A stretch of 64,000 bases of DNA, from positions 3,200,001 through 3,264,000 of the forward strand of contig NC_008609.1 in the NCBI RefSeq assembly GCF_000015045.1, in the 5' to 3' direction. A program made the translations under genes and the position numbers. This document shows positions 1-64,000 of the stretch, one piece after another (position 1 is the first letter of the stretch; each line of letters starts with the position of its first letter). Below the pieces are notes generated by a model. The model saw only the letters and a program-made list of their open reading frames with translations, had not been told where the DNA came from and did no database searches. This DNA is from Pelobacter propionicus DSM 2379 (lineage in GTDB: Bacteria > Desulfobacterota > Desulfuromonadia > Geobacterales > Pseudopelobacteraceae).

Positions 1-1754
1 TGGACCTGAATCAGCCGCTTGGCCTCGCTGATGGAGACGTTGGGGAGGGTGACCGGCATGTACAGCAGCGACCCCTCGTCCAGGGGGGGCATGAATTCGG
101 ACCCCATTCTCATGAACACCGGGATGGCGACCAGCAGCGCCACCAGGTTGAGGGCGATGACCGTCTTGGGCCAGGCCAGGCACCAGCGCAGCACGGGGGA
201 GTAGAGGGCGATGAAGAAGCGGGAGACCGGGTTTTTCTCCTCATCGGGCATCTTCCCGCGCAGGAACCAGTAGGAGAGCACCGGCACCAGGGTCACGGCT
301 ATCACCGCGGCCGCTATCATAGCGAATGTCTTGGTGAAGGCCAGGGGGTGGAACAGCTTCCCCTCCTGTCCCTCCAGCAGGAAGATGGGCACAAAGGAGA
401 GGATGATCACCACCATGGAGGAGAAGATGGCCGGCCCCACCCGTTTGGAAGCGGAAATAATCACCTCCAGCCTCCGCTCCTCGCGTTCCCCTTCGGGGAG
501 CTCGGAAAGCCTGCGAAAGCAGTTTTCAACCATGACCACGCCGGCGTCCACCAGTTCGCCGATGGCGATGGCGATTCCCCCCAGCGACATGATGTTGGAG
601 GTGATCCCCAGGTACTTCATGGTTATGAACGAGGCCAGGACTGCCACCGGCAGAGTGAGCACAACCACCAGGGAACTCTGGAAGTGAAGCAGAAAGACAA
701 GAACGATACACACGACCACGATGCACATCTCGGTCAGCGACGACTTCAGCGTGTCGATGGAGCGGTCGATCAGGTCGGAACGGTCATAGAAGGCCTGAAT
801 GCTGACCCCCGCTGGGAGCCCCTTTGAAAGCGCCCGGATCTTCTCTTTGACCCGCTTGATGACATCCTTGGCATTCTCGCCGTAGCGCATGACGATGATC
901 CCGCCAACCGCCTCCCCTTCGCCGTTCAGATCCAGCATTCCCCTGCGCATGGCCCCGCCCAGCTGCACCCTGCCAAGGTTTTTGACGTAGACCGGGGTTC
1001 CCCGCAGGTCGGCGCCGACAACGATGTTCTCCAGGTCGGCCACCGATTGCACATATCCCCTGCCGCGGATCAGGAACTCGGCATCAGCCTGTTCCACCAG
1101 CCGTCCTCCCGCATCCCTGTTGGACCTTCCCAGCGCGTCCATGACCTGGCCGGTGGAAACCCGGTAGGCCTGCAGTTTCACCGGGTCCAGATCGATCTGG
1201 TATTCGCGGACGAAACCACCGATGGAGGCCACCTCGGCTACACCCGGCACGGTGTTGAGCTGGTACCTGACAAACCAGTCCTGCAGGGTGCGCAGCTGCT
1301 CCAGATCGTATCCCTTACCCTGGATGGTGTACCAGAAGACGTGTCCCACGCCGGTGCCGTCCGGCCCCAGGGTCGGCGTCACTCCCGGGGGAAGCAGCGA
1401 GGCCGCGTAGTTCAGGCGTTCCAGTACCCGTGTGCGTGCCCAGTAGATATCCGCCTTGTCCTCGAAGATCACATAGATCATGGAGAAGCCGAAGGCGCTT
1501 GAGGCCCGCACCGCCTTGACCCGCGGCAGTCCTTGCAGGTTGGATACCAGCGGATAGGTAACCTGGTCCTCCACCACCTGGGGGGAGCGCCCCTGGTATT
1601 CGGTGAAGACGATCACCTGGTTATCCGACAGGTCGGGAATGGCATCCACCGGCGTCCGGTACACCGCCCAGACACCCCAGGCAACGATCAGGGCATAGAA
1701 GATGACGACAACCACACGGTTGCGGGCGGAGTATTCGATGATTCGTTCGATCAT
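1..1754 (-). CDS. CusA/CzcA-family heavy-metal RND efflux pump, N-terminal part (cut by window edge)
   Basis: This is the inner-membrane pump of a tripartite metal exporter, expected to use proton flow to drive metal ions out through an adaptor and an outer-membrane channel. About 584 residues are visible, starting MIERIIEYSARNR at 1754. One transmembrane helix follows the start, and then come the periplasmic porter segments and a run of membrane helices beginning near residue 340. Family-typical stretches are PVDAIPDLSDNQVIVFTEY and the helix segment GELVDAGVVMVENCFRRL. The C-terminal half lies beyond base 1. It is last in the run after the channel, adaptor and GxxExxY genes. Whether the substrate is Cu/Ag or Zn/Co/Cd cannot be decided from this half. 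Confidence 0.96.
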   Translation of the reverse strand, partial: MIERIIEYSARNRVVVVIFYALIVAWGVWAVYRTPVDAIPDLSDNQVIVFTEYQGRSPQVVEDQVTYPLVSNLQGLPRVKAVRASSAFGFSMIYVIFEDKADIYWARTRVLERLNYAASLLPPGVTPTLGPDGTGVGHVFWYTIQGKGYDLEQLRTLQDWFVRYQLNTVPGVAEVASIGGFVREYQIDLDPVKLQAYRVSTGQVMDALGRSNRDAGGRLVEQADAEFLIRGRGYVQSVADLENIVVGADLRGTPVYVKNLGRVQLGGAMRRGMLDLNGEGEAVGGIIVMRYGENAKDVIKRVKEKIRALSKGLPAGVSIQAFYDRSDLIDRSIDTLKSSLTEMCIVVVCIVLVFLLHFQSSLVVVLTLPVAVLASFITMKYLGITSNIMSLGGIAIAIGELVDAGVVMVENCFRRLSELPEGEREERRLEVIISASKRVGPAIFSSMVVIILSFVPIFLLEGQEGKLFHPLAFTKTFAMIAAAVIAVTLVPVLSYWFLRGKMPDEEKNPVSRFFIALYSPVLRWCLAWPKTVIALNLVALLVAIPVFMRMGSEFMPPLDEGSLLYMPVTLPNVSISEAKRLIQV

Positions 1755-1818
1755 GGATTCAAACCTATAGTGGAACGCGGAAAAATCGGTACAAGCTGAT
1801 AAAGACGGATCTTTTCAA

Positions 1819-2265
1819 TCAGGGCACACAACTCGGGAAAACGACTCGTCTCACTTCGGGTGATTTTCCGAAGTTGATCAGCAAGCCGACCTCGACTCCC
1901 GTGGCTCTGCAATAGTTAAGCAACTGGGCGGCATGTTCTTGCCGCAGGCATTCTGCCGCTTTCAGCTCAACGATAACGACTCCATTTACAAACAGATCGG
2001 CGTAATAATCACCCACCTCCATGCCATCATAAAACACCTTGATGTTGTGCTGAGTCGCGACGTGAAGCCCTTTCTTCTGCAATTCATGCGCAAGGGCGTT
2101 TTCATATACCTTTTCCAGAAAACCATAGCCCAAGATGTTGTAAACCCTATAAAATGACGCGATGACGACCTCCGTCACCGTCGCATGCAGCATCGTGTTC
2201 GTGCCTTTTCCGTTCTTTCCGTTCTTTCCGTTCTTTCCGTGCTTTCCGCCTTTTCCGTGTTCCAT
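1819..2265 (-). CDS. GxxExxY protein (PD-(D/E)XK nuclease-like)
   Basis: This 148-residue protein carries the family signature GYGFLEKVYENAL and a D...ELK core (DLFVNGVVIVELKAAE) like that of PD-(D/E)XK nucleases. The biochemical role of the family is not established. The start at 2265 has GGTGA about 8 bases upstream. The first 24 residues are a low-complexity Gly-Lys-Asn run made by a 9-bp DNA repeat, and the conserved domain begins near MLHATVTEVVIASFY. It sits between the efflux adaptor and pump genes with about 12 bases upstream and 64 downstream, so it should be co-transcribed with them, although no link to metal export is known. It is probably an insertion into the operon. Confidence 0.9.
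   Translation of the reverse strand: MEHGKGGKHGKNGKNGKNGKGTNTMLHATVTEVVIASFYRVYNILGYGFLEKVYENALAHELQKKGLHVATQHNIKVFYDGMEVGDYYADLFVNGVVIVELKAAECLRQEHAAQLLNYCRATGVEVGLLINFGKSPEVRRVVFPSCVP
2210..2254. repeat. 9-bp tandem repeat inside the GxxExxY gene
   Basis: Five consecutive 9-base units run here: three perfect copies of CCGTTCTTT (2210-2236) and then two diverged ones. They encode Gly-Lys-Asn-type triplets on the minus strand. The unit is a multiple of three, so gain or loss of copies keeps the reading frame. Confidence 0.9.
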
Positions 2266-2277
2266 GGTCTTTCACCG

Positions 2278-3645
2278 TCACATTTTCATATCATCCATGC
2301 TCAGCGGGTCCTTTTTCACCGGCGCCCTGGGCGCTGGCGTACCATGTCCCTGATGCCCTCCCGTTCCCGCTCCCTGGTCCCTGGTCCCCGACTTGAGCTG
2401 CGCTTCCGAGTCGATCAGGTAGCCGCCGGAGACGGCCACCTTCTCCCCCTCCCTAAGCCCCGACAGGATCTGGACCCGGTCACCGGCCTGCTGTCCCACC
2501 TGGACCTGGCGCGGCTCAAACATGCCGGGCGAGCTCTCTACCCAGACCAGACGTCGCTTGCCGCTGTCAATGACCGCGCTGACCGGCACGACCAGTGCCG
2601 TACCAAGCGGCACCCTGATCAGTGCGCTTACGAACATGTCCGGTTTCAGTCTCATGCCGGGGTTGGCCATCTCTACCCGGGCCTTGACCGTGCGGCTCCT
2701 GGGATCCAGAAAGGGGTTCACCAGGGCGATCCTTCCGGAAAGCGTCCCTCCCGAAAAGGAGGGAGAATGGATCTCCACCCGCTGCCCGACACGGACAATG
2801 GCCAGGTCGGGCTCGTAGATGTCCAACTCTATCCAGACAGTGGAGAGATCGGCGATAGTGAAGAGCACATCACCCACATTGACGTACTGTCCCTGCTGAA
2901 CCATCTTTTCGATGACGACGCCGGAGAGTGGCGTATAGATCGGGAGCCTGATGTTGGGCTTGCCGGCCTTTTCCAGTGCAGCGATCTGGCTCTCCCTGAC
3001 CCCGAACAGCAGCAGGCGCTGCCTGGCCGATGCCACCAGCCCCTCGCCGTTCTGGGAGATGGAGGGGATGGGGGAGTCTTTCAGCTGATCACGGCTCTTG
3101 AGCGCCAGCAGGTACTCCAGCTGGGTGGCCACCAGCTCGGGCGAGTACAGCTCGGCCACCGGCCTGTTGCGGGAGACGGACGCAGCAACGCTGTTGACGT
3201 TGAGCCGGTCAATGCGACCGGCGATCCAGGAGGTGACCTTGGCCTGACGCGACTGGTCGAACTGGACGATGCCGCTGGCGGTGATCTCTTTGTTGAGTGA
3301 TTGCTGCCAGGCCTCCACCGTGGCCACATTGGCCATCACCCGCTGGCTTTCCGAGAGCGACACATGGCCGGGCATGTCTGCCTGCCCGTTATGTCCGCCA
3401 GACTGGGCAGCAGCCGCGCTTTCCAGCTTCCTGACCAGTTCCATGCCGCAGATCGGGCAGGCTCCCGGCCTGTCCTTGATGATGAAGGGGTGCATGGGAC
3501 AGGTGTAGAGCAATTTCCCTTGGGCCGCCTTGCGTTCCCCCGCATGGTCGTGCTCCCTCTCCCGCCACAGGAGCCAGCCGCCGCCAACGGATGCAAGCAG
3601 AACCAGCAGTATCAGGGGGTACAGAATCTTTTTGTTCCGAATCAT
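2278..3645 (-). CDS. CusB/CzcB-type periplasmic adaptor with heavy-metal-binding domain
   Basis: This is the membrane-fusion (adaptor) subunit that links the RND pump to the outer-membrane channel. The start at 3645 (MIRNKKILYPLILL) is chosen because AGGTG lies 6 bases upstream; in-frame codons reach back to 3705. Residues 7-26 form a membrane anchor. Residues 48-68 form a metal-binding module with CPMHP and CPICGM, typical of CusB relatives that receive or sense metal. Barrel-sandwich and beta-barrel domains follow, and there is a His/Met-rich tail (GGHQGHGT, DDMKM). The length of 455 residues is normal for the family. The channel gene lies upstream. The CPICGM module favours Cu/Ag but does not prove it. 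Confidence 0.95.
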   Translation of the reverse strand: MIRNKKILYPLILLVLLASVGGGWLLWREREHDHAGERKAAQGKLLYTCPMHPFIIKDRPGACPICGMELVRKLESAAAAQSGGHNGQADMPGHVSLSESQRVMANVATVEAWQQSLNKEITASGIVQFDQSRQAKVTSWIAGRIDRLNVNSVAASVSRNRPVAELYSPELVATQLEYLLALKSRDQLKDSPIPSISQNGEGLVASARQRLLLFGVRESQIAALEKAGKPNIRLPIYTPLSGVVIEKMVQQGQYVNVGDVLFTIADLSTVWIELDIYEPDLAIVRVGQRVEIHSPSFSGGTLSGRIALVNPFLDPRSRTVKARVEMANPGMRLKPDMFVSALIRVPLGTALVVPVSAVIDSGKRRLVWVESSPGMFEPRQVQVGQQAGDRVQILSGLREGEKVAVSGGYLIDSEAQLKSGTRDQGAGTGGHQGHGTPAPRAPVKKDPLSMDDMKM

Positions 3646-3756
3646 GATCGAACACCTCATGGTGGTTTGTGCCGTTTCCGCGAGACTCATCCCGGATCCA
3701 GCCAACGCAGGCCAGGGGGCGAAAATGGTAACAAGAGCCCTGCGCCGGAAGCCGTG

Positions 3757-5088
3757 CTATTCTCCCGTTCCAGGGTCAGGTGGCTGTGCGGAGCTCAATC
3801 CCCCCACCATGGCCTCCAGCTGGGCCAGACGGATCTGGTAATCTGCCAGGGAGTCGTAGTAGTCGCGCTCATAATTAAAGAGCGTCAGCCGGCTGTCCAG
3901 CAGGGAGGCGAAATCGACCTTGCCGACCCGGTAGGCGATCACCGCCGACTCCAGGTTCTGCCGTGACTGGGGGATGATGCCGGTTTTATACAGCTCGACC
4001 TGTCTGCGGCGACGCTCCATCTGGGAGAGCAGGTCGGCGATGCCCCCCCGAATGCCGTTTCTGGCGTCGTTGAGTTCAGCGGCGCTCATGGCCTCTTCCG
4101 AGGCCGCCTCGGCCAGCATGGCATGGCGCCGCTCACGCCGTAGCGGCAGATTGAAGGTAAGGCCCAGGCCGTACATGTCGTCTCCGTCCCCTCCCATGGC
4201 TGGTTCGCGCTGCATGTACTCGAAGGAGAGGGCAACATCGGGATAGAATTCCCGGCGGGCCAGGGCCTGGGCTGCCCGGCTCCTGCCGATCTGCGCCCGC
4301 ATGCTCTTCAAGAGCGGCCGGTTGTTTTCCGCCAGTTCCACGAGTTCGGCACATCCTTGGGAAAAGGGGGTAATGGGCGGCTCCGGTATGGTGCCGACAC
4401 GGGTATACACGGGACGGTTGAGCAGGCTGTTCATCCTGATTTCCTGACTCCTGCGCTGTTGTTCCAGGGTGATGCGCATATCCAGCAGCTTTGATTTTTC
4501 CAGCTGGGCCCTGAAGATATCCTGCTGGGCGCCCTGGCCAACCGTATAGCGGTTTTGGGCCAGGATGATCAGATCGTCCATGATGCGCATGTTCCTGGCC
4601 AGGATTTCCAGGGATCTGTCGGTGACGTAGATCTGGTAGTAGGCCTCCTTGACCGACCTGACGATCTCCAGTAGCCGCTCCTCGCGCATCAGGTGGGACG
4701 CCTCGGCCTCGCGCCGCGCCAGGTTGCCGCGCAGTTCGCGTTTGCCGAACCAGGGAATCTGCTGGCTGATGCCAACCACCTTCTGCGTCATGCCGTCCCG
4801 GCTGAAGTTGAGTGGATCGCGAAGCACGCCGTTCTGGATCTTGAGCATCAGCATCGGGTCATCCAGGGAGCCGGCCTGCCTGGCCCTGTAGTCCAGCATC
4901 CGCTGGTGCGCGCTGGAGGCCCTGACTTCGGGGTTGTTGGCCAAGGCCGCCTCGACCAGGCTCCGGAGATCCTCCTGATTGATCTCCGCTGCGCCGGACA
5001 TGCCGGAAGGCACCATCAGGAGGATACAGATAACCAGCAATACAACGTGAACTATCATGGTTAACCTCGTGACAGACGGTTTTCGCAT
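3757..5088 (-). CDS. CusC/TolC-family outer-membrane efflux protein
   Basis: This is the outer-membrane channel of the tripartite metal exporter. It is a 443-residue protein with an N-terminal signal segment (MIVHVVLLVICILLMVPSG) and two repeats rich in coiled coil, as in TolC relatives. Typical stretches are VEAALANNPEVRASSA near the start and VAYRVGKVDFASLLDSRL near the end. The start at 5088 (MRKPSVTR) is preceded by GGGGAGGTG at about 9 bases. An internal ATG at 5058 also has GAGG but would remove the positive charges of the signal peptide. It is the first gene of the efflux operon; no clear promoter was seen in the 224 bases before it. Confidence 0.94.
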   Translation of the reverse strand: MRKPSVTRLTMIVHVVLLVICILLMVPSGMSGAAEINQEDLRSLVEAALANNPEVRASSAHQRMLDYRARQAGSLDDPMLMLKIQNGVLRDPLNFSRDGMTQKVVGISQQIPWFGKRELRGNLARREAEASHLMREERLLEIVRSVKEAYYQIYVTDRSLEILARNMRIMDDLIILAQNRYTVGQGAQQDIFRAQLEKSKLLDMRITLEQQRRSQEIRMNSLLNRPVYTRVGTIPEPPITPFSQGCAELVELAENNRPLLKSMRAQIGRSRAAQALARREFYPDVALSFEYMQREPAMGGDGDDMYGLGLTFNLPLRRERRHAMLAEAASEEAMSAAELNDARNGIRGGIADLLSQMERRRRQVELYKTGIIPQSRQNLESAVIAYRVGKVDFASLLDSRLTLFNYERDYYDSLADYQIRLAQLEAMVGGLSSAQPPDPGTGE

Positions 5089-5312
5089 ACAACTATACAC
5101 CTCCCCTGCCAATTTCACAGGAACGGAACTACGGCAACAATGCGGGAGGGGGCAGGATGAAGAAAAACTGTATGCAAACAATGCAAGCGGCATGTTCATG
5201 CAGGGGCTTGGGCGGACATGGCACCAGCCACAAGGCGCTTGCATTATGGCCCGAGCTGGGCAACAATGCGGCGTGGATGTACCATGCCCAAGCCCATACA
5301 AGGAGATGAACC

Positions 5313-5879
5313 ATGTCGCTGAAGGATACGTTTTTTCTGGATAGTGAAAAGGCCGCGCTGGTGGTGATCGATGTGCAGGACAAGCTGTGCCAGGCCATGG
5401 ATGAGAAGATGCTCGGCAAGCTGACCAAGAATGTGGGCATCCTGCTGGAGAGCGTCGCCGAACTGAAAATCCCGGTGCTGTTCACCGAGCAGTATGTCAA
5501 GGGACTGGGCGCCACCCTGGCAGAACTGCTGGAGAAGGCCGCCGAGGCCCCCCGCCTGGAGAAGATGACCTTCAGCTGCTGCGGCATCCCCCAGTTCATG
5601 GAAACTCTCAAGGCAAGCGGCCGCACCCAGATCATCATCACCGGCATGGAGACCCACGTCTGCGTGCTCCAGACGGTGATCGAGCTGCGCGAGGCCGGTT
5701 TCACGGTGCACCTGGTGAAGGACGCCGTCATGAGCAGGGACAAGCGCAACTGGAAGGTGGCCGTGGAGGCCATGACCCTGGCCGGCGCGATCCCCACCTG
5801 CACCGAGTCGGTTCTGTTCCAGCTGCTGAAGGTGGCCGGTACCGACGCATTCAAGAAGCTGTCCAAGCTGGTGCGCTAG
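5313..5879 (+). CDS. Isochorismatase-family cysteine hydrolase
   Basis: This is a 188-residue hydrolase of the isochorismatase/nicotinamidase fold. The Asp-Lys-Cys triad is visible: Asp20 in LVVIDVQDKL, Lys84 in LEKMTFSCCG and Cys117 in GMETHVCVLQ. The substrate is not predictable from sequence; YcaC-like and nicotinamidase-like members share this pattern. AAGGAGATGAACC places a strong ribosome site before the ATG. The gene stands alone, divergent from the metal-efflux operon, and is followed by an intrinsic terminator. A second, more distant member of the superfamily lies at 47878-48450. Confidence 0.92.
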   Translation: MSLKDTFFLDSEKAALVVIDVQDKLCQAMDEKMLGKLTKNVGILLESVAELKIPVLFTEQYVKGLGATLAELLEKAAEAPRLEKMTFSCCGIPQFMETLKASGRTQIIITGMETHVCVLQTVIELREAGFTVHLVKDAVMSRDKRNWKVAVEAMTLAGAIPTCTESVLFQLLKVAGTDAFKKLSKLVR

Positions 5880-5904
5880 GAGCGGCTCGAGACAAAGCGG
5901 ATAC

Positions 5905-5937
5905 AAAAAGCGGGGCCAGACGGCACCCGCTTTTTTT
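5905..5937 (+). terminator. Intrinsic terminator after the isochorismatase-family gene
   Basis: AAAGCGGG pairs with CCCGCTTT across an 11-base loop, and the 3' arm runs into seven T residues. It lies 26 bases after the stop codon. Confidence 0.85.
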
Positions 5938-5982
5938 GTGGAAAGGAGCGGACAGGAGGGACGCTTCGGCTCCTCCCGGTTC

Positions 5983-6726
5983 TCAGGTACCGCCTAGTTG
6001 GGGATGGCAACAACGGGGGCCCGCCCCCCCTCCCAAATCCCGCGATGGGTGCGAAAGGGCGTTATTTCCGGCCACCACATTCCGTGGAGGCTCCTGGCGC
6101 AGGTCCAGCCATCGGGATATCTGGGCTTGAACCTCGGGAATTTCTTCCAGCTCGTTGTGGTCGGCATGGAACACGGCGGCTTCCTTCAGGTTCTGATCGC
6201 GGATATCCAGGGCGCTTTTCAGGTCAACCACCCCGTCATTTACGTCGCGCAGGAACCACGCCTTCTGCCCCTTGCTTCCCGCTATGACGTAAATGGGCAA
6301 CTTTTCTGGAAAATTGTTGGAGAAGAACGGGTTGGGAGGCAGGAACTTGTAGCCTCCCATGGGGGAGCCCACCAGGATCAGCTTCTTGACGGGCAGTTCG
6401 GGGTGGTCACTCAGCAGCCACTGGGTGACGATCCCCCCCAGGGAAAAGGCGACGAAATAGAGATCCTCCTCGGCGAGACCGTTCTTCTGGATATGGTCGT
6501 AGATCAGGTCGGCGCAATGCCAGGGCCTGGTGAGATCCCTGACCTCGGTGGGGAGGAGGAACTTCACCTTTTCCGATTCAGGGACTGAACGGGAGAAAGC
6601 TTCCATCTGGGAGGGGGTCATTCCCCACCCACCGATGAAGAAGACCACCGGCCTGCAGGTACCCTGACGCACAAAGGACAGGATCAGCATGATGGAGACG
6701 GAGATGATGAGAGTGTGTTTTTTCAT
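5983..6726 (-). CDS. Secreted alpha/beta hydrolase (lipase/esterase-like)
   Basis: This is a 247-residue protein with an N-terminal signal peptide (MKKHTLIISVSIMLILSFV), so it probably acts in the periplasm or outside the cell. The nucleophile elbow is AFSLGG with Ser95. The likely acid is Asp164 in VNDGVVD and the likely base is His190 in FHADHNEL, giving a complete triad. The HGGW-type oxyanion region appears as FFIGGWGMT. The order and spacing resemble small esterases, but the substrate is not known. It is transcribed convergently with the isochorismatase-family gene. The last 20 or so codons run through a G/C-rich stretch and show little conservation pattern. Confidence 0.82.
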   Translation of the reverse strand: MKKHTLIISVSIMLILSFVRQGTCRPVVFFIGGWGMTPSQMEAFSRSVPESEKVKFLLPTEVRDLTRPWHCADLIYDHIQKNGLAEEDLYFVAFSLGGIVTQWLLSDHPELPVKKLILVGSPMGGYKFLPPNPFFSNNFPEKLPIYVIAGSKGQKAWFLRDVNDGVVDLKSALDIRDQNLKEAAVFHADHNELEEIPEVQAQISRWLDLRQEPPRNVVAGNNALSHPSRDLGGGAGPRCCHPQLGGT

Positions 6727-6896
6727 AAATCAGGGGTATGGGATGACAGGGGAGGGTGGGATTTTTTCCTGTTCCACACCAAAGCGCGCTCTTCTCCAGC
6801 CCCCTGCTTTGTGACGCGCATCCCCATGACGTGTACCGTCTCGTGCCGCGATTGATTTCCTTCAGGTATCGGCGAAACGAAACGATGAATCCACTA

Positions 6897-7181
6897 TCAG
6901 GAGGAAAGCCCCATGGTGCTCTTGTCGGCCGGCACGTTCAACCCTCCCTCACAGGTGGAGAGCACCTGCTCATAGGCGGCGATGGTGGCACAGATGTCCG
7001 CGTCGCCGAACTCACCTCGACCGTGTATGTCGTCCCCCTGGCGGATGTACAGGTGGCGCAGTATCCCCCGGATCTCGGAGAGCCCCTTCTCCCCCTCCCT
7101 CTCCACCAGCGATGTGGCAAAGTCAAACGCATCTTCGAAGGCCTCGTTATAGCACGCATCAATTCTCTCATTCATGATCAT
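6897..7181 (-). CDS. Small conserved-type protein of unknown function
   Basis: This 94-residue acidic protein starts MIMNERIDACYNEA. The start at 7181 is chosen because CAGGAG lies 8 bases upstream; the open frame extends further but overlaps the HAD gene. It appears mostly helical, with no membrane segment or signal. A GDDIHGRGEFGDADI stretch could bind metal, but this is speculation. It is the last gene of the minus-strand run that begins with the EAL-HDOD gene, lying 55 bases after the HAD phosphatase. I do not recognise the family. Confidence 0.7.
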   Translation of the reverse strand: MIMNERIDACYNEAFEDAFDFATSLVEREGEKGLSEIRGILRHLYIRQGDDIHGRGEFGDADICATIAAYEQVLSTCEGGLNVPADKSTMGLSS

Positions 7182-7236
7182 GTTCGTTGCTCCTGTCCCG
7201 AATCCGGGAAACGTGGGTTGTCCTGCCGTCGGGCAG

Positions 7237-7869
7237 CTAGAAAAGATGGCTGACGATCTCCTGGTGATGGCAGATACGGGTCGTGGCCGGAAGTTCGCTC
7301 TTGTAGGCCACAAACGGCACCCCGGCGCCGACCGCCGCCCGCCGGTCCACTTCCGCGTCCCCCACGAAGAGCGCCTCACCAGCCTGTATGCCGAAGTGGT
7401 CCAATACCCTGAGCAGTGGCTCGGGATGGGGCTTGGGATAGGTCACCTGCGAGGCGGTCATGATGCAGGAGAAATAGCCGTTCAAGCCGAAATCCTCGAT
7501 GATCATCTCCATGGACGAGGCGCGGTTGGTGCAGATCGCCAGGGAGACATGGGGCCTGATCCGGTCCAGGGTCTCCATCAGCCCCTCCTCCATGCGCATG
7601 TAGGGGGCCAGTTCGCGATAGCGGATGGTCTTGGCAAAGGCCAGGGCATCATCGCGGGCTGGGTCGTTGGTGAAGAAATACTCCATCACGTCGCTGAACG
7701 AGTAGGTATGCAGCACCGTGCGCGCCTCTTCGTCCGATCGGTCAAGGGGGGGGCGCCCCAGGTGGGCCATGACCCGGTTGTAGAAGACATAATTGGACTC
7801 CAAGGAGTCGAACATGACCCCGTCGCAGTCGTAGATAACGACCTTGTAGCGGCTTTTCGGCTGGTTCAC
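7237..7869 (-). CDS. HAD-superfamily phosphatase (phosphoglycolate phosphatase-like)
   Basis: This 210-residue HAD hydrolase probably dephosphorylates a small phosphorylated metabolite. Motif I is YDCDGVMFDS with the nucleophile Asp14 and acid Asp16. Motif II is ICTNRAS, motif III is the Lys of YPKPHPEPL, and motif IV is LFVGDAEVD. A helical cap lies between motifs I and II, as in Gph-like enzymes. The start is a GTG at 7869 inside a GTGA overlap with the HNH gene stop, so translation is likely coupled. Longer in-frame starts would run through the HNH gene and are rejected. Confidence 0.88.
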   Translation of the reverse strand: MNQPKSRYKVVIYDCDGVMFDSLESNYVFYNRVMAHLGRPPLDRSDEEARTVLHTYSFSDVMEYFFTNDPARDDALAFAKTIRYRELAPYMRMEEGLMETLDRIRPHVSLAICTNRASSMEMIIEDFGLNGYFSCIMTASQVTYPKPHPEPLLRVLDHFGIQAGEALFVGDAEVDRRAAVGAGVPFVAYKSELPATTRICHHQEIVSHLF

Positions 7870-8174
7870 TGGCTGGTACTCCGGTTTTCGAGACTGTTCA
7901 GATACTGCTCCCACTCCATGGGCAGCAGGTACTTCTTGTTGCTGTTGCACTGTTTGCAGGCCGGCACCACGTTGTTGCGCGAGCCCTTGCCCCCCCGGGA
8001 GAGGGGAATGACGTGATCCATGGTCAACTCGTCGGCATGAAAGCTGCCCCCGCACCAGTGACAGCGCCCAAGGGCCAGCCTGTTCTGCCACCAGCGGCTG
8101 CGCCGCAGTTCCCGGGACTTCTCCCGCTCACGCCTGATCTCCTGCTCACTGACCTCGCTGACAAAAAAATCCAT
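7866..8174 (-). CDS. HNH endonuclease-domain protein
   Basis: This 102-residue protein is built almost entirely of an HNH nuclease domain: a CxxC pair in CHWCGG, the catalytic stretch LTMDHVIPLSRGGKGSRNN, and a second CxxC in CKQC. Together these form the zinc-bound beta-beta-alpha-metal fold. A basic helix precedes it. The ATG at 8174 has AGAGGA about 9 bases upstream; a GTG three bases earlier is possible. It lies between mutS2 and the HAD gene in one operon. Small stand-alone HNH proteins like this are common in Geobacter relatives, but the role is unknown. It may act in DNA repair given the MutS2 neighbour, which is inference only. Confidence 0.9.
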   Translation of the reverse strand: MDFFVSEVSEQEIRREREKSRELRRSRWWQNRLALGRCHWCGGSFHADELTMDHVIPLSRGGKGSRNNVVPACKQCNSNKKYLLPMEWEQYLNSLENRSTSQ

Positions 8175-8201
8175 CACTCATCCTCTTCATTGATTTCCGT
8201 A

Positions 8202-10568
8202 TTACCTGCGCAAGGTGACCACCGTGGCGCCATCCCGCCCCTCATGGGCGTTTCCGGGACGGAACTCCTCCACCAGCTGGTGATGTGCCAGATGCTCCCG
8301 CACCGCCTGACGCAGTCGTCCCGAACCAAGGCCATGGATGATGCGCACCTCGGAAAAGGAGCCCAGGGAGGCCTGGCTGAGAAAGGGGTCCAGGAGCGCC
8401 AGCGCTTCCTCCACCCGCAGGCCGATCAGCTTCAGCTCCCGCTCCCCCTCCTCGACCGCCTGCACCCTCCAGTCACCTCCCGATGGCCGAGTCGCCGTGC
8501 CGCCTGTTTGTTTCAACGGTGCCACCAGATCGCTGAGCGGCACCTCCAGCTCCATGCTGCCGGCCCTGACCCGCGCCCTGCCCTGTTTGGGGAGCAGCTG
8601 GAGCACGCGACCGTCGTGCCCCAGGGAGCGGATGCGCACGCTGTCACCCTCGGCCACCTCGCCCAGGGGCTGATCGTCACCGGCCAGATCCCGGGGGCTG
8701 AGCTGTTCGGTGACCTCGGCCTCCACGCGGCGCAGCTTCTCGATGCTCTCGCTGCGGCGTTCGCGCCGATACTCGTCCAAAAGCTCGTTCATGCGGCGCC
8801 GGGCCGTGGAGATCACCTCCCGCGCATCGGCCCAGGCTTTTTCCCGCGTCTCCTGCCTGGCCTGTTCGATAGTAGCGCTGCGGGCTTCCAGCTCCCTACG
8901 GATGGCCCTGACCTGCTCCCGTTCCCGCTCAAGTTGGGCAGCGCCATGCTCCAGCTCCCCCCGCTTGCGGTGCAACTCGGCCAAGAGACTGGTGAACTCT
9001 TCGCTGGCCGTTCCCAGCATCTCCCGGGCAAAGCTGATCACCCGGTCGGGCATGCCGTAGCGCCGGGCGATCTCGATGGCATGGGAATGTCCCGGCTGTC
9101 CGCTGATCAGGCGGTAGAGCGGCGTGTAGGTCTCGGCGTCGTACTCCATGCCGGCGTTGACCATCCCCTCCGTGGCATGGACATAACCGATGATCTCCGA
9201 CAGGTGAGTGGTGGCGATGACCATGGCGCCCCGCTCCCGCAATTCCCGCAGCACGCCGCAGGCGATGGCCGCCCCCTGCTGCGGCTCCGTTCCCGCGCCC
9301 AGTTCGTCCAGCAGCACCAGGGAGCGCGGCCCCGCCTGCTCCAGTATGGCGGCGACGCGGGACACATGGGCGGAGAAGGTGGAGAGGCTCTGTTCGATGG
9401 ACTGTTCGTCCCCCATATCCACCAGCAGGTCGTCCAGCAGGGGAAAGGTGGAGCTGGCGCCATCGGCCGGCACCGGCATGCCGCACAGCGCCATGAGCAC
9501 CAGCACCCCGGCAGTTTTCAGGGCGATGGTCTTGCCGCCGGCATTGGGCCCGGTGATCACCATGACCGTCCCCTCGCCCCCCAACTGCAGGTCCAGCGGC
9601 TCCACCCGGGAAAGCGCCCCCTGGGCCTGGAGCATCAGCAGCAACGGGTGGCGCGCCCCGGCCAGGCGCAGCACCCCTTCGCCGTTCAGGCTGGGGGGTT
9701 CCAGGGCATGGGTGTCGGCGAAGCGGGCGATACTGGCAAGCTCATCCAGGGTCAGCAGGGTTTCGAAACAGGCGCTGATCTCGGCCGCATCCTGGCGGAT
9801 CCAGGACGAAAGCTGGCGGAGGATGCGGATCTCCTCGGCCTTTTCCTCGGCGCTCAGGTTTTCCAGCTCGTTGACGAAGGGGATGATCTCCAGCGGTTCC
9901 ATGAAGGCGGTCTCCCCCGACGAGGAGACGTCGTGCACCACCCCCTTGACCATCCCCTTGGAATCCATGCGCACCGGGATAACCCAGCGCCCCGAACGCT
10001 GGGTTATGAAATCGTCCTGCAGAAAGATCTCGATATTGTTGTCGCGGACGATCTCCTCGATCTTCTTGCGGATGCGGGATGCCAGCGAACGCTTTGCGCG
10101 GCGGATCTCCCGTAATGCCGTGGAGGCGCTGTCCATGATGCCGCCGTCCTGATCGATGGAGGCGGCCAGCGGCTCCAGGATATCGGCGAAGCCCTTCAGG
10201 GGGGGATCGAGTCCCTTGAGCAGCGGGATGTCGTTGCGGGGCGCGAACTGACGGGCGATGTCGCCGAAGATCTCCAGCACCGGGATGAAGATCAAAAGCT
10301 CCCGCGGCCCCAGAAAGGCGCCAACCGGCCGGAGCAGCTCCATGAGCGGCCGGATATCCTGGAAGGGCTGCAGACGCAGGGCAATGCCCTGGCTGGCAAG
10401 GGAGCGAATCTCCTCGATGCGTCCGGAGATGGAGGCAATAGCCCCCCCGTCGCTCAACGGCACGGTATCCATAAGCCGGGCGGCCGTAACCTCGCTGTGA
10501 ACATGGCCGGAGATTTCAGCCAGAATCTTGTCGAATTCCAGGCGCTTCAGGGTTTGGTGACTGATCAT
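8202..10568 (-). CDS. mutS2: MutS2 (MutS-type ATPase with C-terminal Smr domain)
   Basis: This is a 788-residue MutS2, known in other bacteria for suppressing recombination or rescuing collided ribosomes. It has the core and clamp domains, the Walker A motif GPNAGGKT near residue 340, the Walker B motif LVLLDELGAGTEP, and then a long coiled coil (about 510-620). A KOW-like segment (EGDSVRIRSLGHDGRV) follows, and a C-terminal Smr domain with IIHGLGSGRLR. In the Smr domain the usual LDLR motif reads LIGLR, so the common Asp is absent. The ATG overlaps the stop of the release-factor-like gene (ATGA), which fits a ribosome-rescue operon. Confidence 0.96.
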   Translation of the reverse strand: MISHQTLKRLEFDKILAEISGHVHSEVTAARLMDTVPLSDGGAIASISGRIEEIRSLASQGIALRLQPFQDIRPLMELLRPVGAFLGPRELLIFIPVLEIFGDIARQFAPRNDIPLLKGLDPPLKGFADILEPLAASIDQDGGIMDSASTALREIRRAKRSLASRIRKKIEEIVRDNNIEIFLQDDFITQRSGRWVIPVRMDSKGMVKGVVHDVSSSGETAFMEPLEIIPFVNELENLSAEEKAEEIRILRQLSSWIRQDAAEISACFETLLTLDELASIARFADTHALEPPSLNGEGVLRLAGARHPLLLMLQAQGALSRVEPLDLQLGGEGTVMVITGPNAGGKTIALKTAGVLVLMALCGMPVPADGASSTFPLLDDLLVDMGDEQSIEQSLSTFSAHVSRVAAILEQAGPRSLVLLDELGAGTEPQQGAAIACGVLRELRERGAMVIATTHLSEIIGYVHATEGMVNAGMEYDAETYTPLYRLISGQPGHSHAIEIARRYGMPDRVISFAREMLGTASEEFTSLLAELHRKRGELEHGAAQLEREREQVRAIRRELEARSATIEQARQETREKAWADAREVISTARRRMNELLDEYRRERRSESIEKLRRVEAEVTEQLSPRDLAGDDQPLGEVAEGDSVRIRSLGHDGRVLQLLPKQGRARVRAGSMELEVPLSDLVAPLKQTGGTATRPSGGDWRVQAVEEGERELKLIGLRVEEALALLDPFLSQASLGSFSEVRIIHGLGSGRLRQAVREHLAHHQLVEEFRPGNAHEGRDGATVVTLRR

Positions 10569-10918
10569 GCGTCCTTCTTCTCTGCCCGCCTTCTGCGACG
10601 GTTCTTCTGTTTGCGCAGGCGCGCGATGCGCCGCATTTCTCCGGTCTCTGCTCCAGTCTGGGCCTCGATGCGCTCCAGGAGCTCCCGGCGTGCCAGGAAA
10701 CGGTTCACCGACTGGCTGCGCTCACGGGAGGCCGACACGCAGATGCCGCTGGGGATATGCCGCAGAAAGACCGAGGAGGAAGTCTTGTTGACATGCTGGC
10801 CGCCGCTGCCCGAGGAGCGGACGAACTGTTCCTCCAGATCCTCCTCCCGTACGTTCAGCCGGGCCATCTCCCGCTGCAGCCAGCGGTTCTTCTCCTCGCT
10901 CACGGCGAAGCCGGCCAT
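10565..10918 (-). CDS. Peptide chain release factor-like protein (GGQ domain only)
   Basis: This is a small protein of about 117 residues carrying the class I release-factor catalytic domain: RSSGSGGQHVNKTSSSVFL contains the GGQ tripeptide that hydrolyses peptidyl-tRNA. Codon-recognition domains are absent. A very basic tail (RKQKNRRRRRAEKKD) is the kind of segment that in ArfB-like rescue factors enters the mRNA channel. It is therefore likely a stalled-ribosome rescue factor, and its coupling to mutS2 (ATGA overlap) supports this. The ATG at 10918 lies 2 bases after the upstream stop; a GTG at 10924 overlapping that stop is the alternative. Confidence 0.88.
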   Translation of the reverse strand: MAGFAVSEEKNRWLQREMARLNVREEDLEEQFVRSSGSGGQHVNKTSSSVFLRHIPSGICVSASRERSQSVNRFLARRELLERIEAQTGAETGEMRRIARLRKQKNRRRRRAEKKDA

Positions 10919-10920
10919 GG

Positions 10921-12156
10921 TCACAGATTCCCGGAGCGCCAGCCAAAGGCCCTCACCTGGGCAGCCAGCACATCCTCCAGGGTGAGCCCCATTTCGACGA
11001 AGCAGCGGGATGTCTCACCAAAGTCGGATTCCACCTCTTCCACCAGCTCGGCCAGCCGCAACAGCTCACCAAGAATACCGCTCCGCTCGGCCAGGGCATC
11101 CCTGACCTCATCGGAAAGATGCAGACTGGCAATGACCTCGTCGATGGAAATGGTATAGATAGTTTCCAGAAGCGAGAGGATACCGATCATGAAGGCCTGA
11201 TCGGCGGCTTCCGGGTTATCGCGCAACCGCGGCACCTGCCCGGCCAGATGCTCCATGAAGACGGCCCGCACCGCGGCCATCTCCACCAGGGGGTTCTCCA
11301 GCCCGCTGCTGTCACCCAAGGCGAACAGGCAGAGCTGCACCCAGCGCTTGATCTGCTGCCTCCCCAGGCTTGACACGGCATGGCGCACGTTCTGGACCCT
11401 GACCCGCATCCCCAGCGATACCGAGTTGACCAGCAGCAACAGCTTGTACGTCAGGCCGGGGCTTTGGCGAAAAGCATGCTCGATGTCGCTTATGTCGGCA
11501 TCGTCCATGAGCAGGCGCATCAACTTCAGCAGGTGCGCCCCCGCATCGCCGAACGGTTTCTTCTCCATCAGGGACGGCTTGGCGAAGTAGTACCCCTGGA
11601 AGTATTCGAATCCCATGTCGCGGCAGCGCAGGTACTGGTCACGGCTTTCCACCTTTTCAGCCAGCAGCTTGACGGAATAGGAACTGAAGCGCTCAACCAT
11701 CTCCTGCAGATGCTCAACCGGCGACTGGAACAGGTCAACTTTGACGATATCAACAATGCCGTACAGCTCATTGTAGAGCGGATCGAACTCATGATCGTCC
11801 AGCGCCAGGGTAAACCCCTCGTGCTTCAAAAAGCGGCAGCGTTCCACCAACCCGGGGGTGACCTGCAGGGTTTCCAGCAGTTCCAGCACGACCCGCTCCC
11901 GCGGCAGGATAGCGATGGAGTCGCTCATCAGCAGGTCCAGCTCCATGTTGCTGAACCCCCGGTGTCCCCCCAGGATCTGTTCGAGGCCGAATCCGGACAG
12001 GGTATTGACAATCACCCTGGCCGTGGCGTAGGAGGCGCTCCAGACCGATGCCGTATCCAGGGACGCAGCCGAGCGGAAGAGGAGTTCATAGGCGACAACC
12101 TCTTCATTCCTGTCCAGGATCGGCTGCCTGCCGATCAGATAGTTTCCGTTCTCCAT
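10921..12156 (-). CDS. EAL-HDOD (YuxH/CdgJ-type) signalling protein
   Basis: This 411-residue protein has an N-terminal EAL-like domain (about 1-200) and a C-terminal HDOD domain (about 205-400). The EAL signature is degraded: the expected Glu-Ala-Leu appears as YELL in VAYELLFRSA, so c-di-GMP hydrolysis is unlikely and a binding or regulatory role is more probable. Segments such as ALDDHEFDPLYNELYGIVDIVKVD-like folds and LAEKVES are kept. The start at 12156 follows GGTGAG at about 7 bases. It is first in a six-gene minus-strand run with the release-factor-like protein and mutS2. HDOD-EAL proteins act in motility or stress signalling elsewhere. Confidence 0.9.
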   Translation of the reverse strand: MENGNYLIGRQPILDRNEEVVAYELLFRSAASLDTASVWSASYATARVIVNTLSGFGLEQILGGHRGFSNMELDLLMSDSIAILPRERVVLELLETLQVTPGLVERCRFLKHEGFTLALDDHEFDPLYNELYGIVDIVKVDLFQSPVEHLQEMVERFSSYSVKLLAEKVESRDQYLRCRDMGFEYFQGYYFAKPSLMEKKPFGDAGAHLLKLMRLLMDDADISDIEHAFRQSPGLTYKLLLLVNSVSLGMRVRVQNVRHAVSSLGRQQIKRWVQLCLFALGDSSGLENPLVEMAAVRAVFMEHLAGQVPRLRDNPEAADQAFMIGILSLLETIYTISIDEVIASLHLSDEVRDALAERSGILGELLRLAELVEEVESDFGETSRCFVEMGLTLEDVLAAQVRAFGWRSGNL

Positions 12157-12287
12157 GGAGATCTCACCCGGCTTGTTATTCGTGGATGCTTGCGGATGTG
12201 CCCGAATCCGACACAAGGGAGCAAATTGTACCAGCAATTTTCAGCTTTTAAAATCACTATTCAGGCCGAGGCGAAAACCGATCGCTG

Positions 12288-12316
12288 TTGCCGAACGTTC
12301 CCCGAAATGCTATACA
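12288..12316 (+). promoter_or_regulatory. Sigma70-type promoter for the acyltransferase gene
   Basis: TTGCCG at 12288-12293, a 17-base spacer, and TATACA at 12311-12316. Transcription would start near 12323, which supports the GTG at 12366 as the start of the downstream gene. Confidence 0.6.
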
Positions 12317-12365
12317 TGACAGCTATTATTCATTCCCTTCAGAATTCCTTGAGGATGGTCGTTAC

Positions 12366-13019
12366 GTGAACACATCGTTTCTGCGGCGCAGCTGGGTCAC
12401 TTTTTCAACCTACATAGTCGGTTTCTATGCATCAGGTCTCAACCGCTTCGTCATCAAGGGGGCCGACAACATTCCCGCCTCCGGCGGCGTACTACTGGCA
12501 GCCAACCACATCTCGGCCTATGAGACGATCTTCCTTCCCTGGGCCATTGTCCGCCACCACCCCTTCCAGATGGTCTGGGCACCGGCCAAGGAGGAGCTGT
12601 TCGCCAAACCGCTCCAGCGCCTGATCTACTCTTCCTGGGGCGCCTTCCCGGTCAGGCGCGGGCGTGACGTCAAGGCCAACCGGGTCATCGAGAACCTGCT
12701 CAAGGATCAGAAGGTCATGCTCTTCCCCGAGGGGACCCGGCACCGGGACGGCCGACTGGGCAAAGGCAACCGTGGCGTGGGCAAGATCATCCATGAAACC
12801 AGGCCGGTGATCATCCCCACGGCGCTGGTCGGGCTCAATCGCTGGAAGTTCCCCGGCCTGGGCCAGTCCGCCTGCGTGATCTTCGGAAAACCGCTGGATG
12901 TCAGCGACCTGTACGCCATGCCCAACAGCAAGGAGACCCACCAGTTGATCGTGGAGCGGGTCATGGACGCCATTGCGGAACAACTGAAACAGGAGGGCGC
13001 CTATGTCGGCCAGGCCTGA
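12366..13019 (+). CDS. 1-acyl-sn-glycerol-3-phosphate acyltransferase (PlsC family)
   Basis: This is a 217-residue acyltransferase that would add the second acyl chain to lysophosphatidate at the inner membrane. Motif [13 protein letters not shown], motif [11 protein letters not shown] and motif IV VIIPTAL are present. The catalytic HX4D motif reads NHISAYE (His48, Glu53), with Glu in place of Asp. A hydrophobic segment ([14 protein letters not shown]) lies near the N-terminus. GTG at 12366 is chosen because the promoter lies at 12288-12316; a TTG at 12288 falls inside that promoter. Its last 17 bases overlap the start of rnhA. Confidence 0.88.
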
Positions 13020-13494
13020 TCAGTCACGAACCGCCGCCCCATCAGCAACGACCTCCCCGGTGGAAATCTACTGCGACGGCGCCTGCAGCGGCAATCCCGG
13101 GCCGGGCGGCTACGGCGCCATCCTGCGCTATAACGGCCATGAGAAGGAAATTCGCGGCAGCGAGGCACATACCACCAACAACCGCATGGAACTGACCGCC
13201 GCCATGGAGGCGCTGCGTCTTTTGACCCGTCCCTGCCGGATCACCATCGTCACCGACTCGCAGTATCTGGTAAAGGGGATGACCGAGTGGATCCAGGGAT
13301 GGCAGCGCAGAGGGTGGCAGAACAGCAAGAAGGAGCCGGTGCTCAACCGCGACCTGTGGGAGGAACTGCTCAAGCTCAGTGCCCATCACGATGTCAGCTG
13401 GCAATGGATTCGCGGCCATGCCGGCCATGCCGAAAACGAGCGCTGCGACAGCCTGGCGCGCCAGGCGATAACAGAGATGAGGGGCGCCCCCTGA
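13003..13494 (+). CDS. rnhA: Ribonuclease HI
   Basis: This 163-residue RNase HI cuts the RNA strand of RNA-DNA hybrids. All four active-site acids are visible: Asp in [15 protein letters not shown], Glu in [13 protein letters not shown], Asp in [11 protein letters not shown] and Asp in ENERCDSLA. The His loop is GHAGHAENE. The first 20 residues are an extra, poorly conserved tail. GGAGGG lies 7 bases before the ATG at 13003, within the 3' end of the acyltransferase gene, so the two are co-translated. Confidence 0.96.
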
Positions 13495-13536
13495 GGAAGT
13501 TCCCGTCGCGCCCGGCAGGAACGGGCGGAGCCAGAT

Positions 13537-13566
13537 AAAAAAAAAGACGCTGTCCAGGGACGCGTC
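13537..13566 (-). terminator. Intrinsic terminator downstream of tRNA-Ser
   Basis: Read on the minus strand, GACGC-GTCC pairs with GGAC-A-GCGTC around a 2-base loop and is followed by nine T residues (plus-strand A run 13537-13545). It sits 34 bases past the tRNA 3' end. Confidence 0.8.
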
Positions 13567-13599
13567 ATTCGTGCCGAAAGGCATCAAACCAGCAAAGTG

Positions 13600-13692
13600 T
13601 GGCGGAGAGAGAGGGATTCGAACCCTCGATACCGGTTTCCCAGTATACTCGCTTAGCAGGCGAGCGCCTTCGACCTACTCGGCCATCTCTCC
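13600..13692 (-). tRNA. tRNA-Ser (anticodon GCT)
   Basis: The minus strand gives a 93-base class II tRNA. The acceptor GGAGAGA pairs with TCTCTCC, the discriminator is G, and CCA is encoded. The anticodon arm is CTCGCCTGCTAAGCGAG with GCT at 13657-13655. A long variable arm (GTATACTGGGAAACCGGTAT) and the TTCGAATC T-loop follow. Confidence 0.96.
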
Positions 13693-13723
13693 GCAATCAT
13701 TTGCCCTCTAAAACGGAGCATTG

Positions 13724-13752
13724 TTAGTATCACGCACTCTGCCAAAAATCAA
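13724..13752 (-). promoter_or_regulatory. Likely promoter of tRNA-Ser
   Basis: On the minus strand TTGATT (13752-13747), a 17-base spacer and TACTAA (13729-13724) place a start about 25 bases before the mature tRNA. Confidence 0.5.
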
Positions 13753-13754
13753 GC

Positions 13755-13790
13755 CAAAAGAACGTTCCCCCCGGGCGCAGCGGGGGAAAC
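13755..13790 (-). terminator. Probable terminator after mglA
   Basis: On the minus strand a G/C stem of TTCCCCCG with CGGGGGGAA is followed by CGTTCTTTT. It lies about 28 bases beyond the mglA stop; the T tract is modest. Confidence 0.55.
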
Positions 13791-13817
13791 GGCACACCAC
13801 CGGAACCAGACCGGGAG

Positions 13818-14405
13818 CTACTTACCCTTTTTAAGATCAATCAGTATAAGCTTTGCTACCGCCTTGAGGGTCTCGAAGACCCCTTCGCCGGTAGTGGCGC
13901 AGGCCTCGAAATCGGGAACATTGGTAGTGTTCAGTTCGCGTCGCATCTGCTCCACCGGCATGACATTGGGGAGGTCGCGCTTGTTGTACTGGACCACATA
14001 GGGAAGAGTGTCCAGATCATACCCCTGCTCCTTGAGGTTGAACCGCAGGTTGTCCAGGGACTCGATATTGGCGTCCTCACGCTCCTCCTGGGAATCCGCC
14101 ACAAACACCACGCCATCGACCCCCTTCAGAATCAGCTTGCGGGAGGCATCGTAAAAGACCTGGCCGGGAACCGTGTAGAGATGAAAACGGGTCTTGAAGC
14201 CCCGGATCTCCCCCAGGGCCAGGGGGAGGAAATCGAAGAACAGGGTCCGCTCCGTCTCGGTGGCCAGGCTGATCATCTTGCCCCGGGAGTCGGGCGCCGT
14301 CTTCTGGTACACGAACTGAAGGTTCGTGGTCTTGCCGCACAGACCCGGACCATAGTAGACGATCTTGCAGTTTATTTCGCGGGAGGCATAGTTGATGAAG
14401 GACAT
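13818..14405 (-). CDS. mglA: MglA-like Ras-family GTPase
   Basis: This 195-residue small GTPase is homologous to MglA, which sets front-rear polarity or positions motility machinery in Myxococcus and relatives. The P-loop is GPGLCGKTT. The switch II region TVPGQVFYD and the NKRD nucleotide-specificity motif are present. The ATG at 14405 has GAGG about 9 bases upstream. It lies 21 bases after mglB in the same direction; MglB is the GTPase-activating partner of MglA, and that pairing makes the assignment firm. In non-gliding deltaproteobacteria the exact cellular target is unknown. Confidence 0.95.
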
Positions 14406-14426
14406 CGCTGGGTTACCTCATGGTCA

Positions 14427-14918
14427 TTAGCTGAACAGGTTATCGATATCATCGTCGGTGATCTCGGCAAAGGGGAAGTCCGACACGCCCCGCTTCGCAC
14501 TCTCCTCGCCCTTTTTGAGCAGCCGCTCGAAGATGGCGGAAAGCTCCTCTGACGATTTTTTGACCCGCAAGCGGACAAGCCCCAAAGAAGAGCGGCTGTC
14601 GAACAGCACGACCAGGATAACCCTGCCCCCCACGATGGAGATGTGCAGGTTATCCTTCTCCCCCTCATGGAACAGGATCGAGAATTCCTTTTCACCGATC
14701 AGCTTGGCCAGCCCCCCGGTAGCGGCGATATTTCCGGCGGTGAGCGATGCCAGGGAGGTGGTGTCGAAGCGCTCCACCTCTCCGACTCCCGCAATCAGCT
14801 GCCCGTCCTTGTCAACCAGGAAGATGACCTTGGCGTTTGCTTCCTTCAGCAGCCGTTCAAGAACCTGATTAACTTCCTGAAACTCCTCTTCATACATAAC
14901 CATGTTCGAAGCGGACAT
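14427..14918 (-). CDS. mglB: Roadblock/LC7-domain protein, MglB-like
   Basis: This 163-residue protein has one roadblock/LC7 fold (about residues 8-120), with stretches such as VIFLVDKDGQLIAGVGE and SLASLTAGNIAATGGLAKLI. MglB dimers bind MglA-GTP and stimulate hydrolysis. The last 40 residues form a charged tail (VKKSSEELSAIFERLLKKG), perhaps a helix for partner contact. The start at 14918 is fixed by AAGGAGAGG just upstream; the open frame continues further upstream without a ribosome site. Confidence 0.92.
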   Translation of the reverse strand: MSASNMVMYEEEFQEVNQVLERLLKEANAKVIFLVDKDGQLIAGVGEVERFDTTSLASLTAGNIAATGGLAKLIGEKEFSILFHEGEKDNLHISIVGGRVILVVLFDSRSSLGLVRLRVKKSSEELSAIFERLLKKGEESAKRGVSDFPFAEITDDDIDNLFS

Positions 14919-15151
14919 GCGCCTCTCCTTGCCCTGACGGCTGACGGCCTGAAAATATGAAATTATTTCATCGGGTTTTATATCAGAATCACCACCTCCA
15001 TTCAAGCATATATACTCCGGCAGGACATGCGACCCCATCCGGGGCAATACAAACAGACCGATTATCCGCCGGGAATCTGCTTGAGTTTGCCCCTCCCTTC
15101 GGATAGGATTCCCCGGACACACGCGGCCGGAAGCGGCCATCGAGGAGCGCT

Positions 15152-16228
15152 ATGCAAGCTGAATTCACACCCAAATGGATCGCCTGGGAGACCACGCAGA
15201 AATGCAACCTTCGCTGCGTGCACTGCCGCTGCTCGTCGGAGCTGGATTCATCCCAGGGCGACTTCAGCACCCAGGAGGGGAAGACGCTGCTGAGAGAGAT
15301 CGCCGACTTCTCCAAGCCGGTCGTGGTCCTCTCCGGTGGCGAGCCGCTCATGCGGCCGGACATTTTCGAACTGGCCCGCTGTGGCACCTCACTGGGGCTG
15401 CGCATGTGCATGGCAACCAACGGAAGCCTGGTGACGAAAGAGACCTGCCGCGATATGGCCGGAGCAGACATCAAAATGGTTTCCCTCTCCCTGGACGGCA
15501 GCTCCGCCGCGATACACGACGATTTCCGCCAGTGCCCCGGCGCCTTCGACGGCGTTGTCCGCGCCGCGGAACTGTTCCGCGCACACGGCCAGAAATTCCT
15601 GATCAACTCATCTTTCACCCGGCGCAACCAGCACGACATCGCCGCCACCTTCAGGCTCGCCAAACAGCTGGGCGCCACGGCCTGGTATATGTTCATGATC
15701 GTGCCCACCGGCCGGGGCGAGGAGATCATGAACGAACTGATCAGCAAGGAGGACTACGAGGAGATTCTCGACTGGCATTACCGGCAGGAGAGAGAGGAGG
15801 ATGAGATCCTCATGCGCCCCACCTGCGCGCCCCACTACTACCGCATCGTCCTGCAGAAGGCCAAGATCGAGGGAACAGGCTTCCAGCGCCGTTCCTTAAG
15901 CTTCTCCACCGGCGGCGGCAAGGGATGCATCGCAGCCCAATCCATCTGCCTGATCGACTGCTTCGGAAACGTGAAGCCCTGCTCCTACTTCCACCGCATT
16001 GCCGGCAACGTCAAACAGACCCCCTTCCGCGAGATCTGGGAAAACGCGGAGATCTTCAAAAACCTGCGCGACTTCGCCTCCTACAAGGGGAAGTGCGGCC
16101 AGTGCGAATACCTCTCCGTCTGCGGCGGCTGCCGTGCGCGGGCAGACGCGGTGTATGGCGATTACATGGCAGAGGAGCCCTTCTGCAACCACATCCCACT
16201 CAGGGCCCAACGGGAAGCCGAAAAATAA
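15152..16228 (+). CDS. Radical SAM/SPASM protein, AhbD/NirJ-type heme biosynthesis family
   Basis: This 358-residue enzyme carries the radical SAM cluster motif CNLRCVHC (Cys18, Cys22, Cys25), a GGEP motif in [11 protein letters not shown], and a C-terminal SPASM-type Cys set: [14 protein letters not shown], then [14 protein letters not shown] and a final Cys near EEPFC, which would bind a second 4Fe-4S cluster. The layout matches NirJ/AhbC/AhbD enzymes; AhbD decarboxylates Fe-coproporphyrin III to heme b in the siroheme-dependent route of sulfate reducers and relatives. Which of the three it is cannot be settled here, since no other ahb gene is nearby. GAGGAG precedes the ATG. Confidence 0.85.
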
Positions 16229-16261
16229 TCATTTTTTCCTGGATGACAGATAATTTTGCTG

Positions 16262-16291
16262 TTGACAGATCAAGCCATTCCGGGCTATACA
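16262..16291 (+). promoter_or_regulatory. Promoter of tRNA-Phe
   Basis: A perfect TTGACA (16262-16267), an 18-base spacer and TATACA (16286-16291) stand 14 bases before the mature tRNA 5' end. Confidence 0.75.
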
Positions 16292-16304
16292 GAAAAGCCT
16301 TTTC

Positions 16305-16380
<76 letters not shown>

Positions 16381-16389
16381 TTAAACACC

Positions 16390-16425
16390 AAGGCCTTGCG
16401 CTTCCGACCGCAAGGCCTTTTTCTT
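16390..16425 (+). terminator. Intrinsic terminator after tRNA-Phe
   Basis: AAGGCCTTGCG pairs with CGCAAGGCCTT across an 8-base loop and runs into TTTTTCTTT. Confidence 0.88.
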
Positions 16426-16470
16426 TACCCAGCCCCCGTGACCGCCAATGCCCCAAAGAGGTGATCAGCA

Positions 16471-16845
16471 ATGCCCGGATTCGTGACCAGACTGCTGCTT
16501 GTGACGTTCATGCTGCTCCTTCCGCTGACATCAGCCCGTGCGGAGACGGCCAGCAAACCTTCCGAGGAACTGGTCATCGACGTGCGCAGCGAAGCGGAGT
16601 GGAGGCAGGGGCACCTGGAAAACGCCATCCTGATCCCCTACGACCGGATTGGAACCGACATCGCCAGATTCACCGGCGACAAAAATGCCAGGCTGTACCT
16701 GTACTGCCGCAGCGGCAGAAGAACAGCCATCGCCGCCAAGGCCCTGACCAGGGTCGGCTACCGAAACCTGGTCAACCTGGGGACAATGGAGAACGCGGCC
16801 CGGACACTGAAGAGGCGCATCATCAGCGAGACGGCGGCCCCCTGA
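16471..16845 (+). CDS. Periplasmic rhodanese-like protein
   Basis: This 124-residue protein has a cleavable signal peptide (LLLVTFMLLLPLTSARA) and then a single rhodanese domain. The active-site loop is YCRSGRRT with Cys79, the residue that carries persulfide in sulfurtransferases. IDVRSEAEWRQGHLENAI is the typical first block. It is short but complete. AAAGAGGTGATCAGCA supplies the ribosome site. It probably handles sulfane sulfur or a thiol relay in the periplasm; the partner is unknown. It stands alone between tRNA-Phe and hisI. Confidence 0.88.
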   Translation: MPGFVTRLLLVTFMLLLPLTSARAETASKPSEELVIDVRSEAEWRQGHLENAILIPYDRIGTDIARFTGDKNARLYLYCRSGRRTAIAAKALTRVGYRNLVNLGTMENAARTLKRRIISETAAP

Positions 16846-16854
16846 CTGACCTTC

Positions 16855-16883
16855 TTGCATTTTCAGCCGCTGCTCCCTATACT
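16855..16883 (+). promoter_or_regulatory. Promoter of hisI-hisG
   Basis: TTGCAT (16855-16860), a 17-base spacer and TATACT (16878-16883) lie 42 bases before the hisI GTG. Confidence 0.65.
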
Positions 16884-16924
16884 CGCCGCTTCCGCGGCAT
16901 CCACACACGAGCAAGGAGACCAAC

Positions 16925-17302
16925 GTGATTCAGATCGATTTCAACAAGATGGGGGGACTTATCCCCGCCATCATCCAGGACTACCAGAACGGCGAAGTAC
17001 TGATGGTGGCCTTCATGGACGAAAAGACCCTCAACCTGACCCTGGAGACGGGCAAGACCTGGTTCTTCAGCCGCAGCCGCAACAAGTACTGGATGAAGGG
17101 TGAGGAGTCGGGCAACACCCAGGAGGTCATGGAAGTGCTGACCGACTGTGACGCCGATACCGTGGTCATCAAGGTCAAGCAGAACGGCCCGGCCGCCTGC
17201 CATACCGGCAACCGCAGCTGCTTCTACGTGAAATGGGAAAACGGCCAGTGGGTGGAGCACTCCAAACCCCTGTTCGATCCGGCCCAGGTCTACAAGAAGT
17301 AA
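16925..17302 (+). CDS. hisI: Phosphoribosyl-AMP cyclohydrolase
   Basis: This 125-residue HisI catalyses the third step of histidine synthesis, opening the adenine ring of PR-AMP. The magnesium site DCDAD and the zinc Cys in [10 protein letters not shown] are visible, with the typical blocks [14 protein letters not shown] and [15 protein letters not shown]. There is no fused HisE pyrophosphatase domain. The start is GTG at 16925 with CAAGGAG upstream. It is followed 13 bases later by hisG, so two non-adjacent pathway steps share an operon away from any other his gene. Confidence 0.96.
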
Positions 17303-17315
17303 AGGGAGAGGGACA

Positions 17316-18191
17316 ATGAGCAACATGCTGAAATTCGGCATCCCCAAGGGAAGCCTTGAAAACGCCACCGTTGAGCTGTTCAAAAAGTCGGGCTGGCAGG
17401 TGAGCATCTCGTCGCGCAGCTATTTCCCAGGCATCGACGACAGTGAGATGACCTGTAAGTTGATCCGCCCCCAGGAGATGGGGCGCTACGTGGAGCGCGC
17501 CACCATCGACGCCGGCATCGCCGGCCGCGACTGGGTCAGCGAGAACCAGTCCGACGTGGTGGAAGTCTGCGAGATGGTCTACTCCAAGGTTTCCCGGCGC
17601 CCGGCACGCTGGGTGCTGGTGGCAAACGGCGATTCCAACGTCAAGGGGCCGGAGGACCTGGCCGGCGCCACCATCGCCACCGAACTGGTCGGCTTCACCA
17701 AGCGCTACTTTAGCGAGCGCAACATCCCGGTCAACGTGGAGTTCTCCTGGGGCGCCACCGAAGCCAAGGTGGTTGACGGCCTGTGCGATGCCATCGTGGA
17801 AGTCACCGAGACCGGCTCCACCATCAAGGCCAACGGCCTGCGCATCGTCTGCGAACTGATGGAGTCGGTGCCGGTGCTGATCGCCAACAAGGCCTCCTGG
17901 GCCGACCCCTGGAAGCGGGAGAAGATCGAGCAGATCGCCACCCTGTTGAAATCATCCCTGGCTGCCGAGAACATGGTGGGGCTCAAGATGAACGCCCCCG
18001 GTGACAAGGTCGAGGCCATCACCAGCGTGCTGCCCAGCCTGAAGAACGCCACCGTCTCCCACCTGTACAACTCCGACTGGCTCTCCATCGAGAGCGTCAT
18101 GAGCGAGAAGGAGGTGCGCCGCGTCATCCCCGAGCTGATCAAGCTGGGGGCCGAGGGGATCATCGAGTATCCGCTGAACAAGATCATCTGA
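17316..18191 (+). CDS. hisG: ATP phosphoribosyltransferase, long form
   Basis: This 291-residue HisG catalyses the first committed step of histidine synthesis (ATP + PRPP). Two periplasmic-binding-type lobes carry [12 protein letters not shown] and the PRPP loop [17 protein letters not shown]. The C-terminal 75 residues ([20 protein letters not shown] onward) are the HisG_C ACT-like domain that gives feedback inhibition by histidine. It is therefore the long form and needs no HisZ. AAGGGAGAGGGACA precedes the ATG. Confidence 0.97.
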
Positions 18192-18249
18192 GCCGGAGTC
18201 CCAGAGCACCCCAAGGGGCATCCGAATACCTGCTTTACCAGATCCTGAC

Positions 18250-18285
18250 CCGCTCAGCCGTTCTAACGGTTGAGCGGTTTTTTTT
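18250..18285 (+). terminator. Intrinsic terminator after hisG
   Basis: CCGCTCA-G-CCGTT pairs with AACGG-T-TGAGCGG around a 2-base loop, then eight T residues follow. Confidence 0.9.
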
Positions 18286-18373
18286 GTTGTGTGCGCGCAC
18301 CGGAACAGATGCTATAGTCGCCAGAAAGGTACGTAAAGCAGGATCAAACGGATCGAAGCGAGGTTGTTCCGCC

Positions 18374-18769
18374 ATGAATCAAGAGGCGATCATTGCTGCC
18401 ATACAGGAAGGCCTTCCCGGCCTGCTGGCAGTCTACGCATTCGGCAGCCGCATACAGGGCACGGCCGAGCCGGAGAGTGATCTCGACCTGGCGGTCCTGG
18501 TCGAAGGGTATGCCGACCCGCTTCTGCTCTGGGATCTTTCCGGAAAGCTGGCAGATCTGGCCGGATGCGAGGTGGACCTTCTGGACCTGCGCGCCGCTTC
18601 AACGGTAATGCAGTACCAGGTCATCACCCGGGGTGAGCGCTGGTGGGGACGTGATGTTCGGGCCGGAATATATGAGGCAGCCATCCTGAGCGAGAAAACC
18701 GAGCTGGACAGATCCCGAGCCGAACTGTTGGGGGATATCCTGAGGGAAGGAACCATTCATGGTCGATGA
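18374..18769 (+). CDS. mntA: MntA-type antitoxin nucleotidyltransferase
   Basis: This is a 131-residue minimal nucleotidyltransferase. The GSX10DXD motif is FGSRIQGTAEPESDLDLAVL, with Gly24-Ser25 and Asp36/Asp38. In characterised type VII pairs MntA neutralises HepT by adding AMP units to a Tyr of the toxin. A ribosome site (GAGG, 9 bases) supports the ATG at 18374. It overlaps the toxin gene by 11 bases, antitoxin first as usual. A weak TATAGT box at 18313 may be part of the promoter. Confidence 0.92.
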   Translation: MNQEAIIAAIQEGLPGLLAVYAFGSRIQGTAEPESDLDLAVLVEGYADPLLLWDLSGKLADLAGCEVDLLDLRAASTVMQYQVITRGERWWGRDVRAGIYEAAILSEKTELDRSRAELLGDILREGTIHGR

Positions 18770-19181
18770 CGTACTGATCAACAAGGCCGCCAGCATCGAG
18801 CGCTGCGTAAAACGAGCCCGCGAGGAATACGAACGGAACACCGCATCCTTTGCGGAGGATTATACGCGCCAGGACGCGGCCATCCTGAATGTCCAGCGCG
18901 CCTGCGAGGCTGCGCTGGACATGGGCCAGCACCTGATCCGGCGAGACCGGCTGGGTGTTCCCCAGAGCGCCCGCGACGTATTTTCACTGCTCGCCCGGGC
19001 CGGATACATCGAAGACAGCCTGGCAGACAGCCTGAAACGCATGGTCGGCTTCCGCAACATCGCCGTGCATGACTACCAGGACCTGCAACTGCCCATCGTC
19101 ATCGCCATCATCGAAAAGCACCTGGATGACTTCCTGCTCTACAGCAGGAGCATCCTGCTGCGCGATGGCCAATCGTCATGA
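18759..19181 (+). CDS. hepT: HepT-type toxin (HEPN ribonuclease, DUF86)
   Basis: This 140-residue all-helical HEPN protein has the RX4HXY motif as RNIAVHDY (Arg99, His104, Tyr106), the RNase site of HepT toxins; Tyr106 is the residue that MntA modifies in studied systems. The segment [19 protein letters not shown] is typical of DUF86. It overlaps mntA upstream and the msrBA start downstream (ATGA), so all three are likely translated from one mRNA. The motif is intact, so the toxin is probably functional. Confidence 0.93.
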
Positions 19182-20287
19182 GGGGATCACGGCCACCACA
19201 CGGAGGGGATGCCCGGATAAAGCAGAACAGATGGCTGTATTCCGTTGTCGCCCTGCTGACATGGATCACTGCATCTCTATGCCTGGCATCCTGCGACAGC
19301 AGCGGAAAGGGGGCTATGATGAAAGACAAACCTGCAGCTTACCAGAAAGCGGAACCTGATCAACTGAAGAAACGGCTCACCCCGGAGCAGTACCGGGTCA
19401 CCCAGCAGTGCGGCACCGAGCCCCCCTTCCAGAATGCCTACTGGAACAACCACGATCCCGGCATCTACGTGGACGTGGTTTCCGGCGAGCCGCTGTTCAG
19501 CTCCCTGCACAAGTTCGACTCCGGCAGCGGCTGGCCCAGTTTTTCCCAGCCCCTGGAGAAGGAGCAGATCACCAGCAGGGAAGACACCGGTCAGGGCATG
19601 GGGCGCACCGAGGTCCGCTCCCGGGACGGGGACTCCCACCTGGGGCATCTCTTCAATGACGGCCCTGCGCCCACCGGCCAGCGCTACTGCATCAACTCCG
19701 CCGCGCTGCGCTTCATCCCGGCCGGCAAACTGTGGAGCGAGGGATACGGCCTCTATGCGCCGCGGTTCGAGGCCGCTGGCGTCAAGACCGATGCGCCGGA
19801 ATGCGAGACAACCGTACTGGCCGGAGGCTGTTTCTGGGGCATGCAGGACATCCTGCGCACAATACCGGGAGTGGTTTCCACACGGGTGGGCTACACTGGC
19901 GGGCACCTGAAAAACCCGCGCTACGAGGACACCCACGACTCCAAGAGCGGGCACGCCGAGAGCGTGGAGATCGTCTTCGACCCGCGCCGACTGAGCTATG
20001 AGGAGTTGCTGGCCACCTGGTTCTTCCGCATGCACGACCCCACCACCAAAGACCGCCAGGGGAACGACCAGGGAAGCCAGTACCGGTCAGCCATTTTTTA
20101 CACAAGTGAGCTTCAGCGAACCATCGCCGAGCGGGTCAAGCGTACGGTGGACAGGTCAGGGAAATGGAAAGCGCCGCTGGTCACCGAAATCGTCCCGGCC
20201 ACGACCTTCTACCCGGCCGAGGAGTACCACCAGGATTATCTGCTAAAAAACCCGGGGGGATACAGCTGCCACTATCTGAGGGATTGA
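19178..20287 (+). CDS. Lipoprotein MsrB-MsrA fusion (methionine sulfoxide reductase)
   Basis: This 369-residue bifunctional enzyme reduces both R- and S-methionine sulfoxide. The N-terminus has a hydrophobic stretch ending LASC, a lipobox with Cys39, so it is anchored outside the inner membrane and repairs envelope proteins. The MsrB domain (about 60-190) has its catalytic Cys in [11 protein letters not shown], but the two CxxC zinc pairs are missing ([17 protein letters not shown]). The MsrA domain (about 205-365) has GGCFWGM near residue 218. The order B then A is the reverse of Neisseria PilB. The start overlaps the hepT stop (ATGA). Confidence 0.94.
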
Positions 20288-20302
20288 GCCGCCGCGACCT
20301 GC

Positions 20303-20334
20303 CCAGGTGCGCTATCGATAGTTTTTGCACCTGG
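20303..20334. repeat. Inverted repeat with nested palindrome upstream of the Cys-rich gene
   Basis: CCAGGTGC (20303-20310) pairs with GCACCTGG (20327-20334). Inside lies the palindrome CTATCGATAG followed by five T. The structure could be a terminator for msrBA or a leader hairpin for the next gene; the T run is internal rather than 3' of the outer stem. Confidence 0.45.
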
Positions 20335-20397
20335 AGGTGAGACCGGAAATGGGATACACTGCGTTGCCGCAACAGAAAGATCACGGAGGAGCCATCC

Positions 20398-20595
20398 ATG
20401 GAATGCGTACCTACCGGCGACAAGTGCCGTTGCACCTACACGCCCGCCTGCCCCAACCGGGGCAACTGCTGCAAGTGTGTCGCCTATCACCGGGAGCGGG
20501 GCGAGGCAACCGCCTGCATGTTCACCCCCCAGGGAGAGAAAACCTACGACCGCTCCCTGGCCAACCTGATGGCTGACCGCGATATTTGCCGCTAA
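20398..20595 (+). CDS. Small Cys-rich protein (DUF6485-like)
   Basis: This 65-residue protein has eight Cys, most in the first 40 residues: [20 protein letters not shown] followed by NCCKC. The spacing suggests a metal or Fe-S site. It resembles a small family of cysteine-rich proteins (I believe DUF6485) found in anaerobes, with no known role. GGAGGAGCCATCC gives a strong ribosome site. The pseudouridine synthase gene begins 21 bases downstream, so the two may form an operon. Confidence 0.8.
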
Positions 20596-20616
20596 CCCCT
20601 TTGTTTCAGGAACCCC

Positions 20617-21549
20617 ATGCTGACCTATACCATTACGCCCCATGACCACTGCCGCCGTTTGGAGAGCTATCTGCGCCTCCTCCTGCCGCAGGCATCCTTC
20701 GCCTACCCCCGCAAGCTGATCAGAAGCGGCGCCGTCAAGGTCAACGCCGCACCGGCAACGGCCGACAGCCTGCTGACCATCGATGACAGGGTGACACTCA
20801 AGGAGAGCACCTCGCTGACGGCGCTCATCTCCACTGAGCGGCCCGGCCTGGACATCCTCTACGAGGACGACCAGATCGCCATCGTCAACAAGCCCTCCGG
20901 CCTTGCCATGCATCGCACCGCTGAACAAGAAACAAACCTGGTGGAGCAAGGCACGGCCTTCATGGCCTGGCGCGGCACCCCCTGCAAGCTCTACCCGGTC
21001 AATCGCCTGGACCGCGGCACATCCGGCGCGGTGATCCTGGCCAAAAGCTCAACAGCGGCCGGCATATTCGGCAGGCAGGTCAAGGAAACCGGTCTGGACA
21101 AGCTCTACCTGGCGCTGGTAGCCGGCCGACCCGATGGCGCGGGAGTAATCGATGCGCCACTGGACGGCAAGGAGTGCCGGACCGACTACCGCCTCCTGGC
21201 GCAGGGCTGCGGCTTTTCCCTGCTGGAACTGCTGCCGTTCAGCGGACGCATGCACCAGATCAGGCGTCACCTGGAGATGATCGGCCATCCCATCCTGGGA
21301 GACCAGCGCTACAGCGGCAGGGTCGTGGAGGAGTTGGCCGGCTTTGCCCTGCACTCCTTCAGGACCGGCCTGACCATGCCGGACGGCAGAAGGCTGGTGG
21401 TCTGCGCACCGCTGACCGATGAGTTGCTGGCGCTGTGCCAGCAGGGGGGGATAGAGTCTGACAGTCTCCTGCCGCTCCTGAAACGGGTGGCCCTGAGCCG
21501 GGACGAGGCGGGAGTGGCGGGGAATCTTCCGGAAGCGGAGTGCGTGTGA
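20617..21549 (+). CDS. RluA-family RNA pseudouridine synthase
   Basis: This 310-residue enzyme has an N-terminal S4-type RNA-binding domain (about 10-70, LRLLLPQASFAYPRKLIRSG) and an RluA catalytic domain. The catalytic Asp is in VNRLDRGTSG and the family blocks ILYEDDQIAIVNKPSGL and SGRMHQIRRHLEMIGHPILG are present. It isomerises a uridine in rRNA or tRNA; the position (RluC/RluD/TruC-like) cannot be assigned by eye. The last 25 residues are variable. There is only a weak ribosome site (CAGGAA), consistent with coupling to the Cys-rich gene. Confidence 0.93.
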   Translation: MLTYTITPHDHCRRLESYLRLLLPQASFAYPRKLIRSGAVKVNAAPATADSLLTIDDRVTLKESTSLTALISTERPGLDILYEDDQIAIVNKPSGLAMHRTAEQETNLVEQGTAFMAWRGTPCKLYPVNRLDRGTSGAVILAKSSTAAGIFGRQVKETGLDKLYLALVAGRPDGAGVIDAPLDGKECRTDYRLLAQGCGFSLLELLPFSGRMHQIRRHLEMIGHPILGDQRYSGRVVEELAGFALHSFRTGLTMPDGRRLVVCAPLTDELLALCQQGGIESDSLLPLLKRVALSRDEAGVAGNLPEAECV

Positions 21550-21582
21550 CGGATAGCCTGGCGAAAAGGGATACCCACCATT

Positions 21583-21631
21583 CCGAAGCGCCGAACGTCG
21601 CTGATGCACATACTGAAAATTAGCGCTTCGG
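21583..21631. repeat. Inverted repeat in the 5' region of the dehydrogenase gene
   Basis: CCGAAGCGC (21583-21591) is the reverse complement of GCGCTTCGG (21623-21631), with 31 bases between. It lies 65 bases before the start of the dehydrogenase. It may be a leader RNA structure or a remnant; no known riboswitch was recognised. Confidence 0.4.
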
Positions 21632-21696
21632 GCCCCCATATCGTGACACGGCTTTGATGCCGCACCTTGTACCCGATACGGAGAGGAGTCTTGATC

Positions 21697-22665
21697 ATGA
21701 ATATTGTCGTGCTGGACGGATACACCCTGAACCCGGGAGACTTAAGCTGGGACGACCTGAAGGAACTGGGTGACACGGTCGTCTACGAGCGAACCCCGGC
21801 AGACAGGACGGTGGAACGTATCGGCAACGCTGAAATCGTCATCACCAACAAGACAGTCATCGACCGGGATGTGCTGGACTCCTGTCCGTCACTGCGCTAT
21901 GTGGGGGTCCTGGCAACGGGGTACAACGTGGTTGACGTGGAGACAGCACGTGAGCGGGGGATAACCGTCACCAACGTGCCCAGCTACGGGACAAGCGCCG
22001 TCGGCCAGTTCGCCATCGCCCTGCTTCTGGAGATCTGCCATCACATAGGCCTGCATGGCCGGAGCGTCAGGGAGGGGGAGTGGGCGGAGAGCGCCGACTT
22101 CTGCTACTGGAAACAACCGCTGATCGAACTGGACGGCAAGACCATGGGCATCATCGGTTTCGGGCGCATTGGCCGCAAAACCGGGCAGATCGCCCAGGCC
22201 CTGGGAATGAGGGTCCTGGCTGCGGGCAGCAGGAGAGTCCCGGAACGGGAAAGCGAGACCATGCAGTACGTGGAGCTGGACGAACTGCTGGAAAAGTCGG
22301 ACGTCATCTCCCTGCACTGCCCCCTGTCGGAAAAGACCCGTGGGATCATCAACAGGGACAGCATCGCCAGGATGAAGGACGGGGTGATCATCATCAACAC
22401 CTCCCGCGGCCCGTTGATCGTCGAAGAGGACCTGGCCCAGGCGCTCAGCTCCGGCAAGGTCTACGCCGCCGGCCTGGACGTCGTCTCCGTCGAGCCGGTG
22501 CAAAGCGACAATCCGCTTTTGAGCGCCAGGAACTGCATCATCACCCCGCACATCGCCTGGGCGCCGAAGGAGGCGCGGGAACGACTGCTGGAGATCGCCG
22601 TGGGCAACGTCAGGAGCTTCTGTGCCGGATCGCCGGTGAATGTGGTCAACAGAGAGGAGAAGTGA
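21697..22665 (+). CDS. D-2-hydroxyacid dehydrogenase (glycerate/hydroxypyruvate reductase-like)
   Basis: This 322-residue NAD(P)-linked dehydrogenase interconverts a 2-keto acid and a D-2-hydroxy acid. The Rossmann motif is GFGRIGRKTG. The catalytic Arg lies in NTSRGPLIVEE, Glu in LDVVSVEPV and His in ITPHIAWAPKEA. GVLATGYNVVDVE is typical of glycerate dehydrogenase relatives. The start at 21697 follows GGAGAGGAGTCTTGATC. Its stop lies 86 bases before an SDR gene in the same direction. The substrate remains a guess. Confidence 0.93.
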   Translation: MNIVVLDGYTLNPGDLSWDDLKELGDTVVYERTPADRTVERIGNAEIVITNKTVIDRDVLDSCPSLRYVGVLATGYNVVDVETARERGITVTNVPSYGTSAVGQFAIALLLEICHHIGLHGRSVREGEWAESADFCYWKQPLIELDGKTMGIIGFGRIGRKTGQIAQALGMRVLAAGSRRVPERESETMQYVELDELLEKSDVISLHCPLSEKTRGIINRDSIARMKDGVIIINTSRGPLIVEEDLAQALSSGKVYAAGLDVVSVEPVQSDNPLLSARNCIITPHIAWAPKEARERLLEIAVGNVRSFCAGSPVNVVNREEK

Positions 22666-22750
22666 GCATACAATGCGTGGCCGCTGCCATGAGCGGCACC
22701 ATGGCGGTTCTACCGAAAACAGGTCACGACTACCAGGAGGGAGCTATCTC

Positions 22751-23512
22751 ATGAACGAAAAAACAATCTTCATCACCGGCGCATCGGCCGGCTTCGGCGC
22801 AGCCTGCGCCCGCATCTTCTCCGCCCAGGGAAACCGGCTGATCCTGACGGCGCGCCGTAGCGACCCGCTGCTGACGCTGCAACGGGAGCTGTCCGGAAAA
22901 ACGGAGGTGCACGTGATTCCCCTGGATGTGCGTGACCGGGTGGCGGTGAAAGACGCCGTGGAGTCGCTCCCCGAGCGTTTCCGCGACATCGACGTGCTGA
23001 TCAACAACGCCGGCCTGGCCCTGGGTCTGGAGCCGGCCCACAAGGTGGACCTGGACGACTGGGAGACCATGGTGGACACCAACATCAAGGGGCTGATGTA
23101 CTGCACCCGCCAGATCCTGCCCGGCATGGTGGCCCGCAACCGCGGCCATATCGTCAACCTGGGCTCGGTGGCCGGCAGTTGGCCCTACCCGGGGGGCAAC
23201 GTCTATGGTGGCACCAAGGCCTTCGTGGAGCAGTTCTCCTTGAACCTGCGCTGCGACCTGCTGGGAACCAGGGTGCGGGTGACCTGCATCCAGCCCGGCA
23301 TGGCCGAGACGGAGTTCTCCAAGGTCAGGTTCAAGGGGAATGAAAAGATGGCCTCCCAGGTCTACAGCGGTACCGAGGCGCTGACGGCCGAGGACATCGC
23401 CGAAACCATATACTGGGTGATCAACCGTCCCGAGCACGTCAATATCAACACCCTGGAGCTGATGTCCATCGACCAGGCCTGGAGCCCCTTCGCCGTCCAC
23501 CGCCGGAAGTAG
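22751..23512 (+). CDS. Short-chain dehydrogenase/reductase (YdfG-like)
   Basis: This 253-residue SDR has the cofactor motif TGASAGFGAA, NNAGLALG, the catalytic Ser in LGSVAGSW, and YGGTK carrying the Tyr and Lys. Family members such as YdfG oxidise 3-hydroxy acids (serine, malonic semialdehyde partners) with NADP; GNVYGGTKAFVEQFSLNLR is typical of that branch. CAGGAGGGAGC is the ribosome site for the ATG at 22751. A long hairpin follows 48 bases after the stop. Confidence 0.93.
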   Translation: MNEKTIFITGASAGFGAACARIFSAQGNRLILTARRSDPLLTLQRELSGKTEVHVIPLDVRDRVAVKDAVESLPERFRDIDVLINNAGLALGLEPAHKVDLDDWETMVDTNIKGLMYCTRQILPGMVARNRGHIVNLGSVAGSWPYPGGNVYGGTKAFVEQFSLNLRCDLLGTRVRVTCIQPGMAETEFSKVRFKGNEKMASQVYSGTEALTAEDIAETIYWVINRPEHVNINTLELMSIDQAWSPFAVHRRK

Positions 23513-23559
23513 TCCGCGCCGACCAGCCAGCGTTCCGGGCATTAACGGAACAGCCTTGA

Positions 23560-23595
23560 AACGAACAGGGCCCGCAAAAGCGGGCCCTGTTCGTT
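23560..23595. terminator. Long perfect hairpin between convergent genes
   Basis: AACGAACAGGGCCCGC pairs perfectly with GCGGGCCCTGTTCGTT around an AAAA loop (16-bp stem). It lies between the SDR and proB, which converge, so it probably ends both transcripts, although a T tract is lacking. Confidence 0.7.
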
Positions 23596-23612
23596 AAAAT
23601 TCACGAATCTTC

Positions 23613-24734
23613 TTACAGCACCACCAGATTGTCCCGGTGGATGATCACGTCACCGTAGCGGTAGCCCAGGATGGCCTCGATGCGGCTGCTCCTCTGGCCG
23701 GCCAGACGGGCGATTTCGCTGCTGGAGTAGTCGGACAGCCCCCGGGCGAACTCCTGCTCGTCCGAACCGCAGACCCTAACGCAGGCGCCCCGCTCGAAAC
23801 GCCCCTCCACCCGCAGCACGCCGGAGGGCAACAGACTCTTCCCCTTCTTCAGCAGCACCTCGCGGGCGCCGTCATCCACGATGATCCGCCCGGCCGGTTT
23901 CAGGGAATAGGCGAGCCAGTGCTTGCGCCGGTTCAGGCAGGCGTCTAGCGGCAGAAACAGGGTCCCCACCTCCTGGCCGGCCATGAGCGTGGCGATGATC
24001 CCCTCGCGCTTGCCCGGCACGATGATGGTGGGCACACCATTCTTGGCGGCCTTCTTGGCGGCCGCCACCTTGGTGGCCATGCCCCCGGTGCCGACACTGG
24101 AGCCGGAACCGCCGGCGGCACGCTCGATCTCGCGGGTGATCCCCTGGACCAGCGGCACCAGCACCGCATCCGGGTTGCTGCGCGGATCAGCACTGTAAAA
24201 CCCCTCGATATCGGTCATGATCACCAGCAGCCCGGCCTCGGCCACGTTGGTCACCAGGGCGGAGAGGTTGTCGTTGTCGCCAAACTTGATCTCTTCCACC
24301 ACCACCGTGTCGTTCTCGTTGATCACCGGGATGACGCCGAAGCCCAAGAGGGCGTCCAGGGTGGCACGGGCATTCAGGAAACGCTGCCGGCTGGCCAGGT
24401 CCTCCCTGGTAAGCAGCACCTGGGCCACCTTGAGGCCGTGGGGAGCAAAAGACTCCTCGTAGGCCCGCATCATGCGGGTCTGGCCGATGGCCGCCGCAGC
24501 CTGCTTGTGCGGTATGGTCCGGGGCTTTTCGGTCATGCCCAGCTCGCTGCGGCCGGCGGCGATGGCTCCGGAGGAGACCAGCACCACCTGGCGCCCCTGC
24601 CTGCGCAGGCTGGCGATATCTCCACAGATGCGTCCGATGACCCCCATGTCCAAGGCGCCCTCATCGTCTGTCAGCACCCTGCTGCCGATCTTGACCACCA
24701 CCCGCTTAATCTTCCTGAAAAGCTCCCGGCGCAT
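23613..24734 (-). CDS. proB: Glutamate 5-kinase
   Basis: This 373-residue ProB phosphorylates glutamate in the first step of proline synthesis. The amino-acid kinase domain carries [28 protein letters not shown] and [17 protein letters not shown]; a PUA RNA-binding-type domain lies at the C-terminus (about 280-373). ATG at 24734 shares one base with the obg stop codon (TGATG), so translation is coupled. It follows rdgC and obg. Confidence 0.96.
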
Positions 24735-25750
24735 CACCACTCCTCTTCAATCCGGCCCCACAGGCGGCGGGCGATCTCGTCCAAAAGTTCGCCAACCCCC
24801 TCGCCGGTGGCGGAGGAGATCGGAAAGACCCTGATGCCCCGCTCCTCGAACCAGCTCCTGATCTCCGCCAGTTTCTCGCGGGTCTGGGGCAGGTCCAGCT
24901 TGGTGATCACCACCACCTGTTCCTTGGCCGCCAGCTCGGGGCTGAACATGGTCAGTTCGCGGGTGACCGCCTCGTACTCGGCCAGGGGATCACGCTCCGG
25001 CATCCAGGAGATGTCCACCAGGTGCAGCAGGATCCCGGAACGTTCCAGGTGCTTGAGGAAGCGGTGCCCCAGGCCGGCCCCCTCGTGGGCCCCCTCGATG
25101 ATGCCCGGTATGTCGGCCATGACAAAGGAACGTGCGTTTTTGTACGGCACCACCCCCAGGGAGGGCTTGATGGTGGTGAAGGGGTAATCGGCGATCTTGG
25201 GCCGCGCTGCAGAAATCTTGGTTATCAGCGACGACTTGCCCGCATTGGGCAGCCCCAAAAGCCCCACATCGGCCATCAGCTTCAGCTCAAGCCGCAGCTT
25301 AGCCTCCTGCCCCTCTTCCCCCGGCTGGGCGAAACGGGGGGTCTTATGGGTGGCGGAGGCAAAGCGGGCATTGCCCTGTCCGCCGCGCCCCCCCTTGAGC
25401 AGCACCACCCGTTGGCCGTTCTCGGCCAGGTCGGCCAACTGCTCGCCGCTCTCGGCATCGCTGATCACCGTGCCCACCGGAACCTTGATCACCAGATCGG
25501 CGCCGGACGCGCCATGGCGGTTCTTCCCCTGCCCGTTATGTCCCTTCTCGGCCTTCTGGTGCGGGCGGTGGCGCAGCTCCAGCAGGGATGACAGCCCGGC
25601 CTTGGCCACGAAAACCACATCCCCCCCCTTGCCGCCGTCGCCGCCGTTGGGACCGCCGAACTCGATGAACTTCTCGCGGCGGAAAGCCACGCAGCCGGCG
25701 CCGCCATGGCCGGAAGAGGCGAACAGGGTTACTTCGTCGATGAATTTCAC
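24734..25750 (-). CDS. obg: Obg/CgtA GTPase
   Basis: This 338-residue essential GTPase acts in 50S ribosome assembly and stress signalling. It has the glycine-rich Obg fold (1-158; [15 protein letters not shown]), the G1 motif [11 protein letters not shown]3 ADIPGI and G4 TKLD. There is no extended OCT domain. The start is GTG at 25750, one base after the rdgC stop, with GGAGGG 12 bases upstream. The usual rplU-rpmA genes do not precede it; rdgC does. Confidence 0.97.
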
Positions 25751-25751
25751 G

Positions 25752-26921
25752 TCACTTACCCTCCAACCACTCCTGGATGGCCACGATGCGCCCGTTCCAG
25801 GCGTCCGTCAGCCGCTCCTCCAGAAAGGTTACGAACAGGCTGTCAAAGAGCTGGATCCCCTGCTCCAGCAGGAACATGCGCTCGAAGAAGGCCGCCTCCC
25901 GTTCGCTCATCTCCTCCACGGTGCTGTCCCGCTCGATGCGCACCTGGGGGCATTTGAAGGAGGCGAAACCGAAGGTCTCCCCTTTCAGGGTCAGCTTCCA
26001 GAGGTTCTCGTCCTTCTCCATGCAGATGGTGGCGCTGGTGATCTTCTTGCCCCCCTTGATGGCGGAGATGGCCTCCAGGTAGCTGTCCTGGGAGCCTGAC
26101 ACGGAGACCTTCTGGATGCCCCCCTCCTCGCCTCCACCCTGGAGCAAGATGCGGTCGTCGATCCAGGCGGTGAACCCTTCGCCCGTGCTGAAGTGTCCGG
26201 GACGGCTGATCCTGAAATCCCCCTCGCCGTTCAGGCCGCGCTGCAGGAGCCAGAGCAGAAAGTCCCAGCCAAGCCACTGGTTGTCGCGGATCAGGGCAAC
26301 GGCAGAATCGGAATTGGCCTGGTTGGCTTTCTCCAGCTTTTCCAGCAACTCCCCCTCCAGCAGCATGCTGGCCCGGGCAAAGGGATGGATCGCCAGCGGG
26401 TGCAGCCCCTCGAAGCTCTTGCGGAAGATGTCCTCGAAGCGCTCGACCACCTTGCTTCCCAGGCTGAACAGGGTCAGCACGCCGCGCTTCAGGTCCCAGA
26501 CAACGTCCACCGTGGCGGGGACCGGCAGACAGCGGGTCATGAGGCGCAACTGCACCTGCTCCTTGATCTCGGTGCGCTTGTCCTTGGGCGTGCGCCGCAG
26601 GTTAGGGTGCTGGGCCAGAAAGGCCCCCTCTTCGCGGGCAGTGTGGGACTTGAGGACGGCGGCCGGTATCCTGCGCTGGTCGCGGCGCAGAGAAAATACC
26701 AGGTAGTTGTCGCGCCAGAAGGCTGACGGGAGTTGGAAACCGGAATCGTCGGGATGGTCCACCTGGGTCCACCCCTCGGAGAGTTCGTCGCTGGAGTTTT
26801 CGATGGACTGGAAGGCGCGGCCGGCCAGTTTCCCGGAGAACCAGTCAAACTGGTCCTTCTGGGGGATGTCGCCGCTGATGGTGAACTGGGTGATGCTGAC
26901 AGTGTTGGCATAGACGCCCAT
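25752..26921 (-). CDS. rdgC: Recombination-associated protein RdgC
   Basis: This 389-residue protein matches the RdgC family, which forms rings on double-stranded DNA and limits RecA action. Recognisable blocks are [37 protein letters not shown] and [12 protein letters not shown]. It is longer than E. coli RdgC (303 residues), as in Geobacter-type members. The C-terminal third ([20 protein letters not shown] onward) holds the extra length. Its stop is one base from the obg GTG. Family membership rests on recognition by eye. Confidence 0.82.
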
Positions 26922-26970
26922 GAAGCTTGGTTCCTTTCGCTAATCGGGTGGAGCGGAACAGGGAATGATC

Positions 26971-27010
26971 AAAACGCGGGGCGGGTCTGAAACCCGCCCC
27001 GCCTGTTTTT
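26971..27010. terminator. Bidirectional terminator between the HtrA gene and rdgC
   Basis: GCGGGGCGGGT pairs with ACCCGCCCCGC (11 bp, 5-base loop), with TTTT on the minus-strand exit and CTGTTTTT on the plus-strand exit. It ends the ppsR-response regulator-protease run, 16 bases past the protease stop. Confidence 0.85.
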
Positions 27011-27025
27011 CCCTGTGATCGGTTG

Positions 27026-28444
27026 TTATTCGGCCCGCATCCCCACGTACTGGATGCTGCCGTCGGAACGGCGCAACAGGAGACGCACGATGTCCCCCTT
27101 CTTGATCGTGGAGAGCACGGCATTGAATTTCTGCAGGTTGTCGGGACGCTGGCCGTTGATCTCGATGATGACGGCCCCGGTGGTCACCCCTGCCTCTTCG
27201 GCCGGTGATCCGGGCGTAACCTGGGTCACCACCAGTCCCTTTGCCTCCCTGATGCCGATGCGGCCGGCCAGTTCCCTGGTCAGTTCCTGGACGGTTATGC
27301 CGATTTTGTCGCTCTCCGCACCGCCGTCGCCATCCACCGCCGCCTGTTCGCCATCCTTCAGCTTGGCGATGACCACATTCAGGCTCTGGCGCTTGCCGTC
27401 ACGGGCGAACAGGACCTTGACCTTCTTGCCCACCGGCGTCACCGCCACATAGCGGGGGAGTTCGCTCCCCTCGTTGATCGCCTTGCCGTCGAACTCCAGG
27501 ATCACGTCGCCAGCCTTGAGTCCGGCCTTCTCCGCCGGCCCCTCTTTTTCCACACTGGAGATCAGGGCACCCTTGTCCGATTCCAGGCCAAAGGATTTGG
27601 CCAGTTCAGGCGTCAGCGGCTGGAAGCGCACCCCCAGATAGCCGCGGGTGACCTTGCCGCTCTGGCGCAATTGGCTGACAGTGGCTTTAGCGATATTGAC
27701 CGGAATGGCGAAGCCGATGCCGCCACCGCCGCCGGCGATGATGGCGGTATTGATGCCGATCACCTTGCCGCTGGCGTTGAAGAGCGGGCCGCCGGAGTTG
27801 CCCGGGTTGATGGAGGCATCGGTCTGGATGAAGTCGTCATAGGGGCCGCTGCCGATCACGCGCCCCTTGGCGCTGACGATGCCGGCAGTGACGGTATGGG
27901 CCAGGCCGAAGGGGTTTCCAATGGCCATGACCCATTCCCCCACCTGCAGCGCATCGCTGTCACCCAGCTCGGCAAAGGGAAAGGTCTTGCCATCGTTGAT
28001 CTTGACCAGGGCCAGGTCCAGCTTCTCGTCGACCCCCTTGATCTCCCCCTTCAGCTCGCGCCCGTCGGCCAGCTTGACCATCACCTCGTCGGCGCCGCTG
28101 ACCACATGGTTGTTGGTGAGCACGTACCCCTCGGCATCGATGATGAAACCGGTGCCCAGGCTCTGCTCGCGACGGGGACGTTGCTGGGGCATCTCATCGA
28201 AAAAGCGGCCGAAGAATTCCTCGAAGAACTTGTCGTGCTGATTGCCCTGGGGCGAGCGCTGGCTGCGTTGCGCCGGCTTGATGTTCTTTACCGTGCGGAT
28301 GTTGACCACCGTGGGGGTCAGTTTCGTGGAGAGTTCGACGAAATCGGGACTGATCACCCTGGCGAATGACGGTAGCGGAAGAGAGACGGCGAGGACCACC
28401 ATCCCGATCACGAGGCGCAGCGACCATTGGAATGCTGTTGACAT
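27026..28444 (-). CDS. HtrA/Deg-family periplasmic serine protease
   Basis: This 472-residue Do-like protease degrades or refolds damaged envelope proteins. A signal peptide (LVIGMVVLAVSLPLPSFA) leads. The triad is His in LTNNHVVSG, Asp in KLDLALVKI and Ser in INPGNSGGPL. Two PDZ domains follow (from TRGYLGVRFQPL and from DKIGITVQELTRE). GGGAGGTTGAAAGC fixes the start at 28444. It lies 141 bases after the response regulator, probably in the same transcript. DegP and DegQ cannot be told apart by eye. Confidence 0.95.
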   Translation of the reverse strand: MSTAFQWSLRLVIGMVVLAVSLPLPSFARVISPDFVELSTKLTPTVVNIRTVKNIKPAQRSQRSPQGNQHDKFFEEFFGRFFDEMPQQRPRREQSLGTGFIIDAEGYVLTNNHVVSGADEVMVKLADGRELKGEIKGVDEKLDLALVKINDGKTFPFAELGDSDALQVGEWVMAIGNPFGLAHTVTAGIVSAKGRVIGSGPYDDFIQTDASINPGNSGGPLFNASGKVIGINTAIIAGGGGGIGFAIPVNIAKATVSQLRQSGKVTRGYLGVRFQPLTPELAKSFGLESDKGALISSVEKEGPAEKAGLKAGDVILEFDGKAINEGSELPRYVAVTPVGKKVKVLFARDGKRQSLNVVIAKLKDGEQAAVDGDGGAESDKIGITVQELTRELAGRIGIREAKGLVVTQVTPGSPAEEAGVTTGAVIIEINGQRPDNLQKFNAVLSTIKKGDIVRLLLRRSDGSIQYVGMRAE

Positions 28445-28585
28445 GCTTTCAACCTCCCTGAAGCGTGTGAGAATCGAACAACGAGGGGCGGGTCTCACTG
28501 ATGTGACGACGCCGCCCCTTGCTCTGTTTCGTCGGCACTATAGCATAGCGCCCGAAAAAATCAATCCCCGCCGCATGCGGCCTGT

Positions 28586-29257
28586 CTACCCCTCCCTGAG
28601 GATATACCCCTGGCCGCGCACGGTGTGGATCAGCTTCGTGGAGTATTCCTTGTCCACCTTCTTGCGCAGATAATTGACGTACACATCGATGATGTTGGTG
28701 AAGCTGTCAAAGGCGTAGTCCCAGACATGCTCGGCGATCATGGCGCGGGAGAGCACCTTGTTGGGGTTGCGGACCAGGTATTCCAGCAGGCCGTACTCCT
28801 TGGCGGTCAGGTCGATCTCGTTGCCGCTGCGCCAGACCTTGTGGGAGACCGGATCGAGGCGCAGGTCGGCGAAGAAGATCTCCGCCCCGCGATCATGCTC
28901 GCTACGGCGTAGAAGCGCCCTGACGCGGGCCAGAAGCTCGGCAAAGGCGAAGGGCTTGGTCAGGTAGTCATCGGCCCCCGCCTCCAGGCCGGACACGATG
29001 TCATCGGTCGTTCCCCGGGCGGTCAGCATCAGGACAGGCATCTGGCTGCCTCCCTCGCGCAGTTCCCGGATCACGGTCAGTCCATCCTTCTTGGGCACCA
29101 TCACATCCAGGATCGCCAGGCTGTACTCGCCGGACTGGGCCTGTTTGAGCCCCTCGGCGCCATCATGGACGATGGTGACCGAATAATCGTCCTCCTCCAG
29201 ACCGCGCTTGATAAAGCCGGCAACTTTTTTTTCATCTTCTACAACAAGAATTTTCAT
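28586..29257 (-). CDS. OmpR-family response regulator (CusR/CopR-like), no adjacent kinase
   Basis: This 223-residue DNA-binding regulator has a receiver domain with the acidic pocket (VVEDEKK), phosphoacceptor Asp in LAILDVMVPKKDG and Lys in LTKPFAFAEL, and a C-terminal winged helix ending in IHTVRGQGYILREG. It resembles CusR/CopR-type regulators. No sensor kinase lies beside it. Its start codon overlaps the stop of ppsR (ATGA), and the HtrA protease lies downstream, so envelope stress is a plausible input but not shown. Confidence 0.94.
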   Translation of the reverse strand: MKILVVEDEKKVAGFIKRGLEEDDYSVTIVHDGAEGLKQAQSGEYSLAILDVMVPKKDGLTVIRELREGGSQMPVLMLTARGTTDDIVSGLEAGADDYLTKPFAFAELLARVRALLRRSEHDRGAEIFFADLRLDPVSHKVWRSGNEIDLTAKEYGLLEYLVRNPNKVLSRAMIAEHVWDYAFDSFTNIIDVYVNYLRKKVDKEYSTKLIHTVRGQGYILREG

Positions 29258-30096
29258 GATATGTCTCCTTTTACGCGTGCTTCGGTAATTCGTTTTTCAC
29301 GTACAGCCATTTTACGCAGGATCTCCGAGGCTGCCTCCTCCACCGACTTGTTGGTCATGTCGATGACCATCCACTGGGGGTGCTGGCGATAGAGCCGCCG
29401 GCAGGAGGTGATTTCGTCCTCGACCCGCTGGTAATCGGCATAGTTCCCCCGGGGGCTCTGGCGCATGTTGATCAGGCGCGAGGTGCGGATTTCCACCAGT
29501 CGCTTGGGGTCGATGACCAGACCGACTACCTTCTCCTGCTCGATCTGGAACAGTTCAACGGGAGGGTCGATGCCAATGATCAACGGTACGTTGGCCACCT
29601 TGTACCCTTTGTGGGCCAGGTACATGGAGAGCGGAGTCTTGGATGAACGGGAGGCGCCCACCAGAACCAGGTCGGCCTTGTGCAGGTACTGCGTATCCTG
29701 GCCATCATCATGGGTGACGGTGAAGTTGACCGCCTCCATGCGCTTGAAATAGTCGGTATCGATACGGTGCAGCAGTCCCGGCTTTGCCTGGGAGGTGGCG
29801 CCCAAAAAACAGGACAGGCTGTAGATCAGCCCCCCCAGGAGGTCCACGGCGTACATACCGTGATCCTCGGCCAGCTGGGCCACCTTCTGGGAGAGGGATG
29901 GATCCACCAGGGTATAGGCGATCATCCCCGGCTCGGCGATAGCCACCGACATGGCCTGCTGCACGTCGTTTTCATTATGAATCTGGCAGAGCCGCACCAC
30001 CCTGACCTCATCATAGTAGAACTGTGACAGGGCGGCACGGATGACCCTTTCAGCCGTTTCTCCGGTTGCATCGGATATGACGTAGATACGTTTCAT
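29254..30096 (-). CDS. ppsR: PEP synthase regulatory protein (bifunctional kinase/phosphorylase, DUF299)
   Basis: This 280-residue protein both inactivates (ADP-dependent phosphorylation) and reactivates (Pi-dependent) phosphoenolpyruvate synthase or pyruvate phosphate dikinase. The P-loop-like motif is GASRSSKTPLSMYLA, and the N-terminal block YVISDATGETAERV and the C-terminal block IDMTNKSVEEAA are diagnostic. Its target enzyme is not in the window. It heads the run with the response regulator. A possible promoter lies upstream. Confidence 0.95.
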   Translation of the reverse strand: MKRIYVISDATGETAERVIRAALSQFYYDEVRVVRLCQIHNENDVQQAMSVAIAEPGMIAYTLVDPSLSQKVAQLAEDHGMYAVDLLGGLIYSLSCFLGATSQAKPGLLHRIDTDYFKRMEAVNFTVTHDDGQDTQYLHKADLVLVGASRSSKTPLSMYLAHKGYKVANVPLIIGIDPPVELFQIEQEKVVGLVIDPKRLVEIRTSRLINMRQSPRGNYADYQRVEDEITSCRRLYRQHPQWMVIDMTNKSVEEAASEILRKMAVREKRITEARVKGDIS

Positions 30097-30131
30097 GCTA
30101 CCAGCCCCCGTTCCTGTCTTATTAACGCACT

Positions 30132-30166
30132 ATTATATTTCTAATTAGAACAGTACTATTTGTCAA
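30132..30166 (-). promoter_or_regulatory. Promoter and operator-like palindrome before ppsR
   Basis: The minus strand shows a perfect TTGACA (30166-30161). Seventeen bases on is TAGAAA, and a perfect TATAAT lies at 30137-30132 (23-base gap). A perfect palindrome TTCTAATTAGAA (30139-30150) covers the -10 region. The two -10 candidates cannot be separated by eye. Confidence 0.5.
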
Positions 30167-30241
30167 GGTTTTTATTGCCAGACGTGCAGCATATTGATAA
30201 CATACCGAACTCATTTGAAAAACATAACCACAAGGAAACCC

Positions 30242-31171
30242 ATGACTACCCGCTGGCTTGAAATCACCTGTGACATTCCCGCCGATCTGGCCGACATCCT
30301 GGCCTCGTATCTGGGCGAACTCTCCGGCACCGGCGTCTGCACCGAGAACCTGGACGTGGACGCATTTTCAACCGACGAAATCACCCTCTCCGCCATCAAA
30401 ACGGTCAAGGCCTATTTCAGCGAAGATGAAGACGTGGATGCCCGGCTGGAGGAGATCCAGAACTTCCTCGACCGGCTTGCCGAGCAGCATCCGGGCCTCT
30501 CCATCCCCAGGCCAATCATCTCCACGGTGCAGAGCGAAGACTGGAGCAGCAGCTGGAAGGCAAACTTCAAGCCGCTACGCGTCGGCCGGCGACTGATGAT
30601 CGTGCCGACCTGGGAGGAACCGCCGCCATATCCCGACGACATCGTGCTGCGCCTGGACCCGGGCATGGCCTTCGGCACCGGAGGGCACGAGACCACCCGC
30701 CTCTGCCTGGAGCTGCTGGAAGAGATCATGGACGGCATGCCGATCCTGCTGACCCCAGCGGTGCTGGACCTGGGCACCGGCTCGGGCATCCTGGCCATGG
30801 CTGCTGTCCGACTGGGCGCCGGCCGGGTCGTCGCGGTGGACATCGACCCCCAGGCGGTGGAAGTTGCCCGGGAAAACCTGGCGCTCAACGACCTGACGGA
30901 TCAGGTAGAGTGCGACACGACCCCCCTGGAGGCGCTCCCGGGGACCTTCGACGTCATCCTGGCCAACATCCTTGCGGAAGAGCTGGTGCGTCTGGCACCG
31001 CAGCTGATCCAGCGCCTGTCGGTAGGAGGGATGCTGGTGCTCTCCGGCATCCTGGCGGAAAGAGAGCAGCTGGTCCGCGCCGGATTCGCCTGCCAAGAGC
31101 TGGAATACCGTGAGACGCGGCGGCAGGGTGAATGGGTGGCCATGGTCTACCGGAGAGCCGCACGAGCATGA
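30242..31171 (+). CDS. prmA: Ribosomal protein L11 methyltransferase
   Basis: This 309-residue SAM-dependent enzyme trimethylates ribosomal protein L11. The family block DPGMAFGTGGHETTRLCLEL and the SAM site VLDLGTGSGILAMAAVRLGA are clear, with NILAEELVRLAPQL near the end. AAGGAAACCC precedes the ATG at 30242. It overlaps rsmE by ATGA, so two translation-apparatus methyltransferases are made together. Confidence 0.95.
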   Translation: MTTRWLEITCDIPADLADILASYLGELSGTGVCTENLDVDAFSTDEITLSAIKTVKAYFSEDEDVDARLEEIQNFLDRLAEQHPGLSIPRPIISTVQSEDWSSSWKANFKPLRVGRRLMIVPTWEEPPPYPDDIVLRLDPGMAFGTGGHETTRLCLELLEEIMDGMPILLTPAVLDLGTGSGILAMAAVRLGAGRVVAVDIDPQAVEVARENLALNDLTDQVECDTTPLEALPGTFDVILANILAEELVRLAPQLIQRLSVGGMLVLSGILAEREQLVRAGFACQELEYRETRRQGEWVAMVYRRAARA

Positions 31172-31914
31172 GCGGCCGGCGCTTCATGATCAGCTCCCGC
31201 AGCATCCAGGACAACCATGCCTGGCTGGAGGGGGACCTGTTCAGCCACATGGTGCGGGTACTGCGGCTGGGTCCGGGCGCATCGGTCACCCTGGTGGACG
31301 AGCAGGGGGCTGAACACCGGGGATCCATCCAACAGGTGGAGAAAGAGAGGGTCATGGTCAGGATCGCGGGATCAGTTGTTCCCGGCAACGGCGAAGGGGA
31401 AACGCCGGCCATAACCATCTGCCAGGCCCTTCCCAAGGGGGAGAAGACCGATCTGATCCTGCAGAAGGGAACCGAGCTGGGAGTGCATGACTTCCGCCTG
31501 TTCGCCGGGTGCCGTTCCGTTGCCCGCGTACGCGAGGAACAACACAAGGGAAAGCTGGAGCGCTGGAACAGGATCACCGCCGAGGCGGCGCGCCAGTGCG
31601 GCAGACGACGCATACCGGCGGTCAGCTGGTTTCCCGACGCGGAGCGGGCGGCAGGCTCCTGCGACCATGAGCTGCGCCTGCTGCTCTGGGAGGGGGAACG
31701 CCGGCAAGGGCTGAAGAACGCCCTGGAGCAGCTTCCCCGTCCCGCATCGGCCATTGTAGCCATCGGCCCCGAGGGAGGCTTCGATCCCCGAGAGGTTCGC
31801 TGCTTCATCGGGCACGGCTTTCTCCCCGTCAGCCTGGGGAAGAGGGTCCTGCGCACGGAAACGGCATCCCTTGCCATTACCGCAATACTTCAGTATATTT
31901 GGGGAAACATGTAG
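31168..31914 (+). CDS. rsmE: 16S rRNA m3U1498 methyltransferase
   Basis: This 248-residue RsmE of the SPOUT class has an N-terminal PUA-like domain (HMVRVLRLGPGASVTLVDEQ) and a C-terminal knotted SAM domain: QALPKGEKTDLILQKGTELG, AIGPEGGFDPREV and SLGKRVLRTETASLAITAIL. The ATG overlaps the prmA stop. The next gene starts 70 bases downstream. Confidence 0.95.
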   Translation: MSGRRFMISSRSIQDNHAWLEGDLFSHMVRVLRLGPGASVTLVDEQGAEHRGSIQQVEKERVMVRIAGSVVPGNGEGETPAITICQALPKGEKTDLILQKGTELGVHDFRLFAGCRSVARVREEQHKGKLERWNRITAEAARQCGRRRIPAVSWFPDAERAAGSCDHELRLLLWEGERRQGLKNALEQLPRPASAIVAIGPEGGFDPREVRCFIGHGFLPVSLGKRVLRTETASLAITAILQYIWGNM

Positions 31915-31984
31915 CCCAGCATCCGCCGGCCGCTCCCAGCGGAGCCCCTGCCCGGCGGAGACAGGCTGCACAGAGGAGAATCCC

Positions 31985-32602
31985 ATGAAATGTCCGAAAT
32001 GCGGGTATACCAGTTTCGAAAGCAACGATACCTGCAAGAAATGTTCACACGACCTGATTGCCCACCGGGAAACCTACGGGCTGAAACCGGTCGTGTTCCA
32101 GATGAACAAGCGCGCCACCATGGCTGCGGCCATAGTGGCCGAGGCTGTCCCAGCCACAGTCCCCCAGCAACCGGCGGAACAGGCGACCGACATGTTCTCC
32201 TTCGACATGCCCGACCAGAAGCCGGCCACCCCCGTGGAGGAGCCCCCCGTCAGCACCCCCTTCAGCTTCGATGAACGGCCAGCCCCCTCCCCCGCCGAAC
32301 CGGCTTCGCCTTTCTCTTTTTCCTTTGACGACGACCAGGCAACGGCCAAGAACGCCACGCCGGAGGACGCCTTCGCCGACCTGCTTGAAACCACACAGCT
32401 GAGTGAACCATCACCCTCCGCAGGGCCAGCCATGGCTGCCACGCCCCCCCTGGCGGGCGACGCCCCCGGCGAGTACGACCTGAGCAGCTTCTCCTGGGAC
32501 GACACCACCGTCGAATCACCGGGCGGCGAGCCCAAAAAGAAGGCTGACGACGACTTCACCAGCCTGTTCGGCGAGATCGATGACGCAGCCATAAAGAAAT
32601 AG
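31985..32602 (+). CDS. Zinc-ribbon protein with disordered FSFD-rich tail
   Basis: This 205-residue protein starts with a zinc ribbon, CPKC...CKKC (Cys3, Cys6, Cys17, Cys20). The rest is acidic, Pro/Ala-rich and probably disordered, with recurring short hydrophobic motifs: MFSFDMPD, PFSFDERP, PFSFSFDDD, LSSFSWDD and FTSLFGEIDD. Repeated F-x-F-D elements look like docking motifs for a partner. AGAGGAGAATCCC fixes the ATG. There is no membrane segment. I do not know the function. Confidence 0.82.
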   Translation: MKCPKCGYTSFESNDTCKKCSHDLIAHRETYGLKPVVFQMNKRATMAAAIVAEAVPATVPQQPAEQATDMFSFDMPDQKPATPVEEPPVSTPFSFDERPAPSPAEPASPFSFSFDDDQATAKNATPEDAFADLLETTQLSEPSPSAGPAMAATPPLAGDAPGEYDLSSFSWDDTTVESPGGEPKKKADDDFTSLFGEIDDAAIKK

Positions 32603-32628
32603 TCCGTTTCCACGACGCCTTATCAACC

Positions 32629-32653
32629 AGAGCGGGGCAGCCCGCTCTTTTTT
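32629..32653 (+). terminator. Intrinsic terminator after the zinc-ribbon gene
   Basis: AGAGCGGG pairs with CCCGCTCT around GCAG, followed by TTTTT. It sits 26 bases after the stop and just before mutL. Confidence 0.85.
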
Positions 32654-32681
32654 GTTCCCCTGCACTCCCTGGAGTTTTTCC

Positions 32682-34508
32682 GTGTCCCAGCGCATCGCAA
32701 TCCTGCCCGAAATCATCACCAACAAAATCGCCGCCGGCGAGGTTGTGGAACGACCTGCATCGGTCATCAAGGAGCTGATTGAAAACTCCCTGGATGCCGG
32801 CGCAACGGATATCTCCGTGGAGATCGCTGCAGGGGGCAGGCGCCTGATCAGGATCACGGACAACGGACACGGCATGTCCCGCGAGGACGCCCTCCTGTCC
32901 CTGGAGCGCCACGCCACCAGCAAAATCAGGAGCGACAATGATCTGGACGGCATCCACACCCTCGGTTTCCGCGGCGAGGCGCTCCCCTCCGTCGCGTCGG
33001 TCTCCCGCCTGCGCCTGAGCAGCCGAGAAACGGACAGCCCGGAGGGGACCGAGATCATCGTGGAGGGGGGAAAGGTGCGGGATGTGAGGGCCTGCGGCAT
33101 GGCCCCCGGCACGGTGATCAGCGTCGAACAGATCTTCTTCAACACCCCGGCACGGCTCAAGTTTCTGCGCAGCGCCGAAACCGAGGCCGGCCATGTGGGG
33201 GACTGCCTGACCCGCATGGCCATCTCCCGACCCGATGTGGCCTTCAGCTGCAGCAGCGACGGCCGCGACCTGCTGCGGGTGCAGCGGGGAGACCTGCTGC
33301 GGCGCCTTTCCCAGGCCCTGGGGAAGGGTACCGCCGCCAGCCTGCACGAGCTGCATCTCTCCCGCGACGGAATCGACATCAGCGGCTACATCTCCTCCCC
33401 CGCCGCCTGCCGCTCCACCACCAGCGCCATGTTCACCTACATAAACGGCCGTTTCATCCGGGACAAGGTGATCCAGCACGCCATCATGCAGGCCTACCGG
33501 GGAGTCATGGACCGGGGCCGCTACCCGGTGGTGGCCCTGTTTATCCAACTCCCCCCCGCCGAGGTGGATGTGAATGTGCATCCCACCAAGCACGAGGTGC
33601 GCTTCCGCCGCCAGTCGCTGGTGCATGATACGCTGCAATCGGCCCTGGAAGAGCTGCTCAAGCGCTCCCCCTGGCTGCCCCGCCCCCAGACTCCGGTTCA
33701 ACCGGCCGCCGTCGGCGCCCCATCCATAAGCCAGGCCTACCGGGAGCGGGTCGCCGCCGCGGCCCAGGCATCCCTGGCCATGGCCCGCAAACCGGATCCC
33801 CCCCGCTTCCATGAGACGGCGAGGCCACAACCGGACCCGCGGCATACCCCCGGGACGGAAAGCGTATCGGTCAGGGAGGCGCCCACCCCCTTCCTACCCC
33901 GGGAGCCTGCCGCCGACCCCCAGGGATATTTCTCGGCACTGAGGATCATCGGACAGTTCCACGACGAGTACATCCTCTGCCAGTCCGGGGATCAGCTGGT
34001 GATCATCGACCAGCACGCGGCCAGCGAACGGGTTGCCTTCCAGAAGCTGCGCCACCAGTTCGACACCGACGGAGTGGAGTCCCAACGCCTGCTCTTCCCC
34101 GAGACACTGGAACTCTCCTTCAGCGAAGCGGACACGGCCAGGCGCTTCGGTAACGAACTGGCCCGCATCGGCTTCGAGCTGGAGCCCTTCGGCGGCAACA
34201 CGGTCATCGTCAGCGCCATCCCCCGCCTGGCAATCGCCCGTGACGCCAGCGGACTGATCAGGGATCTGCTGGCCGAGCTGACCCAGCTGGGCGCCAGCTC
34301 GGCCTTCCTGGATAGCCGCGACGCCCTGCTCTCGCGTATCGCCTGCCACAGCGTCGTACGCGGCGTCCATCGCCTGGAAGAGCGCCAGATCAGGGAACTG
34401 CTGCACGGCATGGACGGCACCGACTTCGCCGCCAGCTGCCCCCATGGCCGCCCGGTTTCCCATGTCATCACCCTGGGAGAACTGGAGAGGATCTTCAAAC
34501 GCACATGA
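32682..34508 (+). CDS. mutL: DNA mismatch repair protein MutL
   Basis: This 608-residue MutL has a GHKL ATPase domain with the motifs ELIENSLDAGA, ITDNGHGM and LGFRGEALPS. A proline-rich linker spans about 330-420 and a dimerisation/endonuclease domain follows. The metal site reads DQHAASERVAFQ near residue 442, where the family pattern DQHA(X)2E(X)4E would end in Glu. CHSVVRG and CPHGRP, also part of the nuclease site, are kept. The start is GTG at 32682 with GGAG upstream. It overlaps miaA (ATGA), as in many bacteria. Confidence 0.96.
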   Translation: MSQRIAILPEIITNKIAAGEVVERPASVIKELIENSLDAGATDISVEIAAGGRRLIRITDNGHGMSREDALLSLERHATSKIRSDNDLDGIHTLGFRGEALPSVASVSRLRLSSRETDSPEGTEIIVEGGKVRDVRACGMAPGTVISVEQIFFNTPARLKFLRSAETEAGHVGDCLTRMAISRPDVAFSCSSDGRDLLRVQRGDLLRRLSQALGKGTAASLHELHLSRDGIDISGYISSPAACRSTTSAMFTYINGRFIRDKVIQHAIMQAYRGVMDRGRYPVVALFIQLPPAEVDVNVHPTKHEVRFRRQSLVHDTLQSALEELLKRSPWLPRPQTPVQPAAVGAPSISQAYRERVAAAAQASLAMARKPDPPRFHETARPQPDPRHTPGTESVSVREAPTPFLPREPAADPQGYFSALRIIGQFHDEYILCQSGDQLVIIDQHAASERVAFQKLRHQFDTDGVESQRLLFPETLELSFSEADTARRFGNELARIGFELEPFGGNTVIVSAIPRLAIARDASGLIRDLLAELTQLGASSAFLDSRDALLSRIACHSVVRGVHRLEERQIRELLHGMDGTDFAASCPHGRPVSHVITLGELERIFKRT

Positions 34509-35434
34509 CAGGGCCGGCACTCCCCCGCATACTGATCATCTGCGGACCCACCGCCTCGGGCAAGAGCGAACTGGCGGTACGACTGGCGCGGGAACTGGAC
34601 GGAGAGATCGTCAATGCCGACTCCATGCAGATCCATCGCGGCATGGACATCGGCACGGCCAAGCCGACCGTCGGGGAGATGGGCGCCGTCCCCCACCATC
34701 TGCTGGACGTGGCCGATCCGGACCGGCCTTTCTCGGCCGCCGACTTCAGCGACGCGGCCAGCCAGGCGATTTCAGGCATCATCCGGCGGGGAAAGCGCCC
34801 CATCGTGGTGGGGGGCACCGGCCTCTACCTGCGCGCCCTGCTGCACGGCCTGGTGGACTCCCCCAGCGGCGCCGGAGAGCTGCGCCGGCGACTGCAGGAA
34901 GAGGCGCGGGAACTGGGCAACCAGGCCATGCTGGAGCGGTTGCGCCGGGTTGACCCGCAACTTGCAACCACGATCCACCCCAACAATCTGGTGCGCATCA
35001 TCCGCGGGCTGGAGGTGTACCACCTGACCGGCATCCCGCTCTCCCGCTACCAGCACGAGCACGGCTTTGCCGCAGAGCGCTACCGGAGCCTCGCCATCGG
35101 CATCCGGGTGGAACGCCGGGAGCTGTACGAACGGATAGAACGGCGGGTTGACCGGATGCTGGCCACGGGGCTCCTGGACGAGGTCCGGGCTCTGCTGGAG
35201 GCCGGTTTCGGACCGGAACTGAAGGCCATGCGCTCCATAGGCTACCGTGAGTCCTGCGACTTCCTGGCGGGCAATTCAAGCCTGGAGGAGACAACAGCGC
35301 TGATAAAGCGCAACACCCGCCGCTACGCCAAGCGTCAACTGACCTGGTTCAATGCCGACCCGGAGATTATATGGCTTGAATATCCGGAAAAGTTTGCTAC
35401 TATTTTGCGACATTGCATTGCATTTTTCGAATGA
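34505..35434 (+). CDS. miaA: tRNA dimethylallyltransferase
   Basis: This 309-residue MiaA adds a dimethylallyl group to A37 of tRNAs that read UNN codons. The P-loop GPTASGKSELA, EIVNADSMQIHRGMDIGTAK and VGGTGLYLRALLHG are diagnostic, and RYAKRQLTWF marks the C-terminus. The start overlaps the mutL stop, and hfq follows 17 bases later, giving the widespread mutL-miaA-hfq order. Confidence 0.96.
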   Translation: MTGPALPRILIICGPTASGKSELAVRLARELDGEIVNADSMQIHRGMDIGTAKPTVGEMGAVPHHLLDVADPDRPFSAADFSDAASQAISGIIRRGKRPIVVGGTGLYLRALLHGLVDSPSGAGELRRRLQEEARELGNQAMLERLRRVDPQLATTIHPNNLVRIIRGLEVYHLTGIPLSRYQHEHGFAAERYRSLAIGIRVERRELYERIERRVDRMLATGLLDEVRALLEAGFGPELKAMRSIGYRESCDFLAGNSSLEETTALIKRNTRRYAKRQLTWFNADPEIIWLEYPEKFATILRHCIAFFE

Positions 35435-35451
35435 CAGGAGGGATGACACCC

Positions 35452-35676
35452 ATGGCAAAGGCCCCGTTCAACATTCAGGATCAGTACCTCAACCAGTCCC
35501 GGAAGGAACGCGTCAAGGTGATCGTCACCATGATGTCCGGTGACAAGCTGGAAGGGTATATCAAATCATTCGACAACTTCTCCGTACTGTTGGACTTGAA
35601 CTGCGATGTCCTGGTCTACAAGCACGCCATCTCCACCATCACCTCTGCCGACGGTTCATTCCGGCTGCACCAGTAA
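35452..35676 (+). CDS. hfq: RNA chaperone Hfq
   Basis: This 74-residue Sm-like hexameric protein pairs small RNAs with mRNAs. Sm1 is GDKLEGYIKSFDNFSVLLD and Sm2 is VYKHAISTI. The C-terminal tail is very short, so the disordered extension of enteric Hfq is missing. CAGGAGGGATGACACCC is the ribosome site. Its stop lies 2 bases before the next gene. Confidence 0.97.
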   Translation: MAKAPFNIQDQYLNQSRKERVKVIVTMMSGDKLEGYIKSFDNFSVLLDLNCDVLVYKHAISTITSADGSFRLHQ

Positions 35677-35678
35677 TC

Positions 35679-35984
35679 ATGTCCCGGCCCGCGGAGCCCC
35701 AGGCTTCGCGGCAAGCCTCCCCCTTTTGGCACTTCATGCACGCAAGCACAAAAATCCTGTTGGCCCTCTCCCTGACACTGCTCATCCTCGGCGGCCTTGT
35801 TTTGACCTATCCGTCGTCCGCGTTCATGCAGCTCTTCATCGCCCTGGCCCTGGCCCACATCCTCAGCCCAGCGCTGCTGCTGGAGAAACGGGGGACGGGA
35901 CGGATAGCTGGCATCCTGATCGTTTTCAGCGCCGCCCAGGCCGACTATTACCGTAGTTCGCCCTGCTACCGGGGCGCATTATGA
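35679..35984 (+). CDS. Small membrane protein of unknown function
   Basis: This 101-residue protein has two predicted transmembrane segments (ILLALSLTLLILGGLVLTY and AFMQLFIALALAHILSPALL) with a basic linker. It starts 2 bases after hfq and overlaps the DUF512 gene by ATGA, so its translation is tied to both. I do not recognise the family. The tail AAQADYYRSSPCYRGAL is soluble. Confidence 0.7.
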   Translation: MSRPAEPQASRQASPFWHFMHASTKILLALSLTLLILGGLVLTYPSSAFMQLFIALALAHILSPALLLEKRGTGRIAGILIVFSAAQADYYRSSPCYRGAL

Positions 35985-37291
35985 GGGGACTGCTGATCGA
36001 GAGCGTGGTTCCCGGCTCCATCGCCCAGGAAATGGGCATCGCAGCGGGCGACCGGCTGCTGTGCATCAACGGCCAGCGGCTGCGGGACATCATCGACTAC
36101 AGCTACCAGGCCTCGGGTGACGACGAGCTTCTGCTGGAAGTGATGACACCTGGGCAGGAGCTGTGGGAGTACGAGATCCAACGCGAAGCAGGGGAATCCC
36201 TCGGCCTGATCTTTGCCCCCCCCAAACCGGCCCGCTGCCGCAACAACTGCGTCTTCTGCTTCGTCCACCAGCTCCCCAGGGGGCTGCGCAAACCGCTCTA
36301 CGTCAAGGATGAGGACTACCGGCTCTCCTTCCTCAACGGGAATTACGTCACCCTGGCGAACCTGAAACAGTCTGAGCTGAGACGCATCGTGGCGCAGCGC
36401 CTCTCGCCGCTCTACATCTCCGTCCACAGCACCAACCCGGCCCTGCGCGAACAGCTGCTGGGAAGGGCTGGCATCCCCCCCATACTGGAGCAACTGGAAC
36501 AGCTTGTCGCCGCCCGCATAACCCTGCACACCCAGGTGGTGCTCTGCCCCGGCCTGAATGACGGCAAAGAACTGGAACGGACCGTATCCGACCTGGCGGG
36601 ACTTTATCCCGGCGTGCAGTCCCTGGCCGTGGTGCCGCTGGGGCTGACCCGCCACCGTCGAGGACTGCCGCAGCTAAAAGGAGTGGACGGGGAGTACGCG
36701 CGGGAATTGCTGCGTTTTTGGGAGCCACGTTGCAGGGAGATAGCCAAACGACTCGGCCAGCCGTTTCTCTTCCTGGCGGACGAGTTCTACCTCAAGGCGG
36801 GACTCCCCTTCCCCCCCCTGCGCAGCTACGGCGATCTGCCGCAGCTGGAGAACGGGGTGGGCATGGTGCCACTCTTCCTGCGTGACGCGGCCCGGACCCT
36901 GCGAACAGCCCGACAGCTGGGCTCGTTCCGGGTGACGGTGGTGACCGGCGTCTCCGCATTCAGCTTTGTGAGCGACTTTCTTCGGCACCTGGGGGAAAAG
37001 AGCGGGGTGGAGATCCAGCCCCTGGCGGTGGAGAACCGCCTGTTCGGTGAGAGCGTCACCGTCAGCGGACTGGTGGCGGGCAACGACATCATCGCCGCCC
37101 TGACCGGCAGGGAGATCGGAACGGCGCTGCTGCTGCCGGATGTCATGCTCAAGGAGGGGGAGGGGCTCTTTCTGGACGACGTCAGCATGGATGAACTGGG
37201 GCAACGCCTGGGTTGCAGGATCGTGGTTTTCGAGGCCACGCCCCAGGGGTGCTACCGGGCCATCAGGGCTCTGGCGCGGAAAGCGCGCTGA
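35981..37291 (+). CDS. DUF512 radical SAM-like protein with N-terminal PDZ
   Basis: This 436-residue protein begins with a PDZ-like segment (ESVVPGSIAQEMGIAAGDRL) and then has a CX3CX2C cluster motif, CRNNCVFCF near residue 86, followed by VKDEDYRLSFLNGNYVTL. The C-terminal DUF512 region includes VVTGVSAFSFV and LVAGNDIIAALTG. Such PDZ-radical SAM-DUF512 proteins are found in clostridia, cyanobacteria and deltaproteobacteria; the reaction is not established. It ends the mutL-miaA-hfq run. Confidence 0.92.
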   Translation: MRGLLIESVVPGSIAQEMGIAAGDRLLCINGQRLRDIIDYSYQASGDDELLLEVMTPGQELWEYEIQREAGESLGLIFAPPKPARCRNNCVFCFVHQLPRGLRKPLYVKDEDYRLSFLNGNYVTLANLKQSELRRIVAQRLSPLYISVHSTNPALREQLLGRAGIPPILEQLEQLVAARITLHTQVVLCPGLNDGKELERTVSDLAGLYPGVQSLAVVPLGLTRHRRGLPQLKGVDGEYARELLRFWEPRCREIAKRLGQPFLFLADEFYLKAGLPFPPLRSYGDLPQLENGVGMVPLFLRDAARTLRTARQLGSFRVTVVTGVSAFSFVSDFLRHLGEKSGVEIQPLAVENRLFGESVTVSGLVAGNDIIAALTGREIGTALLLPDVMLKEGEGLFLDDVSMDELGQRLGCRIVVFEATPQGCYRAIRALARKAR

Positions 37292-37315
37292 GGGTGGGAA
37301 GCGCCGGGTGCAGGG

Positions 37316-37795
37316 TCATTTTCCCAGCAGTTCCTCGATCCTGGCCCGGTCGAAACCGGTCAGGATCCGGCCGTTGATCATGAAGGTGGGAGTGGAAGTC
37401 ACCCCGGCGCGGGTGGCGATCATGAGCTGTTCCTCCCGCAGCCTGTTCCCCCGGGGAGTGCTGGCAAGTGTGGCGGCGCCATCCAGGGCGCCGGACATGA
37501 CCTGGTGGTATGCACGTTCCCCATCCTTGCGGGAGAGGATGTAGCCGACCTTTTCCCTGGCCCGAGGGTGCCTGGCCAGGGGGTAGAAAAATACATAGCG
37601 GGTCACATCCCCGCGGCCGTCAAGGTAGCGGGAAGCGCTGCGGCAGAAGGGGCAGTCGGGATCGGTGAATTCCACCACGACCTTGGGACCGGAACCGATC
37701 TTCAGCGCCTTGGCGAAATCAAGCTCCGCAGCCTGAAGCGGCGCGGCCAGGCAGAGCCCGGCCACCAGCAGCAGCGCAACCAATGCCCGGATCAT
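37316..37795 (-). CDS. Periplasmic thiol:disulfide protein (DsbC/DsbA-like thioredoxin fold)
   Basis: This 159-residue protein has a signal peptide (LVALLLVAGLCLAAPLQAA) and a thioredoxin fold with active site CPFC (Cys48, Cys51) in TDPDCPFCRSASRYL. The cis-Pro loop is VTSTPTFMINGRIL. It resembles the catalytic domain of DsbC without the dimerisation domain, so isomerase or reductase activity in the periplasm is likely. The ATG at 37795 has GGGAGGG upstream; a GTG at 37804 is too close to that site. It is last in the ispD run. Confidence 0.88.
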   Translation of the reverse strand: MIRALVALLLVAGLCLAAPLQAAELDFAKALKIGSGPKVVVEFTDPDCPFCRSASRYLDGRGDVTRYVFFYPLARHPRAREKVGYILSRKDGERAYHQVMSGALDGAATLASTPRGNRLREEQLMIATRAGVTSTPTFMINGRILTGFDRARIEELLGK

Positions 37796-37825
37796 GGCCG
37801 GCACCCTCCCTGCGGTTGTCCGGCA

Positions 37826-39004
37826 TCATGCACCATCGCACTCTTCCAGGGCGGGGAGCAGGATGATGAACTCGCTCCCCTGTTCCGGTGTGCTCTCGAC
37901 CCAGATCACGCCGCCAAAACCCTTCACCGTCAACGTGCAGTAGGCCAGCCCGAGCCCGGCGCCGCTGCGCCCCTTCCCCCCCTGGCTCGACTGGACGAAA
38001 CGCTCGAAGATCCTCTCCTGATCCTCCGGCGGGATGCCGCTGCCCGTATCCCTGACGCTCAGTCGCACCAGGTGCCCGTGGCCATTGAACAACAGGGAGG
38101 CCTGTTGCGCGGCATAGGCGGGGACCGGCAGTTCCATCGCCCGCTTCGTATCCAGGGAATGGCAGGAGAGGGTGATCATCCCCCCTTCCAGCGTGAACTT
38201 GAGGGCGTTGGAGAGAAGGTTGGTGACGGTCCGGGAAAAGGCACTACGGTCGACGGCCAGCCAGGGAAGATCCGGGTCCACGTCGACGTTCAGCACGACT
38301 CCTTCGCGGCCGGCCAGCATGCCGAACCTGCCAACAATGGCCGAAAGCAGTTCCCGGGGATCGCTGGGCTGCAGGTCCAGGCGCATGCGGCCAGCCTCGA
38401 AGCGATGGATATCCAGCAGGTTGTCAATCATGGCAACCACTTCATTGCAGCTGTCGATGGCGGACTGGAGATACTCGGACTGCTCCTGGTCGACCGGCCC
38501 CAGGCACCCCTCGCGCATGATGTCGATGGAGCCGATCACGGCGGTGATCGGGTTCTTCATGTCATGGGAGAGCATGGAGACGAAGTCGTCCTTTTCCCGT
38601 TCCAGGCGCTGCTTTTCCAGGCGCATGGCGCGGTTGGCGATGGCCTGGTCCACCCGCTGGAGCACATCGTTGAACTCGAAGGGCTTGGCAAAGTAATCCA
38701 TGGCGCCGTTTTTCATGCAGTTCACCGCCATGCTCTCGCTGCCATGGCCGCTCATCATGATCACGGCAACATCGTTTCCGCTCTCCCTGATCTGTTCCAG
38801 CACCTGCACACCGCTCATCTGCGGCATCCAGATATCCAGCAGCACCAGGGCATAGGTTTTTTCCGCCAGCAGCGCCAGGCACTGCTCGCCATCCTTGGCC
38901 CATTCGGTCAGATAGCCGGACTCCTCCAGGTGCAGGGAGAGGATCTTGGCCACCAGCATCTCGTCATCAACGATCAAAACCCTCTGGGGAGTCTGTGGGC
39001 TCAT
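37826..39004 (-). CDS. Hybrid receiver-histidine kinase
   Basis: This 392-residue two-component protein has a receiver domain first (1-120; VLIVDDEML, phosphoacceptor Asp in [13 protein letters not shown], Lys in [10 protein letters not shown]). A short coiled linker leads to a HisKA domain with the phosphorylated His in [15 protein letters not shown], and a HATPase_c domain with N-box LLSNALKFT and G-boxes [11 protein letters not shown] and GAGLGLAYC. There is no membrane segment, so it is cytosolic and receives phosphoryl from another kinase. Its ATG overlaps the ispD stop. Confidence 0.95.
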
Positions 39005-39717
39005 GGGAGCACCTGCCGAAAAGCGGCCAGAAAGGCTTCCGCCAGAATAAGGTCTTCGGGAGTGGTGATCTTTATGTTGCGGTAATCGCCCGGCACGATC
39101 CGCACCCGCCCACCGCGCCGCTCCACCAGCGACGAATCGTCGGTACCGGCGAAGCCGGCCTCCTCGGCGCTCTGGTGGGCCTCGCAGATAACGCCGTAAC
39201 GGAACGACTGGGGGGTCTGGGCCTGCCAGAGGGTCGAGCGGTCCGGCGTATCCTGGACAACGCCGTCCCGCACCGTCTTGATGGTATCCTTGGCCCTCAC
39301 CGCCACCAGCGCCCCGTCGCCGGAGCTTGCCGCGGCAATGGATTCCCGCAAGAGGTCAGGGGAGATGAACGGCCTGACACCGTCGTGGATCAGCACCACG
39401 TCATCGGCGGCGGCATGGCGCTTCAAGGCCTTGAGGCCGTTCATGACCGAATTCTGGCGTTCCCGGCCACCGGGAACGATTTCGATCACCTTGGTGAAGC
39501 CGCAGGCACTGACCACCTGGTCGCGGCAGTAGGCGATCTCGTCGGCGGGGGTCACCAGGCAGATGCCAGTGATGCGGGGGCACTGCTGGAATACCGCCAG
39601 GGTGTGGGCCAGAATGGGAAGGCCGCCCAGTTGCAGGTACTGCTTGTTCACGGAAGCGCCCATGCGCTTCCCCATTCCGGCAGCCGGTATCAGGGCAAAG
39701 GCCTTGCAAGCTTTCAT
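39001..39717 (-). CDS. ispD: 2-C-methyl-D-erythritol 4-phosphate cytidylyltransferase
   Basis: This 238-residue IspD makes CDP-methylerythritol in the MEP isoprenoid pathway. The CTP-binding block is [12 protein letters not shown], followed by [41 protein letters not shown] and TDDSSLVER. The start at 39717 follows GAGGAAAGACG. No IspF is fused or adjacent. It is co-transcribed with a hybrid kinase downstream, which is not a usual neighbour. Confidence 0.95.
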
Positions 39718-39816
39718 CGTCTTTCCTCGCGAGCGCCGCGACCGCCCATGTTCAGTGGTGCGGCGAGCGCTGAAATATCCCGGCCGGTCAGCAGCCATGG
39801 CCGCCATGCCGGCGGT

Positions 39817-40506
39817 TCAGCGGCCCATCTTGAACTCTGCTGCCAGGGTAGCGGTGACACCGCCATCGATCAGCACCCTGCCGCCGTACTCGGCATTCTT
39901 CTGGACCAACCTGGAGGCAGCCTCGGCATCCCTGCACCGGAATGCGTCCAGGATCTTGTCGTGCTCCTGCACCGACACGGCCATCCTTCCGGGAAGACTT
40001 AAGGACATGTGGCGAAGACGCTGGAAACGGGTGATCAGGCTATAGATCATCTCTTTGAGCTTCTCATTGTCGGAGGCATTGATGAAGACGGCGTGGAATT
40101 CGTCATGGAGCTTGAAAAAGCCCTTCACGTCGTTGGCAGCGGCCAGTTCGCCAAGCCGGGCATTGATGGAGTGGAGGCGCTCCAGCTCCTTGTCGGTCAG
40201 CCTCTGGCAGGCCCGCTGGGCGGCATACCCCTCCAGAATGCTCTTGATGGCGTAGAAATCCTCAACCTCTTTCAGGTTGAACTCGCTGACAACCGCCCCC
40301 CGCCGAGGAATCACCGTCAGGTACCCCTCGGATTCCAGCTGCCGGAACGCCTCGCGGATCGGCGTACGGCTGATGCCGAAACGCTCGGCCAGCTCCGGCT
40401 CCGACACCTTGCAGCCTTCCTTGAGCGATCCGGAGATGATGGCGTCACGAATGTTTTCCAGGATCTTTTCGCGCAGCGTGGGATGCTTTTCAATCGGTTT
40501 TGGCAT
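39817..40506 (-). CDS. GntR-family regulator with FCD domain
   Basis: This 229-residue repressor-type regulator has an N-terminal winged helix (LREKILENIRDAIISGSL, VSEPELAERFGISRTPIRE, GYLTVIPRRGAVVSEF) and a C-terminal all-helical FCD domain that binds a carboxylate ligand with metal (HDEFHAVFINAS, VQEHDKILDAF). The ligand is unknown; lactate, citrate, pyruvate and uronate sensors have this architecture. GGAGATTTGGAT precedes the ATG at 40506. A palindrome overlapping its own promoter suggests autoregulation. Confidence 0.93.
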   Translation of the reverse strand: MPKPIEKHPTLREKILENIRDAIISGSLKEGCKVSEPELAERFGISRTPIREAFRQLESEGYLTVIPRRGAVVSEFNLKEVEDFYAIKSILEGYAAQRACQRLTDKELERLHSINARLGELAAANDVKGFFKLHDEFHAVFINASDNEKLKEMIYSLITRFQRLRHMSLSLPGRMAVSVQEHDKILDAFRCRDAEAASRLVQKNAEYGGRVLIDGGVTATLAAEFKMGR

Positions 40507-40535
40507 ATCCAAATCTCCGGGCAAAAATTTTGGTT

Positions 40536-40563
40536 ATTGTATACTGTATGCAAAATTTGTCAA
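40536..40563 (-). promoter_or_regulatory. GntR promoter with overlapping operator palindrome
   Basis: On the minus strand TTGACA (40563-40558), a 16-base spacer and TACAAT (40541-40536) form a promoter. The spacer and -10 are covered by a 17-bp near-perfect palindrome, TTGTATAC-T-GTATGCAA (40537-40553), of the type bound by FCD GntR regulators. Binding there would block RNA polymerase. Confidence 0.7.
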
Positions 40564-40686
40564 CTCTAACATTTTGTATTTGAAAAGTTTTTTTGAGTAC
40601 AATCCTTTTTCGCCCGCTTTCGGAGGGGGGCGCGACGCGCGGCTTTGGCACACGGGCTACAATTCCTTGAAATTTGCACTGCCAGA

Positions 40687-41769
40687 ATGTACTCTTACCA
40701 TTCGCACGAGGCGCCCGTGGATCCTGTCCGACACCTGAAAATATCCGTAGCCATCCTGCTTCTGCTGGTTTCCGCGGGCACCATCGGCTTCATGTCCATC
40801 GAACACTGGAGCCTCCTGGACGCCCTGTACATGACCATCATCACCCTGGGGACCGTCGGCTTCAAGGAGGTCCACGACCTGTCCGACACCGGCAAGGGCT
40901 TCACCATGTCGCTGATCGTGGTGGGCGTCAGCGTGCTGGGGTATATCGTGGGCAGCCTGGCCCAGATCATGTTCGAAGGACAGATTCAGCGGGTCATCGG
41001 GAGAAAAAAAGTGGAAAAGAAGATCGAGGCTCTTCGCGGGCACTACATTGTCTGCGGTTTTGGCCGGATCGGCTCGCTGATCTGCAGGGAATTCTTTTCC
41101 CACAAACTCCCCTTCGTGGTGGTGGAAAAGCACGTCGAGACCCTGGAAAAGCTTGAGGAGAGCGGCTACCTGCACATCAGGGGGGACGCCACCCAGGACG
41201 AGAGCATGCTCAAGGCGGGCATCAAGCGGGCCAAGGGGCTGATCTCGGTAGTCTCCTCCGACGCCGACAACGTCTACATCACCCTGACCGCGCGCGGCCT
41301 CAACCCCGAGCTCTTCATCCTGGCCCGTTCCAGCGACGAGAGCTCGGACATCAAGCTGAAGCGGGCCGGCGCCTCCAAGGTCATCTCCCCCTACGTCATC
41401 GGCGGAACCAGGATGGCCCAGTCAATCCTGCAACCCAACGTGGTCGACTTCATCGAGATCGCCACCGGCAGCGACCACCTGGACCTGCAGATGGAGGAAA
41501 TCACCATTCCCCCCGACTCGGTCTTTGCCGGCGAGACACTGGTCAGCTCCGGGTTCCGCCGGGAAACCGGCGTGATCATCATCGGCATCAAGAAGGCCCA
41601 CGGAAAGATGGTCTTCAACCCGCACTCCCAGGCCAAGATCGACGGCGACGACACCCTGATCGTCCTGGGAGAACCCTTATCCATCGCAAAGCTGGAAGAT
41701 TTGATACTTCATGCCGGACCAGCCTCCATCATCAAGCAGCAGCTCAAGAGACACAGCCACCATGAATAG
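40687..41769 (+). CDS. Potassium channel protein with TrkA-N/TrkA-C (RCK) domain
   Basis: This protein of about 360 residues is like MthK/Kch: two membrane helices with a pore loop, then a cytosolic RCK domain. The filter region reads TLGTVGFKEV, so the usual TVGYGD is TVGFKE. The RCK Rossmann motif is VCGFGRIG. TrkA-C follows (DSVFAGETLVSSGFRRETG). ATG at 40687 lacks a good ribosome site; GTG at 40717 with GAGG 6 bases upstream is a real alternative and keeps both helices. The next gene overlaps its end by 8 bases. Confidence 0.9.
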   Translation: MYSYHSHEAPVDPVRHLKISVAILLLLVSAGTIGFMSIEHWSLLDALYMTIITLGTVGFKEVHDLSDTGKGFTMSLIVVGVSVLGYIVGSLAQIMFEGQIQRVIGRKKVEKKIEALRGHYIVCGFGRIGSLICREFFSHKLPFVVVEKHVETLEKLEESGYLHIRGDATQDESMLKAGIKRAKGLISVVSSDADNVYITLTARGLNPELFILARSSDESSDIKLKRAGASKVISPYVIGGTRMAQSILQPNVVDFIEIATGSDHLDLQMEEITIPPDSVFAGETLVSSGFRRETGVIIIGIKKAHGKMVFNPHSQAKIDGDDTLIVLGEPLSIAKLEDLILHAGPASIIKQQLKRHSHHE

Positions 41770-42529
41770 AAAAATACACGCCCACGTCCCCTACCCCCTG
41801 CTCTCCGAGAGCCTGGACCGCATCCTGCGCGAGCGCATCAACCCCGAAGTGTACTTCTCCTGCGAGGCTTTGGACGCGTTCACCGCGGAACGGTTGACCG
41901 AGTCGGCCAGTCGGCTGCGGGAGGCCGGGCTTAACACCACCATCCATGCCGCCTTCATGGACTTGAATCCCGGCGCAACGGACGTCACCATCCGCGAGGC
42001 GACCCGCAAGCGCTTCGAGCAGGTCTTTCAGGCGGCCGAGATCCTCGGGCCGCGGGTGATCGTCTTTCACCCCGGCCTGGACGAACTGCGCCACGGCAAC
42101 AGCCGTACGGCCTGGCTCAGGCACAGCATCGACTTCTGGCAGGGGCTGCTGCCCCGGGCAACCGCCATCGGCAGCATCATCGCCGTGGAAAACATCTTCG
42201 AGAAGGAGCCCTCCTCCCTGCGCGACCTGCTGGAGGCCATCGACTCCCCCTCGTTCCGCCACTGTTTCGACGTGGGGCACTGGAACATGTTCTCCACGGT
42301 CGGCCTGGAGGAGTGGTTCGCCGAGCTGGGCTCCTTCATGGCTGAAATCCATCTGCACGACAACTTCGGCCAGGCGGACGAGCACCTCCCCCTGGGGGAG
42401 GGCGAAATCGACTTTGACCAGCTCTTCGACCTCCTGGACAGCTTCGCCCCCGAGGCGGTCTTGACCATCGAAGCCCACTCCAACGAGCGCCTGGAGCGCT
42501 CGCTGAAGAACATCCAGAAATACCTGTAG
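41762..42529 (+). CDS. Sugar phosphate isomerase/epimerase-like TIM-barrel protein
   Basis: This 255-residue protein of the AP endonuclease 2/xylose isomerase-like TIM barrel has metal-ligand candidates His in VIFHPGL, Glu in IAVENIFEKE, Asp/His in FDVGHWN, His in IHLHDNFG and Glu in LTIEAHS. These match the binuclear metal site of the family. The substrate is not known. The ATG lies within the end of the channel gene. galE follows 67 bases later. Confidence 0.87.
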   Translation: MNRKIHAHVPYPLLSESLDRILRERINPEVYFSCEALDAFTAERLTESASRLREAGLNTTIHAAFMDLNPGATDVTIREATRKRFEQVFQAAEILGPRVIVFHPGLDELRHGNSRTAWLRHSIDFWQGLLPRATAIGSIIAVENIFEKEPSSLRDLLEAIDSPSFRHCFDVGHWNMFSTVGLEEWFAELGSFMAEIHLHDNFGQADEHLPLGEGEIDFDQLFDLLDSFAPEAVLTIEAHSNERLERSLKNIQKYL

Positions 42530-42596
42530 TTCATCCCAATCAAGGGGCGGCCCCCGCGGGGGAAGCAGATTCGCCGTCCCGCCTCAAGGAATGCCC

Positions 42597-43592
42597 ATGT
42601 CTGAAACAATCCTCGTTACCGGCGGCTGCGGCTACATCGGCAGCCACGTTGTCCGTCAACTGTCCGAATCGGGCCACCGGGTGGTGGTGTACGACAACCT
42701 CTCCACCGGCTTTCCCAATGCCCTTGTAAACGGGGAGGAGCTGATCCTGGCCGACCTGAGCGACACGGCGGCCCTGAACGACGCCTTCCAGAGCCACCGA
42801 TTCTCCACCGTGCTGCACTTTGCCGCTGCCATCATCGCCCCTGAATCGGTCTCGCTGCCGTTGAAATACTACGGCAACAACACCCGCAACACCCTGGGAC
42901 TGCTGGAGACATGCGTCAGGCATCGCGTCAAGCGCTTCATCTTCTCCAGCACCGCCGCCGTGTACGGCTTTCCCGAGGGAGGAGTGGCCGCCGAGGAGAG
43001 CGTCCTGGCCCCCATCAACCCCTACGGCACCTCCAAGCTGATGAGCGAGTGGATGCTCAGGGACACCTGCGCTGCCCACGACATGAAGTACGTGGCCCTG
43101 CGCTACTTCAACGTGGCCGGTGCCGACCCCCTGGCCCGCATGGGGCAGCGCACCCCCGAGGCGACCCACCTGATCAAGGTGGCCTGCCAGGCCGCCCTGG
43201 GGATGCGGGAACGCATTGCCATCTACGGCACCGACTACCCCACCCCCGACGGCACCGGCGTACGCGACTACATCCACATCGAGGATTTGGCCTCGGCCCA
43301 CCTGCACGCCCTCACGTACCTGGAGCAGGGGGGAGAGCCGACCGCCATGAACGTGGGCTACGGTCGCGGCAGCAGCGTAAGAGAGGTCCTGAATCTGGTG
43401 AAAGAGGTAAGCGGCGTGGATTTCAGGGTGGTGGAGGAGGATCGCCGCCCCGGAGACCCGGCCTCGCTGGTTGCCCGGGCGGAGAGGATCGGCGAACTCA
43501 CCGGCTGGAAGCCCAGGCACAATGACCTGCGCGGCATCATCGCCGACGCCTGGCGGTGGGAGAGCAAGCTGGCGGCACTGCCGAAACAGTGA
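42597..43592 (+). CDS. galE: UDP-glucose 4-epimerase
   Basis: This 331-residue extended SDR interconverts UDP-glucose and UDP-galactose for surface polysaccharides. The NAD site is VTGGCGYIGSHVV, the catalytic pair is YGTSK with Ser in FSSTAAVYG, and RYFNVAGAD and GTGVRDYIHIEDLA are GalE-typical. ATG at 42597 is preferred because AAGGA lies 6 bases upstream; the ATG at 42591 abuts the ribosome site. A terminator follows. Confidence 0.95.
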   Translation: MSETILVTGGCGYIGSHVVRQLSESGHRVVVYDNLSTGFPNALVNGEELILADLSDTAALNDAFQSHRFSTVLHFAAAIIAPESVSLPLKYYGNNTRNTLGLLETCVRHRVKRFIFSSTAAVYGFPEGGVAAEESVLAPINPYGTSKLMSEWMLRDTCAAHDMKYVALRYFNVAGADPLARMGQRTPEATHLIKVACQAALGMRERIAIYGTDYPTPDGTGVRDYIHIEDLASAHLHALTYLEQGGEPTAMNVGYGRGSSVREVLNLVKEVSGVDFRVVEEDRRPGDPASLVARAERIGELTGWKPRHNDLRGIIADAWRWESKLAALPKQ

Positions 43593-43610
43593 CCGTTGCC
43601 GAGCGAAAAG

Positions 43611-43653
43611 AGAGAAGGGCGGCCGTCATCCCGACAGCCGCCCTTCTCTTGTC
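43611..43653 (+). terminator. Hairpin terminator after galE
   Basis: AGAGAAGGGCGGC pairs with GCCGCCCTTCTCT (13 bp), followed by TGTC. The T tract is weak but the stem is strong and lies 18 bases after the galE stop. Confidence 0.65.
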
Positions 43654-43976
43654 ATCCTCCGGGACATTACCCGCGCACCCCTGAATCAGCCGAACAGCAG
43701 TGCGGAATGCACTCCCGTACCAAGGAAGGAGAGCAGCCGATCCAGATTATCGAAATTGCTGGCTCGCATGGTGAGGCCTTCTTTGAATAGACTATGAGTA
43801 GATAAAATCGCTAAAAATCGGGTAGTATCGACTAATTATCATCTGTATAGCGGGTTCATATGAATAAAAATGGAATTGATGTTAAAGGGAACATACCGTT
43901 CTTGTTTTGCAACGGTTGAGAGCTGTGGGACCTGTTTAATCTTCAACACTTCAATGCCAAGCACCGTAGGTTGCCG
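43654..43976. other. AT-rich intergenic stretch with no convincing gene
   Basis: From about 43790 to 43910 the base composition turns AT-rich, unlike the flanks. A 27-codon open frame on the minus strand (43769-43686, MRASNFDNLDRLLSFLG) exists, but nothing supports its expression. No tRNA, CRISPR or transposase was seen. It looks like decayed or foreign DNA. Confidence 0.5.
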
Positions 43977-43985
43977 CTCAGGCTT

Positions 43986-44048
43986 TCAGAACGATTCGAG
44001 AAACTCCCGCAGCCTGACACACTCCACCCCGATGTTGCCATCAGTTAT
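43986..44048 (-). pseudogene. Remnant of a cysteine hydrolase C-terminus
   Basis: The minus strand encodes ITDGNIGVECVRLREFLESF and a stop. The intact gene at 47878-48450 ends NIGVECVTLREFLQSF with ITDLK before it, so this is the last 20 codons of a paralogue. The DNA match continues through the stop and 8 bases beyond (TCAGGCTT). The fragment overlaps the ppc stop codon. The upstream part of that gene is gone, replaced by ppc. Confidence 0.8.
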
Positions 44049-46789
44049 CCTGTCGTGCGCAGCCCTGCCGCTATGGCATTGACGGTTTCCAGCAAAAGGA
44101 TCAGCAGCTCCTCGGCCTGGCCGTGTTCCTGGGCCGCACGGTGATGCCGCCACAGGGGAAGCAACTCGATCTGACGACGGTGCAAAAACAACAGAGACTC
44201 TTCTCGACGGGCAAGGACCGCGTGGATCCTGGGGTGCTGCTCCAGAAGAGGGCCTCCGAAGAGCAGTTCCAGCATCCGTGTAGTGCGCAGGTATTCATCA
44301 TAGATGACCGTAAAGATCCGCTCGCGCAGCTCGCCGTCCTCCACGAGAGAGGCGTACTCGCGCATCACCTCCGGATTTGCCGTGGCGATGCTGGTGGCAA
44401 CGTTGCTGACGATGTAGTTGAGCGTCGCCCAGGATGCGGCGTTGGCGGCGATTTCGTGAAAGGCTCTCTCATCTTCCCGCAGGAACCGCTCCAGGGCCGA
44501 ACCGACGCCGAACCATCCAGAAAGAGAGTAGCGGGCCTGGCTCCAGCTGAACACCCAGGGGATGGCCCGCAGGTCGGCAATGCTCGCTCCACCGCTGCGC
44601 CGGGCAGGACGGGAACCTATCCGGCTCGACTCGATGACGTCTATGGGGGTTGCCTGGCGAAAGAAAGTAATGAACCCGTCGCCGGTGACGAGGCTTTCGT
44701 AAGCGCGGCGGCTTGTCTCGGCAAGACGGTCCATGGCCGGTTCCAAGGGGTTGGCCTTCTTGGGGCAGTGGTTCTGGGTTACGGAGACGCCTGCGGTGCC
44801 GGCCAGCAGCAGCTCAAGGTTATAGGCGGCATTCATCGGGTTGGCGTATTTCTGGGCAATAACTTCTCCCTGCTCGGTCAAACGAAGGTTCCCGACCACC
44901 GAACCTTGAGGCAGCCCCCGCAGGAAACGGCTGGTGGGTCCTGCTCCCCGGCTGATGGTGCCTCCACGGCCGTGAAAGAAGCGTACCTCCACACCGCACT
45001 GCCGGCCGGCCTCCGCCATAGCCTCCTGTGCTCGGTAGAGACTCCAGAGGCTTGCGAGAATACCGCCATCCTTGTTGCTGTCGCTGTAACCGATCATCAC
45101 CTGCTGCACCGGCGCATCGCCGCAAAGAGCTGAAAGAGTGCGACGGGTCATGGGATGCTCCAGAAACTGGCGCAGGACGAGATGGCTTCCCTGAAGGTCC
45201 TCGATGGTTTCAAAGAGGGGAACCACCGGCAGCAGACAGACGTGACCGTTGGAACCGGCCACGGTCAGCCCTGCCTCACGGGCCAGCAGGTAGACCACCA
45301 GCAGGTCCGAAAGGGCGCGGGTCATGCTTACAATCAGAGAGCCGAGGCCGTCCCTCCCCCAGACCCGGATATGGTCGACCAGCTCCCGGTAGCAGTCGAT
45401 GACGCTCTCGGCCTCATGGCCCGGCCTGGCATCGTGGCGGGCAAAGGGACGCGACGACGCAAGCTCTCGGTTAAGGAACTCCAGTCGCCGAACCTCGCTC
45501 CACCCGGAAAAACCGGTATCCTGCAGACCGGCCGCGGTCATCAGCTGCTCCACGGCCAGGTCGTGAAAGGCGCTGTTCTGGCGAATGTCGAGGGAAGCCA
45601 GGTGAAAACCGAACACCTCCACCGTGCGCCGCACGGGTGCTACATAGTCCCTGGCGAGTCGTAACGCGCCGGCGGCGGTCAGGCTGTCCTGCACCAAGCG
45701 CAGGTCGTTGCACAGCTCGGCAGCCAGCTGGTAGCATCCCTGACCCGGCTGTACCGAGTCAGACTCCTTTCCGGCACTATCAACGGGCAGCCTGGCGATC
45801 ATGAGATTTATCACTTGGCGCCACGGCTCCAATGGGTTCCGCCGCAGTGCCTCTTCACCCCTGTCACCGAGCGTGGCGGCGACATCCGCGATCAGTTCCG
45901 CAAGTGGCGCCGGAACCGGCAAAAGGCGCCGAGAAAGACTCAAACGTGCCGCCATAGTTACAAGTTGCTCATTAACAAGAGAGACGGCACTGTTTCGCAA
46001 CTCCCGGAGAGCCTGCCTCGTTATCGCGGCAGTTACCAACGGATGGCCGTCCCGGTCCCCGCCGACCCAAGTGCCGAACCGGAGACGTGGCAACCTGGGG
46101 GGTATCTCCTGTGCATTACAGGTAAAACCGACATCCTGCCAGGCGTGCCGCAGCCGCTTTTCGAGAATCGGCAGGACCTGGGGGAAGATGGAGCGCAGAT
46201 AGTAGATGATGCCGGCAAGCTCTGAGAGGACGTGGGGCTTTTCAATGAAAATTTCGCCGGTCTGCCAGAGCAATTCCAGCATTGCCTTGATCTCTTCCTG
46301 GATCTCCCGACGTTCCATGGGGGTCCAGACCGGGTTTTCAAGCTTGACGATCAGCTGGTACAGTTCCCGCAAATGGTACAGGGCCGATGTCCGCCGGACT
46401 TCGGTAGGATGGGCGGTGAGCACCACCTCCACCACCACCTTTTCCAGTTCGTGATGGATGGTTTCTTCAGCAACACCCTGTTCCCTGAGTTGGGAAAGGA
46501 TTTGGCCCCACAGCCCCGGCTCTTCCGCCAGTCCTGCATGGGACTCCACTTTCCGCCGCATCTGCACCGCGCTGTTCTCTTCGGCCATATTGAGCAACTG
46601 GAAGGCAATTGACAAGGCGTGGACCACCCGATCGTTGTCAGTCGCTGTCGCTTCTCTCCCCTTGAACGGGAGTGAGGCGGCCAGGGAACCTTCTCCCAGG
46701 CCGTCCAGGACTTCGGCCAGGAAATCCATTAGGACGACCACATCCCGTTGGAGTTTGGCTGTTTCCTCAGGCAGTGTTCTGTCCTCCAT
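44045..46789 (-). CDS. ppc: Phosphoenolpyruvate carboxylase
   Basis: This 914-residue bacterial-type PEPC makes oxaloacetate from PEP and bicarbonate. Catalytic signatures are VLTAHPTEVRRTS (His), MIGYSDSNKDGGI and FHGRGGTISRGAGP. The C-terminus, normally NTG, reads RTTG. The start at 46789 (MEDRTLPEETAK) has AGGGGGA 7 bases upstream; the open frame extends upstream without support. A beta-carbonic anhydrase lies upstream in the same direction and would supply bicarbonate. The stop codon abuts a cysteine hydrolase remnant, so the 3' end may be a recombination joint. Confidence 0.95.
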   Translation of the reverse strand: MEDRTLPEETAKLQRDVVVLMDFLAEVLDGLGEGSLAASLPFKGREATATDNDRVVHALSIAFQLLNMAEENSAVQMRRKVESHAGLAEEPGLWGQILSQLREQGVAEETIHHELEKVVVEVVLTAHPTEVRRTSALYHLRELYQLIVKLENPVWTPMERREIQEEIKAMLELLWQTGEIFIEKPHVLSELAGIIYYLRSIFPQVLPILEKRLRHAWQDVGFTCNAQEIPPRLPRLRFGTWVGGDRDGHPLVTAAITRQALRELRNSAVSLVNEQLVTMAARLSLSRRLLPVPAPLAELIADVAATLGDRGEEALRRNPLEPWRQVINLMIARLPVDSAGKESDSVQPGQGCYQLAAELCNDLRLVQDSLTAAGALRLARDYVAPVRRTVEVFGFHLASLDIRQNSAFHDLAVEQLMTAAGLQDTGFSGWSEVRRLEFLNRELASSRPFARHDARPGHEAESVIDCYRELVDHIRVWGRDGLGSLIVSMTRALSDLLVVYLLAREAGLTVAGSNGHVCLLPVVPLFETIEDLQGSHLVLRQFLEHPMTRRTLSALCGDAPVQQVMIGYSDSNKDGGILASLWSLYRAQEAMAEAGRQCGVEVRFFHGRGGTISRGAGPTSRFLRGLPQGSVVGNLRLTEQGEVIAQKYANPMNAAYNLELLLAGTAGVSVTQNHCPKKANPLEPAMDRLAETSRRAYESLVTGDGFITFFRQATPIDVIESSRIGSRPARRSGGASIADLRAIPWVFSWSQARYSLSGWFGVGSALERFLREDERAFHEIAANAASWATLNYIVSNVATSIATANPEVMREYASLVEDGELRERIFTVIYDEYLRTTRMLELLFGGPLLEQHPRIHAVLARREESLLFLHRRQIELLPLWRHHRAAQEHGQAEELLILLLETVNAIAAGLRTTG

Positions 46790-47068
46790 GCATATCCCCC
46801 TGGACGGTCCCGGTGTCGGGGAGCGCCCGCTCATACTTCGCCCATCCAGAGCGCATCCGGAATTCTTCGTCACCGGATACAGCTTCACGGGGTGTCCCCA
46901 ACAGCAGTGAGACAGGCGCCATTCAAGCTTCTCTGTATTTTCGTAAAAGCGGTGAGTTCCCGCGTATTCCGATGACCTTGTCACGTCCGGCCAGCCTCAG
47001 GTCGGGCAGGTCGGTGGTGAACAGCGGAGTTTCGTATGTGAATACAAAAACCGTACGAATCTGAAGTA
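46790..47068. other. Region between ppc and the carbonic anhydrase, with a possible purC 5' fragment
   Basis: Most of these 279 bases show nothing recognisable. On the minus strand at 47035-46971 the frame reads TPLFTTDLPDLRLAGRDKV, which resembles the first residues of SAICAR synthetase (PurC). It lacks an ATG and the similarity stops after about 20 codons. Confidence 0.4.
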
Positions 47069-47701
47069 TCAGGTTATCGGTTCGAATACGCCACGCTCGG
47101 GCCGATATTCCAGCAGTTCCCCCTCCGAGATGTCGAAATACCAGCCGTGCAGCGAGAGCACCCCGCTGGCGACCCGCTCGTCGATCCAGGGAAAGGAGCG
47201 GAGGTTCTCCAGGGAGAGGAGGATCGCCGCCTGCTCGGCAGCCCTCCGCTGAAGAAGTGGGTCCTTGTCCGATAACTCCGCCAGCACCCGTTCCCGGGCC
47301 GGCGCCGCGATGGACATCCAGCGGGAGATGAAACCGTCTCCCCCGCAGCCGCTGGTACCCGCCATGAGAGCATTGATGCCACCGCACCCGGAGTGACCGA
47401 GGACGATGATGTGCTCCACCTCCAGATGGCAGACGGCGAACTCCAGTGCCGCGCTCACCCCGTGCCGGCCGCCGTCCTCCTCGAAGGGGGGCACCAGGTT
47501 GGCTACGTTACGCACGGTGAAGATGTCGCCCGGGGCGCAATTGGTCAGAATGGCCGGATCTACCCGGGAGTCGGCACAGCCGATGAGCATGGTTTTGGGG
47601 TTCTGCCCCTTCTTGAGATGTTCGAAATGGGTGGCTTCTGGTCCGAAGTAGTTTTCCCGGAACCTGCGAAACCCGCTAATAAAGCGCTCGATGTCCTTCA
47701 T
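47069..47701 (-). CDS. Beta-class carbonic anhydrase
   Basis: This 210-residue enzyme interconverts CO2 and bicarbonate. Zinc ligands are Cys in LIGCADSRVDP and His and Cys in VLGHSGCGG; the Asp-Arg pair of the active site is in CADSR. Length and motifs are standard. AAGGAGGATTC fixes the start at 47701. It lies upstream of ppc on the same strand, 279 bases away; a shared role in anaplerotic CO2 fixation is likely. Confidence 0.95.
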   Translation of the reverse strand: MKDIERFISGFRRFRENYFGPEATHFEHLKKGQNPKTMLIGCADSRVDPAILTNCAPGDIFTVRNVANLVPPFEEDGGRHGVSAALEFAVCHLEVEHIIVLGHSGCGGINALMAGTSGCGGDGFISRWMSIAAPARERVLAELSDKDPLLQRRAAEQAAILLSLENLRSFPWIDERVASGVLSLHGWYFDISEGELLEYRPERGVFEPIT

Positions 47702-47877
47702 GAATCCTCCTTGACGGTCCCTTGGCAGCTGTGCCGCTACCGTAAAGGCGTTAATTCTGCAAGGGCCTCGTTGGGTGTCAAAGACAATAATGCGTGTTTC
47801 TTGCTGGTGGCAGCATCGAACCTGGTTGGTTGGTTGCTTGCCTGTCAACAAGGTGGTTAGGACGGTTTTTCAGGCTT

Positions 47878-48450
47878 TCAGAACGATTGGAGGAACTCCC
47901 GCAGCGTAACGCACTCCACCCCGATGTTCTTCAGATCCGTGATATTGGCCTCCGCGATCTGGGGGGTCTGTGCCGACGTGGCGTCGGTCACATTGATGAC
48001 CGGGTAGCCGTGGGCGATGGCGTCGAAAATGGTGGTCCGGATGCAGTTGGGATACTGGGTGCCGCAGATCACCAGCTGCGTGGCGCCGATCCTACGCAGC
48101 ATGAAATCCAGCTCCGTGTTCATGAAACCGCTAAACCTGTTCTTGACCACCCGGTACTCCCCCTCCACCGGCGCAAGCTCGGCCACGATCTCGCACCCCT
48201 CGGTTCCGGGGACCGCATAGCGTTTATCGTTGAGAAAACCGTGAAGCCGGGTACATTCGATATCGCTCCCGTCCGCCCGGTACTCCCGCACGACATGAAA
48301 CACGGGCCAGGAGTTTGCCCGGAAGAAATCCAGCAGCCGCCGTACGCAGGGAAGCGTGGCATAGGCACCCGCAACGCACGCCGGCGCGCCGGGCAGAACG
48401 AAATCATTTTGCATGTCGATGATGATCAGGGCGTATTTCGTGTCCTTCAT
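47878..48450 (-). CDS. Cysteine hydrolase (isochorismatase superfamily)
   Basis: This 190-residue hydrolase has the complete triad: Asp12 in LIIIDMQNDF, Lys103 in RVVKNRFSGF and Cys136 in GTQYPNCIRTT. The motif pair resembles nicotinamidase/isochorismatase-like hydrolases; the substrate is uncertain. GGGAGCCGAAC precedes the ATG. A decayed copy of its C-terminus lies at 43986-44048, so the gene was once duplicated around ppc and the carbonic anhydrase. Confidence 0.92.
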   Translation of the reverse strand: MKDTKYALIIIDMQNDFVLPGAPACVAGAYATLPCVRRLLDFFRANSWPVFHVVREYRADGSDIECTRLHGFLNDKRYAVPGTEGCEIVAELAPVEGEYRVVKNRFSGFMNTELDFMLRRIGATQLVICGTQYPNCIRTTIFDAIAHGYPVINVTDATSAQTPQIAEANITDLKNIGVECVTLREFLQSF

Positions 48451-48514
48451 GTTCGGCTCCCTGTTAACGAATGTCCAAATGTCAAACTCTACGCCGGGGA
48501 TAGTTCACTTATAT

Positions 48515-48817
48515 TTACGGCATCTTCAACAAGCGCTCACTCCGCCACACCCGAACGATCCTCACCCGCATCCCGTCACGCCGATAGACGATCCTGAACG
48601 ACGGATGGATCAACTCACGCAGAGTCTCAACCCCAAACTCGGGAACCATCCGCCCCATGTCGGGATTGACCTGTAACGCCTCTACCCTGGCGATGATTTC
48701 AGCGGCAAAACGTTCACCGACCTCCGGCACAAGCTGTTCGGCGTACCACTCCCGCATTTCCAGAATATCCCCCAGAGCCGACTCGGCAAAGGTGACGATT
48801 ATGCCGGTATCCGTCAT
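48515..48817 (-). CDS. RelE/ParE-family toxin
   Basis: This 100-residue protein has the ParE/RelE fold pattern: MREWYAEQLVPEVGERFAAE helices, then FGVETLRELIHPSFRIVYRR and VRIVRVWRSERLL strands. ParE types poison gyrase and RelE types cut mRNA; the ending HPSFRIVYR favours a ParE/YoeB-like member, but this is not certain. It starts one base after the antitoxin stop, the normal antitoxin-first layout. Confidence 0.9.
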   Translation of the reverse strand: MTDTGIIVTFAESALGDILEMREWYAEQLVPEVGERFAAEIIARVEALQVNPDMGRMVPEFGVETLRELIHPSFRIVYRRDGMRVRIVRVWRSERLLKMP

Positions 48818-48818
48818 G

Positions 48819-49094
48819 TCAGCCGCCCAGGTTCAGCCGTTGTTTAACCTCGTCCAAGCTGATTTCACGACCGTTCTCCAACTCCATCAGCCCCTTCACT
48901 ACGGCCCGCATGAACTGCTGTTCTTCCTCGTGCGCCTCAAAATCCGCCACGCCTTGCACAACAGCCACCCCACGCCCGCGACTGGTCAACAGCACCGGAC
49001 GGTGACTCTGCGAAACCCGCTTCACCAGCTTACCCGGGTTGATTTTGACGTCGGTCAGGGGAATGACATCTTCCGAAAATTTTACCGTCCGCAT
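48819..49094 (-). CDS. Phd/YefM-family antitoxin
   Basis: This 91-residue antitoxin carries the Phd-type N-terminus (VIPLTDVKINPGKLVKRV, RPVLLTSRGRGVAVVQGVAD) that binds DNA as a dimer, and a C-terminal tail (LENGREISLDEVKQRL) that would wrap the toxin. GGAGGTCGCC fixes the start at 49094. Together with the toxin it probably represses its own promoter in the 100 bases upstream, where no clear operator was seen. Confidence 0.9.
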   Translation of the reverse strand: MRTVKFSEDVIPLTDVKINPGKLVKRVSQSHRPVLLTSRGRGVAVVQGVADFEAHEEEQQFMRAVVKGLMELENGREISLDEVKQRLNLGG

Positions 49095-49196
49095 GGCGAC
49101 CTCCATAGCTATCTAACGACCAAACAATAGCACCTGTTAACCGGTTTGTAAATTGGTACATCTTTTGAGATAACAACATTTCCCACCGAAATAGTC

Positions 49197-49315
49197 TCAC
49201 AGCTCCGGCACCAGGCGGTAGCCGACGCCTGGCTCGGTGATGATGTGGCGCGGCCGGGAGGGGTCGGCCTCGATCTTGCGCCTTAAGTTGCTGATGTTGA
49301 CCCGCAGCACGTGGG
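49197..49315 (-). pseudogene. C-terminal remnant of a KdpE-like response regulator
   Basis: The minus strand reads [20 protein letters not shown], then [19 protein letters not shown] and a stop. This is the recognition helix and wing end of a KdpE-type regulator. An in-frame stop (TAA) lies 27 bases before the match, and no receiver domain or start is present. It is therefore a decayed fragment. Confidence 0.8.
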
Positions 49316-49556
49316 GTTGTTCTCCTCCTCCCCTTATTTTCCCCCTGTCAATAACTCGCGCCAGCCGACCACGTACACCGCGGACCGCTGACTACAGGTG
49401 GAGCGGGGAGGCTCATCGTGCAGGTCACGGCAGAGATCGATGGCCCTCGCCACCGGTATGTGGCTGGTCACGGCGTATCCCTCGTGTCAGCGGGTAAAAT
49501 ACTCAATTCTGCGGGACAGTGGAGGAAAAGATCGCTTTTGCCGGCATCACAAGCCG
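49316..49556. other. Intergenic region, nothing recognised
   Basis: No gene, RNA or repeat could be supported. Open frames here on both strands are short and lack ribosome sites. The sequence may be further decay of the kdp-type locus. Confidence 0.4.
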
Positions 49557-50951
49557 TCAGGAGGGTGGAGAACTACGCAGGGACGGCAGCCAACGGGAGC
49601 GCTTTTCGCCCGTTGATTTGGCGGGACCGGGACGCCGCTCGTAGAAGCGCAGGATGACCAGCGTCAGCCAGGCCATGACGATCAACCCGATGGTGAAGAG
49701 GCCATAGGAAATGGGCCAGGGAATGGCTTGGGTCACCACCGAGAACTCGGACATGCCGCCGATGCCGGCCACCAGGTTGAGCGGCATGAAGATAACGGTG
49801 AGCACGGTCAGGCGGTAGATGACCCGGTTCTGGTTGATGTTGATGAAACCGACGGTGGCATCCATCAGAAAGTTGATCTTGTCGAACAGGAAGGCGGTGT
49901 GGCCGTCCAGCGACTCAATGTCGCGCATGATCTGCCGGGCGTCTTCGAACTGGGGGGTAGAGAGGAGTTTTCTGCGGATCAGAAAGGTCAGCGCGCGCCG
50001 GGTATCCAGGATGTTGCGGCGGATGCGGCCGTTCAGGTCCTCCTCCTCGGCGATCTCCGCCAGAATCTTGGCCGCCTCCTCGTCGGTCATGGCTTCGCTG
50101 AGCACCTTCTTGCCGACCTCGCCCAGGGCCGAGTAGATCTCTTCCAGCGAGTCGGCCGAATACTCGGCGTTGGCCGCGTACAGGTCCAGCAGCATGTCCA
50201 TACCATCGGAGACATACCCGGTCTGGATGCGCGCACGCAGACGCTGGAGGCGGAAGACCGGCAACTCTTCCTCGCGCACCGAGAAGAGGATGTCCCGGAA
50301 GAGAATGAAGGCCACCGGCACGTTGCGCGAATCCCCCTCCCGATCCAGCAGGAAATCGGAGTGCAGGTGTATCTCGCCCCCCTCTTCAACGTAGAAGCGC
50401 GCGCTGGACTCGATGTCACACAGATCCTCCGGGTCGGGTAGCTCCAGGCCGAAGAACTGCCCGATCTTGCGCCGGTCGGCGGCTGTGGTGCCCACCAGGT
50501 CAACCCAGATCGGCTTGATCCCCTCCAGGTCGTCGACGGATTCGATGGTGGTCTGGCACAGGCGCCCCTGGCTCAGCTCAAAGGCGTTAACCACGCAGGC
50601 CGCCCCGAGATACGAACTGCGGCTGGCCAGGGTATCGCGGGTGGCATCGGACACCTCGTCCAGTATCTCATCGAGGAGCCCCTCATCGATCTCTCCCCAG
50701 ACCAGAAACAGGTCCTCCGGATTCAGTTCATCGATGATCTCCGCTATTTCGGCGGGCGCCAAGCCTGCGAGCAGCGAACGGACCTCGGACAGGTGCTGTT
50801 TCTGCACGACGGACTCCACCACTTCCTGCCGCGGCAGACTCTGCCGCTGAAGCGCCTCTTCCAGAAGCCTCTGCCGTTTCAGCAGCTCTTTAATGGTGTC
50901 ACGTATCATGTGGGGCGCATACCTCGCGAACAGTTCAGCGGAACGTTTCAT
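49557..50951 (-). CDS. CorA-type divalent cation channel with MgtE_N-like domain
   Basis: This protein of about 464 residues has a cytosolic N-terminal helical segment (about 35-120) with LAGLAPAEIAEIIDELNPED, which resembles the MgtE_N domain. A CorA body follows: IWVDLVGTTAADRRKIGQFF, the long stalk helix, and two C-terminal membrane helices. The pore signature, normally GMN, is GMS in AGIGGMSEFS near residue 400. The tail is basic. ATG at 50951 has GGAAAG upstream; the frame extends further without support. It would carry Mg2+ or another divalent ion. The missing Asn may alter selectivity. Confidence 0.9.
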   Translation of the reverse strand: MKRSAELFARYAPHMIRDTIKELLKRQRLLEEALQRQSLPRQEVVESVVQKQHLSEVRSLLAGLAPAEIAEIIDELNPEDLFLVWGEIDEGLLDEILDEVSDATRDTLASRSSYLGAACVVNAFELSQGRLCQTTIESVDDLEGIKPIWVDLVGTTAADRRKIGQFFGLELPDPEDLCDIESSARFYVEEGGEIHLHSDFLLDREGDSRNVPVAFILFRDILFSVREEELPVFRLQRLRARIQTGYVSDGMDMLLDLYAANAEYSADSLEEIYSALGEVGKKVLSEAMTDEEAAKILAEIAEEEDLNGRIRRNILDTRRALTFLIRRKLLSTPQFEDARQIMRDIESLDGHTAFLFDKINFLMDATVGFININQNRVIYRLTVLTVIFMPLNLVAGIGGMSEFSVVTQAIPWPISYGLFTIGLIVMAWLTLVILRFYERRPGPAKSTGEKRSRWLPSLRSSPPS

Positions 50952-51359
50952 GCTTTCCGGTCGATGGAAATAGTTTCGTTCCCTTTTGTCACAGTATCGC
51001 CGATATGTCACCCCAAAAACCGCCCCCCACCGCCCCTGTCTCGAGCACTGGCTCTCCCTGCACCGGCAGGCCGACAGGCTTACCGAATCGGTGCTTTCCC
51101 GCTGCAGGGAAATGGCAGCGCCTGTCCCGTTGTGCGGCAGTCGGTTGCGGCATTGTCCTGGCTGAATCAATTGGCCGGCAAAGGGGATTGAGCGGCGGGA
51201 CTGCGGGAGGAGCACCAGGGGTGCGAAGAGGGAAAACGGGCGGCGTCCAGCCCAGGGGACAGCGGTCGTGGTACGGTAACAGCCATCTCCCCGCCTGCGT
51301 GCAAAGAAGCGCGGCCAGCGGGGAGAAGAGTTACAGGGCGAGCAGGGGCAGAGGCCGTG
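50952..51359. other. Intergenic region, no gene supported
   Basis: This stretch of 408 bases is GC-rich. A plus-strand frame reading LEHWLSLHRQADRLTESVLS (near 51040-51110) has protein-like codon use but no start, and it ends at about 51163. It may be a remnant. Nothing else was recognised. Confidence 0.4.
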
Positions 51360-51689
51360 TCAGTCGTTATTCCCCCAGGTATCCACGAACCTGCACTTGT
51401 GCAGGTAGTTCTGCACATTCACCTCGCCGATGATGGCCTCGGCCTCCTCGGCGGACAGGCCGATCTTGGGACGGACTCCCATCCAGTGAGTCGCGCTGCT
51501 GGTCGATTCATCCAGAGGGCGCGGCAGCGGCGGTCCCGGCCGGTAGAGTTCATTCACGAACAGCATGGCCTCATACCAGTGCAGTCGCTTGACAAGCTTG
51601 ACCTCAACCAGCATGCCGTTGGAGAGGGTTTTCTCCACAATTGTTTCAACAGGTTGCGCATCCTCGGGGAGTTTATGGGTTTCGGACAT
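51360..51689 (-). CDS. Unknown protein under GEMM riboswitch control
   Basis: This 109-residue soluble, acidic protein starts MSETHKLPEDAQPVETIVEK. The middle (NGMLVEVKLVKRLHWYEAML) looks like a small beta-rich unit and the end (LSAEEAEAIIGEVNVQNYLH) is helical. There is no signal peptide, membrane segment or known motif, and I do not recognise the family. AAGGAGGACACACT is a strong ribosome site. The leader holds a promoter, a GEMM aptamer and a terminator ending 48 bases before the ATG, so expression should respond to a cyclic dinucleotide. Confidence 0.85.
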   Translation of the reverse strand: MSETHKLPEDAQPVETIVEKTLSNGMLVEVKLVKRLHWYEAMLFVNELYRPGPPLPRPLDESTSSATHWMGVRPKIGLSAEEAEAIIGEVNVQNYLHKCRFVDTWGNND

Positions 51690-51736
51690 AGTGTGTCCTC
51701 CTTTTCTGCACTAAAAGCCGTTTCCAAGCTGAAACG

Positions 51737-51767
51737 AAAAATTCCACTTCTTCTTTCGAAAAAGTGG
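51737..51767 (-). terminator. Riboswitch expression-platform terminator
   Basis: On the minus strand CCACTTTTTC pairs with GAAGAAGTGG (10 bp including one U-G pair) around GAAA, followed by AATTTTT. It stands between the GEMM aptamer and the 109-residue gene. Confidence 0.85.
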
Positions 51768-51799
51768 ACGCGCGGCGACCGTCACCCTGTGGTGACAAG

Positions 51800-51885
51800 C
51801 GCTGATACTTCGGCGGCCCCTCTGCCCGGCCTGGGAGGTGGCTTTGCGTCATCCGGTTCCCCGGATTTTGCCTTTTCGGTTTCTG
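51800..51885 (-). promoter_or_regulatory. GEMM-I (cyclic di-GMP class I type) riboswitch aptamer
   Basis: On the minus strand GGCAAA (51872-51867) is followed by the hairpin ATCCGG-GGAA-CCGGAT, whose GGAA is a GNRA tetraloop, then GACGCAAAGCC (51850-51840). This is the conserved GEMM core; GGC pairs with GCC. The position equal to G20 of the Vibrio Vc2 aptamer is G, which favours c-di-GMP over cGAMP. A second arm (AGGCC ... GGCC) follows. The outer boundaries are approximate. Confidence 0.88.
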
Positions 51886-51942
51886 TCACTATTCAGTTGT
51901 GGGGACTCAGACAGAGTCCAGTGCATCGATCCAGTCTCAGCA

Positions 51943-51971
51943 CTTATAGCGAAACAGGGCACATTTTGCAA
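51943..51971 (-). promoter_or_regulatory. Promoter of the riboswitch transcript
   Basis: On the minus strand TTGCAA (51971-51966), a 17-base spacer and TATAAG (51948-51943). Transcription would begin near 51936, about 60 bases before the aptamer core. Confidence 0.6.
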
Positions 51972-52211
51972 TTCCTGTTTTTTCCGGATCCCCCTGCATG
52001 GCAAACAGGCCGCGCGCCCTGCTCTCGCCAATAGATGCGCCACCCCTCTCCGGCTTGCGCAGAAACCCCCATGGCACAACAGCTGTTCACGCATGACGAA
52101 TGTGCGGGGCTATACAATGGAAAACACTTGCGTTTCAACCTGTTTTTTCATAGCCTATTCCGCCTGATCCGTGCCATGAGCAGATGACCACACAGAGGAG
52201 GAGTACGTACC
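51972..52211. other. Leader region of the outer-membrane protein gene
   Basis: No gene is supported. AACAGG (51953-51958) and CCTGTTTTTT (51974 onward) could form a weak plus-strand hairpin. No promoter for the downstream gene could be chosen with confidence. Confidence 0.35.
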
Positions 52212-53111
52212 ATGGGGAGTTTCACCGGAGGTAAGAACGTCGTGCTGTCGGCGCTGCTGGCCCTGGGAACAGCGCTCGTACCGGGAGCCCCGGCAATGGC
52301 GACCGAGGGGGGAGGAGGCGCCTACCCCAACGGCGCCGAGGACTTCATGTCCGGAACTGCGCCGCCACCCGGCACCTATTTCATCAACTACTTCGGCTTT
52401 TATTCGGCACAACGCTTCAAGGGCAACGACGGCGATAACCTGTCCCCCTTCAAGGCGAATATATTCTCCAACACCTTTCGCCTGATCCACATCACCGATA
52501 AAAAGCTGCTGGGCGCCAACTGGGGCATGCACATATTTATCCCGCTGGTGAAGATGGACGTACACACATCCCCCGGCGGCAGTGACAGCCGCGAGGGACT
52601 GGGCGACGTCATCGTCGATCCCCTGATCCTCTCCTGGCACGGCATGAACTGGCACCTGCTCACCGCCCTGGACATCTACTGCCCCACCGGCGAGTACGAC
52701 CGGGACAGGGTGGCCAATATCGGGCGCAACTACTGGACCTTCGAGCCGATCGTGGCCGGAACCTACGTGACAGACGACGGCTATGAACTCTCGGCCAAGT
52801 TCATGTACGACTTCAACACCCGCAACGACGAGAGCGGCTACCGTTCCGGCCAGGAGTTCCACGTTGACTACACCCTGGCCAAGAAACTGGACAACCTGAG
52901 CATGGGCTTGGGAGGCTACTACTACCAGCAGACAACCGACGACGATGCCAAGGGCGCCACCATGGACAAGGGGATGACCGTCTCCGTTGGCCCCCAGTTC
53001 ACGTACGACTACCGCAACATGAGCTTTACCCTCAAGTACCTGTTCGAGGTGGATACCTACAACCGTCCCCAGGGGAACAACCTGTGGGCCAAGTTCAGCT
53101 ACGCGTTCTGA
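52212..53111 (+). CDS. Outer-membrane beta-barrel protein (MetA-pathway phenol degradation/SphA-like)
   Basis: This 299-residue protein has a signal peptide (VVLSALLALGTALVPGAPAMA) and then alternating aromatic beta strands ending in Phe (AKFSYAF), the mark of an outer-membrane barrel. GTYFINYFGFYSAQRF, GLGDVIVDPLILSWHG and VGPQFTYDYRNMSFTLKY are typical of the transporter-like family linked to phenol degradation (PF13557). A role in uptake of hydrophobic compounds is possible. GAGGAGGAGTACGTACC is the ribosome site. The next gene is not obviously related. Confidence 0.86.
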   Translation: MGSFTGGKNVVLSALLALGTALVPGAPAMATEGGGGAYPNGAEDFMSGTAPPPGTYFINYFGFYSAQRFKGNDGDNLSPFKANIFSNTFRLIHITDKKLLGANWGMHIFIPLVKMDVHTSPGGSDSREGLGDVIVDPLILSWHGMNWHLLTALDIYCPTGEYDRDRVANIGRNYWTFEPIVAGTYVTDDGYELSAKFMYDFNTRNDESGYRSGQEFHVDYTLAKKLDNLSMGLGGYYYQQTTDDDAKGATMDKGMTVSVGPQFTYDYRNMSFTLKYLFEVDTYNRPQGNNLWAKFSYAF

Positions 53112-53284
53112 CCAATCCGCTCACCTCGCCGCCAGGCGGTCACGGGTGGTGCCTGTTCTCCCGTTCATGCCTGGCCCATCCGGGGGACGGGATCGAGAGA
53201 CTTGTCACAAAGACGAATAAAGGTGTACTGTTAGCTCCCCAGGATTCCGTGTACCCGGGCCAGGGAAATAACCGCCACAGCGCC

Positions 53285-54346
53285 ATGAAGGGAGAACCAG
53301 CGTTGAATGCCACGACAGACAGGGCTATAGGATCGAAAAAACCGTTCCCCTTTCCCGGCCTGATCACCTGGGTCGCCTCCCTGGCGGGAATGGGGCTGTC
53401 CCTGGAGGCTGTGTTCAAGATCTGCGGCTCCTGCAGCGTAACGGCCGACTACCGCCTCTTCGGCATGGAGTTCGGCTGGGTCGGCATCGGCTTCTTCGCG
53501 CTGCTGCTCCCCCTGCTCGCCCTGCGGGGCAGGTCCGCCTGCTGCGCCTGGCTGGCACTGCTGCTGCTGTTCGCGGCGGCAGGCGCGGAGGCACGCTTCA
53601 TCTGGATCCAGAAATACGAGATCGGCCAGTGGTGTCCGATCTGCCTCTCCCTCGCGGCAACGATTTTTCTGGCCTGCGCCGGCGTCACCTGGGAGCGTTT
53701 GCGTACCTTATCAGCCAAAGGAGCACCCATGAAATCAAAACTGATCCACTTCGTCCTTGTCTCGCTGTTTTTCGTCATGGGGCTGGGAACCGCCACAGTC
53801 GGCGTCAACAGACAGGCCGATGCCGCCGAACCGGACCTGTTCCTGGGCAAGCGCTCCAGCCCGACCACGGTCTACTTCGTCAGCGACTGGTTCTGTCCGG
53901 CCTGCAGGAAGGCCGAGCCGGCCATCGAGAGTATCTATCCGGAGTTGGCCAGGTCGGTCAGGATCGGCTTCGTTGATTTCCCGATCCACCGGGAGACCAC
54001 CAACTTCACCCCCTTCAACCTCCAGTTTCTGACATTCGAAAAGGCAAAGTACATCAGCCTGCGCAGGGCCCTGTCCGATCTGTCGCTCAGGACCAGGACC
54101 CCCAGCGAGGCCGAGGTTTCAGCCGCCATCGCCCACCTGGGGGTCAGGCTCAGGCCGATCAACTATGCCGACACGCTCTACGGCATGCAGGCGAACCTGA
54201 CGGTCTACCGCGGCTTCAATGTTCATTCCACCCCCACGGTGGTGGTGACCAACGCCAAAACAAAAAAAAGCAGGCTGCTGGTGGGGGACAACCGGATCAA
54301 TCCGGTAACGGTCAGGGCTGCCATCGCGGAAGTTGAGCGCAACTGA
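53285..54346 (+). CDS. VKOR-family membrane protein fused to a thioredoxin-like domain
   Basis: This protein of about 353 residues makes or transfers disulfides in the periplasm. The first half has four or five membrane helices with VKOR-type Cys pairs: CGSCS near the loop and the active-site WCPIC. The second half is a DsbA-like thioredoxin fold with CPAC in SDWFCPACRKAEP and cis-Pro in HSTPTVVV. An internal ATG at 53729, with AAAGGAGCACCC just upstream and a signal-like helix after it (KLIHFVLVSLFFVMGLG), may give a separate second product. The main start is uncertain: ATG 53285, or TTG 53303 with GGGAG. Confidence 0.88.
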   Translation: MKGEPALNATTDRAIGSKKPFPFPGLITWVASLAGMGLSLEAVFKICGSCSVTADYRLFGMEFGWVGIGFFALLLPLLALRGRSACCAWLALLLLFAAAGAEARFIWIQKYEIGQWCPICLSLAATIFLACAGVTWERLRTLSAKGAPMKSKLIHFVLVSLFFVMGLGTATVGVNRQADAAEPDLFLGKRSSPTTVYFVSDWFCPACRKAEPAIESIYPELARSVRIGFVDFPIHRETTNFTPFNLQFLTFEKAKYISLRRALSDLSLRTRTPSEAEVSAAIAHLGVRLRPINYADTLYGMQANLTVYRGFNVHSTPTVVVTNAKTKKSRLLVGDNRINPVTVRAAIAEVERN

Positions 54347-54359
54347 CCGCCGCCCGCCG

Positions 54360-54770
54360 ATGCCCCCTGCGCCCCTCCAGCGGCATATCCACGTGGCCTG
54401 CGCCATCATCGAGCATGGCGGCCTGGTTCTGGCTGCCCGGCGCGGCGAAGCCATGAGCATGCCGCTGGTCTGGGAGTTTCCCGGGGGCAAAATCGAGGCG
54501 GGCGAGACTCCCCGGCAGTGCCTGAGGCGTGAGCTGATGGAGGAACTGGGAATCGCCATCTCCGTGGGAGCGGCACTGGAACCGGTTACCCACGACTACC
54601 CATCCTTTACCGTCACCCTCTACCCCTTCGTCTGCACCATGGAAAGGGGGGAGATAACCCTGCACGAGCATGCCGCCATCGCCTGGCTGGCGCCGGAAGC
54701 GCTCCCCTCCCTGGAGTGGGCCGCCGCCGACGGTCCGATCCTGGAGAACTACCTGGGGCAGCGCCGCTGA
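54360..54770 (+). CDS. Nudix hydrolase, MutT-like
   Basis: This 136-residue (d)NTP pyrophosphohydrolase has the Nudix box GGKIEAGETPRQCLRRELME plus ELG (GX5EX7REUXEEXGU complete). The strand HVACAIIEHGGLVLAARRGE before the box and the block YPFVCTMERGEITLHEH after it match MutT, which clears 8-oxo-dGTP. The ATG at 54360 has no good ribosome site; a TTG at 54333 inside the previous gene is an alternative, which would make the two genes overlap. Confidence 0.92.
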   Translation: MPPAPLQRHIHVACAIIEHGGLVLAARRGEAMSMPLVWEFPGGKIEAGETPRQCLRRELMEELGIAISVGAALEPVTHDYPSFTVTLYPFVCTMERGEITLHEHAAIAWLAPEALPSLEWAAADGPILENYLGQRR

Positions 54771-54845
54771 CACCCCCTGCCTCGTCACGGCTCCAGGTTG
54801 CTGCCCATCTCCCGGGAAACCCTGTTCCCATGAAACGAGGTTGCC

Positions 54846-55808
54846 ATGAAACGTCCCCTTGCCCTGTTCCTTGCGTCGCTCGCCCTGCTGGTCCTGCACG
54901 GCTGCGCCTTCGTGACCGTTCCCCTAGCCCCCCGGCCCAGCCCGCTTAAGGAGCAGGTCCTGGAGGGTGAGGGCGCCAAAAAGATCCTGCTGCTGGATAT
55001 CAGCGGAACGATCTCGGAAAAGGAAAAGCCGGGCGGCCTGGTGGGAGCGGACAGACCGTCGACGGTCTCGCTGATCCGCGAAGCCCTGCAGAAGGCGGAG
55101 AAGGACGACAGGATCGCCGGCGTCATCCTGCGCATCGACTCCCCCGGCGGAAGCGTGACCGCCAGCGACATCATCCATCACGATATTACGGAATTCAAGA
55201 AGCGGCGCAGGATACCGGTGCATGCCTGCATCATGGGGGTGGGGGCTTCGGGGGGCTACTACGCGGCTGCCGCGGCCGACCGGATCATTGCCCACCCCAC
55301 CGCCATCACCGGCAGCATCGGCGTGATCCTGATGAAATTCAACCTGGCAGGCCTGCTGGGCAAGTTGGGAATTGAGGAGCAGGCCGTAAAATCGGGGGAC
55401 AAGAAGGACTTTTTCTCCCTGTTCCGCCGGGCAACGCCCGAGGAGGAGAAGCTGGCCCAGGAGATCATCAACCAGCTGCACAGCCGCTTCCTGGACGTGG
55501 TCATGCAGCGCCCCGGCAACAGGCTGTCGCGGGATGAACTGGCCAGGCTGGCCGACGGGCGCATCTACACCGCCGGTCAGGCGCTTCAGGCGCGGCTGGT
55601 GGACGGAACCGGCTATCTTGACGATGTCATCTCCGCGATGAGGAAACAGATCAAGGATGAACAAGCGCGGGTGGTCAGCTACTACCGCCCCGGCAGCTAC
55701 CTGGGGAGCATCTATGACGGCAGGGAGGCGAAGAGCAGCCTGGTCGGCATGCTGGGCGCGACGAGCGAGTTTTCAGGCGGCAGCTTCATGTACCTGTGGC
55801 AGCCGTGA
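54846..55808 (+). CDS. sppA: Signal peptide peptidase SppA, lipoprotein form
   Basis: This 320-residue S49 peptidase degrades cleaved signal peptides. The N-terminus ends in a lipobox (LVLHGC), so the mature protein is lipid-anchored. The catalytic Ser is in MGVGASGGYYAA and Lys in EEQAVKSGDKKD. ILRIDSPGGSV and AITGSIGVI are family blocks. It has the short, single-domain form (about half of E. coli SppA), as in most bacteria. ACGAGGTTGCC gives the ribosome site. It lies 75 bases after the Nudix gene. Confidence 0.94.
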   Translation: MKRPLALFLASLALLVLHGCAFVTVPLAPRPSPLKEQVLEGEGAKKILLLDISGTISEKEKPGGLVGADRPSTVSLIREALQKAEKDDRIAGVILRIDSPGGSVTASDIIHHDITEFKKRRRIPVHACIMGVGASGGYYAAAAADRIIAHPTAITGSIGVILMKFNLAGLLGKLGIEEQAVKSGDKKDFFSLFRRATPEEEKLAQEIINQLHSRFLDVVMQRPGNRLSRDELARLADGRIYTAGQALQARLVDGTGYLDDVISAMRKQIKDEQARVVSYYRPGSYLGSIYDGREAKSSLVGMLGATSEFSGGSFMYLWQP

Positions 55809-55832
55809 GATCCCGCAGCGGAGCTCGACAGG

Positions 55833-56552
55833 TCAGCTCTGCTTCGAGACGGCTCGACAGGGGGAGGGAAGCAGCCCCGCGATCCGCGCGAAATTCTCCA
55901 CCAGCCGACGGCCAACCTGGAGGTACTCCTCCTCCCACTCCTGGAAGGCTGCCAGGAACTCCCCGGTCCGGGCCGCGGTTTCGGCGCTCCACGAGCTCCA
56001 CTTTGCCACGATCTCCCGGCTCAGCTCGGGATGGAACTGCACCCCCCAGGCCCGCCTGCCGACCCTGAAGGCCTGGTTGTGACAGGTTCCGGTGAATGCC
56101 AGCCTGGTCCCGGCCGGCGGGATGGAGAAGCTGTCATCATGCCACTGAAAACTGATGAAGCTCTGCCCCACTCCGTGGAACAGCCGGTCCCCCTCCCCCT
56201 GGTCGGTGAGCATGACCGAATAGGTCCCCTTCTCCCCGTCGCGCCCCGCATACAGTTCCCCACCCGTTGCCAGGGACAGCAGCTGCCCCCCCAGGCAGAT
56301 GCCCAGACAGGGGATCTCCCGCTCCATTGCCTGGGCGATGAACCGTTTCAACTCTGTCAGGAAAGGATGACGCTGGTCGTCGTTGGCTCCCATGGCGCCC
56401 CCCAGCACGACCAGCGCCCTGACTGCCGAAATTTCGGGCAGTGCCTCAGAGATGTGCAGGCCGATGGTGCGCTGCTCCACCCCCAACCGCCGCAGTTCGC
56501 CCTCCACCAGCCCCGCCGGCACATCCCCGTCGCTCTGAATGATATGGATCAT
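55833..56552 (-). CDS. Class I glutamine amidotransferase (GMP synthase-like subfamily)
   Basis: This 239-residue stand-alone GATase has its triad visible: Cys in LGICLGGQLL and His/Glu in WGVQFHPELS. LVVLGGAMGANDDQRHPFL is the oxyanion region. Such free-standing proteins remove or transfer amide nitrogen or hydrolyse gamma-glutamyl compounds; the substrate is unknown. ATG at 56552 is preferred over the TTG at 56558 that overlaps the nhaA stop. It is co-transcribed with nhaA. Confidence 0.9.
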   Translation of the reverse strand: MIHIIQSDGDVPAGLVEGELRRLGVEQRTIGLHISEALPEISAVRALVVLGGAMGANDDQRHPFLTELKRFIAQAMEREIPCLGICLGGQLLSLATGGELYAGRDGEKGTYSVMLTDQGEGDRLFHGVGQSFISFQWHDDSFSIPPAGTRLAFTGTCHNQAFRVGRRAWGVQFHPELSREIVAKWSSWSAETAARTGEFLAAFQEWEEEYLQVGRRLVENFARIAGLLPSPCRAVSKQS

Positions 56553-56554
56553 CT

Positions 56555-57703
56555 TCAATGCACCTTTCGTATGCGCAGCAGCTGGCCCAGCAGCATGCCG
56601 ATCAGTGCCGCCGCCAGACTGAACATGGCTCCCATCTTGGCGGCAGCCTGGATCACCGGATCGGAAAAGGCGGATCCGGAGACAAACAGCGCCACGGTGA
56701 AGCCGGTTCCGGCAACAACCCCCGCCACCAGCAGGTCACGCCTCTTCATGCCCCGCGGCCTTCTGAAGCCGAGCCGCTCCGCCAGCAGGCCGAAGCCGAA
56801 GATGCCGACGGTCTTGCCGACGAGCAGGGAGACCAGCACCAGCCAGGTGACCGTGCCGATGCTGGAGAATTCCACTCCGGCGTTGGCCAGGCCGAACAGA
56901 AACAGACCAAAGTCCACCACCACCTTCCACTCATGCTCGAACTGCGCCAGGGGCGAACGATCGCCCGGGTCGTCGTCGAAGAGGTGCCTGCTCTCCCGCA
57001 GGCGGTGAGGCAGAAAAGGAATGATGAAGACCAGGGCCAGGGCCGGGTGCAGGTGGGCCTGGTGCAGCCCGATCCAGCTCAGGCTCCCTCCCAGCAGGAT
57101 GTAGGGCCAGTAGCTGCGCACGCGCCGTCTGCCCAACCCCCAGGCAACCAGCATGCCCAAGAGGGTCAGCAGCAGCCAGGCCGCGACCACCGGGTGATTC
57201 GGATCGGGGTAGAACAGCGCGATGATGGCCAGGCCGATGGCGTCGTCGGCCACCGCCAACAGCAGCAGATAGGAGACGGCCGGATGGCCGGGGCCGAAGA
57301 CCATACGCGCCGCCAGCCAGGCCAGAGCGATGTCCGTGGCGGTGGGAATCCCCCAGCCGTTGCGCAGTTCAGGCAGCCCCACCAGGGCGTTCAGCCCCAG
57401 GTAGACCAGCACCGGCCCCAGCACCCCCCCCAGGGTGCCGAACAGAGGGTTGACCGCCCGGGAGATCGGATTCAGGTCACCGCCGGGCATGCAGCTCTGG
57501 GTGATCTCCACGGCGGCAATGCCGAAAAACAGGGTCATGAACAGCTCATTGGAGATAAAATGGAACGACAGGGACCCCCAGAACGGTGTGGAGTCGAAGG
57601 CGCGGTACCCGGCAGGATCCAGATTGGCCCAGAAGAGCGCGACGACAACGCCGGCCACAAGCGGCACGGAGAATTCCCGCAACAGGTTGAGATGTTTTTT
57701 CAT
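56555..57703 (-). CDS. nhaA: Na+/H+ antiporter NhaA
   Basis: This 382-residue antiporter exchanges Na+ or Li+ for protons across the inner membrane. The pair of Asp residues is in AVADDAIGLAIIA, and PTATDIALAWLAARM and VAGTGFTVALFVSGSAF are family blocks. About eleven hydrophobic helices are visible. AAGGAAGACTGA precedes the ATG. It lies upstream of the amidotransferase gene and ends at its start. Confidence 0.96.
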   Translation of the reverse strand: MKKHLNLLREFSVPLVAGVVVALFWANLDPAGYRAFDSTPFWGSLSFHFISNELFMTLFFGIAAVEITQSCMPGGDLNPISRAVNPLFGTLGGVLGPVLVYLGLNALVGLPELRNGWGIPTATDIALAWLAARMVFGPGHPAVSYLLLLAVADDAIGLAIIALFYPDPNHPVVAAWLLLTLLGMLVAWGLGRRRVRSYWPYILLGGSLSWIGLHQAHLHPALALVFIIPFLPHRLRESRHLFDDDPGDRSPLAQFEHEWKVVVDFGLFLFGLANAGVEFSSIGTVTWLVLVSLLVGKTVGIFGFGLLAERLGFRRPRGMKRRDLLVAGVVAGTGFTVALFVSGSAFSDPVIQAAAKMGAMFSLAAALIGMLLGQLLRIRKVH

Positions 57704-57858
57704 TCAGTCTTCCTTTCTGCACCAGTGGAGGCGGAGTGTAGCACTGTTTGGACGGCCAGGAAAGAGCGCCTGAAAAGAATGCTGTTGACCTCCGGGCGCA
57801 AGCGGTTATTATTCCCAACCGCGGCCTTGTCTACAATCCACGCTCGGGGAGTTCATCC

Positions 57859-58122
57859 ATGAACTGCCGGATCGGCTGCGCGGCCTGCTGCATCGCCCCC
57901 TCCATATCCTCACCCATACCGGGCATGCCTAGTGGCAAGCCGGCCGGGGTGCGCTGCGTGCAGCTGACCGTGGATAATTGCTGCGCACTGTTTGGAGACG
58001 CACAGCGGCCGGCCGTCTGCAGCTCGCTGCGGCCCAGCCGGGAGATGTGCGGCAACAGCCAGGGGGAGGCGCTGGAGCAGCTGACCTTCCTGGAACAGGC
58101 AACCAGGCCGCACAGGCCGTGA
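57859..58122 (+). CDS. YkgJ-type Cys-cluster protein
   Basis: This 87-residue protein is of the zinc/iron-chelating CxxCxxCC family: CRIGCAACCIAPSISSPIPG, then VRCVQL and CCALFGDAQRPAVC. Seven or more Cys would bind an iron or zinc centre. GGGGAG lies 8 bases before the ATG at 57859. The family is small and of unknown role. It is followed 44 bases later by a radical SAM gene. Confidence 0.88.
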   Translation: MNCRIGCAACCIAPSISSPIPGMPSGKPAGVRCVQLTVDNCCALFGDAQRPAVCSSLRPSREMCGNSQGEALEQLTFLEQATRPHRP

Positions 58123-58166
58123 CTGGTAACTGGTCACCAGTTTCGAATACCAACAGGAGAGACAGC

Positions 58167-59048
58167 ATGCCCCGTTACGTCGAACCGCTCTTCCGTCCCC
58201 CCAGCGAGGCCCACAGCCTGATCTTCCAGATCACCATCGGTTGCTCCCAGAGGCAGTGCGCCTTCTGCGGCATGTACAAGGGAAAGGATTTCCGGCTGCG
58301 CCCGGTGGGGGAGATCCTGGAGGAGATCCAGGAGATCCCGCTCCCGTACCGTTCCCGCGTCCAGCGGGTCTTTTTGGCCGACGGCGATGCCCTGGTCTAC
58401 CCCTTCGACGGGCTGGTGACGATTCTGGACTCCCTTGCAACAACCTTGCCCGGCCTGACCCGTGTCGCCTCCTACGCCTCCCCCCGCAGCCTGACCACCA
58501 AGGACGCCGGACAACTGGCGCTGCTGCGGGAGAAGCGCCTCTCCATGCTCTACCTGGGACTGGAATCGGGTGACGACGCCACCCTTAAGGCCATCAACAA
58601 GGGGTACACCGCCGACGAGATAGCCGAGCTGGCCACCATGGCCCGCGATGCCGGCATGAAGCTCTCCGTCACCGCCATCCTCGGCCTGGCAGGAAGGGCA
58701 CGCAGCCTGGAGCATGCCCGGGCAACCGCCGAGTGGGTCAACCGGGTCAACCCGGAGTACTTCTCGCTCCTGACCCTGTTCCACCGCCACAACGAGGAGT
58801 TCGTCAGCTCCCTGGACCGCTGCAGCCAGGGAGAGCTGATGCTGGAGGCCCGCGAGGTCCTGCTCAACCTGCACCCGCGCCAGACCATCCTGCGCTCCAA
58901 CCATGTCTCCAATTTCCTCAACCTGGCAGGCAGCTATCCCGAAGACCGGGAGCGGCTGATCGCCGACCTGGATCGCGCCATCGACCGCGCCAGGAGCATC
59001 CCCGGCTTTTTCGACACGGTACCCTGCTACAGCGAGGAATACTACTGA
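58167..59048 (+). CDS. Radical SAM protein (CX4CX2C type)
   Basis: This 293-residue enzyme has a cluster motif CSQRQCAFC, that is CX4CX2C rather than CX3CX2C, followed by GMYKGKDFRLR. Relatives in clostridia share this spacing (GCSxNxCxFCxMYK). LYLGLESGDDATLKAINKGY and LGLAGRARSLEHA are Elp3/HemN-like blocks. The reaction is unknown. AACAGGAGAGACAGC is the ribosome site. An operon with the Cys-cluster gene is likely. Confidence 0.9.
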   Translation: MPRYVEPLFRPPSEAHSLIFQITIGCSQRQCAFCGMYKGKDFRLRPVGEILEEIQEIPLPYRSRVQRVFLADGDALVYPFDGLVTILDSLATTLPGLTRVASYASPRSLTTKDAGQLALLREKRLSMLYLGLESGDDATLKAINKGYTADEIAELATMARDAGMKLSVTAILGLAGRARSLEHARATAEWVNRVNPEYFSLLTLFHRHNEEFVSSLDRCSQGELMLEAREVLLNLHPRQTILRSNHVSNFLNLAGSYPEDRERLIADLDRAIDRARSIPGFFDTVPCYSEEYY

Positions 59049-59259
59049 CATACCGCACCCAGCCCCCTCGGCCTGGCAACCCACCACATATGCCTGCCCG
59101 CAACAGATTGACCGCACTGGTACCCTTACGTTAAATCACCGTTCCCGACTTGCCCTCGGCCGTTTTTGCGATACAGTCAACGTGTCGTAATCACACTGTT
59201 TCCCTTTCAGATCCCAACAGCGTGGAATCATATCCCCCTCTCCATCCCACGGAGGAGCC

Positions 59260-60189
59260 ATGCCCATACTGACCGAACAGCAGCTCGCGGCAATCATGCC
59301 AGCCTGCCCGAATCCAGCCATCTGGACCATGGCGCTGAACAGTGCCATGGAACGGTTCCAGATCAACGACACCCCGCGCATGACAGCATTCCTGGCCCAG
59401 GTCGGCCATGAATCGGGCCAGCTCACCCGGCTCACGGAGAACTTGAACTACTCGGCAAAGCGGCTCATGCAGGTCTGGCCCAGGCGGTTTCCCAGCCTGG
59501 AAAGGGCGCGCGCCTATGAAAAGAACCCGCAGAAACTGGCCAACCTGGTCTACGCCGGCAGGCTGGGCAACGGCGGCGAAGGCAGCGGAGACGGCTGGCG
59601 CTTCCGGGGACGCGGCCTGATCCAGCTCACCGGCTCGATTACCTCCAACAGGCCCGGCACCGTCAGCTACATCTTCACCCGCAGCGACAGCGCCACCGAC
59701 ACCGTCGTCAAGAAGCAGCTCTTCAGGAGAGCGGGAACACTGCCGGTGAGCACCACCTGGACCCTGGGGGGGGCGACACTGCCGCACTACACGGGGTGGC
59801 AGGCCATCAAGGTGCTCTCCCCCAACCCGATGACATCGGCCCAGGCTCCCTTTGAGCTGCGCTGCGACCCGCCGCTGAACAGCGCCATCGCAGCCCATGG
59901 CAGCCTTCGCCGGAGGCAAGGTTTCGGTTCGCATCGAGCCCACGAGCGGCGCGGTCCAGATCAGGGCACCGCAGACCAGGCGGACGCCGGGGGTGGCCAT
60001 CCCGGAACGCGAACAGCTCACCCGGGCCATGAAACTGATTTCCGAGCTGGGGTGGCACGACAGCGACCTGGGCGAACCGGTCGTCACCAGGATGATGAAC
60101 GCCAGCATGCCCATGGGCGGCGGGAGCAAAGACATCACGCAGAGCCAGGATGGCGTCCTGATCACCTACAAACGCCAGATCGAGGTTGA
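59260..60189 (+). CDS. Broken chimera: GH19 chitinase/lysozyme-like N-terminus joined to a beta-sandwich segment
   Basis: Residues 1-126 match the first half of a GH19-type lysozyme (LTEQQLAAIMP, FLAQVGHESGQLTRLTEN, GWRFRGRGLIQLTG). Right after that block, where the second half of the fold should continue, the frame passes into SITSNRPGTVSYIF and WTLGGATLPHYTGWQAI, a beta-sandwich pattern seen in other exported proteins. From about 59895 the frame no longer looks coding, while the frame that starts at 59897 does. The true product probably ends or shifts frame near there. Treat it as a disrupted gene; no lysozyme activity is expected. Confidence 0.6.
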   Translation: MPILTEQQLAAIMPACPNPAIWTMALNSAMERFQINDTPRMTAFLAQVGHESGQLTRLTENLNYSAKRLMQVWPRRFPSLERARAYEKNPQKLANLVYAGRLGNGGEGSGDGWRFRGRGLIQLTGSITSNRPGTVSYIFTRSDSATDTVVKKQLFRRAGTLPVSTTWTLGGATLPHYTGWQAIKVLSPNPMTSAQAPFELRCDPPLNSAIAAHGSLRRRQGFGSHRAHERRGPDQGTADQADAGGGHPGTRTAHPGHETDFRAGVARQRPGRTGRHQDDERQHAHGRREQRHHAEPGWRPDHLQTPDRG

Positions 60190-60523
60190 CGGCAAACGCA
60201 TCGACATCCTCAACGGGGGGGGAGTGACCAGGGTACACATGGCCAGCGACGGCGCCATCCTGAGCGTCTCGCGCAACTGGAGAAAGGTGCAGAGCAACCA
60301 GGCCGTGGCACGCATCAAGGGGTTCGAAGAAGCACGCAAAGAGGCGCTGGCCAGGACCGGCAAGCCCGAGGCCTACAAGCTTGATCAGTGGAAATTCGGC
60401 TACAAGGAACAGGCCGCCAGCGACGAACTCCAGCTGGTGTTCCAGTTCGCCTTTCTGCCCAGGAACGGCCAGGACCCCATGAACACCCCGCCACGACTGG
60501 TTGAAGTATCGGCGGAGAAATAG
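59897..60523 (+). CDS. Hypothetical protein, possibly the displaced C-terminal part of a larger gene
   Basis: This 208-residue open frame has good codon use from MAAFAGGKVSVRIEP onward but no ribosome site and an abrupt, mid-protein-like start, with a stop 21 bases upstream in frame. The body has amphipathic strands and helices (GVLITYKRQIEVDGKRIDIL, AVARIKGFEEARKEALA) and no signal or known motif. It overlaps the out-of-frame tail of the chimera. It may be the downstream half of a frameshifted gene or a separate gene missing its start. Confidence 0.55.
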   Translation: MAAFAGGKVSVRIEPTSGAVQIRAPQTRRTPGVAIPEREQLTRAMKLISELGWHDSDLGEPVVTRMMNASMPMGGGSKDITQSQDGVLITYKRQIEVDGKRIDILNGGGVTRVHMASDGAILSVSRNWRKVQSNQAVARIKGFEEARKEALARTGKPEAYKLDQWKFGYKEQAASDELQLVFQFAFLPRNGQDPMNTPPRLVEVSAEK

Positions 60524-60634
60524 CGGCGCGCCCTCGCGCTTCCCGTGGGCGGCGGGCAGGAAGCAAGCCGCGCCTTCCGCCCTTCCCGTCACCCGGCGAC
60601 CTCACAAAAACCGCACAACATCAGGGAGAATACC

Positions 60635-61450
60635 ATGAAGACAGCAGCGATTCGACTGATACAGCAGTGTCTCACCAATGAGGGATGGCTATCGGAAGCA
60701 CCGGACGGTCGGCTCGGCCCCAAGACCCACGGAGCGATGAAGAGCGCTCTGCTCAAGCGCGGCACCACCTTGCCCGCTGGCTGGCAGGAGTGGCCTGAGT
60801 CTCGCAGGGCGGTCGCCTACCTCCAGCTGCTCTGCAGGGAGCGGAACATCGACGCCGGAGAGGTCGACGGCTGGTGGGGACCGCAGACCGATTACGCCTA
60901 CGCCACCCTGGCGGCTCTTCTGACCAGCGGCGAGATGCCGCCCCTCTGGCGGGATGACACCCCGCTTCTCACCAACCCCCACAACTGGCCGGAGCAGAAC
61001 GAGGCGGCCCTGAATGCCTTCTTCGGTCCGGTGGGCACGCAGCAGACAAAGCTGCTCCTTCCCTACCCCCACCGCATTGCCTGGAACCTGCGTCAGACCG
61101 TCACGAGTTTTTCCTGCAATTCCCGGGTCCATGACAGCGCCCTGAAGGTGCTGACCAAGACGTTCGACCACTACGGCATGGAACGGATCAGGGATCTGCG
61201 CCTGGACCGCTGGGGCGGCTGCCTCAACGTGCGCAGGATGCGCGGCGGCAGCAAATGGTCCATGCACGCCTGGGGAATCGCCATAGACTACGACCCCGAA
61301 CGCAACCAGCTGACCTGGGGACGTGAGCGAGCCGCCTTCAGCCGACCGGAATACGCCGCCTGGTGGCGTTTCTGGGAGGAAGAGGGGTGGGTGAGCCTGG
61401 GGCGCCGCAAAAACTACGACTGGATGCACGTGCAGGCGGCGCGGCTGTGA
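60635..61450 (+). CDS. M15-family peptidase (endolysin-like) with peptidoglycan-binding-like N-terminus
   Basis: This 271-residue protein has an N-terminal pair of PG-binding-type repeats (DGRLGPKTHGAMKSALLKRG; VDGWWGPQTDYAYATLAAL). The C-terminal M15 zinc peptidase has ligands His and Asp in WSMHAWGIAIDYD and His in DWMHVQ. Enzymes of this type cut peptide cross-links of murein. There is no signal peptide, as in phage endolysins. CAGGGAGAATACC fixes the ATG. It follows the broken GH19 gene, so the pair may be a phage or secretion-system remnant. Confidence 0.88.
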   Translation: MKTAAIRLIQQCLTNEGWLSEAPDGRLGPKTHGAMKSALLKRGTTLPAGWQEWPESRRAVAYLQLLCRERNIDAGEVDGWWGPQTDYAYATLAALLTSGEMPPLWRDDTPLLTNPHNWPEQNEAALNAFFGPVGTQQTKLLLPYPHRIAWNLRQTVTSFSCNSRVHDSALKVLTKTFDHYGMERIRDLRLDRWGGCLNVRRMRGGSKWSMHAWGIAIDYDPERNQLTWGRERAAFSRPEYAAWWRFWEEEGWVSLGRRKNYDWMHVQAARL

Positions 61451-61705
61451 ACTGCGGACCGGCAGACAGCCATGGGCCGGGCGCGAAGAGCGATGCGCTT
61501 TTTTAGTGACACGACAACGCCTTCTTCATCGGGGGCGTTGCTGTGCTCAGCCCGGAAAAACAATCCAGATATGCTATGCTACTTCACAGTTGATCCATAT
61601 AACAACGAATTCGCCTTCCCCGGAACAGACGGCTTTGCGGCGAAGACGACGGCACGCCACCTGCTCCAGCTTTTCCGTGGGCAGCCTCAAGAAAGGAGTC
61701 CAGGC

Positions 61706-61897
61706 ATGGCCGGAAAAATCAAACAGATGATCGACGCGATTATCGAGCAGCGTACCAGAAACAACCCGGAGTTGAGCGGAGTGGTCAGGACCAAGCTGAT
61801 GCTCAAGGGGGTCGACCCCAACAGGTATACGGAAACATCGGAAGACGACCCCAGGATCATCTCCATCCTGGAGGGAATCATCAAGACCTGTTCCTGA
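61706..61897 (+). CDS. Small protein preceding the FIST gene
   Basis: This is a 63-residue helical protein: MAGKIKQMIDAIIEQRTRNN, then LSGVVRTKLMLKGVDPNRY and DDPRIISILEGIIKTC. AAGAAAGGAGTCCAGGC supports the ATG at 61706 over longer frames. It lies 57 bases before the FIST sensor gene in the same direction. I do not recognise the family; a partner role to the sensor is possible. Confidence 0.75.
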   Translation: MAGKIKQMIDAIIEQRTRNNPELSGVVRTKLMLKGVDPNRYTETSEDDPRIISILEGIIKTCS

Positions 61898-61954
61898 TGG
61901 TTCGCAACGGTCCACCCTGCCCCCAACCCGTTCTCGACGAAAAGGAGTTTCTTT

Positions 61955-63061
61955 ATGAAGATACGTAACGCATATGCGGAAAACCAGGCGCTCGACAGGG
62001 CAATAGAGACGATCACGGGCGCATTTGCCGGATTTGAACCGGTGCTGCTGATCTTCTTCGCCTCACCGTTCTTTGAGGGCACGGCGGTCAGTGCGGCAAT
62101 GGCCGGCGCCTTCCCCAACGCCACGGTCTTCGGCTGCTCATCTGCCGGCGAACTCACCACGGGGAGGATGCTGAACAACGCCATTTCAGCCCTGGCCTTT
62201 TCCCGGGAGGCCATCGGAGATGTATGCATCCAGGTGGTGGAGGACATGCGCAACGGCATGGATGTCAACAAAGCCTTCAATGCCTTCCAGGAGCACTATG
62301 GCATATCCTCCCACGACCTGGACCCATCCCGCCACATAGGCATCGTGCTGGTGGACGGCCTCTGCCGGAGAGAAGAGGAGCTGATGGACCGCATCGGCGA
62401 CCTGACCATGGTCAACTTTATCGGCGGCTCGGCCGGAGACGACTTCCAGTTCCGGGAGACCCACGTCTACGCCAACGGCACATCCTACACCAACGCAGCG
62501 GTGCTGGCCATCGTGCGCCCGCTGATTCCCTTTACCTTTGTCAAGACCCAGAGCTTTGTTCCCCTTGACCGCAAGCTGCTGGTTACCGAGGCCCGTGAAG
62601 AGGCGCGCGAGGTGATCAGCTTCAACGGGAAACCGGCAGCCCAGGCCTATGCCGAGGCCCTGGGAGTCGCCACGGAAGAGGCCTCCCGGCGCCTGAAGCA
62701 CAACCCGCTGGGACTGATCGTGGACGGCATCCCCTTCGTGCGCAGTCCGCAGCGCATCCAGGGGAGCAGCATGCTCTTCTACTGCGGCATCAAGGAGGGG
62801 ATGGAGCTCTCGCTGCTGGAAGCAACCGACATCATCGCCGATACCCGCGCCGCGCTGGATCAGGCGCGGAAGAAGATCGGCCCGCTCTCGGGAGTGCTCA
62901 GCTTCAACTGCATCATGAGGATTCAGGAGCTGGAGCAGAACGGCCTGACCGATCAGTACGGAGCGCTGTTAGGCGACGTCCCCACCGCCGGCCTGGGCAC
63001 CTATGGTGAGCAGTTCATCGGCCATGTCAACCAGACCGCAACCATGCTGGTCTTCGGCTGA
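61955..63061 (+). CDS. FIST-domain sensory protein
   Basis: This 368-residue protein has FIST_N (about 25-220; TVFGCSSAGELTTGRM, VNFIGGSAGDDFQF) and FIST_C (about 225-368; LSGVLSFNCIMRIQELEQ, VPTAGLGTYGEQFIGHVNQT). FIST domains are thought to bind small ligands such as amino acids in signal transduction. There is no output or membrane domain, so it needs a partner. AAAAGGAGTTTCTTT precedes the ATG. A strong hairpin follows 102 bases after the stop. Confidence 0.93.
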   Translation: MKIRNAYAENQALDRAIETITGAFAGFEPVLLIFFASPFFEGTAVSAAMAGAFPNATVFGCSSAGELTTGRMLNNAISALAFSREAIGDVCIQVVEDMRNGMDVNKAFNAFQEHYGISSHDLDPSRHIGIVLVDGLCRREEELMDRIGDLTMVNFIGGSAGDDFQFRETHVYANGTSYTNAAVLAIVRPLIPFTFVKTQSFVPLDRKLLVTEAREEAREVISFNGKPAAQAYAEALGVATEEASRRLKHNPLGLIVDGIPFVRSPQRIQGSSMLFYCGIKEGMELSLLEATDIIADTRAALDQARKKIGPLSGVLSFNCIMRIQELEQNGLTDQYGALLGDVPTAGLGTYGEQFIGHVNQTATMLVFG

Positions 63062-63163
63062 GAGCAACCACCCAGGTCACGGAAGGAGGCTGTCGTGGAG
63101 TTGCAGGACATGGGCGGCCGCCTGACCCCGGCATAGCAGGAAAAAACAGCCATCTGTTCAAAA

Positions 63164-63204
63164 AGAGGGGGGCGTGACGTCTGTCTGACGTCACGCCCCC
63201 CTCT
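63164..63204. terminator. 18-bp perfect hairpin between the FIST and EcsC genes
   Basis: AGAGGGGGGCGTGACGTC pairs perfectly with GACGTCACGCCCCCCTCT around a 5-base loop. TTTTT follows on the minus strand, so it mainly ends the EcsC transcript; the plus-strand exit lacks T. Confidence 0.8.
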
Positions 63205-63430
63205 GGTATTGCCCAGAAACGCTGACAGTGCAGTTTCCGGTCCTGGGCTTTCCCCCGGAACAGGCAGGAGTGGAATCAGATCGCAACCTATTGTCTCGCA
63301 GCCGCCAGAGCCCCAGAAAAACTGCTCCGGAAAACAGCTTCCGTTCTTGATCTGCGGCCACCCGTCGCTGGGCCCGCATCCGGCTGACAAGCCCCTCTTA
63401 TCCCCGGGCGCGCCCATCGTGCGCCACCCT
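63205..63430. other. Intergenic region downstream of the EcsC gene
   Basis: The 226 bases show no gene or RNA that can be supported. They would be the 3' untranslated part of the EcsC transcript. Confidence 0.4.
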
Positions 63431-64000
63431 TCAGCCCAGCTCCCCGTACATCCGGCGGACCTCTTCGTGGCCATGGATCCGCTCCAGCCTCCTGATGATG
63501 AAATGGCCGCGCCCCATATCCTGAAAGTGATCGATGAACAGGGCATTGATCGCCGCGCCACCCAAGGCCCCCAGCACCGGCACCGCCTGGGCAGCCGCCT
63601 TCTGGGAGACAACGACGGAAAAGCGCGCCGCTACCTGGGTGATCAGCCTGACAAGGGCCGGAGCGCCCTTCCGGGTCAGCCCCTTTCGGGCCAGGTGCTC
63701 GGCAGCTTCCGAGACCGCCTTGGCAAGGGCCGCCCTGGCCGCGAAATAGCCCGCCTCGGCCGGATCGTCACCCTTCGACTGTCCGCCCAGGGCCAGCACC
63801 TGCAGGCACTGGAGCCTGGCATCCGGGTGGCGCAGATCCTCCCCCTGACTGCGGGCGATGTCAGCAATGGAACGCAGCATGATCGCCGTGGAGACAGGCA
63901 GCTCGATCGCCAGGGCCGACAGGCCGAATACACCTCCAGTGGCGCCGGTGGCCCCCACCGCGACCTTGTGCCACCAGTTGGACGCCTCCCCCCCGCATCC
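63431..64000 (-). CDS. EcsC-family protein, C-terminal part (cut by window edge)
   Basis: At least 189 residues are open to the right edge. The visible part matches the EcsC domain: GATGGVFGLSALAIELPVST, MLRSIADIARSQGEDL and GALGGAAINALFIDHFQDMG. The gly/ala-rich helices suggest membrane association. EcsC was named from a Bacillus transporter operon, and its role is not clear. The frame reads on through WWHKVAVGATG to the edge without a start, so the N-terminus lies beyond 64000. Confidence 0.85.
   Translation of the reverse strand, partial: GCGGEASNWWHKVAVGATGATGGVFGLSALAIELPVSTAIMLRSIADIARSQGEDLRHPDARLQCLQVLALGGQSKGDDPAEAGYFAARAALAKAVSEAAEHLARKGLTRKGAPALVRLITQVAARFSVVVSQKAAAQAVPVLGALGGAAINALFIDHFQDMGRGHFIIRRLERIHGHEEVRRMYGELG

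Follow-up and report, generated by a model that had tools for sequence, protein, structure and literature searches.

A riboswitch of a known class stands in Pelobacter propionicus DSM 2379 before a gene from an undescribed, lineage-restricted protein family. The leader is probably a transcriptional c-di-GMP-I riboswitch through which high c-di-GMP represses this single small gene. Riboswitch control has proved a good guide to what a gene does, and here a known-ligand riboswitch points at a family that is confined to one order among the genomes searched and absent from the libraries searched. An unstudied protein family is thereby turned into a testable part of the c-di-GMP network, in a pairing that recurs in related soil and sediment bacteria. 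Within the paper library searched, none joins Pelobacter propionicus, a riboswitch and c-di-GMP.

Architecture of the leader

The window, which is the whole stretch of 64,000 nucleotides that was analysed, carries the following features of the leader and its gene.

51943-51971, minus strand: sigma-70-like promoter, TTGCAA (51971-51966), 17-nt spacer, TATAAG (51948-51943); 9 of 12 consensus bases
51809-51882, minus strand: c-di-GMP-I (GEMM-I) riboswitch aptamer; Rfam RF01051, 53.6 bits, gathering cutoff 35
51872, minus strand: ligand-selecting base equivalent to Vc2 G20, a G in the Rfam alignment
51871-51878, minus strand: P5, aptamer 5' strand CGAAAAGG, proposed antiterminator strand (consensus fold of 11 leaders; ensembles of shortened transcripts)
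51757-51764, minus strand: T, segment of the terminator 5' arm CUUUUUCG, predicted by folding as the partner of P5 in the antiterminator
51743-51768, minus strand: intrinsic terminator hairpin of 11 pairs, then ATTTTT (51742-51737); fold energy about -15 kcal/mol
51697-51703, minus strand: ribosome-binding site AAGGAGG, from the sequence
51360-51689, minus strand: open reading frame of a 109-residue protein, undescribed family, subfamily A; ATG at 51689

The initial annotation had placed a promoter, a GEMM core, a terminator with a T tract and a strong ribosome site with its ATG in this order, and had proposed a covariance search with RF01051. Run over the whole window, that search gave a significant match (E 1.1e-7); the promoter hexamers, the ribosome site and the start codon are where they had been placed, and the terminator is present, with 11 pairs rather than the ten given for it. 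The aptamer scores 66.4 bits with our own model R1, among whose building sequences it is itself included. In the Rfam alignment the equivalent of A47 is an A at 51845 and the CC of the 3' strand lies at 51813-51812. The c-di-GMP-I-GGC model (RF03167) gives 46.4 bits for this aptamer against a gathering cutoff of 59, and both RF03167 and RF03168 match members of this riboswitch-gene unit, all below their own cutoffs. We regard assignment to the GEMM-I class as practically certain. A chance origin is excluded by the covariance score together with the conservation of the unit in related genomes.

A strict scan for consensus promoters listed none here because the -10 hexamer ends in G. The promoter is credible because orthologous leaders have, in a similar place, hexamers that read TTGACA-17-CATAnT or differ little from it. 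Both promoter and terminator are conserved among the orthologous GEMM leaders.

Elsewhere in the window we observed a ParE-type toxin gene (48817-48515, minus strand), whose small upstream neighbor is probably the antitoxin (pair 49106-48515), and a gene (53207-54343, plus strand) that encodes VKOR and thioredoxin-like domains in one chain.

The 109-residue family and its link to the riboswitch

The product had been described as a protein of unknown function, and this description held: the 109-residue protein has no match in Pfam, NCBIfam, PADLOC or the PDB, and 64 homologues match no Pfam or NCBIfam family at a convincing E-value. The AlphaFold model (pLDDT 90) consists of strands followed by one helix. 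Structure searches returned no convincing PDB match (best Foldseek E 0.62, best VIA Z 4.9), an absence that is not equivalent to a new fold.

A search for the protein's family and for the genes beside its homologues, also proposed in the initial annotation, recovered the family and found recurrent neighbors. Of the 76 genomes from the same taxonomic family, 49 carry a homologue; the profile of the protein family detected homologues in 91 of the order's 141 genomes and in none of 136 further genomes of the class. A contig search with the single protein found nothing, and one with the family alignment found 63 loci. We divided the homologues among subfamily A, with 25 loci that are 54-68% identical to the window protein, and subfamilies B and C; in the tree, B does not strictly form a single group.

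At 11 of the 25 subfamily-A loci, one of them truncated at a contig end, a GEMM-I aptamer stands immediately upstream on the same strand. The 42 further family loci that were searched (subfamilies B and C) have none in that position and weak GEMM matches at most, the best about 800 nt upstream (L140/L233). No GEMM was found near the Geomonas or Geobacter homologues. The chance of a GEMM upstream is about 0.004 per gene, as each genome has about 16 aptamers for several thousand genes. A binomial value computed from this is too small, since the loci share ancestry, but chance is no serious option for the linkage of GEMM and subfamily A. Control of the 109-residue gene, originally proposed from the layout, no longer rests on one layout because the same arrangement recurs at these close homologues, and we are confident that the window GEMM controls this gene. 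The protein is a predicted target of c-di-GMP control; to call it a new effector of cyclic dinucleotide signalling, as had been suggested, goes too far.

The remaining 14 subfamily-A genes lack a GEMM, and one of these loci (L095) has only the 3' end of the aptamer and the terminator, a decayed copy. GEMM presence falls on both sides of the deepest split within subfamily A, where several losses or gains are needed; on the tree, GEMM state requires at least three changes, seven by parsimony. The many subfamily-A genes without a GEMM are one point in favor of reading the window aptamer as real but a non-regulating relic, or as mainly serving a longer transcript. The latter would include a CorA-like gene on the same strand, some 400 nt further downstream, so that the earlier description of the 109-residue gene as the only gene in reach was nearly right; only a weak terminator-like match separates the two genes, and the antiterminator is weak. 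Against the relic, the window and the sister genome both retain an intact aptamer core, terminator, P5-T pairing and ribosome site; against the longer transcript, the CorA-like adjacency is absent in the sister genome and forms no recurrent cluster among homologues. We hold this explanation to be very unlikely.

Ligand and predicted direction of the switch

We mapped the Vc2 numbering onto the Rfam positions. On this numbering the alignments agree with the earlier prediction of c-di-GMP from a G at the position of Vc2 G20, and G stands there in all leaders of this unit. The P. propionicus genome holds 16 GEMM-I aptamers, and five others (L011-L015) have A at position 20, the cGAMP signature. 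These five, together with the use of cGAMP by relatives through GEMM-Ib, could suggest that the window aptamer answers cGAMP, or both dinucleotides. The A20 of cGAMP GEMM-Ib is, however, absent from the window and from every leader of this unit, and a cGAMP riboswitch from Geobacter becomes a c-di-GMP one when its A20 is changed to G (PMC6456294), which makes a response to cGAMP very unlikely. Because position 20 is G, c-di-GMP is the predicted ligand, and very likely the right one.

Several other aptamers of this genome have features of their own. Most of the five A20 GEMMs have an ON-type layout, and about 220 nt separate the starts of L011 and L013. The start of L012 precedes that of the G20-type L001 by about 260 nt; these two may be a mixed cGAMP/c-di-GMP pair ahead of a single protein that looks secreted. 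L009, L010 and L016 are GEMM-like aptamers with GCACA for GCAAA that form a distinct sub-group with a common terminator style.

We folded 11 leaders, ten of the 109-residue gene and one paralogous leader (L003). Their RNAalifold consensus is not the terminator but a long-range helix between the aptamer 5' strand GAAAAGGCA and the terminator 5' arm UGCCUUUUC. In transcripts cut before the terminator 3' arm, each of the 11 leaders is expected to form 7.7-9.8 pairs of the P5-T helix. When the T arm is shuffled the mean falls to 1.0-2.7 pairs, and for nine leaders no more than one shuffle in 60 comes up to the observed value; for the window leader the figures are 7.7 pairs against a shuffled mean of 1.3, a number of pairs that none of 60 shuffles attained. 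Of the 25 other GEMM leaders in which a terminator can be recognised, most have fewer than two P5-T pairs and only two exceed five. If the helix is forbidden, the cut transcripts lose 3.6-9.8 kcal/mol (4.2 in the window). For the window alone, the energies of the plain duplex of P5 and the T arm are not significant and the whole-transcript ensemble is. With the aligned terminator, L097 and L153 show the pairing; the HD-GYP leaders L149-L151 and L157 lack this design. The terminator stem of most orthologues has a bulged C that is paired only in the antiterminator. No compensatory changes in the antiterminator occur among the 11 leaders, because P5 is needed by the aptamer and is nearly invariant.

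The P5-T helix takes G20, and in most leaders also G21 and C22, so that the ligand cannot bind while the helix is formed. Because no part of the terminator falls within the aptamer, it is not blocked by the ligand-bound fold. The computed features are thus those of an OFF switch: the terminator is separate from the aptamer, and an antiterminator built with one aptamer strand competes with it. As the P5-T pairing can form before the terminator in 11 of 11 leaders, an OFF switch is predicted, and by these folding models it is likely that c-di-GMP represses. As RNA polymerase passes the terminator 5' arm, the ligand-free P5 strand (with G20 and G21) would pair with this arm and the terminator would be prevented; bound c-di-GMP would hold the 5' strand in the aptamer, the terminator would form and the gene would be off. 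The window antiterminator, with eight pairs including one G-U, is among the weaker ones, and at equilibrium the terminator wins over it by about 8 kcal/mol. The full-length RNA so strongly favors the terminator that regulation would have to be kinetic.

A c-di-GMP ON switch would follow the Geobacter riboswitches, which turn genes on in response to cGAMP (PMC9262584, PMC6456294), and this genome has ON-type layouts in which the aptamer 3' strand GCCGGGU is complementary to the terminator 3' arm, for example in L012 and L013. In the window, however, the terminator stem (51768-51743) is 40 nt past the aptamer, the two have no strand in common and the ligand therefore cannot directly block the terminator; the conserved alternative pairing is P5-T. 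An ON switch is therefore improbable here, and repression by c-di-GMP remains the preferred direction.

Partner genes, possible role and known platforms

Just downstream of the subfamily-A gene, 17 of the 25 loci encode a 65-residue orphan protein (LRRELRxSMGDRxKLSKLHS...), and at five of the 25 loci a gene for a 320-residue HD-GYP protein then follows. A GEMM-I aptamer is upstream of this HD-GYP gene at 10 of its 15 best loci, among them the copy in P. propionicus itself, and at three of them with the subfamily-A gene between. In the genome of the window, a separate locus (C3:313934-315395, L003/L153) carries an orphan gene, similar to that of the 65-residue protein, and the HD-GYP gene behind a GEMM leader with the P5-T design of the window and a nearly identical aptamer core. 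The subfamily-A gene of the window stands alone, apart from these two. This distribution fits an ancestral unit of GEMM, subfamily-A gene, 65-residue orphan and HD-GYP gene that was split with the leader kept on both parts; repeated joining of the genes is the alternative.

The 320-residue protein aligns with the HD-GYP proteins PmGH (4mcw), cGAMP-specific phosphodiesterase 3 (5z7c) and Bd1817 (3tm8), and the structures closest to it include a cGAMP phosphodiesterase. The H, HD, H and HH of the metal site are kept, and the D in nearly all members. It differs from these HD-GYP proteins in having HDxGM throughout for HDxGK, and its enzymatic activity is putative.

Paralogues give a further context. 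In subfamily C, most genes are arranged divergently from a gene of MoxR type. In subfamily B, most occupy the third place of an mglB-mglA operon; relatives have a subfamily-B paralogue between mglA and a tRNA-Ser gene. The window contains mglB (14918-14427), mglA (14405-13821) and tRNA-Ser (13692-13603), all on the minus strand, and the paralogue is missing there. Subfamily B is absent from this genome, in which no family member was found besides the GEMM-controlled copy. At L041, L042, L045, L046, L106, L108 and L118 we also observed sub-threshold Rfam matches to a plastid 3'UTR, antisense to tRNA-Ser; these are evidently a tRNA-derived artefact.

Bacteria in a low-c-di-GMP state are often motile. 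The product would work in this state together with the 65-residue orphan and the HD-GYP protein, its neighbors or co-regulated partners in relatives. In Myxococcus, MglA and MglB set polarity and stimulate type IV pili (PMC7519303, PMC9481161). Expression at low c-di-GMP and the context of the paralogues together suggest, through guilt by association, a motility or polarity adaptor; that its role lies close to MglA-type polarity or to the control of type IV pili is a tentative possibility. A still more speculative and rather doubtful proposal is that a 5'-strand OFF riboswitch, copied as an ancestral operon split, holds a new adaptor family and an HD-GYP protein in one low-c-di-GMP regulon, the adaptor acting on MglA-type polarity or type IV pili; if the HD-GYP protein degrades c-di-GMP, the motile state would be self-reinforcing. 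The recurrent neighbors (the second orphan and the HD-GYP gene) and the mglBA-linked paralogues offer concrete tests.

The window aptamer resembles Vc2 and the RF01051 consensus in its conserved bases, G20, the A and C of the pocket and the GNRA loop on P2 (GGAA); it differs in that its target gene comes from an undescribed protein family. With Cd1 of Clostridioides difficile, a transcriptional c-di-GMP OFF switch, it shares the predicted OFF logic, an aptamer-compatible terminator competing with an antiterminator (PMC9262584). The Cd1 antiterminator uses the aptamer 3' (A) strand (PMC9262584), whereas the 5' (P) strand is predicted for the window. The Geobacter GEMM-Ib cGAMP switches (pilM, pgcA) belong to the same aptamer clan, occur in neighboring lineages and have counterparts elsewhere in this genome, but they have A20, respond to cGAMP and use the aptamer 3' strand in the terminator, as described for pilM (PMC9262584), so that the ligand turns the gene on. 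The predicted use of the 5' strand in the antiterminator thus differs from Cd1 and pilM, the two platforms compared, and we make no claim of novelty for it. If the prediction is true, an OFF switch beside cGAMP-type ON layouts would be a natural comparison of one aptamer fold wired in opposite ways.
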